From: a virus
IMG/VR virus record: IMGVR_UViG_3300043436_002897
Coordinates: 1-26,426 of that record
Length of the DNA stretch: 26,426 nt
Direction: 5' to 3' (one strand)
The notes below the pieces were generated by a model. That model was not told the DNA's origin, did no database searches, and worked only from the letters and a program-made list of their open reading frames with translations. The position numbers and the translations under genes were made by a program. Positions 1-26,426 of this stretch are shown one piece after another. Position 1 is the first letter of the stretch. Each line of letters opens with the position of its first letter.

Positions 1-954
1 TACATTTGCTGGCGATGGATATGCTCCAGCTACAGGACTCAATGTAGTTGTTCCTGCTGTTGAAGCTGGTTGAAAATCCCATCCTGTAATATCATTGTCT
101 ATTTGTACTTTAGTAGCATGAATAGCCATCCAATCATTAGTATTTTGAATTTTTGAATTAAAAGAAGGAGAAGAACCATTTTTAATTTTTACAAAATTTG
201 ATGCTGCATTTTGCATAAATATACAAGGAGAGGCTGTTCCTGCTATAATAGTAGAATCTTCTATAATTATTGTTTGACCTGTTCCTGTAGAAATATTTAT
301 ACCATAAGTTGTAGTAGTACTAGTGCTTCCTCGTAAAGTTGTATTATTTGTTGTTGTTACTACATTATTATTTCCTGATAATGCTAAACCATCTGAAAAT
401 GTCTGTAAAGAAGTTACATTGTTTAATGTAACTGTTACAGGATTACTACTAATTGTCATTCTTGCACTTGTACTGGCAGTTCCTGAGTATCCCATTGTCA
501 TTCTTTTTAATGTAACATTACCACTAGAGCCTACACTAAATAATGGAGAATTTGCATTTAAAAAAACAGCAGGAGAATCTATTACTAAATAATAACCTAC
601 TTGTGATGATGCATCTACTAATCCATTTGTTGCGCTAGTTGCAAGAGTCATTGATACATCTGCTATAATTGTACAAGGATTAATACTAGTAGTAGAAACA
701 TTTGGTATTAATTTTCCACCAGCTGTAGCATTAGGAGCTAGACCTATAGAAGCTTCATTAGTTATTATTCCTGTAGTAACTGTGTTTATATTTACTGTTG
801 GAGTAAAAGTGTTTAAATACACAACATCACTTGTTGTATTGGGATAAAGGGGTAAAGTAAAAGGAACTACCCATGTAGATGTAGTGCTATTCCACTCATT
901 CCAAGTAGTACTTACATTCCAGCCTGTGCTAGCTATAGCTTTATAAATAGCCAT
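1..954 (-). CDS. Tail fibre or adhesin-like structural protein, partial (runs off left edge)
   Basis: An uninterrupted reading frame of 318 codons starts at the ATG at 954-952 and is still open at base 1, so the C terminus is missing. The translation begins MAIYKAIASTGWNV and is rich in Thr, Ser, Asn, Val and Ile, with alternating short hydrophobic and polar stretches (for example INTVTTGIITNEAS, TTTNNTTLRGSTSTTTYG). That composition is typical of beta-solenoid or beta-helix tail fibres and spikes, but I recognise no specific domain. It is the last visible gene of the late minus-strand block, 5 bases beyond the stop of a 55-residue ORF, and follows other Thr/Ser-rich virion-type proteins. A receptor-binding or fibre role is inference from composition and position. 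Confidence 0.75.
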   Translation of the reverse strand, partial: MAIYKAIASTGWNVSTTWNEWNSTTSTWVVPFTLPLYPNTTSDVVYLNTFTPTVNINTVTTGIITNEASIGLAPNATAGGKLIPNVSTTSINPCTIIADVSMTLATSATNGLVDASSQVGYYLVIDSPAVFLNANSPLFSVGSSGNVTLKRMTMGYSGTASTSARMTISSNPVTVTLNNVTSLQTFSDGLALSGNNNVVTTTNNTTLRGSTSTTTTYGINISTGTGQTIIIEDSTIIAGTASPCIFMQNAASNFVKIKNGSSPSFNSKIQNTNDWMAIHATKVQIDNDITGWDFQPASTAGTTTLSPVAGAYPSPANV

Positions 955-959
955 AATTT

Positions 960-1127
960 TTAATTATTAGAATTAATAAAAGCTTGTTGAGCAGCAATAC
1001 ACTCTTCAATTGTTAACCCAATTAGAAATTCATTTTTTGTACAAACATCTCCTTGATAAGATTTCATTGAAATGCTATACTTAACCTCTCCTGGGCTTAT
1101 TACAAATGTATATTTAATATCTATCAT
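960..1127 (-). CDS. Small hypothetical protein, 55 aa
   Basis: ATG at 1127-1125 and TAA at 962-960 delimit a 55-residue protein starting MIDIKYTFVISPGEVKYS and ending QQAFINSNN. It fills the space between two convincing minus-strand genes (12 bases from its upstream neighbour, 5 from the next start), which is the main reason to accept it. The N-terminal half looks beta-stranded and the C-terminal half helical (LTIEECIAAQQAFI), with two Cys residues. I do not recognise the family. A minor virion or assembly component is plausible from location only. Confidence 0.65.
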   Translation of the reverse strand: MIDIKYTFVISPGEVKYSISMKSYQGDVCTKNEFLIGLTIEECIAAQQAFINSNN

Positions 1128-1138
1128 GATTTTTTATT

Positions 1139-1384
1139 TTAAACGTAATCTAAGTGTTCTCTATCTACCCAATTAAAATCGTATCCTGACTGAGCAGAAA
1201 CAGCAGTTGTTTTAGTTACTGCACCACCAGGAGCTACCTCTAATTTTACTATTGTCCAAGCATCTATAGTGCCTTCAGGAGTGTTTAGTTTGGCAGTACC
1301 ACAATAATAAATAGTACTATCAACACTATCAACAGCAAATCTATTTTCTATACCACTAGATAATATGTTAATATTAGTACTCAT
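1139..1384 (-). CDS. Hypothetical structural-region protein, 81 aa
   Basis: Starts MSTNINILSSGIENRF and ends WVDREHLDYV. It is predicted to be mostly beta (alternating hydrophobic residues through DAWTIVKLEVAPGGAVTKTT). The start lies 2 bases past the stop of the 152-residue gene, so the two are almost certainly translationally linked. No signal peptide, membrane segment or recognised motif is visible. It is probably a small virion or tail accessory protein, by context only. Confidence 0.7.
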   Translation of the reverse strand: MSTNINILSSGIENRFAVDSVDSTIYYCGTAKLNTPEGTIDAWTIVKLEVAPGGAVTKTTAVSAQSGYDFNWVDREHLDYV

Positions 1385-1386
1385 AA

Positions 1387-1845
1387 TTATGCAGTATATA
1401 CTATTAAAAACTCTGTTCCTGCAGCATTATAAGTTATTGCGCTAAGTGTATTGTTAACAGCTCCCGCATCTATGCTTATTACTTCACCTGCCATAAGATT
1501 TGCTCCTAAAACAGTACCTGTTGCTGATCCTACATTAGCAATTGATATTGAATATACTCCTGTAGGAATTGCTGGAGTTGTCGCACTAGTTCTTAACATA
1601 GTAGGAGTAACTGTTTTAGCTGCAATAGTAGTTGGTAAAGGTTGTGAAGATGTAACAGCTTTTGCTACTCCCGACTCATTATATATAAGCTGATTACCTA
1701 TAGGACTTGCAACAGTATCTCCATTTTCATATTGAGTACCGCCTCCGCCACCACCACCTGTGCTGGAAACTAATAGAGCGCCGTCTTCATTTACAACTGC
1801 TTTATTATTTAATCTGCCTACGATGGCAACTTCTAATTGTGGCAT
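1387..1845 (-). CDS. Virion-associated protein with polyglycine hinge, 152 aa
   Basis: The N-terminal ~28 residues (MPQLEVAIVGRLNNKAVV and on) form a short beta-rich segment, followed by a run of seven glycines at about residues 31-37. A Thr/Ser/Ala-rich beta domain then continues to the C terminus (SISIANVGSATGTVLGANL, ending FLIVYTA). A short N-terminal anchor, a glycine hinge and a beta-rich outer domain is a layout common in phage fibre, decoration and adhesin subunits, where the hinge gives flexibility. I do not recognise the exact family. It lies between small structural-type genes in one transcription unit. Confidence 0.75.
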   Translation of the reverse strand: MPQLEVAIVGRLNNKAVVNEDGALLVSSTGGGGGGGTQYENGDTVASPIGNQLIYNESGVAKAVTSSQPLPTTIAAKTVTPTMLRTSATTPAIPTGVYSISIANVGSATGTVLGANLMAGEVISIDAGAVNNTLSAITYNAAGTEFLIVYTA

Positions 1846-1863
1846 AATTCAAAGGTTTTAATT

Positions 1864-2172
1864 TTACGAATTTAGTAATTTTTTTATTTCAGTGTATGAA
1901 ATATTGTTATAATTTGTTGTATCTGACGTACAAACTGCATCTATACAATGATAAATATCTCTAGTATCATAATTAGTCAAGATATCTAATTTTCTTTGAA
2001 AGTTTCTAAGATTATCATCTTCATCACAACATACGGCACCGTAAGATAATCCTGTAACAAAATTTTTTACTTGCTGACAAAACAAAGTTTTTTGTTCTAA
2101 TAAGGCGTTATTAAAATTAGTTATTTCTTCAGGACCTGAAATAACTGGATTTTGCATAAACTCTCTCGCCAT
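1864..2172 (-). CDS. Cys-rich helical protein, 102 aa
   Basis: I choose the ATG at 2172 (MAREFMQNPV) rather than an upstream TTG at 2181, because the ATG follows the stop of the preceding gene (2177-2175) with only two bases between. The protein is mainly helical with five Cys residues (FCQQ, AVCCDEDD, YHCIDAVCTS). The upstream 268-residue protein also ends in a Cys-bearing helical region, so the two may form or pack as related modules. No catalytic motif is visible. The function is unknown; a virion-component role is inferred from the surrounding late genes. Confidence 0.75.
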   Translation of the reverse strand: MAREFMQNPVISGPEEITNFNNALLEQKTLFCQQVKNFVTGLSYGAVCCDEDDNLRNFQRKLDILTNYDTRDIYHCIDAVCTSDTTNYNNISYTEIKKLLNS

Positions 2173-2174
2173 AG

Positions 2175-2981
2175 TTAACAAGTTTTACATTCTGTTACTA
2201 CTTGACAATATTTTTGTGCTGCTGTAAGAATATTTTCAGCAGTGTCATAATCTTCAATTTCAAAAGATGTTTGTATTCCATAAATGAATATTTCCATCTG
2301 GTCAACCTGTTCTTTTAATGTAGTTACTTCTGCTGAAGAACATGCATCTAAAAGTTTAAGAACAAGATTGTCTTTACAATTTAATAAATTGCAAATAAAT
2401 AATTGTATTTGAGAATTTGAATAGACTTGAGTTAAACTAGAACTTACAGTATAATTAATTATATAAATACCGTCTGATAATGTCCAATTACCGTCTGTTA
2501 ATATAGGATAAGTTTCTGCTGTAGAAGGACGTAATACTAATTCACTGAATACATCATAAGTAGCATCTACTGAAAATCCTGAAATTACTACAGGAGAACC
2601 TAAACTTTGTGAAATATTTACTGTGTAAGTTCCTCCATTATTGTTTCCTGTTCCTGTTAAAAATGCTGTGATTTTTGTTCCAGGAATGATTCCTGCACCA
2701 ACTAATGTTTGTCCTATAGCAAAAGTACCTGATCCATGTGTAGTATCTGTAAATGTAGTTCCTGAAATAATTCCTACATTACTTACTGCTACAGGTGATA
2801 CATTTCCTGTGAAATAATTGCTGACATTTATTCCTGCAGTTATTAATGTAGAAGAGCCTATATTTGGGCTTCCCCAACCTCCAACATTAGTTGTAGCATT
2901 ATATACTCCTGTAGTATCTGTAATACTAACTTTATTACATTTATTTGTTAAGGATAAAAGAGCTTTAGGTACAAGAGCCAT
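2175..2981 (-). CDS. Tail/fibre-like protein with inserted GT-rich beta module, 268 aa
   Basis: Three parts are visible. Residues ~1-65 begin MALVPKALLSLTNKCNKV, a conserved-looking N terminus. Residues ~66-135 are a glycine/threonine-rich module (GTTFTDTTHGSGTFAIGQTL, GAGIIPGTKITAF, NNGGTYTVNISQSLGSP) of the kind found repeatedly in unrelated phage tail and fibre proteins. Residues ~136-268 are beta-rich and then helical, with seven Cys residues (FICNLLNCKDN, LDACSS, KYCQVVTECKTC). The gene is separated from the 435-residue structural gene upstream by a terminator-like hairpin. A tail or fibre-attachment role is inference; the module recognition is from memory of phage protein families. Confidence 0.75.
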   Translation of the reverse strand: MALVPKALLSLTNKCNKVSITDTTGVYNATTNVGGWGSPNIGSSTLITAGINVSNYFTGNVSPVAVSNVGIISGTTFTDTTHGSGTFAIGQTLVGAGIIPGTKITAFLTGTGNNNGGTYTVNISQSLGSPVVISGFSVDATYDVFSELVLRPSTAETYPILTDGNWTLSDGIYIINYTVSSSLTQVYSNSQIQLFICNLLNCKDNLVLKLLDACSSAEVTTLKEQVDQMEIFIYGIQTSFEIEDYDTAENILTAAQKYCQVVTECKTC

Positions 2982-3002
2982 AATAAATTTATTTTATTAT
3001 AA

Positions 3003-3061
3003 AAGTATTAAAAATATAGTAGCCCACCGCATTTGTGACAGCAAATTTGCGGCAGGCTACT
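3003..3061 (-). terminator. Terminator-like hairpin after the 435-aa structural gene
   Basis: Arms AGTAGCC (3018-3024) and GGCTACT (3055-3061) pair over 7 bp. Inner arms CCGC (3027-3030)/GCGG (3049-3052) and ATTTG (3031-3035)/CAAAT (3042-3046) extend the helix. On the minus strand the hairpin follows the stop at 3076 by 14 bases and is itself followed by a T-rich stretch at 3003-3017, the classic form of an intrinsic terminator. Confidence 0.75.
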
Positions 3062-3075
3062 GTTGGGTTGGAGAA

Positions 3076-4383
3076 TTACTCGTTAAAGTCAGATGCAGCA
3101 AATCCTAATATTGTATTCAAAACATCGTAAGCATTATTAGTAGTAGATAATGTACCTACTCCACCTACATCATTAAGGTTTGCATATAATATTACATTTC
3201 CTTTACCACCATCTCTTGATACTAAACCTGTAATAGTTTCTTCCCAAGAAATATTAAGTGCTCCGTATTTAGCAGTTAAAGCTGTTACACCGCCTACACC
3301 AGGGATTTTAACTACTTGATCACGTGGAATAGAAGGTACAGCCAATTGGTTGTTTTCTCCTTCAAATCCGTAGTTCATGTACTCATCCATAGCAACTTTT
3401 TGCCATACACCTGCACCGTCTCTAGCACCATCACTTTTAACTGGAACACTTGGATCAGAAAAAGTTACAGTGAAACGATTTGCATAGTAATCACGGAAAG
3501 TGTTTACGTTAAATGGAGCAACTACTCCTGTAATACGAATACCACAGTTTCCTGGAGTTGCTACAACACCTGCTTGAGTTGCTGCAGTAGTTCCTTCTGC
3601 AACTTCTGCAGTAGCTCCTGTATAAGGAGTAGTCATAGTAAATCCTGCTGTAGTTCCTAAAGAAGCTACTTCATACATTGTACCAGCAATGTTAACATAA
3701 GTTCCTGCTGCTAAAGCTTGTCCAGCTGCTGCTGCTCCTGAACCATTAGTAAAAATAACTGCTCTAGAACCGTTAGTTACTAAAACGTGAGTAGCTACTC
3801 CTGTAAAAGCTACTTGAGCTCCTGCACATGTTGCTTCAAATTTCAAATAACCATTTGCTGGTTCTTGTGCGAAATTTTTAGTACCATTTTTTACAAGAGC
3901 CATTGCTATAGAAGCTTGTGTTCCTGCTGCACCAGAGTCAATAGGACCTGCGAACAAGCTCATAGGTTGAGAACGGTTAGCAGCATCGTTATCTCTTTTA
4001 CGGATTTTAATCCAATACTTAGTATTAAGAGATGAACTCAATGCTCCCGCTAATGTACTAGTATTATAACCAACATAAGTTACTTGTTGTACAGCAGCTT
4101 TAAATTTGCTGGTAGTCATTGACATAGTCGCCTTAGTAATCATAGGAGATTTCATCAAAGGAATTCCTGCTCCTCTACCTTGCACAACAAAGAATTTGTC
4201 TGTTGTTCCGTAACTAGCAGCGTTTAATCGACGCATCCCCATATCACACAATACTACTGCTCCTGCAGGTAAATTTGCGTCTGTTACAACACTTCCTGCT
4301 GCAACACCATTGTTTACATTTGTTACAGTTACTGCTGAGTCACTCAAAAGTACGCTGTACACGTTGTTTGCTTTTCTTAACAT
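3076..4383 (-). CDS. Phage structural protein, 435 aa
   Basis: A large soluble protein with no signal peptide or membrane segment, beginning MLRKANNVYSVLLSDSAV and ending GFAASDFNE. Residues ~200-280 are an Ala/Gly/Thr-rich beta segment (NGSGAAAAGQALAAGTYV, MTTPYTGATAEVAE) that looks like an inserted decoration domain. The flanking halves look globular and more conserved (GYNTSTLAGALSSSL, EENNQ-type and WEETITGLVSRDGGKGN stretches). Three genes downstream of the major capsid gene and followed by a strong terminator, it is probably an abundant virion protein, for example a head auxiliary or tail component. I cannot assign which; the call as structural is context plus composition. Confidence 0.8.
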   Translation of the reverse strand: MLRKANNVYSVLLSDSAVTVTNVNNGVAAGSVVTDANLPAGAVVLCDMGMRRLNAASYGTTDKFFVVQGRGAGIPLMKSPMITKATMSMTTSKFKAAVQQVTYVGYNTSTLAGALSSSLNTKYWIKIRKRDNDAANRSQPMSLFAGPIDSGAAGTQASIAMALVKNGTKNFAQEPANGYLKFEATCAGAQVAFTGVATHVLVTNGSRAVIFTNGSGAAAAGQALAAGTYVNIAGTMYEVASLGTTAGFTMTTPYTGATAEVAEGTTAATQAGVVATPGNCGIRITGVVAPFNVNTFRDYYANRFTVTFSDPSVPVKSDGARDGAGVWQKVAMDEYMNYGFEGENNQLAVPSIPRDQVVKIPGVGGVTALTAKYGALNISWEETITGLVSRDGGKGNVILYANLNDVGGVGTLSTTNNAYDVLNTILGFAASDFNE

Positions 4384-4422
4384 TTTTGTTAAATTTTAAA
4401 TTAATAATAGTTTTCTATTTAT

Positions 4423-5175
4423 TTATTCTAGTTCCTTAAAAGGTTCTACAATCTGTAATTTTTGTTCTTTGACACGTTGCAACATTAAATCTGTTGCTAT
4501 GTCTACTATCACAACATGAGTTGAATCATCTAATTCACAGTTTCTTTGATTATTTATAGTTGTTCTGTTAACTACAATATCCTCAGGATTTTTAAGATAC
4601 CTCATGTGATAATTGGTAACGTTAAAAGTTCCATCTGTGATTAGTTCATGGCGCTTTGCAGTTCTAGGAGCAGTAGGGTTGATACCTGTAGTCGATCTGC
4701 TGAATTCTGAGCGCCATACTCTAGCATCTCCGTAACTTTTGTAGAAAGGTTTTTTATACTTACTCCAATCGTAACGTTGAAACTCGTTGTGAGCTACCTG
4801 TACTATATAAGCGATGATATCATCACCTGTACGGCAGTCTGTCTTATCAATTGTACACTCTTCGAAAATTGTATACATGTGATTTGACGGTAAATCAAAG
4901 AACTTTCCATATTGGGTAACGCCAGTTTGAGATGCTGAAGGGGTTAAAGAAGCAGCGTCTTGTATTAACGCTGCCAGTCCCTGGTCTCTTATTTCAATCT
5001 CTTGAAAGCCTTTACCTTTACGGTTATTCATTTCGTCATAAAATTTCTTTACATATAACTGCTGTGCTTCTGTTAAAACAGAAGATAACTCAAAATCTTC
5101 ATATCCTGGAGAACCAAAACTAGATGATCTATCTAATTTTAACTCTAAAGAATCGGCCATTTGGTTTGCAGTCAT
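4423..5175 (-). CDS. Probable head-tail connector (ring) protein, 250 aa
   Basis: Begins MTANQMADSLELKLDRSSSF and contains SSVLTEAQQLYVKKFYDEMN, a helical N-terminal region followed by a mixed domain. It reminds me of the connector/ring proteins that sit below the portal in crAss-like virions, which show the same opening (a short helix, Gly/Ser turn, then an LTEAQ-type helix). It lies in the expected place, two genes after the major capsid protein, and its start is 10 bases from the preceding stop. The ring assignment is inference from memory of the family and gene order. A structural role in the virion is well supported. Confidence 0.8.
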   Translation of the reverse strand: MTANQMADSLELKLDRSSSFGSPGYEDFELSSVLTEAQQLYVKKFYDEMNNRKGKGFQEIEIRDQGLAALIQDAASLTPSASQTGVTQYGKFFDLPSNHMYTIFEECTIDKTDCRTGDDIIAYIVQVAHNEFQRYDWSKYKKPFYKSYGDARVWRSEFSRSTTGINPTAPRTAKRHELITDGTFNVTNYHMRYLKNPEDIVVNRTTINNQRNCELDDSTHVVIVDIATDLMLQRVKEQKLQIVEPFKELE

Positions 5176-5185
5176 AATTTAAATT

Positions 5186-6139
5186 TTATCTTTTTGACAT
5201 TTCAATTTTTGCTTTAATACGCATTTTTACTTCTTGGTTGTCAGGATTAAGAATGTAGTTTACAACATCTGTAAGGTCTCCTAATTCTGCACCATTATCT
5301 AAAGTATATCTGCGATCTGCTTTTCGAATAATTGCTCCAGCTTCTACAGCTTCTTGAACAAATATTCTTTCGTTGTATTGTGGATGATTAACAATTTCTA
5401 AGAAGTATTCAGGACGACTTTCAACGATAGTTAATACTTCGTTTTTCATCCAATCTTCTGTAGCACTTGCAGGAATTCCTCTACCTAAAGATTTAATAAA
5501 TCCTATGATAGAAGCTTTACTACTTGTAATCTCTGCGAATTTAACATAAGCATTTGCTTTTACACTTGCTTCTGCTAATTTCTGAGTAGTTACTTTTCCT
5601 TCATCTACAATCATAAACTCGTAAGTAGCTCTTGTATCTCTCTCCTCATAAGATGGAGAAATAAGATTTTTGTTACTTAAAAGTATTTGATACTTTAACA
5701 TATCCATTGGAAGATTTAAATTTAGAGTTAATCCTTCTTTTGTTAGGATTACTCTACTTCTACGATCAACTCTCCAGAAGTTTACATCTGGTGCTGCCAT
5801 AGGATTTAAATTAACTCCAATCTCTTTTTCAAAGAACTCTTTCTGAGTCATTCCTAATGGAAAAGACTCCATGTATTTTTGAATTTTAACTCGTCGTTGG
5901 TCATCCAAAATTACTTTAACTCCGCCTCCACGTGCCTCTGAATTAAGAGGAACTTGAAAACTACGTTTTACTTTGTTGTACAAAAAAGGATCCTTTTTGT
6001 TATCCTGATTTGCAACTAATAGGTTACTCCATTTACCCGATGATTCTACAGGTTTTACTTTTACAATCCTGTCTTGAAGAAAAGTACCGTATACTACTTT
6101 TTCTTCTAATTCTGCTGTCTTACTCATTTTTGCTGTCAT
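5186..6139 (-). CDS. Conserved crAss-like structural protein, 317 aa
   Basis: First gene after the major capsid gene. The ATG at 6139 gives MTAKMSKTAELEEKVV; an in-frame ATG four codons in is a possible alternative. The sequence is mixed alpha/beta and basic in places (RRVKIQKYMESF, NFWRVDRRSRVILTKEG), with a central block SLGRGIPASATEDWM, and no transmembrane segment. I recognise it only as a protein of the conserved capsid-adjacent block of crAss-like phages. A head auxiliary or head-completion role is the natural guess. A hairpin with a U-tract on the minus strand lies between it and the capsid gene, so its expression may be lower than that of the capsid. Confidence 0.8.
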   Translation of the reverse strand: MTAKMSKTAELEEKVVYGTFLQDRIVKVKPVESSGKWSNLLVANQDNKKDPFLYNKVKRSFQVPLNSEARGGGVKVILDDQRRVKIQKYMESFPLGMTQKEFFEKEIGVNLNPMAAPDVNFWRVDRRSRVILTKEGLTLNLNLPMDMLKYQILLSNKNLISPSYEERDTRATYEFMIVDEGKVTTQKLAEASVKANAYVKFAEITSSKASIIGFIKSLGRGIPASATEDWMKNEVLTIVESRPEYFLEIVNHPQYNERIFVQEAVEAGAIIRKADRRYTLDNGAELGDLTDVVNYILNPDNQEVKMRIKAKIEMSKR

Positions 6140-6156
6140 TTGTTTTTTAATTCTCT

Positions 6157-6203
6157 TTTTAAAATAACCCGTGGAAGGCGTTCAACTCTCCCACGGGGTT
6201 ATT
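6157..6203 (-). terminator. Terminator-like hairpin after the major capsid gene
   Basis: AATAACC-CGTGG (6163-6174) pairs with CCACGGGGTTATT (around 6190-6203), a ~12-bp stem with one bulge and a ~15-nt loop. On the minus strand it begins ~12 bases after the capsid stop at 6215 and is followed by TTTTAAAAAG. This fits an intrinsic terminator, possibly partial because structural genes continue downstream. Confidence 0.75.
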
Positions 6204-6214
6204 TATCATCTATA

Positions 6215-7735
6215 TTAGATAGTTGTTGTGTCTACTGAAAGACGTAGGTCAACTACTTTTGTAGGATCTTCGATCATCATACCACCCCATTTTTGGAAGT
6301 GTACTGAATAACCGTCTACTGGAGAAGCTACCATTTTTGGTGAACCTTTTCCTGCAGGGGAGAAAGGATCTCTCATACCAGGGATATAAGCCCAATTGTA
6401 ATCAGGAACTCCTTTAGGTTTAACTCGGTAGATACCAGCGTTATCGCCATAATCAAGAGCCAAGATTCTGTGAGATTCTGTGATACCTTTTCCATCAGGG
6501 TGACGTTGAGGGAAATAAACATCATCATCAAAGAAGTCAAGGATTTCTACTTGGATAACAACACCGTTGTACCATTCGTAAATATTCCATTGTGGCTCCA
6601 TTGCACCTTTAGTGTTGCTACCTCCTAAGTTTCCAGCATCTGTGTTTTTGAACAAGAATTTATCAGAGATAACTGTAAATTTACCTGTACCAGTTTTAGC
6701 TTGGATTTGTTTAGAGATTTCGATAGCACCGAACTCACCTGTTAACAAGTGGATAACACGTTTTCCACGCTCGATTTTACCAACACCCATATCCAACAAC
6801 ATTTCCAAATGCCAATCAAGGTCATAAGTATTGTAGTAGTGAACGTTAGAAGGAGCGATTTGAGAAAAGAAACCAGCACCTGATTCAACAGCATACTTAG
6901 TTTTATCGTCTTTGTTCAAATATTTGTGGTCAGCTGTCCAGTTTTTCTTACCGTACATCAACATACGTGCGAACATTTCTTCACATTGGTGATGTGCAAC
7001 TAAATCTTGGTAGTTAATCCAAATAGACTCTTGTTGTCCTTTATAGTTAAAACCAAATTCAAGTGGCTCATTTTTACCTTTGTTAATTGTGTTACCTGCT
7101 ACTTCATATTCCATACGCATTGTAGACGGACGGTTTTCCATTCTCCAAGGAGATGTGAAGTAAGGTTTAGCACCTTGGTAAGAAAGAGTCGAAGGAGACA
7201 AAGAGTAGAATTTAGACCAACGTGTACCAATTGCTAATTCGTCAGAAGGAACAGATTTAGTGTTGTTGTCAGATACTAATTCAACTTCAACTTTGTAACG
7301 AGAACCAGCTTCGATAACTCGTTTTACCAATAAATGATACTCATCAGAGTTACCACGTAAAACGTTAGTTTCTTCGAACAAAGGCTCGTCAAAAATCATA
7401 TAAAAACGTTGTCCGTTAGCACCTACATTTGCAGGGAAGCTAGCTGCTGACATACTTAAACCGTCAATAGTCTCAACGTCAACTAGTGGCAAGTTTTTGT
7501 CGTGTTGACCTTGCAACATCCAGTTGTAGAAACCATTTTCTTGTTCTACTTCTTTAACAGGGAAACGATCTACAAATTCACGTAACTTACCTTGCAAGTT
7601 AGTTTTGTAGATTTGCTTGATCACATTAGAGATCAATTGCGGTTTTTGCTGATACAATGAATGGAAGTGATTATCAGTCACCAAACCATTGTAATCTTTA
7701 GCTTCATACCGTTGTAACGGGAGTAATTGAGCCAT
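6215..7735 (-). CDS. Major capsid protein, 506 aa
   Basis: The length and sequence match what I know of crAss-like major capsid proteins (HK97 fold, ~500 residues). It opens MAQLLPLQRYEAKDYNGL, with an N-terminal helical region (HSLYQQKPQLISNVI), then mixed alpha/beta domains (RFYMIFDEPLFEETNVLRG, WINYQDLVAHHQCEEMFARM, VIHLLTGEFGAIEISKQI) and a C-terminal section with YGDNAGIYRVKPKGVPDYNW. It follows the portal and a scaffold-like gene and is closed by a terminator. The reading frame carries more strand-symmetric, codon-biased sequence than its neighbours, as expected for a very highly expressed gene. The assembled shell encloses the phage DNA. Confidence 0.93.
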   Translation of the reverse strand: MAQLLPLQRYEAKDYNGLVTDNHFHSLYQQKPQLISNVIKQIYKTNLQGKLREFVDRFPVKEVEQENGFYNWMLQGQHDKNLPLVDVETIDGLSMSAASFPANVGANGQRFYMIFDEPLFEETNVLRGNSDEYHLLVKRVIEAGSRYKVEVELVSDNNTKSVPSDELAIGTRWSKFYSLSPSTLSYQGAKPYFTSPWRMENRPSTMRMEYEVAGNTINKGKNEPLEFGFNYKGQQESIWINYQDLVAHHQCEEMFARMLMYGKKNWTADHKYLNKDDKTKYAVESGAGFFSQIAPSNVHYYNTYDLDWHLEMLLDMGVGKIERGKRVIHLLTGEFGAIEISKQIQAKTGTGKFTVISDKFLFKNTDAGNLGGSNTKGAMEPQWNIYEWYNGVVIQVEILDFFDDDVYFPQRHPDGKGITESHRILALDYGDNAGIYRVKPKGVPDYNWAYIPGMRDPFSPAGKGSPKMVASPVDGYSVHFQKWGGMMIEDPTKVVDLRLSVDTTTI

Positions 7736-7767
7736 TTTTTGTTTGTTTTAAATTATTAATTAATTAT

Positions 7768-8937
7768 CTATCTATTTTTAAAAGCACTATCTAACATGCT
7801 TAAAATTCCTTCTGTTTTCTTAGAAGTTTCAACGGAAGTATTTCTACCTACGCCTCTTTCTTCTTCAGCTGCAATGATTTTATCTAAATCATTAATAGCT
7901 GCTGTTTTTGCTACTTGTTTTAATTTAGAAATGTCTGGTTTAAATTTACCTTCTTTATCTAAATTAAATAATCCTAGAGTGTCATAGTAATTTATCAACA
8001 TCTCAAATTCCACTGGGTTCCTTTGTTGTTTATACATTAAAGAGTTAAACTCTTTTCCTGTTTTAGGGTCCGTGTGGACAGGATTCATTATATTGTTTTT
8101 CAATTTATCCTTAGCTACTTTGTTAAGATTTAAACCATCTATAAAAGTTTCACGTGAGTCTATGTTACTTAATAACTGCTCAAATGCTTTTGTCTGTGCT
8201 TCTTGTTCAGCTTTAGTTTTTTCTTGTATTGCTTCACGAGACTTATCTATATAAGTTTTAGCACTTGCTTTTAATTCTGGTACTGCTTTAAGAGCTTTTT
8301 CTTCTAACTTATTAATTGCAACTGCGTCTTCGATTGCTTCTAATGCATCTGCATCGGAAAAATTCTTAGCTTTTAATTGCTCCCAATAAATTTGCTTTTG
8401 AAGATTTTCATCTTGTTTAATAGCATCTTCGGATACATTGTCAAAGAACTCTAATCTTTGGGCCATTAAGATAGCTTGGTCAGTTTCGTCAAATGCATCT
8501 TCGATTTCTAAGAATCTTTTCTTTGCAGGTGATAAACTTTTTTTCCAGTTATCTTCTTTAGCTTTAAAATTTGTTTCAACTGTTTTGTTTACTAGTTCTT
8601 TTATAGAATCAAAATTGCCAGGCATTTCGTCTAGCTTCTCCATCTCTTCTACTGTTAGTACACCTGCATTAACAAGTTCCTTCATTAAAGCTTTGTAAAC
8701 AACTTCATTTTTACTTGTAGAATCAGTATTTGGTTTAGTCTCTGTTGTAGTTTCAACTGTTTTAGTTGTAACTGAATCATCTCCTTTTTCAGCTACTACA
8801 GGTTCTAAACTAAATTCTTCATCTGCAGAAGTAGACGTTTCTACTCCTTCATTCTCTTCTCCTTTTACTGCAGAATTTAACTCTGCTGCTGACATTATTT
8901 GAAGTCCTTCAAATAACTCTTCATTATTGGTACTCAT
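7768..8937 (-). CDS. Scaffold-like acidic helical protein, 389 aa
   Basis: The N-terminal ~100 residues are low-complexity, rich in Glu, Ser and Thr (ENEGVETSTSADEEFSLEP, TKTVETTTETKPNTDSTS). The rest is almost entirely predicted helix with heptad-like charged stretches (EAIQEKTKAEQEAQTKAFEQ), ending TEGILSMLDSAFKNR. It sits between portal and major capsid protein, the classic position of capsid scaffolding proteins, and the acidic, coiled, low-hydrophobicity composition fits. No protease triad is visible. Scaffold or internal head protein is my inference; I do not have a sequence-level match. Confidence 0.8.
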   Translation of the reverse strand: MSTNNEELFEGLQIMSAAELNSAVKGEENEGVETSTSADEEFSLEPVVAEKGDDSVTTKTVETTTETKPNTDSTSKNEVVYKALMKELVNAGVLTVEEMEKLDEMPGNFDSIKELVNKTVETNFKAKEDNWKKSLSPAKKRFLEIEDAFDETDQAILMAQRLEFFDNVSEDAIKQDENLQKQIYWEQLKAKNFSDADALEAIEDAVAINKLEEKALKAVPELKASAKTYIDKSREAIQEKTKAEQEAQTKAFEQLLSNIDSRETFIDGLNLNKVAKDKLKNNIMNPVHTDPKTGKEFNSLMYKQQRNPVEFEMLINYYDTLGLFNLDKEGKFKPDISKLKQVAKTAAINDLDKIIAAEEERGVGRNTSVETSKKTEGILSMLDSAFKNR

Positions 8938-8959
8938 ATTTGCTGTCTTATTTAAGTTA

Positions 8960-9020
8960 CAATATTAAAATTATTTTAATAAATAGCATTTAATATTTTT
9001 ATGAAATATCAGAATGCTAT
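8960..9020 (-). terminator. Hairpin between portal and scaffold genes
   Basis: ATAGCATT (8983-8990) pairs with AATGCTAT (9013-9020), and inner arms ATATTT (8993-8998)/AAATAT (9004-9009) continue the helix. On the minus strand it comes 5 bases after the portal stop and is followed by an A/T tract (TTATTAAAATAATTTT). The low GC makes it a weak or leaky terminator, possibly an RNA-processing site. Confidence 0.55.
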
Positions 9021-9024
9021 AGCT

Positions 9025-11448
9025 TTATTTAGTTGTTTTAGGCTTTTGTTTCATTATTTCCTCCTTAACCTTATTACTTCTTATCTGTTCTGCTAGTTTT
9101 TCTTCTCCTAATCGTGTTTGCGCATCTTTGTATTCTTCATCGATATCTGTGCGACGAATATCTAAAATATCAGCAATTCCATTATTATCAGAATCTAAAT
9201 TAGCCATGTGACGTCCGTGAGTTCCAACTTCTGTCATTGCTGCTATCTGTAAATCAGCTGCAATTTTTTCGCGTTTAACGGAAATCTCATCTTCATGTTT
9301 CTTTAAGTCTAATTCTTGTTTAGCTTGTGCTTGTTGATCTGCTAATTGAGCAGCTTGTTGTTGTTGGGCAAGTTGTTTTTCTTGCATTGCTTGTTGTTGC
9401 TCTTGAATTTTTCTAGAAGATTCTTCAAGTCTCTTAGCAATTTCTTGTACAGATTCTGATTGAGAAATAGCAATTAAGTCAGAAATAGTAGCTTGTCCAT
9501 TTTGAATAGCTGCTTGTGATAATGAACGTAGATCGTTATACAATTGTGTATCAGCATTAGAGTTAGATACGTGGATATCATATTCTGACATTACAAACTC
9601 GTCAAAGTTACTAACCAATACTTGTTCCATATCGTCTAATAAGAACTGCCCTTTTTTAGGATTAGTTTTATAAGCGTATTTACAACATTCAACAAATTTG
9701 GTTAACACTCGTTTTCTAAAGTTATTATCGATAGCAAACCATTTTTCTGTAATGTGCGAAGTTTGTGCTACTTCACGTTCTACATTATTTACTGCTTCAC
9801 GGTTTTCTATTTGGCCTTCGCGCGCGCCTGATACACCTGCAATTTTTCCTAAAGTTCCTTCTATATCTACAAGTAGATTAGTGTACATAGATATTGCATT
9901 AGGGTCGCCTATATTTACTTGAGTAGCAGTAAGCGTATTAAATGCGCCTGCTGATTTTCCTTGTGAAGGGCCTTTTAGAATCTCGTTAGTTGGATCGAGC
10001 CATGCAAATTTATTCATGGTAACATATCTCATCCATTCTTTTGGATCCCAACCTGAAGGTACCATTGCTGAGTTGATAGCAGCAAAGGAACCCTTGTATG
10101 TAGCTATTTCGAGTTCGCGTTTGTAATAAGCGATGTCATAAGAATAGGCGAGAGGTTTCATGATGTCCATAAGTGATTGCACTTTGTAATCATTGGTAGA
10201 GTTGACAGAGCCAACATACGGAGGGGTTCCTTTAGATTTATTTACAAGGGATTTAGAAGCATACGGCACTGGGCGTAACATAGCATAAATATGGTCAGCA
10301 ATCTTTGTACCTTCCATCCATTCATTTACCCAAATCCATTCAACTTCTTCTCCTAAAGCTTTGTTAGGTTTGTAGTCTTCAGGAACGTAATCATATTGCT
10401 CCTGGCCTTCATCATCAAAGAATTTTAGTTTGCCTATCTTTCTTCTCGATCTCCAACATACTTTAAGTGCACGAACATTTCCATAGGTATCAAAAGCTCC
10501 TGCAAAAGTTCTAGTTCCCATTTCATTTGGATGGAAAATAGATAATGCTCCTTGTTCGCCGTAATAATCATAAACTGAAATATCTCGGTTTAGACCAATA
10601 CCTCCTCCTCCAATGGAAGCATCTACTTTACCGCGTTCTAAGTAGTCTATGTCGTCAGGAGTTAATTGATCCCAATAATCATCTATAATTTGTCCTACAG
10701 ATCTATAGCCATATTCTACTATTATGTCTGCATCCTCAATATACATTGAGTTGCCTCCCATTGTATAAAGATTCATAGGATTCACACGACGCATAACAGG
10801 ATTACCTCCTAATACACCACAATACATTATTTCCTCACCTCCAACAAGTAAATCTTCAAATGTTTTAAGGAAAGTAAAATCAAAGTCTCCTTCTTTGTAT
10901 TCTTTTTTAAGGATTTTATTTGCTGTGATTTCTGCTACATCTTGGAATTCATAAGATTGATATTTCTTTAATTGCTCAAGACGTTTTTGTATTTCTTCAG
11001 GTGTGACAGATTCTTTTTTAATGATATCAGTTAATTCTCCTTTTATCTGCTCCATTAATTGTTGCTCTTTACGAGATATGCCATCTGAGTCATTTCCTGA
11101 AATATATACTTTAAACTCTTTCTTTCTTTTAGCATACTCTCCTAAAAGTAGGTTAATTTTTGAGTTTTCTATTCCTATATGTTGGAAGCTTGCTGGTAAA
11201 GATTCTAAGTCTAAGTTATCAGGATTGATAAATTTCTCAAAATCTTTTACGTTGATTATATTAGCCCTAAGGTTATAATTACTTTTTTTGTTCTTAAAAT
11301 TAGAACGTAAGTTAACATCTGAAGTTAATAAATGTTCTGCGAAGTCTATGTTCTTCTTGAACCAATTATCATCTTTTTTACTATCAGGTAACTTTTGCCG
11401 CGGGAAGCTTATATATCCCTGCATCGCAATTGGAGAACTTTGCGCCAT
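9025..11448 (-). CDS. Portal protein, 807 aa
   Basis: The large size, the position directly after TerL, and segments such as PASFQHIGIENSKINLLLGE and YEFQDVAEITANKILKKEY mark it as the crAss-like portal, the dodecameric DNA channel at the head vertex. The body runs to ~residue 650. A Gln-rich coiled coil (around 665-740; EQQQAMQEKQLAQQQQ) follows, likely the barrel or tunnel extension. Near the C terminus LDSDNNGIADILDI resembles a calcium-binding DxDNNGxxD loop, which is unusual for a portal and could be incidental. The ATG at 11448 lies 26 bases after the TerL stop, and a candidate internal promoter overlaps that junction. Confidence 0.92.
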   Translation of the reverse strand: MAQSSPIAMQGYISFPRQKLPDSKKDDNWFKKNIDFAEHLLTSDVNLRSNFKNKKSNYNLRANIINVKDFEKFINPDNLDLESLPASFQHIGIENSKINLLLGEYAKRKKEFKVYISGNDSDGISRKEQQLMEQIKGELTDIIKKESVTPEEIQKRLEQLKKYQSYEFQDVAEITANKILKKEYKEGDFDFTFLKTFEDLLVGGEEIMYCGVLGGNPVMRRVNPMNLYTMGGNSMYIEDADIIVEYGYRSVGQIIDDYWDQLTPDDIDYLERGKVDASIGGGGIGLNRDISVYDYYGEQGALSIFHPNEMGTRTFAGAFDTYGNVRALKVCWRSRRKIGKLKFFDDEGQEQYDYVPEDYKPNKALGEEVEWIWVNEWMEGTKIADHIYAMLRPVPYASKSLVNKSKGTPPYVGSVNSTNDYKVQSLMDIMKPLAYSYDIAYYKRELEIATYKGSFAAINSAMVPSGWDPKEWMRYVTMNKFAWLDPTNEILKGPSQGKSAGAFNTLTATQVNIGDPNAISMYTNLLVDIEGTLGKIAGVSGAREGQIENREAVNNVEREVAQTSHITEKWFAIDNNFRKRVLTKFVECCKYAYKTNPKKGQFLLDDMEQVLVSNFDEFVMSEYDIHVSNSNADTQLYNDLRSLSQAAIQNGQATISDLIAISQSESVQEIAKRLEESSRKIQEQQQAMQEKQLAQQQQAAQLADQQAQAKQELDLKKHEDEISVKREKIAADLQIAAMTEVGTHGRHMANLDSDNNGIADILDIRRTDIDEEYKDAQTRLGEEKLAEQIRSNKVKEEIMKQKPKTTK

Positions 11449-11469
11449 ACTAATAATTTATTTAAGATA

Positions 11470-11477
11470 CAAATCTA
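11470..11477 (-). promoter_or_regulatory. Candidate Bacteroidota -7 box upstream of portal
   Basis: Minus-strand TAGATTTG fits the TAnnTTTG -7 consensus and ends 21 bases before the portal ATG. The -33 position reads CTTT rather than TTTG, so it is only a partial match and overlaps the TerL stop codon. Confidence 0.3.
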
Positions 11478-13652
11478 TGAATAAAAATTTGAATTAAAAG
11501 GTTCTATAGGTTTCTTTTTTAAAACTCCCATCTGGGACCAGTAATTATCTTCTAAAAAAGTTTTAACTTGTTCTACTCTTACAGTTACTTCTTTATACAT
11601 TGTAGAGTCTAACCACATCATCATACCTAACGCTGAAACTCTATCAAAGTTTCCATCAGGATTCCACATAATTAACTCAGTAATTATTGCAGGAGAATAT
11701 ATTGTTTCATATACTCTTGTTTCGGATTTATCCGATAGATTCTCTTGTAACCATGATTTAATCATATTTCTTGCTTCTGCATTTATCGTACCAGACGCGT
11801 TAATTCCTTTAGACGTATTAGTACCTGCTTTATAAGTATCTGCGGATCGTAATTGATAAGGTGTATCAGCGAGTAGATAAGTACATTTTTTAGAATCAAA
11901 ATAATTGTAGAGACCGATAAGGTTCTTTTCATACATTGCGATCGCATTGTAATAGAGAAGTAATTTACGACATACTTCATAAAATTGTTTTGCTTCATTT
12001 GTTCTTCCTGTGTATTCTGCTACTATTTGTCGTGTGTATCTGTTCATTATTATGATACACGGAAGAGAATCAGTAGAGGATAAATCTTTGTCCACGACGT
12101 CTATTCCTGCTATATATACTCCTCGTTGTATTAGGCCGTCAGGTGATTTCTGTGGTTTAATCCATATTTCTACAGCTCCTTGTTTATCATCGTTTCTACT
12201 AAGAGGATATTTTCTAATTGGTTTAGCATCTTGCTCTGTGAAGAATTCTACCTCATTGTCTTTGTTAAATGACAAGTGCCCTTTAAAGCTAGCCTCCATG
12301 AATTTTCTATACTTACCTCCCTCGACTTCTGCAAGCTGTTCTTTCAGTTGCAGAGTCGGAAAGAAGGCCCCTTCTAGAACTAAGAACGCTTCACTTGGCA
12401 CCATTGGGCCGTTTATGATTTCTGTTTGATATACCGTAGGGTCAGGAGATTTTTTAGCTAAGTCACGTTTATTTTCAATGTACATTTTAGCTAATAGTTC
12501 ATCTGTGTCCATATTAGTGTTTTTCTTAAACTCATTAAGAGTTTTATAATACGGTACAAAGTATCCTATTTTACCACGGTTCTCGAATACATCATCAAAT
12601 TCTATACAATTATAATCTTGTGGATTTCTAAATATTGTTTCAGCATATAATGCTGCTTTACCTGATACAAGTCCTCCCGTACCTAGTGCCCATATAACAA
12701 GATTCTTTTTTGCCTTTGACGCCTGTATCGCTTCAATGGCTCCCCAAGATTCTTTAATGTTATACATGAAACCTACCTCATCAAGGGTTACTAAGTTAGC
12801 ACGAGTTCCGTTGGCTGCTAGTGGATTATCTTTAAATGTTCTATGGTACAACTTAGATTTAGATTTAGTTGCAGTGATATACTTATTCGCTGCTAGCGAT
12901 CCAAAGTAACTAATCTCTAATGGTGACGGATATAATTCATCTCCCATCTCAAATCCTCCTGGCAATAATTCAAAAGCAGTCTTTACTTTTGCTACTAATG
13001 GCTCAGAGTATTTAGTATCGATTGCTCCGACAAGAGTTTCCGATGAAGTATATTCTTTTCTTTTCTTTCTCTCAATATAATCATCGTAGTCAGTGGCTCC
13101 GTCAAAAAGAAAGTTGTGGGCTATAATACCTGAAGTACCGTAGGATTTACCACCACCCCGACTCTGTATGGACATAAAATGTTGTGCAGAATTTTTATAC
13201 AAAGGCTTTCCTAAATCTTTCCCGTGGTTTTTTCTCAGATATTCTCTGGCAGGAATATAGGTTTTTGTTTTTGCTTCAGCCTCTGTGATACGTTTTAGTT
13301 TAAGGGACAGTGCTAATTCTGGGCCAAACTTTCTATCACAAGTGTAAACATTATCATTTGTAAAACCTGAGAAACCACGGCATTCTTCATAAAGTAAAAA
13401 TAACTCCCAATCTATATCTCGTAGGAAAGGCAATCCAAATGCTTGTGCTACTGATGTATCATCTTCAAATTGAATGTTATGGAAGTTGATATAGTAATAC
13501 AGCGGGCCAGGCATCCATTTTCCACAAGACCAAAATCCTTCTACACATTTGCGTTTCTCACCACTCCAAAATGATAACCTGTCGTAGTATTGCAGATCAG
13601 GATGATAATTAGGAATCTCCTTTAATTTAAAATTAGAATTGTTTACTATCAT
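11475..13652 (-). CDS. terL: Terminase large subunit (TerL), 725 aa
   Basis: DNA-packaging motor ATPase and headful nuclease. The N-terminal ATPase has Walker A SRGGGKS at ~164-170, Walker B NLVTLDEVG at ~286-294 (D291, E292) and a motif III-like ALGTGG at ~322-327. The C-terminal RNase H-like nuclease begins near VYIAGIDVVDKD, with candidate metal-binding D519 and E576 (YEKN), and a further conserved block LADTPYQLRSADTY near 595-608. The length of ~725 is typical for crAss-like TerL. The start overlaps the preceding gene by ATGA. An ~150-residue N-terminal extension before the Walker motif (PGPLYYYINFHNIQFEDD) is also typical of this group. Confidence 0.95.
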   Translation of the reverse strand: MIVNNSNFKLKEIPNYHPDLQYYDRLSFWSGEKRKCVEGFWSCGKWMPGPLYYYINFHNIQFEDDTSVAQAFGLPFLRDIDWELFLLYEECRGFSGFTNDNVYTCDRKFGPELALSLKLKRITEAEAKTKTYIPAREYLRKNHGKDLGKPLYKNSAQHFMSIQSRGGGKSYGTSGIIAHNFLFDGATDYDDYIERKKRKEYTSSETLVGAIDTKYSEPLVAKVKTAFELLPGGFEMGDELYPSPLEISYFGSLAANKYITATKSKSKLYHRTFKDNPLAANGTRANLVTLDEVGFMYNIKESWGAIEAIQASKAKKNLVIWALGTGGLVSGKAALYAETIFRNPQDYNCIEFDDVFENRGKIGYFVPYYKTLNEFKKNTNMDTDELLAKMYIENKRDLAKKSPDPTVYQTEIINGPMVPSEAFLVLEGAFFPTLQLKEQLAEVEGGKYRKFMEASFKGHLSFNKDNEVEFFTEQDAKPIRKYPLSRNDDKQGAVEIWIKPQKSPDGLIQRGVYIAGIDVVDKDLSSTDSLPCIIIMNRYTRQIVAEYTGRTNEAKQFYEVCRKLLLYYNAIAMYEKNLIGLYNYFDSKKCTYLLADTPYQLRSADTYKAGTNTSKGINASGTINAEARNMIKSWLQENLSDKSETRVYETIYSPAIITELIMWNPDGNFDRVSALGMMMWLDSTMYKEVTVRVEQVKTFLEDNYWSQMGVLKKKPIEPFNSNFYS

Positions 13653-13930
13653 AATATAGGCAATGGTAATACATCTTTTTTAACATCAGGATTTGCTAGT
13701 TCTTTTGAAGTAATTATTTTTAGATTTTTCATCGCTTTATTTTTTCTTTTAAAAAATCTTAGTTCTTGATTTACTTTAAGAAAATATCGGTTATTAAAAT
13801 CTTTCTGATTTAATTCAGGAAATAAAGTATAATGAAAATTCCATACTTCGATATTGGTCATTACTGCTCCAAAATCTATTACTAGTTCTCCTTTATTAAA
13901 CGCATCAAAATATAGTTTATTTACTTTCAT
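13649..13930 (-). CDS. Small packaging-region protein, 93 aa
   Basis: I prefer the ATG at 13930 (MKVNKLYFDAFNKGELV) because it overlaps the upstream stop as ATGA; an in-frame ATG five codons earlier (13945) is possible. The protein is basic and mixed alpha/beta, with FRFFKRKNKAMKN-like positive stretches, and ends LPLPIL. It overlaps the TerL start by four bases, so it is translationally coupled to TerL. I do not recognise the family. Position next to TerL allows a packaging-accessory or DNA-recognition role, but nothing in the sequence proves it. Confidence 0.75.
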   Translation of the reverse strand: MKVNKLYFDAFNKGELVIDFGAVMTNIEVWNFHYTLFPELNQKDFNNRYFLKVNQELRFFKRKNKAMKNLKIITSKELANPDVKKDVLPLPIL

Positions 13931-14181
13931 AGCATTGCTGGCCATTTACCTAAAGGACAAGAAGACTTTAAGGATCGAGTTTTAACTGTTAGTACACATC
14001 CACATTCTCCACAACAGTTTTTTACTGCAGGAAAATTTTTACAATGCATTTGTTTCTTAGGACAACTATGGCAGATAACCATTCTATCCTCTGCGATCAA
14101 TTCTACTGCCTGGTTTTTCAGGGCTAAATTAACAGCTCCTTCAAGAATCTCTTTTCTGTGTTTCCAAATTTCTGCCATCAT
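13927..14181 (-). CDS. Zinc-ribbon-like Cys-rich protein, 84 aa
   Basis: The N-terminal helix (MMAEIWKHRKEILEGAVN) is followed by a Cys/His cluster from about residue 37: CHSC, HCKNF, CCGECGC and a terminal SCPLGKW. The paired Cys spacing indicates one or two bound zinc ions. Small proteins with this helix plus CxxC…CPxGxW layout are common in phages of Bacteroidota near terminase genes; their function is not known to me. It overlaps both neighbours by ATGA-type junctions, so it is part of a tightly coupled operon. Confidence 0.8.
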   Translation of the reverse strand: MMAEIWKHRKEILEGAVNLALKNQAVELIAEDRMVICHSCPKKQMHCKNFPAVKNCCGECGCVLTVKTRSLKSSCPLGKWPAML

Positions 14182-14699
14182 ATCTCATCGTCATCTGATA
14201 ACGAGTTAATCTTCTTACCTCGTTTAGTTACTTTTTCTTCTTCATAGTCTTTCTTAACTTTCTTGTAATCTTCGAACATCTTTGGCGTGTTAGCTAGCAT
14301 CTTATCTATTTTAACTAATTCATCAATATCTCCTTCTTGTAGAGCTCTTGTGTATAAGTCTTTAATAGAACTATCACGCATGTTCATAATCTCACCCCAG
14401 TTAATCAAAGCTCTTTCTGCATCTGAAAGTACTAAATTTTTATATATCTCAATTTGTTTTTTAATCCCTTCCCAATTAAATTTAGGGTCTTTCAAATAAT
14501 CTTTAGCTAAGATTTCTAATTTATTAGGTAGGTTAATAAATTTACTCTCAGGATTAAAAGCAAAATAGATAGCCCACATAATGCGTGAACTATCTTCTTT
14601 CTTTTTAGATTTATCCTTCTGATAAATTTGTGTGAGTTCTTCTATGATTAATAACTCTGGATATAATTCCCAAAAGTTATTTTCCTGTATTCCCCTCAT
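14178..14699 (-). CDS. Conserved protein upstream of terminase, 173 aa
   Basis: Predicted to be almost all helical (FWELYPELLIIEELTQIYQK, WEGIKKQIEIYKNLVLSDAE), with a highly charged C-terminal tail (YEEEKVTKRGKKINSLSDDDEI). Size, helical content and position a few genes before TerL make it a candidate small terminase or packaging regulator, but I see no HTH that I would defend. The start overlaps the upstream gene by 23 bases, and the stop overlaps the next start by ATGA. The call is based on context. Confidence 0.75.
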   Translation of the reverse strand: MRGIQENNFWELYPELLIIEELTQIYQKDKSKKKEDSSRIMWAIYFAFNPESKFINLPNKLEILAKDYLKDPKFNWEGIKKQIEIYKNLVLSDAERALINWGEIMNMRDSSIKDLYTRALQEGDIDELVKIDKMLANTPKMFEDYKKVKKDYEEEKVTKRGKKINSLSDDDEI

Positions 14700-14883
14700 G
14701 GTCTCTTATTTTTTGCCATAGTTGCTCATAAGGCATAGTACATACAAACTCTGCTGCGCCTATGTAAATTGTAGAATAACCTTTATTCCATAAGCAAGGA
14801 CTAATAGCATCTATTGTATAAAACGTTGTTGTATACTCAGAAGTGCTATCTTGATTGTAAAGAATATTAAGTGTTATGTTCAT
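14677..14883 (-). CDS. Hypothetical protein, 68 aa
   Basis: Begins MNITLNILYNQDSTSEYTTT and ends WQKIRDHEGNTGK, with a beta-rich first half and a helical end (YEQLWQKIRDH). Its 3' end overlaps the next gene by 23 bases and its 5' end overlaps the previous one by 17, as throughout this cluster, supporting it as real. No motif is recognised. Confidence 0.7.
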   Translation of the reverse strand: MNITLNILYNQDSTSEYTTTFYTIDAISPCLWNKGYSTIYIGAAEFVCTMPYEQLWQKIRDHEGNTGK

Positions 14884-15130
14884 TGTTCTTATTTTTTAAA
14901 TGATAATTAGCATGTTTTATTTGTCTAGGAGCAGGAATAAATTTACCAAAGTTATCTATGTGTATTACAGGAAACTTTTCTATGTCGTATAAACCATTAG
15001 TTTTCTTTTCACTGTTGCTTATAACCTCAGCTATTTTTCCTCCTAATAAATTCCATATTTCTTCTGCCTGGTTAATATTAATCCCATGGTGTCTTGCAAG
15101 TTCAACTAATATTTCTCTTTGTCTAGTCAT
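14867..15130 (-). CDS. HU/IHF-like DNA-bending protein, 87 aa
   Basis: I choose the ATG at 15130 (MTRQREILVELARHHGI), which overlaps the previous stop as ATGACTAG; a longer frame would begin at 15169. The fold pattern fits HU/IHF: two N-terminal helices (residues ~1-45, NINQAEEIWNLLGGKIAEVI) followed by the strand signature FPVIHIDNFGKFIPAPRQ at ~61-78, corresponding to the IxGFGxF…R motif at the beta-arm base. The beta arm itself appears short. crAss-like phages are known to encode IHF-like subunits. The likely role is DNA bending in replication, packaging or transcription. Confidence 0.65.
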   Translation of the reverse strand: MTRQREILVELARHHGININQAEEIWNLLGGKIAEVISNSEKKTNGLYDIEKFPVIHIDNFGKFIPAPRQIKHANYHLKNKNNEHNT

Positions 15131-15740
15131 TAGGTAATGATATAGAAATATCCCAATCTTCTTCTTCAATCACAGGTGCTTGTGAGGCATCGTGTTTATA
15201 TTCTGTTGGTGGTGTGGGTTCTCCTCCAAATACAAAATCCTCAACTCTTTGCCCTTGCTCTTCTACTATTTGCTCACTAAGTGTTTCCGTGAAAGACGGT
15301 TCAGGAGTAGTAGGCTTAGGAACTACTTGGGTCATTACGAAATTTACCTCAAATCTAAAGCCTTGGTCATCTGGTTTAAACTTTAACTCTGGATGAATAA
15401 AATTATTCTCATCTATTAAAGGTTTGCCCATGAAAGATTTCTTATCACTTTTTAATCTAGATAGAATAACATTAAACTGTTTCTCTTCCATATTAAGAAG
15501 TTCTCTAATTTCTTTTCGCATATCCGTAGATAGAATAAATTTAGCGCGTTTGTCTTGTGGCAATGCTTCATATTCATTGTCAAGTCTAATCAACTCAGCC
15601 AGTATATCTCGCTCCTGTGGAGTAAGATTAAGCATGAAGTTCATGAAGGCTAAGATCTGACGATAAATCTTACTCTGATTCGTCGGTAACGAAATTATTT
15701 TCTGTTGCTTCATCTTTAATTGCTTTTTGAATCTCAGCAT
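15123..15740 (-). CDS. Winged-helix-like conserved protein, 205 aa
   Basis: The N-terminal two-thirds are helical and regulator-like (LNLTPQERDILAELIRLDNE, STDMRKEIRELLNMEEKQFN, VILSRLKSDKKSFMGKPLID), consistent with a winged-helix or HTH DNA-binding domain at ~35-110. The C-terminal ~70 residues are acidic, Pro/Thr/Glu-rich and probably disordered (VPKPTTPEPSFTETL, ending DWDISISLPND). The start is uncertain: ATG at 15740 overlaps the upstream gene by 71 bases, and an ATG nine codons in (15713) is equally possible. Neighbouring the HU/IHF-like gene, it may be a DNA-binding partner or regulator; inference. Confidence 0.75.
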   Translation of the reverse strand: MLRFKKQLKMKQQKIISLPTNQSKIYRQILAFMNFMLNLTPQERDILAELIRLDNEYEALPQDKRAKFILSTDMRKEIRELLNMEEKQFNVILSRLKSDKKSFMGKPLIDENNFIHPELKFKPDDQGFRFEVNFVMTQVVPKPTTPEPSFTETLSEQIVEEQGQRVEDFVFGGEPTPPTEYKHDASQAPVIEEEDWDISISLPND

Positions 15741-16086
15741 CTGTAGATAGCATCTTAGCTACTTCATACCAAGAAATTAAACATCCTTGTATTAGATGAC
15801 TCATTACGTCAAGTATAACATAATACTCCATGTTTTTCGCGTCAATGTTGTCAGGTCTAGGATATCTAAACTGTTGGATATCTCTTTCTCCATATCCTAA
15901 TTCTTTTACTTTGATATCTACAATCCAACCTTTCACGGGTTCCTCTTGATTGCCGAAGAAAATATCATCAGTAGGATAAGAATTGTATCCAAATTGTAAA
16001 CCTTGTGCAGCTGACTTCTCTGTCGCATGCATAAAACTCATCGCCATTATTTCTTTAGCGATTTTTAATTTCTCCGTTGTTCCCAT
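15670..16086 (-). CDS. Hypothetical protein, 138 aa
   Basis: Begins MGTTEKLKIAKEIMAMSFM and ends ENNFVTDESE. Helices flank a central mixed region with GWIVDIKVKELGYGERDIQQ and FRYPRPDNIDAKNMEYYVIL. No signal, membrane or catalytic motif is visible. It overlaps both neighbours (32 bases upstream, 71 downstream), an unusually dense packing that suggests coupled translation. The function is unknown. Confidence 0.75.
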   Translation of the reverse strand: MGTTEKLKIAKEIMAMSFMHATEKSAAQGLQFGYNSYPTDDIFFGNQEEPVKGWIVDIKVKELGYGERDIQQFRYPRPDNIDAKNMEYYVILDVMSHLIQGCLISWYEVAKMLSTDAEIQKAIKDEATENNFVTDESE

Positions 16087-16258
16087 TTTCTAATTTAATT
16101 TTTAAAGTAAACACGGGAGGAGTACTAGAGTCGATTAAATATTCTACTAAGAATCTTTTGTTATAATCTTTGCAGAATGATTTAAAACTTTTTTTAATAC
16201 TCTTCTCCCTTTTAAATAGTTCAAGTAAATCTCTTGATATTAATTCCCCTAATACCAT
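16055..16258 (-). CDS. Small basic protein, 67 aa
   Basis: The chosen ATG at 16258 shares its A with the upstream TGA (TGATG), a typical coupling; a GTG three codons earlier is less likely. The protein (MVLGELISRDLLELFKREKS…) is Lys-rich and helical, then beta (PPVFTLKIKLENG). It is too small and plain to assign. Confidence 0.65.
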   Translation of the reverse strand: MVLGELISRDLLELFKREKSIKKSFKSFCKDYNKRFLVEYLIDSSTPPVFTLKIKLENGNNGEIKNR

Positions 16259-16530
16259 CAGTAGCACTCAAATATATCTAATGAAATCTGAAACAATCCT
16301 CTCTTGATAGATATAATAATTCCTCTTGTTTTAAGAGAGCCTATCATTTTCTCAAGAGCAGGACGAGAGATACTCAAACAATCACAAATAGCTGTCTTAT
16401 TAGTATTATCTGCGTACCACTCGTTAGTCTCTTTATTCATTTGACTCATTATGTGATATAAAGCATGGAAACTTCTGTCGTTGGACTTCAGAAGCAAACT
16501 ATCTTGTACATCTAAATGAGCGATTATCAT
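16258..16530 (-). CDS. Winged-helix DNA-binding protein, 90 aa
   Basis: Residues ~40-85 read as a winged helix: helix NKTAICDCLSIS, recognition helix RPALEKMIGSLKTRG, then the wing strands IIISIKRGLFQISLDIF. The ~38 residues before it (DRSFHALYHIMSQMNKE) are helical and may dimerise. The likely role is transcriptional or replication control, binding near the divergent control region. A -7 promoter box (TATATTTG) lies only 4 bases upstream of this ATG, so either the mRNA is leaderless or a later start is used. Confidence 0.75.
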   Translation of the reverse strand: MIIAHLDVQDSLLLKSNDRSFHALYHIMSQMNKETNEWYADNTNKTAICDCLSISRPALEKMIGSLKTRGIIISIKRGLFQISLDIFECY

Positions 16531-16534
16531 AGTG

Positions 16535-16542
16535 CAAATATA
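16535..16542 (-). promoter_or_regulatory. Candidate -7 box (TATATTTG) at the winged-helix gene start
   Basis: Minus-strand TATATTTG is a full match to TAnnTTTG. No TTTG or TTG is found at the expected -33 spacing (that sequence is AT-only). Its closeness to the ATG at 16530 is odd for a normal leader. Confidence 0.35.
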
Positions 16543-16578
16543 TAAAAAATATAATAAGTTATTAAAAAAATAATTTTA

Positions 16579-16785
16579 TTATAAAATATTTATATTCTTT
16601 AAAGGATCAGCAACTCCTGTGAGAGGTTTTTCTTCTTGTACTTTTGTTACTGCAGGAGGATGCCCTGTGAGTGTACTAATGATTTTTCTTCCTTTGCAGA
16701 CGGAGCATTGTACTTCAGGCATATTTATATACAAATCACTTCTAACTCTTCCTTCTCCTTTACATACTGGACATGATTGCCACAT
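16579..16785 (-). CDS. DnaJ-type zinc-finger protein, 68 aa
   Basis: The N-terminal half carries two CxxCxG repeats, CPVCKGEGRV (residues ~5-14) and CSVCKGRK (~27-34), matching half of the DnaJ cysteine-rich zinc-binding domain. The C-terminal half is Pro/Thr/Lys-rich and probably disordered (GHPPAVTKVQEEKPLTGV). No J domain is present, so it is not a co-chaperone by itself. Such stand-alone zinc fingers are frequent in phages and may mediate protein or nucleic-acid contacts. It starts 6 bases after the RepL-like gene. Confidence 0.8.
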   Translation of the reverse strand: MWQSCPVCKGEGRVRSDLYINMPEVQCSVCKGRKIISTLTGHPPAVTKVQEEKPLTGVADPLKNINIL

Positions 16786-16791
16786 AACTTT

Positions 16792-17310
16792 CTATCTTAA
16801 AAATGGATTAAACACATTGAATACTTCTTTATCTATCGTCTTGCGCTTACGTGCTAAAAATGGATTCATCATATAGATTACTCTAACTTCTCCTGCAATG
16901 TTTCCTTTGATTTGATAAATAACTCCTGCTTTCATAAGTTTCTGTAGTAACTTAATAAATGTAGACTTTGAAGAATATCCTAGGAATTTTTGCAGACTTT
17001 CATTGCTGTGAGGCTGTGGGCCGTTGTAGACTATGTTAAGCGGCGTTTTTAAATCTGTTGTCATCATTAAAACATTATTCATTTCTGTACGAGATAATAT
17101 CTCTGACAAATAATTTACCGTCTTGCAATCTAATACTACATAGTCATCTGAAGTTATTACTACATAATTCCCTTCTTCAGTAACTGTCACTACCATTTTA
17201 TCTTTACGCAATTCAGAAGTAAGTAATTCTCCTGTGGCAGTATTTACATACTTGCTTAAATCGAGGTTGACTTTTTTCTTGTCAGACGCTCTTACTATTT
17301 TATTCCCCAT
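16792..17310 (-). CDS. RepL-like winged-helix protein, 172 aa
   Basis: First gene of the minus-strand block. Residues ~1-60 are beta-rich and basic (VNLDLSKYVNTATGELLTSE). Residues ~95-160 form a winged helix, with SLQKFLGYSSKSTFIKLLQK as helix-turn-helix, VIYQIKGNIAGEVRVIYMM as wing and the MNPFLARKRK end. This ending (YMMNPF…) resembles the plasmid replication initiator RepL and related phage regulators, where a similar INPF motif closes the wing. The gene abuts an iteron-bearing control region, which fits a replication initiator or master regulator acting on it. Initiator versus transcription factor cannot be decided from sequence. Confidence 0.75.
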   Translation of the reverse strand: MGNKIVRASDKKKVNLDLSKYVNTATGELLTSELRKDKMVVTVTEEGNYVVITSDDYVVLDCKTVNYLSEILSRTEMNNVLMMTTDLKTPLNIVYNGPQPHSNESLQKFLGYSSKSTFIKLLQKLMKAGVIYQIKGNIAGEVRVIYMMNPFLARKRKTIDKEVFNVFNPFLR

Positions 17311-17324
17311 ATTATGATTTTTGA

Positions 17325-17355
17325 CAAATATACGAATAATTATCTATTATACAAA
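17325..17355 (-). promoter_or_regulatory. Bacteroidota-type promoter for the minus-strand block
   Basis: Reading the minus strand, TTTG (17355-17352), a 19-base spacer and TATATTTG (17332-17325) fit the Bacteroidota TTTG/TAnnTTTG promoter at ideal spacing. The RepL-like ATG is 14 bases downstream of the -7 box, giving a very short leader. This is the only full promoter match I found in the window. Confidence 0.8.
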
Positions 17356-17375
17356 TATTATCATAAAATGGCTCC

Positions 17376-17427
17376 AGGTGTCATTTTTAACACCTGTAGA
17401 GGGTTATAGGTGTTATTTTTAACACCA
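17376..17427. promoter_or_regulatory. Tandem operator-like palindromes
   Basis: Two 20-bp copies of AGGTGTnATTTTTAACACC(t/a) at 17376-17395 and 17408-17427, 32 bp apart (three helical turns). Each is an inverted repeat GGTGT…ACACC. They start ~20 bp upstream of the -33 box of the minus-strand promoter, so a dimeric regulator bound there would be well placed to activate or repress it. One candidate is a winged-helix product of the adjacent operon. Confidence 0.65.
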
Positions 17428-17527
17428 GTGCAAAATCGCTGAGAAGCAGTAGCAGTCTACGGTACAGACGATTTTTTTCAATTTCACGCTTATTTATTAT
17501 TTGGGAAAGAAAAATCTATATAATAAA

Positions 17528-17706
17528 TGTCCAGTTTTCTGAACAATAAACTAGACATTTTAACCTCTGAGAAGTCTGTCTGCATAATGTAATATACAAA
17601 ACTACCTGTCACAATTTATAGTAAATGTGTGACAAATAATTCTGTCGCAATTTTAGCATAAATATGCGACAAAATCTCGTCTCAGATTTAGTTTAAAAAT
17701 GGGACA
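17528..17706. repeat. Inverted-repeat array with co-varying arms
   Basis: Three regular units: TGTCACA (17607-17613)/TGTGACA (17628-17634), TGTCGCA (17643-17649)/TGCGACA (17665-17671) and CGTCTCA (17678-17684)/TGGGACA (17700-17706). Units start 36 and 35 bases apart and span 28-29 bases. A diverged fourth, TGTCCAG (17528-17534)/CTAGACA (17551-17557), has a 30-base span. The central arm base changes in step with its partner (A:T, G:C, T:G), so the symmetry is conserved. Candidate initiator-binding or operator array. Confidence 0.7.
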
Positions 17707-17720
17707 AAAATTACAGGATC

Positions 17721-17747
17721 GCAAAGTCTGCAAAGTCTGCAAAGTTT
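17721..17747 (+). repeat. Three 9-bp iterons
   Basis: GCAAAGTCT at 17721-17729 and 17730-17738, and GCAAAGTTT at 17739-17747, directly abutting with no spacer. Tandem short direct repeats of this type often bind replication initiators. Confidence 0.75.
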
Positions 17748-17794
17748 TCAGGCTATAGACTTAAAATAAGAGGTAAAATTTAAGCTTATAACCT

Positions 17795-17832
17795 TAAAAT
17801 ATAATATAGGTGCAACACTAAAATATAATATA
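17795..17832 (+). repeat. AT-rich direct repeat pair
   Basis: TAAAATATAATATA occurs at 17795-17808 and 17819-17832 (24 bases apart), in a sequence almost free of G and C. Next to the iterons this is a candidate unwinding element. Confidence 0.55.
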
Positions 17833-17977
17833 CCCCCATGATTTATATAAAATAGTAACAAGCCCCCCTGTCAAATATCCCCCGTGTAATCGTAATAAAG
17901 CCGATTAACGTATGGTAGAATTACAAGTGGGGTCTATATATATAAAATTTTTTTAGAAGTTATATGAGGTGGTGAGA

Positions 17978-18033
17978 GTGGTTACTAGCACCGTCAACCA
18001 CCCCTCCTAAATCTTGGACGGGCGCTGTTGCCC
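17978..18033 (+). promoter_or_regulatory. Structured leader before the first plus-strand gene
   Basis: GTGGTT (17978-17983) pairs with AACCAC (17996-18001); a competing helix uses GGTGG just upstream. A second small hairpin is GGGC (18020-18023)/GCCC (18030-18033), closing a 6-nt loop 17 bases before the ATG at 18051. The GC content is clearly above the surroundings. Confidence 0.5.
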
Positions 18034-18050
18034 CCCATAAAATAAAAAAT

Positions 18051-18332
18051 ATGAAAAGTTTAAGATTTTACAAAGCAATGGAAGTAGAAGTTCCAGTTTG
18101 GAACGGAGATGAGCGCACAGGAGAAACAGAAATGCGTGTTACTGTAATCTTCCAAGAATCAGTAGCAGGACGAGGCGGTTTCCAACAGAATAGATACGGC
18201 AGTTTTATGGCTGTGCGTGGATACACTGTGGAGCAAGTTAACGCAGACTTCACTGCGGATGAAGACCTGAGTGAGGAATTCGCACTCGAAGAGCGCGAAG
18301 GTACCAACTTCTGCAAGGTAGTAGCACTGTAA
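18051..18332 (+). CDS. First early-type plus-strand protein, 93 aa
   Basis: Starts MKSLRFYKAMEVEVPVW and ends GTNFCKVVAL. It is beta-rich at the start and acidic at the end (ADFTADEDLSEEFALEERE), with a Gly/Arg turn AGRGGFQQNRYGSF in the middle. I do not recognise it. Its codons use more G and C (GAGCGC, CGAGGC) than neighbouring genes, which hints at strong expression or recent acquisition. The ORF ends inside a hairpin: the stop codon sits in the loop of GTAGCAC/GTGCTAC. A structured leader precedes it. As first gene of the plus-strand block it could be an early host-takeover or regulatory protein; that is a guess from position. Confidence 0.8.
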   Translation: MKSLRFYKAMEVEVPVWNGDERTGETEMRVTVIFQESVAGRGGFQQNRYGSFMAVRGYTVEQVNADFTADEDLSEEFALEEREGTNFCKVVAL

Positions 18333-18350
18333 GTGCTACCCCTTCGGGGG
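18321..18350 (+). terminator. Twin hairpins at the 3' end of the first plus-strand gene
   Basis: GTAGCAC (18321-18327)/GTGCTAC (18333-18339) encloses the stop codon in a 5-nt loop. CCCC (18339-18342)-UUCG-GGGG (18347-18350), an exceptionally stable UUCG hairpin, follows at once. There is no U-tract, so it may protect the mRNA 3' end or act as a processing boundary rather than an intrinsic terminator. Confidence 0.55.
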
Positions 18351-18396
18351 TTGTATCTCACAAGATAAAGACTTGTTATCATTAGATAAAGACCTC

Positions 18397-18932
18397 ACTA
18401 AATACTTTAAGTAACATTAGATAAACTATTGATATTTAAGTATTTAGTTGGGGTAAATGTGCTGTCTAACGACTCTTCTCGTGAAATTAAATCTCACGCT
18501 CATATACCATAATACATCAGATTATAAATATTATGGCTTAATATATGCTCTCATCCAAGCAGGTAAGGTTGGGCTACTAATAGATCTCGTCAGTCTATTA
18601 CCGTGGGCACTTAATGGAATGACTACATCCACAAGGGTTGCAACCTTGTGAGAGTACGAAGGTAGGAATATGATATTAAACCCACTACGTGCGAAGTAAC
18701 ACTGACTTGGTAATAAAATAGTACTCAGCTATTCTATTACTATAAGTTAAGAGCTATAGGGTAATATTACTGTAGTAAAGTGACTATAAGCCTGAGAAAC
18801 TTATAAAAGCTTTACTACTTTTATTAATGCACCATTTCTACTTCCCAAGGGTAGACAGTTGTAATGAAACAATTGAAAAAAATATGCTACGAGGTTTTTA
18901 TTGTACTTCATATGACTAGCAGATTACAACTG
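18397..18932 (+). ncRNA. Candidate large multibranched non-coding RNA
   Basis: No credible ORF lies in 18333-19120, but helices are dense. The first hairpin is 18397-18407/18438-18448 (11 bp). A long-range bipartite closure TTGGG (18448-18452)/CCCAA (18844-18848) plus AAATGTGC (18455-18462)/GCACCATTT (18829-18837) encloses ~370 nt. Inside are hairpins 18480-18484/18494-18498, 18507-18513/18530-18536, 18578-18584/18594-18600, 18630-18636/18644-18650 (6-bp helix 18548-18553/18649-18654 around the last two), 18711-18721/18729-18739, and 18772-18780/18810-18818 with 18785-18790/18800-18805. Then 18856-18865/18923-18932. The size and ornateness recall large phage RNAs such as GOLLD and ROOL; I cannot say it belongs to either. 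Confidence 0.6.
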
Positions 18933-18948
18933 AGTGCAGAGGGGTTAT

Positions 18949-19089
18949 ATACATCATGGTTGTGATAGGAAGACTGAAGCTTAATAAGGGCCGATCTTCA
19001 CTGAAATGTAGTCAGACCTCTTTTACATGACCAAGTTTGTAAAAGAAGGCTATTGTAAGGAGCTACTACCTATTACAACTGTGGTGTAT
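18949..19089 (+). ncRNA. Structured RNA element E1 (leader of the 78-aa gene)
   Basis: The terminal helix 18949-18969/19069-19089 has 21 uninterrupted base pairs, four of them G-U on the plus-strand transcript. On the opposite strand those four would be C-A mismatches, so the plus-strand RNA is the one that folds. Inside is a 9-bp hairpin, TCTTTTACA (19019-19027)/TGTAAAAGA (19038-19046). It ends 31 bases before the ATG at 19121. Its closing helix is homologous to element E2 (19369-19441), with compensatory changes. Confidence 0.7.
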
Positions 19090-19120
19090 TTATTATTTAA
19101 TAACTTTAAAACTAAAACTT

Positions 19121-19357
19121 ATGTCAAACAAAGTGTATTGGACTATGAAAAATGGTCAAAAGATTGATGTTGATACAATGGATATCAATCATTTACGTAA
19201 CACTCTTAAAATGATTATTCGTAATCAAGTAAGAGTAAAAGTATCTGCACCTGTGAAACCAAAATTCCAAATTCAAGGTGAAATGGCAAATAATTTTCTT
19301 GAGCAAATGCTTGAAGAAGATTATTATGATCCACGTGATGATTTTAATGAATTTTAA
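19121..19357 (+). CDS. Small phage protein, 78 aa
   Basis: Begins MSNKVYWTMKNGQKIDVD and continues with MDINHLRNTLKMIIRNQ. This 'W-T-x-x-G-x-x-I-x-V…M-x-x-x-H-L-x-N' pattern is a widespread small-protein type in phages and plasmids, whose function I do not know. The C-terminal third is acidic (LEQMLEEDYYDPRDDFNEF). It lies between two structured RNA elements (E1 ends 31 bases upstream, E2 begins 11 bases downstream), so its mRNA is bounded by folds on both sides. Confidence 0.85.
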   Translation: MSNKVYWTMKNGQKIDVDTMDINHLRNTLKMIIRNQVRVKVSAPVKPKFQIQGEMANNFLEQMLEEDYYDPRDDFNEF

Positions 19358-19361
19358 TCTT

Positions 19362-19448
19362 AATATATCATGGTTATAACAGTGAATTGTATGTTAGCAA
19401 TTTAATAGTATTCGAGTCTGAATACAGCTGTTATAACTATGTTGTATT
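19362..19448 (+). ncRNA. Structured RNA element E2, paralogue of E1
   Basis: CATGGTTATAACAG (19369-19382) pairs over 14 bp with CTGTTATAACTATG (19428-19441). After one T-T mismatch, six more pairs follow outward (19362-19367/19443-19448). The closed 45 nt contains two clean hairpins, AATTG (19385-19389)/CAATT (19398-19402) and GTATTC (19408-19413)/GAATAC (19420-19425), giving a three-way junction. The flanks ATCATGGTT and TGTATTTA are shared with E1. Confidence 0.75.
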
Positions 19449-19468
19449 TACTAGTTTTTGTCTATAAT

Positions 19469-19501
19469 AGGGATTATGCTATAATTCCTAGTTGCTTTTT
19501 T
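19469..19501 (+). terminator. Terminator-like hairpin before the 81-aa gene
   Basis: AGGGATTAT (19469-19477) pairs with ATAATTCCT (19481-19489), 9 bp including one G-U and a 3-nt loop, followed 5 bases later by a run of six T. It lies between E2 and the next gene, so E2 may be the structured 3' end of the previous transcript. Confidence 0.5.
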
Positions 19502-19541
19502 AAATTGTTTATTTGTATATTTACCTTAAAACTTAGAAATC

Positions 19542-19787
19542 ATGGATGAACCTATGTACATGTATGAGACAACCATCGAACTGGAAGATGGTTATGCAAT
19601 TAAAATAACAACTGCGGGACCTCCTGACGCAGAAGAAGAAATTACTGATTTTCTTTATCAGGTTCATCAATTTGGACAAGAAGATAAAAGTAAATACTTC
19701 ACTAAATTAATAGAAGACTTTAAAGAAGACTCCAAGTATTTCACTCTTGCTAATAGAGCAAGAAGATATGCTGAAGATTATTCATAA
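19542..19787 (+). CDS. Small acidic protein, 81 aa
   Basis: Begins MDEPMYMYETTIELEDGY and ends ANRARRYAEDYS: a short beta region followed by helices (EEITDFLYQVHQFGQEDK, YFTKLIEDFKEDSKYF). It is acidic and soluble with no recognised motif. The start is preceded by an A-rich stretch (TTAAAACTTAGAAATC) typical of SD-less Bacteroidota genes. It is flanked upstream by a hairpin with a T-run and downstream by element E3 and a strong terminator, so it is probably expressed as a single-gene transcript. Confidence 0.8.
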   Translation: MDEPMYMYETTIELEDGYAIKITTAGPPDAEEEITDFLYQVHQFGQEDKSKYFTKLIEDFKEDSKYFTLANRARRYAEDYS

Positions 19788-19792
19788 TCTGA

Positions 19793-19881
19793 TTGACTAA
19801 TAGCTATTTTTCGTTTCTTTAGTTTTATGGTTATAGTAGTAGTAGGTTAGGTGGCGAGTAATGTCGTCTGCTATTAGTCAA
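19793..19881 (+). ncRNA. Structured element E3
   Basis: TTGACTAATAGC (19793-19804) pairs perfectly over 12 bp with GCTATTAGTCAA (19870-19881), enclosing 65 nt that includes ATGGTTATA as in E2. It begins 5 bases after the stop of the 81-aa gene and ends 2 bases before a strong terminator. Confidence 0.55.
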
Positions 19882-19883
19882 AC

Positions 19884-19921
19884 AAGCCTGTGAGTTTTTC
19901 ATATTTCTCACAGGCTTTTCT
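19884..19921 (+). terminator. Strong intrinsic terminator
   Basis: AAGCCTGTGAG (19884-19894) and CTCACAGGCTT (19907-19917) form an 11-bp perfect stem with a 12-nt loop, followed by TTTTC. It is one of the two clearest terminators in the window. Confidence 0.85.
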
Positions 19922-19940
19922 TTTGTAAGTTTTAAAGGGG

Positions 19941-19998
19941 AAACTCTGGGAAAATAGGTCTACTGACATCTTCCTATAAGTACCAGAGTTTTTATTTT
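19941..19998 (+). terminator. Second hairpin with T-rich tail
   Basis: AAACTCTGG (19941-19949)/CCAGAGTTT (19983-19991), 9 bp, with inner ATAGG (19954-19958)/CCTAT (19973-19977), followed by TTTATTTT. It stands 20 bases after the first terminator. Confidence 0.6.
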
Positions 19999-20024
19999 AA
20001 CTATCATATTTAATTTCTTTTATT

Positions 20025-20124
20025 AGCCAATTACTGATTAGCATCGTCGAAAAAATATCAGTAGGCAACTTCATTTATTATGCTCTAAATAAATGATTTT
20101 ATAGACTTTATAAGTCTGATTGCT
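20025..20124 (+). ncRNA. Cloverleaf-like leader element E4
   Basis: A short closing helix AGC(c)AAT (20025-20031)/ATTGCT (20119-20124) encloses three hairpins: TACTGAT/ATCAGTA (20032-20038/20057-20063), TCATTTATT/AATAAATGA (20071-20079/20088-20096) and AGACTT/AAGTCT (20103-20108/20112-20117). No tRNA sequence signature (T-loop, D-loop) is present. It ends 43 bases before the ATG at 20168. Confidence 0.5.
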
Positions 20125-20167
20125 GAGCACAAGTGTATATTTTATTTATCTATTAAAAAAACAAATT

Positions 20168-20680
20168 ATGAAAAGTTTAGTATTAGAATCAGCAAAAGGT
20201 GTTAGAAACGGAAAAATCCAATTGTGTTTTTCTCAAATTGTTGAAACAGGAAGAACAAATTCTTCTGTATTAGGATTGTTAAATGCAAGTGACGAAAGAT
20301 TTGCACAACAAAAACCACGTTATGCATGGATGACAGCAGAACCTGCTGATGTTTTAGTTCAATTTGGTATTGATGTATCTGGTCTTGCTGAAGGAGATGT
20401 TCTTGAAATAGGAATGGTTGATCCACGATTAGCATCTAATCCTGATGTAGCATTGAATCTACAAATTGTAGAAACTACAGAAGGCAGTGAGTACGATGTA
20501 GCTAATTTCGAAACACGTGCAAAACGTGCTGGTAAAGATGGTGATTTCATTCTTTCAGAAGGTAAGTATATCTATGTGAATACTACAATTGTTGCAGGAG
20601 CACCTGTACACAAAATTTTCACAGAAACAACTCGTGAGAGTAAAGCTACTGATTTAATCAGCCAGGCTTTGGGAGAATAA
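20168..20680 (+). CDS. Probable abundant early protein, 170 aa
   Basis: The ATG at 20168 (MKSLVLESAKGVRNGKIQLC) is chosen over an upstream TTG frame because it follows an A-rich leader and matches the MKSL start of the first plus-strand gene. The protein is beta-rich (DVLVQFGIDVSGLAEGDVLE, ALNLQIVETTEGSEYDV, GKYIYVNTTIVAGAPVHKIF) with a basic patch TRAKRAGKDG. The fold might be an OB-type beta barrel, which would suggest nucleic-acid binding, but I see no decisive motif. It has its own structured leader (E4) and a strong terminator, so it is a single-gene transcript, as expected for a highly expressed product. Confidence 0.85.
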   Translation: MKSLVLESAKGVRNGKIQLCFSQIVETGRTNSSVLGLLNASDERFAQQKPRYAWMTAEPADVLVQFGIDVSGLAEGDVLEIGMVDPRLASNPDVALNLQIVETTEGSEYDVANFETRAKRAGKDGDFILSEGKYIYVNTTIVAGAPVHKIFTETTRESKATDLISQALGE

Positions 20681-20693
20681 TCTTCTGATGAAT

Positions 20694-20730
20694 AGGAATA
20701 GTAGTCTATGATGGCTACTATTCCTTTTTT
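20694..20730 (+). terminator. Strong intrinsic terminator after the 170-aa gene
   Basis: AGGAATAGTAG (20694-20704) and CTACTATTCCT (20715-20725) form an 11-bp perfect stem with a 10-nt loop, and five more T follow. It begins 13 bases after the stop codon. Confidence 0.88.
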
Positions 20731-20754
20731 ACAAACCCTTTAATTGAAAATATT

Positions 20755-21027
20755 ATGTCAAAAATTAACACACGTCCAAGAGTACGTATGGATGAATTAG
20801 GTATTTACCTAACAGCAATTGAGGCTGAATTTAAACCTAAAACAACTGCAGAAAGAGCAGATTTAATTACTATGAACTTTAATGTTCTTTGTCTTGTAGA
20901 AGATATAGAACATTATGAAGAGTTTTATCATCATTTACCTGAAGAAATAATGAGGGAAGATTATGAATTAGATTCTCGTAGAGAATTATATTTTCAAAGT
21001 ATAAATCGTTCAAATCCTTTTTATTAA
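20755..21027 (+). CDS. Hypothetical protein, 90 aa
   Basis: Begins MSKINTRPRVRMDELGIY and ends YFQSINRSNPFY. It is largely helical and acidic after a basic first ten residues (AEFKPKTTAERADLITMNFN, EDIEHYEEFYHHLPEEIM). No known motif is visible. It starts 24 bases after the terminator, so it opens a new transcript that continues through the next two genes (14-base gap, then ATGA overlap). Confidence 0.8.
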   Translation: MSKINTRPRVRMDELGIYLTAIEAEFKPKTTAERADLITMNFNVLCLVEDIEHYEEFYHHLPEEIMREDYELDSRRELYFQSINRSNPFY

Positions 21028-21041
21028 CTAAATTTAAAATT

Positions 21042-21368
21042 ATGAATATTAAAAAAATGATTGCTGAAGTGCAGAAATATTTCATGGATAAACTATTGTC
21101 TAAAGATTTCAAAGTATTAGCGATAAGTCAACATACTATTACTATATCCATTGATGAGTACGTTTTCACTCTTTGGATTTCTAATGGTTCCTCTTTTTTA
21201 AATTTTCATGGAACAAATACCATGATAATGCCTGATTTAAGTACAGAACAAAGATTATCATTATGGCCCTATATTGAAGGATTAAAAATTCAACAAGCTG
21301 ATAATATAAAATTGCACAGAATAGCGGATTTAGAAAGAGAAATTGAACAATTAAAATCTACTTTATGA
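21042..21368 (+). CDS. Hypothetical protein with C-terminal coiled coil, 108 aa
   Basis: The first ~85 residues are mixed alpha/beta (IAEVQKYFMDKLLSKDF, ISQHTITISIDEYVFTLWIS). The last ~20 (LHRIADLEREIEQLKSTL) form a heptad-patterned coiled coil that probably gives a dimer. The stop overlaps the dNMP kinase start by four bases (ATGA), so the two are co-translated. The function is unknown. Confidence 0.8.
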   Translation: MNIKKMIAEVQKYFMDKLLSKDFKVLAISQHTITISIDEYVFTLWISNGSSFLNFHGTNTMIMPDLSTEQRLSLWPYIEGLKIQQADNIKLHRIADLEREIEQLKSTL

Positions 21369-22048
21369 AAGCAAATATTATAGGCATAAATGGTAGAATT
21401 AATCATGGAAAAGATGAGGTAGCGAAGATAATTCAATACCTCACTTTTATTAATTCTAGAAAAGAATTTAACAACTATTGTACTTATGATTATTTTAAGA
21501 ATAGTAGTCTTACTATGGTGTCTCCTTGGCAAGTAAAGAAAATGGCTTATAAACTCAAACAAATCGCTAGTATATTATTAAATGTTCCTGTTGCTAAATT
21601 TGAAGACAGAGATTTTAAAGATAGTATATTAGGACCAGAATGGGATACTTATTCTATGTTGAAGGTAGAGACAGATCATGGATGGTTTAATAGACAAAAT
21701 CTTAACCAAATGACTGTAAGAACTTTCTTGCAAAAATTGGGCACAGAAGCTATGAGAGAAGGTTTACATCAAAATACTTGGGCTAATGCATTTTGGTCTG
21801 ATTTTGATGAAGATAATGATCATTGGCTTATTACTGATATTAGATTTCCTAATGAATATGAATCTGTAAAAGATCGTAATGGAATTGTAATTAAAGTTGT
21901 TAGAGACATAGAAATTCCTAAACACGAGCATGAATCTGAAACTGCTTTAGATAGTTATAGATTTGACTATGTTATTGATAATAGCAAAGACATAAATCAT
22001 CTAATATCTGAAGTAGAGACTCTTTTAAAAGATCTTAAAATTATTTAA
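21365..22048 (+). CDS. Deoxynucleoside monophosphate kinase, 227 aa
   Basis: Phosphorylates dNMPs to dNDPs to feed phage DNA synthesis. The N terminus MKANIIGINGRINHGKDEVA holds a P-loop of the GxxxxGKD form (Asp in place of Ser/Thr), the variant typical of phage T4 gp1-like dNMP kinases. Further family-like blocks are MTVRTFLQKLGTEAMREGLH and NAFWSDF (residues ~115-145), and HWLITDIRFPNEYESVKDRN (~155-175), the conserved D-x-R-FPNE motif. The length of ~227 is normal. It is last in a three-gene operon and is followed by a long structured non-coding stretch. Confidence 0.9.
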   Translation: MKANIIGINGRINHGKDEVAKIIQYLTFINSRKEFNNYCTYDYFKNSSLTMVSPWQVKKMAYKLKQIASILLNVPVAKFEDRDFKDSILGPEWDTYSMLKVETDHGWFNRQNLNQMTVRTFLQKLGTEAMREGLHQNTWANAFWSDFDEDNDHWLITDIRFPNEYESVKDRNGIVIKVVRDIEIPKHEHESETALDSYRFDYVIDNSKDINHLISEVETLLKDLKII

Positions 22049-22316
22049 AAATTATGTTGTTATCCCTTGAGAAAGGAGTGCTAGTTTTATTAATTAATTA
22101 AATATTTATAAGACAGATTTTTACAGATATGGCATATAACATATAGGAATTCTCACCCTCAAGCTTATTCCCACCATTCCCTGAGCAATCAAAGTGGTGG
22201 GTTAAGATAAAAAAATCGTAGTAGTTGGATAATGTTCAACTATAAAAGGTGTGTAATGATATCAACACCACAGGTTAAACGATGTCCCGTTGACGGTTCG
22301 GAAAGACGAGCAACAT
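22049..22316 (+). other. Structured non-coding stretch upstream of the tRNA-like genes
   Basis: No ORF is visible. Hairpins: CCCACCAT (22170-22177)/GTGGTGGG (22194-22201), 8 bp with one G-U; TAGTTG (22222-22227)/CAACTA (22237-22242); GGTGT (22248-22252)/ACACC (22265-22269). It may be the 5' part of the precursor transcript that carries the tRNA-like genes. Confidence 0.5.
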
Positions 22317-22478
22317 AGTCAGGTGGCGGAATGGTAGACGCTAATTGAAATGCACATTATAGAGCAAGATAGATACCAGCTAAGTAATGTCTTATGCCTC
22401 AGGGTACTGGGTCTTAATAATGGAGATTGTAGAAATACAAGTATGTTGCTCATACAGGTTCAAGTCCTGTCCTGACTA
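22317..22478 (+). tRNA. tRNA-Leu-like gene 1 with expanded centre (anticodon not assignable)
   Basis: The acceptor stem AGTCAGG (22317-22323)/CCTGACT (22471-22477) is a perfect 7 bp. U8-G9, the D arm GCG-GAATGGTAGA-CGC (22326-22341) and the T arm ACAGG-TTCAAGT-CCTGT (22454-22470) are all intact. The discriminator is A73 (22478), as in leucine tRNAs; CCA is not encoded. The D-loop GAATGGTAGA is the leucine type. Between D and T arms lie 112 nt instead of ~30: TAAT/ATTA (22342-22345/22356-22359) with a 10-nt loop, a ~50-nt irregular arm (22366-22415), TTGTA-GAAA-TACAA (22427-22440) and a small variable arm ATG-TTGCT-CAT (22443-22453). No 5-bp/7-nt anticodon arm can be drawn. Confidence 0.65.
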
Positions 22479-22543
22479 CAAAAAAATGCTATTGTGGGAG
22501 TGACTTACTTCAACCCTCTGACAACCAGGAAAGACTGGTATTT

Positions 22544-22682
22544 GGTGAGATGGCGGAATGGTAGACGTTATGTGAGATGATAGTAGTTGCTACAAAGTTA
22601 AGGGTACGTGTAGTGGACACTTGAAAACATACTAAAGCACCACCTTAATGTGTGCATACAGGTTCGAATCCTGTTCTCACCA
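22544..22682 (+). tRNA. tRNA-Leu-like gene 2 with expanded centre (anticodon not assignable)
   Basis: The acceptor GGTGAGA (22544-22550)/TCTCACC (22675-22681) is perfect over 7 bp. The D arm GCG-GAATGGTAGA-CGT (22553-22568) and T arm ACAGG-TTCGAAT-CCTGT (22658-22674) are intact, and the discriminator is A (22682). The D-loop is identical to gene 1. The centre is 89 nt: GTAG/CTAC (22583-22586/22590-22593), a long arm TTAAGG (22598-22603)/CCTTAA (22643-22648) with inner GTGT/ACAC (22608-22611/22617-22620), and a variable arm ATG-TGTG-CAT (22648-22657). No normal anticodon arm is found. The second copy with a different insert argues against a single decay event. Confidence 0.65.
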
Positions 22683-22875
22683 CAGCAGTCGTTTGATGTC
22701 TGATAGTACAACGACATCCATTGGAAATTCGGGCAGTTTCACGAATGGGGGCGCAAGATAAAAAAGGGATACTTGCAATAGTGAAGTGCCAAAAACACGA
22801 GAAACGAGACATAGGGGTGATCCTGCGTTGGCTCCAAATCTTCACTTTTTTTCTATTAATTTAAAACTTAAAATT
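22683..22875 (+). other. Structured non-coding stretch after the tRNA-like genes, ending in a terminator-like fold
   Basis: Hairpins: GTCGTT/AACGAC (22688-22693/22711-22716) with a competing GATGT/ACATC; ATTCG/CGAAT near 22727-22746; GCAAG/CTTGC near 22753-22775. Last comes AGTGAAG (22780-22786)/CTTCACT (22840-22846), whose 3' arm runs into seven T (to 22852). The frame that reads from a GTG at 22786 into the glucosaminidase gene overlaps this fold and is not used as the start. Confidence 0.5.
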
Positions 22876-23424
22876 ATGTTGTACAAATTTGACAAAAGGC
22901 GTATGGATTACGTTTTGGCTAAAGACTATTTTGTAAAAATAGTAGTAGGTATAATAGCGTCATGGCTAATAGTTTTTGGATTGACTTCTTATAATCAATC
23001 AACAAAACTGAATTCGATCAAGTATATCACCGAAGAAACTAGATTATTAATTCTTAACAATGAGAATAAATTTTCTGAGGAAAAATTAAAAGAGGCGATA
23101 CTTGCATTGAATATTAAATTTCCACATATAGTTTTGGCTCAAGCAAAACTTGAATCTGGGCACTTTAAATCTAAGATTTTCAGAGAGAATAATAACTTTT
23201 TCGGGATGAAAGTCGCTAGATGTAGACCTACTACTAATAAAGGAGAACAAAATGGTCATGCGTATTTTGATACGTGGAAAGATTGTCTTGTAGATTATGC
23301 ATTTTATCAAGCTGCATATCTCCATGACATTAAAACAGAGGATCAATATTTGGCTTATCTAAAAGCTAATTATGCTGAGGATCCTAATTATTTTACTAAA
23401 CTTTTAAAAATTATTAAAAAATGA
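22876..23424 (+). CDS. Membrane-anchored glucosaminidase-type lysis enzyme, 182 aa
   Basis: Predicted peptidoglycan hydrolase that cuts glycan chains at host lysis. The ATG at 22876 (MLYKFDKRRMDYVLAKDY) is chosen over an upstream GTG lying in a terminator-like hairpin. One N-terminal membrane segment (residues ~18-38, IVVGIIASWLIVFGLTSY) gives an N-in/C-out anchor. The catalytic domain (~75-182) carries the glucosaminidase signature: KFPHIVLAQAKLESGHFKS (catalytic Glu in LES) then NNNFFGMK, followed by YFDTWKDCLVDYAFYQ. The stop overlaps the lipoprotein gene by ATGA. A signal-anchor release mechanism is possible. Confidence 0.85.
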   Translation: MLYKFDKRRMDYVLAKDYFVKIVVGIIASWLIVFGLTSYNQSTKLNSIKYITEETRLLILNNENKFSEEKLKEAILALNIKFPHIVLAQAKLESGHFKSKIFRENNNFFGMKVARCRPTTNKGEQNGHAYFDTWKDCLVDYAFYQAAYLHDIKTEDQYLAYLKANYAEDPNYFTKLLKIIKK

Positions 23425-23660
23425 AAAAACTAGCTCTAATTTTCTGTTTACTTATAGGCATATTAGCTTGTAAAAAAGAAGAAATCAAAAAGGAAAACTG
23501 TAATTGTGGTAGAATACTATCAGATGACGTTACTAATTACTCAATAAAAGTAAGAAACAATTGCACTGGAAATGAAAAAACTTTTACACTACAAGAAGGT
23601 GATTGGATGAACGCTTATGTAGGAAGTGATATATGTTTAACTAACGAACCAACATGGTAA
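23421..23660 (+). CDS. Phage lipoprotein, 79 aa
   Basis: The signal peptide MKKLALIFCLLIGILACKK ends in a lipobox ILAC, so Cys17 is probably lipidated. The ~60-residue mature part has four more Cys residues (NCNCGRI, RNNCTGNE, SDICLTN) that may form disulfides. It overlaps the glucosaminidase gene by four bases and shares a transcript with it, so an outer-membrane lysis helper such as a spanin component is the best guess. No coiled coil or inner-membrane partner is obvious. It could instead be a surface protein that blocks superinfection. Confidence 0.8.
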   Translation: MKKLALIFCLLIGILACKKEEIKKENCNCGRILSDDVTNYSIKVRNNCTGNEKTFTLQEGDWMNAYVGSDICLTNEPTW

Positions 23661-23662
23661 TT

Positions 23663-24049
23663 ATGAAAAAAATAATCTTAACAGCAATAATATTGCTAAG
23701 TTTTAAAGTTCAATCTCAAAGTAGATTGGGTTTTTCTTATTCTGAAATTCTAACAGAATTTAAAGCAAAATATGAATACACAACAGGTTATTCTGAAGAT
23801 TTAGGTAAATACCTTAGATTCGATATGTTAACTGCTGATGTAACTTATTATTTTAATCAAGAAAACAGTTGTTATACTGTAATTCTTATTCCTGATTCTG
23901 AAGAAGATATGCATAGTTATGTTGAAAAATATAACAGCAAATACACTATTATAGACGATGCTAATTGGAAAGCTTATAGTAATGGTTCAGTAGTTAATAT
24001 TGAATTATTATATGCTGAAAATGGTGGATATTTCTTTTTATTTTTTTAA
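23663..24049 (+). CDS. Secreted/periplasmic protein, 128 aa
   Basis: The ATG at 23663 gives a clean Sec signal peptide, MKKIILTAIILLSFKVQSQS, with a likely cleavage after SQS. An in-frame ATG three codons earlier (23654, overlapping the previous gene) would only add MVI. The mature ~108 residues are mixed alpha/beta and aromatic-rich (FSYSEILTEFKAKYEYTTG, DVTYYFNQENSCYTVILI, ending GGYFFLFF). There is no known catalytic motif. Third in a set with a glucosaminidase and a lipoprotein, it may assist lysis or envelope entry. Confidence 0.8.
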   Translation: MKKIILTAIILLSFKVQSQSRLGFSYSEILTEFKAKYEYTTGYSEDLGKYLRFDMLTADVTYYFNQENSCYTVILIPDSEEDMHSYVEKYNSKYTIIDDANWKAYSNGSVVNIELLYAENGGYFFLFF

Positions 24050-24060
24050 ATATTAATATT

Positions 24061-24780
24061 ATGAAAAACATACATTTATTACCCACAGAAAAGCCAAGTA
24101 GGCTATTTAAAACTAATAGCGATAAATTAGTTTTTGATAAAGTTAACCCACCGATAATTTGCAAAACAGCTCAACATATCTACATCACTTCTGATGAAGA
24201 AATTAAAGAAGGAGATTGGTTTATTTGTGGCAGTGAAATTTTAAAATGTACTAAAGCTTATTCTTTAACATCAACATCTTATGTTAAATGTAAAAAAGGA
24301 GACTGTAGTGTCGAAATATGCAAAAAAATCATCCTAACAACAGATGAGCAACTTATCAAAGATGGTATACAACCTATTGATGATGAGTTTTTAGAATGGT
24401 TTGTGAAGAACCCAAGTTGTGAGAGTGTTGATGTGAAAAAACAATACATAACACCTTTAGGTGATGTGGTTGATTTTTGCTATGACAATGAGAGATTAAA
24501 TTACAAAATCATTATTCCACAAGAAGAACCTAAACAAGAAACGGTTGACGAAGCTGCTATAAGAAAATTTAAAGAATTGGAAGAAGGAACTTGGCTGTCA
24601 ACATTTAAACGTGGTGCTAAATGGCAATCTGAAAGAATGTATAGTGAGGAAGATATGAAAGATTATGCTTTAAAATGTGTATCAACTTATCTTTTTAATG
24701 GAGATTTTATTTCAGACAATTTAAGAATCCCTATTGTAGAAAATAACAATAAACAATTTGAACAATTTAAAAAGAAGTAG
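24061..24780 (+). CDS. Accessory protein, intact copy of the gene split further downstream, 239 aa
   Basis: Two parts are visible. The N-terminal ~160 residues start MKNIHLLPTEKPSRLF and contain YITSDEEIKEGDW, KKIILTTDEQL, DDEFLEWFVKNPSCE and IIPQEEPKQE. The C-terminal ~75 contain DEAAIRKFKE, KRGAKWQSERMYSEEDMKDY and FEQFKKK. Both are common in small accessory proteins of Bacteroidota phages; the function is unknown to me. It is the unbroken paralogue of the pair at 24782-25980, where the same two halves are separated by an HNH endonuclease. The start lies 11 bases after the previous stop. Confidence 0.8.
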   Translation: MKNIHLLPTEKPSRLFKTNSDKLVFDKVNPPIICKTAQHIYITSDEEIKEGDWFICGSEILKCTKAYSLTSTSYVKCKKGDCSVEICKKIILTTDEQLIKDGIQPIDDEFLEWFVKNPSCESVDVKKQYITPLGDVVDFCYDNERLNYKIIIPQEEPKQETVDEAAIRKFKELEEGTWLSTFKRGAKWQSERMYSEEDMKDYALKCVSTYLFNGDFISDNLRIPIVENNNKQFEQFKKK

Positions 24781-24781
24781 T

Positions 24782-25753
24782 ATGAAAAACATTCACGTAT
24801 TACCAACAAATAAACCAAGTAGATTTTGTATTAAAGTTACCGATGGATTTCAAGGATATGATTTCCATCTATACGATGCAAGAAAATTAAACACATGGTA
24901 TAAACCACAGTACCTCTACATCACTTCTGATGAAGAAATTAAAGAAGGAGATTATGTTTATAGTATAAAACAAGGTTACAACATTCAAAAAGTTTCTAAA
25001 GGGCTTGTTAAATCATATCAAGAAGTTGAGCATTATAAAAAAATCATTCTAACAACAGACCAATCATTAGAGGGTGTACAAGCTATTGATGATGAGTTCT
25101 TAGAATGGTTTGTTAAGAATCCTAGTTGTGAAGAGGTTGAGGTTACAAGAGATTTTGCAGATGAAGGTATTAAAGGTATTACTTATTATGGTAAATATTT
25201 TATCATCATCCCACAAGAAGAACCTAAACAAGAAATTTGGAAGAACATTCCTAACTATGAAGGGTTATACCAAGTTAGTAATTTTGGTAATGTGAAGTCT
25301 TTAGAAAAATATGTAAAAGGTAAAGTTGAAAATAGATTACAAAAAGAAAACATACTTTCAAAAAGATTAGTTGGAAATTTAGGAAATCAATATTATGCTG
25401 TGACTTTGTGTAATAACAAAGATAGAAAGCAAATTAAAGTTAGTGTATTAGTTGCTATGGCTTTTCTAAATCATACACCAAATGGTTATGTTGGATTTAC
25501 TGTTGACCATATAGATAATAATCCATTAAACAATAATGTAGATAATTTACAAGTAATAACTAAAAGAGAGAATTCTTCTAAAGATAGAAAAGGTATTTCT
25601 AAATATACAGGTGTTACTTTTAATAAAAAATCAAATAAATGGAGAAGTCAAATATGGATTAATGGCAAAAATAAAACATTAGGAAGTTTTGATGATGAAT
25701 TAGAAGCACATAGAGCATACCAAAAAGAATTACAACAACATTTAAAATCTTAA
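24782..25753 (+). CDS. HNH homing endonuclease fused to the N-terminal half of an accessory protein, 323 aa
   Basis: Residues 1-151 copy the N-terminal domain of the 239-residue gene (MKNIHVLPTNKPSRF, YITSDEEIKEGDY, DDEFLEWFVKNPSCEEVEV, PQEEPKQE). Directly after that comes a complete homing endonuclease: a NUMOD4-like segment IWKNIPNYEGLYQVSNFGNV, an HNH core with VDHIDNNPLNNNVDNLQVIT (the His/Asn metal centre), and a C-terminal AP2-type DNA-binding domain SKYTGVTFNKKSNKWRSQIW…GSFDDELEAHRAYQ. The fusion is in frame. The enzyme nicks or cuts a target site and promotes its own spread. The C-terminal half of the host gene follows at 25756. Confidence 0.9.
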   Translation: MKNIHVLPTNKPSRFCIKVTDGFQGYDFHLYDARKLNTWYKPQYLYITSDEEIKEGDYVYSIKQGYNIQKVSKGLVKSYQEVEHYKKIILTTDQSLEGVQAIDDEFLEWFVKNPSCEEVEVTRDFADEGIKGITYYGKYFIIIPQEEPKQEIWKNIPNYEGLYQVSNFGNVKSLEKYVKGKVENRLQKENILSKRLVGNLGNQYYAVTLCNNKDRKQIKVSVLVAMAFLNHTPNGYVGFTVDHIDNNPLNNNVDNLQVITKRENSSKDRKGISKYTGVTFNKKSNKWRSQIWINGKNKTLGSFDDELEAHRAYQKELQQHLKS

Positions 25754-25755
25754 TA

Positions 25756-25980
25756 ATGAAAAATAAAGAAACACTTGAAGAAGCTGCTGCTAATCTTGCA
25801 GATCCTAATTTATGTAAAACAGATAATTGGATAGCTGGTGCTAAATGGCAAGCTGAAAGAATGTATAGTAGACAAGACTTAATTGACTTTGTTTATTTCA
25901 TTAATGGTAAACATTTTAATAAATATACAGTAGATACTGATGAAGTAGATTTATTTATTGAACAAGTTAAAAAGAAATAG
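25756..25980 (+). CDS. C-terminal half of the split accessory gene, 74 aa
   Basis: Starts MKNKETLEEAAANLADPN and contains GAKWQAERMYSRQDLIDF and LFIEQVKKK, matching residues ~165-239 of the intact 239-residue paralogue (ETVDEAAIRKF…GAKWQSERMYSEEDMK…FEQFKKK). It begins 2 bases after the HNH stop with its own ATG, so it is probably still translated. DNA similarity to the paralogue resumes at GAAACACTTGAAGAAGCTGCT (25768 on) against GAAACGGTTGACGAAGCTGCT. Either a functional remnant or a gene in decay. Confidence 0.85.
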   Translation: MKNKETLEEAAANLADPNLCKTDNWIAGAKWQAERMYSRQDLIDFVYFINGKHFNKYTVDTDEVDLFIEQVKKK

Positions 25981-25981
25981 T

Positions 25982-26074
25982 ATGGAGTTTTATAAAGTAG
26001 TAATGATTATAGTACCCTTATGGGGTATAGCTTTCACATTAAAAGAGATTTTGGAGCAACTAAAAAATAAATAG
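25982..26074 (+). CDS. Small membrane protein, 30 aa
   Basis: MEFYKVVMIIVPLWGIAFTL followed by KEILEQLKNK: one transmembrane helix (residues ~5-20) and a short charged tail. ATG at 25982, TAG at 26074. It has the same 'TAG-T-ATG' spacing as its neighbours, which supports it as a real gene. Unassigned; a holin-like or inhibitor role cannot be excluded. Confidence 0.6.
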   Translation: MEFYKVVMIIVPLWGIAFTLKEILEQLKNK

Positions 26075-26075
26075 T

Positions 26076-26246
26076 ATGAAAAAGTTAATAGTTTTAGATT
26101 TTAAGACAGCAGAAGTACATGTTTATCAATATGATGAAAATGTATGGGAATCTCCTGAAGATTTTACTGATAAAGATGGAGCTTATGTAATAACTGAAAG
26201 CTGCCAATGGATGGTTGTTACTGATTTAAATATACAAATACATTAA
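26076..26246 (+). CDS. Small hypothetical protein, 56 aa
   Basis: Begins MKKLIVLDFKTAEVHVYQYD and ends TDLNIQIH, with a beta-rich core (YVITESCQWMVVTDLN) and a short acidic loop EDFTDKDGA. ATG at 26076 lies one base after the previous TAG. I know this kind of short accessory phage protein but not its function. Confidence 0.75.
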   Translation: MKKLIVLDFKTAEVHVYQYDENVWESPEDFTDKDGAYVITESCQWMVVTDLNIQIH

Positions 26247-26249
26247 AGT

Positions 26250-26426
26250 ATGAAAAATTTACCAACAGCAGAAGAATGGTTAAAACATTTTGAAGAAAAT
26301 GCATATCCGAGTACTTCTATATCAGAATGTATGATTGAATTTGCTAAACTTCATGTAGAAGCTGCATTAAAAGAAGCTAGTGAGAAAGCTACCTGGCAAA
26401 ATGAATCATTTGATACATATTTTGGA
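26250..26426 (+). CDS. Accessory protein, partial (runs off right edge)
   Basis: The 59 visible codons start MKNLPTAEEWLKHFEENAY and continue helical (MIEFAKLHVEAALKEASEKA), still open at the window end. The frame is clean and follows the previous stop by three bases. Its sequence character is close to the small accessory genes before it. Confidence 0.75.
   Translation, partial: MKNLPTAEEWLKHFEENAYPSTSISECMIEFAKLHVEAALKEASEKATWQNESFDTYFG

Follow-up and report, generated by a model that had tools for sequence, protein, structure and literature searches.

Processing of the early polycistronic RNA of phage T7 by RNase III takes place at long intercistronic stems of about 20 bp. Flaviviral xrRNA is an exonuclease-blocking three-way junction. 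Phages also carry GOLLD and ROOL, which are large, ornate structured RNAs with pseudoknots and of unknown function (PMC12286853). The locus considered here belongs to a phage fragment from IMG/VR (record IMGVR_UViG_3300043436_002897, 26,426 nucleotides; the whole stretch is referred to below as the window). It bears two long stems, E1 and E2, the simplest in a set of interchangeable folded RNA modules that unrelated aquatic phages place in series ahead of small, probably early-expressed genes. Larger modules, A, B, and a group C related to B, belong to the same set.

Known RNA families do not account for these modules. No Rfam family was found in the window at the gathering score or at a permissive E-value, and the covariance models of Hatchet (RF02678) and Pistol (RF02679) gave no match in the window at the gathering score. 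A, B, and C have no covariance-model match in Rfam 15, including RAGATH motifs, riboswitches, introns, GOLLD, and ROOL, and no description of them was found in the open-licence papers searched. The only families reaching gathering scores in the searched sequences were Hatchet, Pistol, and tRNA, with Hatchet located elsewhere in the arrays and not at A, B, or C. A and B, each present in at least 119 stretches of the viral collection, appear to be undescribed, as do several other conserved modules.

The Phage and the Locus

The portal, major capsid, and terminase proteins of the window match PHROG families, and the capsid protein shares about 29% identity with its counterparts in crAss001 and relatives of that phage, which identifies the window as part of a crAss-like phage. 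Late genes run leftward, and the rightward genes include those for a deoxynucleotide monophosphate kinase and an HNH endonuclease. E1 and E2 are located close to where the rightward arm begins; judging from the genome layout only, this arm is probably expressed early. There is no tRNA or tmRNA gene in the window. The divergent intergenic region at 17601-17710 has a very low fold energy whichever strand is folded (z -5.7 and -5.2) and is a possible origin or promoter region. Further rightward, 19790-19920 comprises a stem of 14 pairs (19790-19884) and, after it, a terminator-like hairpin with a T tract (19885-19919), and 20040-20140 is another conserved leader, before the ORF at 20168, whose TGCTC...GAGCA arms are common to 14-27 loci. 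The features of the locus are as follows.

18393..18452, plus strand: stem-loop upstream of A, 16 pairs
18546..18656, plus strand: element A, with P1 TGCTCTCA/TGAGAGTA, conserved J1/2 TCCAAGCAGG, and a variable P2 domain
within 18546..18656, plus strand: P3 hairpin of A, CAAGG-GTTGCAA-CCTTG, whose loop can pair with J1/2
18657..18823, plus strand: candidate module between A and B, closed by AAGGTAG (18659-18665)/CTACTTT (18815-18821)
18822..18949, plus strand: element B, with P1 18828-18832/18934-18938, P2 18837-18841/18851-18855, and P3 18856-18865/18923-18932
within element B, plus strand: P2 loop TTCCCAAGG (18842-18850) and tail GAGGGG (18939-18944), with a proposed pairing of the tail with the loop CCC
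18949..19089, plus strand: E1, a C0-type stem module with a 21-bp helix (18949-18969/19069-19089) and a branched 99-nt interior
19121..19357, plus strand: ORF78, a small conserved ORF of 78 aa downstream of E1
19362..19448, plus strand: E2, the second C0-type stem module, with 20/21 pairs and a 45-nt interior
19542..19787, plus strand: small ORF of 81 aa downstream of E2

E1 and E2

E1 and E2 are real RNA structures. The helix of E1 has 21/21 pairs, four of them G-U, and that of E2 consists of 14 pairs (19369-19382/19428-19441), a T-T mismatch, and six pairs out to 19363/19447, with an extra A-T pair at 19362/19448. If the two are compared in the register E1(18949) = E2(19363), two of the 20 pairs compared are doubly compensated: G18962-C19076 of E1 is A19376-T19434 in E2, and T18966-A19072 is C19380-G19430. 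Three further pairs carry one-sided changes with pairing kept, and the counterpart of the E2 mismatch in E1 is the pair 18954/19084. The fold energy is lower than in all 200 shuffles both for E1 (z = -3.98) and for E2 (z = -6.05). When the whole window was scanned for helices with at least 20/21 pairs and an outer span of 70-180, only E1 and E2 were found, and such helices were absent from 35 of the 40 dinucleotide shuffles of the window.

The 5′ end of E1 lies 5 nt past the GAGGG of the B tail and its 3′ end 31 nt before the ATG of ORF78; E2 begins 4 nt past the stop codon of the same ORF. Neither stem qualifies as an intrinsic terminator: both are A/U-rich and are followed by TTATTATTTA and TACTAG, with no U tract.

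An earlier note on this DNA had presented E1 and E2 as paralogous helices in plus-strand gene leaders, folding as the plus-strand RNA and belonging to no known family. On recheck, its coordinates and pairs (21 bp; 14 pairs, a mismatch, and six more) proved exact, and both double compensations are present where it placed them. The paralogy and the position in gene leaders are likewise supported, no Rfam 15 family matches either stem, and the plus strand is supported as the folding one by the co-orientation of all related modules with downstream genes. As for its claim that the helix is under selection, compensatory change does keep the helix, but covariation between two sequences alone is statistically weak. 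Homologues with paired substitutions do exist, and the parent family, B, covaries strongly.

Element B

Element B of the window lies directly upstream of E1. The consensus includes P1 TGCAC/GTGCA, the P2 loop TTCCCAAGG, P3 CAGTTGTAAT/ATTACAACTG, and the GAGGG tail, arranged as a three-way junction in which the CCC of the P2 loop is complementary to the 3′ GGG tail. The minimum free energy fold agrees on P1, P2, and P3, and covariance model R1, of which the window sequence is itself a part, scores the window element at 101 bits (E 1e-26).

For B, covariation is decisive. In a test anchored on the unpaired loop and tail only, with pairing not required, P2 is paired in 93.7% of cells versus 67% with the arms re-dealt among elements (maximum 82%, 1000 deals), and P3 in 86% versus 72% (maximum 77%). 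An alignment of 30 sequences has 97.1% of cells paired and 11 pairs changed on both sides, including all five pairs of P2; none of 500 shuffles reaches this level, and slid controls pair 29-52%. Since the loop–tail pairing is almost invariant, covariation is uninformative on it, and this pseudoknot is proposed from complementarity and from the related C elements, which are mostly without both the loop CCC and the tail.

Element A and the Adjacent Module

Element A has a closing helix TACTCTCA/TGAGAGTA, the invariant junction TCCAA(TT)GCAGG, and the P3 hairpin CAAGG-RTTGCAA-CCTTG as its consensus. Its covariation points the same way as that of B, more weakly: five pairs show double changes in 29 sequences, which none of 500 shuffles reaches, and P1 is paired in 89% of cells where pairing was not required (one table of A pairs demanded pairing and thus lists pair types only). 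Here, too, covariation is uninformative on the pairing of the loop with J1/2, because this pairing is almost invariant; it is proposed on the ground of complementarity. Both A and B are put forward as pseudoknot-like elements. By folding alone, A is unremarkable (z -1.49), and the case for it is made by comparison; minimum free energy z-scores along the window are not discriminating.

The candidate module between A and B has ends common to other arrays (63 and 35 loci) and a variable interior. Conservation of the stem-loop upstream of A was not found among the relatives fetched. A group I or II intron, suspected from the look of 18530-18830, found no Rfam support and was rejected.

Group C and the Probable Descent of E1 and E2

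Elements of group C have the arms of B without the GAGGG tail (AATACACCA...CAGTTGTAATA / TATTACAACTGTGGTGTATT). Some of them keep the P2 hairpin and others, designated C0, are devoid of it; a few keep the loop CCC without the tail. C0 copies stand directly behind a B tail in three other phages (L157, L177, and G002), as E1 does in the window. The helices of all five C0 members are about 20 bp, or two turns, long (21/21 pairs in E1, 20/21 in E2, 20/20 in L157, 19/20 in L177, and 18/20 in G002), which agrees with the duplex length of RNase III-type stems. Pairing in these five helices is kept via double exchanges, for example from C-G to T-A and from T-A to C-G and G-C. Most C0 candidates beyond the five are chance helices, occurring in similar numbers on both strands (57 and 50).

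B elements and hairpin-bearing C elements can have identical interiors, 39-40 nt long, which indicates that B and C interconvert. Taken together with the C0 copies behind B tails and the double exchanges of C0, this leads us to read E1 and E2 as derivatives of B, and stem-only (C0) derivatives are the best reading, suggested by the similarity of the arms and, for E1, by position. E1 shares the P1 and P3 arms and follows a B tail; E2, which lies past the next ORF, is assigned to the family by its arms. Model R1 detects neither of them, and the sequence of E2 itself was not found in any relative fetched.

Arrays of Modules and Ribozymes

Recurrent k-mers around A and B yielded at least eight more modules in the A/B arrays, including Hatchet ribozymes. 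Eight such modules have 4 to 66 copies on the array strand and 0 on the other strand (e.g., 66 copies of a small TGAGCA...TGCTC hairpin, 22 of M3, 16 of M8, and 14 of Hatchet). As A and B served to orient the loci, the zero count of opposite-strand A and B is partly by construction, which is not so for the other modules. The next ORF is on the same strand for 97/100 A and 140/145 B elements; half of the B elements end less than 100 nt from the next start codon, with a peak at 20-60 nt. Gaps with A or B have a median length of 596 nt versus 74 nt for other gaps. Arrays can run for 1-2 kb without a recognizable ORF, and in L250 and L223 modules fill ORF-poor stretches that reach about 2 kb; at L250 6500-8650 (oriented coordinates), nearly ORF-free tandem modules extend for about 2 kb, and the P2 hairpin of B there contains a large insert.

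Hatchet, a proven class of self-cleaving ribozyme, is present in 14 loci (L223:8591-8727, L232, L187, L241, L242, and nine more), in every case on the strand of A or B and 0.7-1.8 kb upstream of it. In three of the four large contigs with Hatchet, B follows about 0.9-1.1 kb downstream, and the fourth has no B match. Hatchet is absent from the 23 crAss-like relatives tested. A single, separate Pistol was found in L240 (L240:1122-1190).

Repeats scattered through the genome were ruled out, the elements being confined to one locus. tRNA-like inserts were also considered, and two T-arm-like hairpins (GGTTCAAATCC type) among about 250 interiors, one inside A of L142 and one inside B of L346, are not enough to make a case. 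Many A/B contigs (L149, L159, L161, L180, and L197) carry a tRNA-Arg (TCT) gene about 1-4 kb downstream of the array.

Distribution and Exchange among Phages

Comparison of 56 terminase relatives with the window revealed conserved islands just upstream of E1, which resolve into A and B. Exact scans of IMG/VR viral contigs for the 3′ cores of A and B returned at least 119 stretches each, and these yielded about 122 different A and 135 different B elements. All the sequences are metagenomic, and, owing to exact-core sampling and incomplete listings, the frequencies are lower bounds biased to the consensus. Relatives sampled by terminase, independently of the motif, likewise contain the modules (R1 mostly E 1e-14 to 1e-24; R2 down to 1e-14). 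Among cultured phages, blastn found nothing for A and, for B, only short matches at chance level, and R1, run without an internal positive control, was silent in phi14:2 and crAss001. An exact pattern search of bacterial genomes gave no match to the A core.

A capsid protein of the window type is found in only 4 of 33 large A/B contigs, and a family A DNA polymerase is encoded in 20 of 34 contigs but was not found in the two crAss-like genomes included in the same search. These differences mean that the modules are common to unrelated phages; from the genes encoded, A and B are assigned to a crAss-like lineage and at least one unrelated lineage.

The sister phage G014 (contig of L051) has a terminase 99% identical to that of the window and flanks of 90-95% identity. 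In place of the window segment 17954-19465, which holds ORF93, A, B, E1, ORF78, and E2, it carries three small ORFs, and A, B, and C are all missing. This is an apparent natural cassette replacement, and the array, being missing from so close a sister, is dispensable. In other phages, homologues of ORF78 have a C0, B, or A 16-41 nt upstream of the start, a more distant module, or none; 18 of the 27 homologues have no recognized module directly upstream. The variety of modules ahead of ORF78 homologues and the cassette replacement imply that modules and genes are shuffled independently of each other, a pattern that speaks for a generic role and against gene-specific regulation. The role of the modules thus looks generic.

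Against this background, the interpretation in the earlier note is partly supported. It suggested that E1 and E2 could be an element used repeatedly in early transcripts, and genomes scanned whole show essentially one array locus, usually with one A and one B; E1 and E2 proper are a rare subtype, and "early" follows from genome layout only. The note had not recognized that E1 and E2 are stem-only derivatives of B and not the main object, nor that they belong to a mosaic array at one locus, replaced in a close sister phage and present in phages without the window-type capsid protein.

Proposed Function and Its Alternatives

The best explanation, to which we give a probability of roughly 45%, is that E1 and E2, as C0 modules of a co-directional array, serve as autonomously folding RNA punctuation that cuts, caps, or insulates short mRNAs. 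The array (A, B, C, Hatchet, and others), located in long intergenic gaps of a probably early operon, would be transcribed together with the genes, and each module would fold as the RNA is made. The transcript would then be cut at or beside the modules into short mRNAs for the small genes, presumably by ribozyme modules such as Hatchet where these are present and by host RNase III-type cleavage of C0 duplexes, a step suggested by the two-turn duplexes of E1 and E2. The last module may stay as a folded 5′ cap, preventing decay and leaving the A/U-rich, Shine–Dalgarno-free leader unstructured for ribosome loading. With so generic a role, modules would be interchangeable ahead of the same gene. 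In favor of this explanation are the covariation of B and A, the pair exchanges among E1, E2, and the other C0 helices, the B-then-C0 order in four phages, co-orientation with genes, proximity to start codons, the strand bias of the modules, Hatchet on the same strand, module swaps ahead of the same gene, and the two-turn C0 helices.

The cutting step could also be performed by A and/or B themselves, if they are new self-cleaving ribozyme classes and E1 and E2 their decayed stem-only copies. This is unlikely, though compatible with RNA punctuation. Compact junctions, probable pseudoknots, and invariant unpaired bases in A and B would suit ribozymes, as would the co-occurrence with Hatchet and one Pistol, but A and B have no similarity to known ribozyme families and Hatchet co-occurs in only a minority of arrays. 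Pistol and Hatchet were themselves found by such association (PMC4604425). A broader and similarly speculative view holds the arrays to be a mobile RNA-domain toolkit, in which A and B, as new self-cleaving ribozymes or comparable functional classes, would be shuffled as units between unrelated host-sharing phages, with E1 and E2 as stripped-down versions.

Several observations speak against RNA punctuation. The strongly conserved unpaired stretches of A and B exceed the needs of a cap or an RNase III site, and ORF-free arrays of 1-2 kb are longer than punctuation would need to be. The 23 crAss-like relatives tested yielded no Hatchet, two thirds of the ORF78 homologues have no recognized module directly upstream, and the array is dispensable, given its absence from the sister phage. 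Dispensability and conserved unpaired bases favor the chief rival, itself improbable, according to which the array forms a single early non-coding RNA, its exchangeable modules act as decoys for, or inhibitors of, host proteins that bind RNA or serve in defence, and the small accessory genes within it are further anti-host factors. A single variable locus per genome, replaced in a sister with 99% terminase identity, modules common to unrelated lineages, and long ORF-free stretches would fit such an RNA; the placement of many modules 20-60 nt before start codons, the mixing of modules with genes, and the failure to recognize any known decoy target or motif do not.

Start codons close by and the conserved loops and junctions of A and B could also mean that each module acts in cis on its own downstream gene, as a regulatory leader that resembles a riboswitch or is bound by a phage protein. 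This is distinctly doubtful, as the same gene family has different modules, one module type precedes different genes, modules stand in tandem, and interiors vary freely. That the elements act as folded DNA (an origin, a virion RNA polymerase promoter, or protein-binding inverted repeats) is very improbable: where the two gene arms diverge, they do fall on the rightward side, G-T pairs are usable by single-stranded DNA as well, and crAss-like phages possess virion RNA polymerases, but strict co-orientation with downstream genes, the many tandem modules, the association with a ribozyme (Hatchet), the independent shuffling of modules and genes, and the loss in the sister phage all speak against it.

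Whatever their role, RNA structural domains behave here like protein domains, with conserved frames, swapped interiors, and exchange between unrelated phages and genes. The modules are concrete small RNAs on which cleavage, nuclease resistance, or defence evasion can be tested, and they are a marker for phage groups with no cultured member among the records searched.

Comparison with Known Systems

As a three-way junction with a hairpin loop able to pair with the 3′ tail, B is reminiscent of flaviviral xrRNA; it differs in having no sequence relation to it, in the hairpin that pairs with the tail, and in its bacterial setting, and exonuclease resistance of B is hypothetical. E1 and E2 resemble the early RNase III stems of T7, and their cutting by RNase III is putative. 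We know of no conserved junctions, pseudoknot-like tails, or module exchange at the T7 sites, whereas these are features of the arrays described here. With GOLLD and ROOL, the arrays have in common that they are large non-coding structured RNA regions in phage genomes, with pseudoknots that in A and B are proposed ones, but they match neither family in Rfam and are built from independent modules strung together with ORFs between them and in varying order. Closest in kind are Hatchet, Pistol, and the RAGATH motifs, short structured RNAs near phage genes with several kinds close together, and Hatchet and Pistol even occur in some of the same arrays as A, B, and C. Unlike them, A, B, and C correspond to no entry in Rfam 15, their cleavage is putative, and their modules are exchanged as units.
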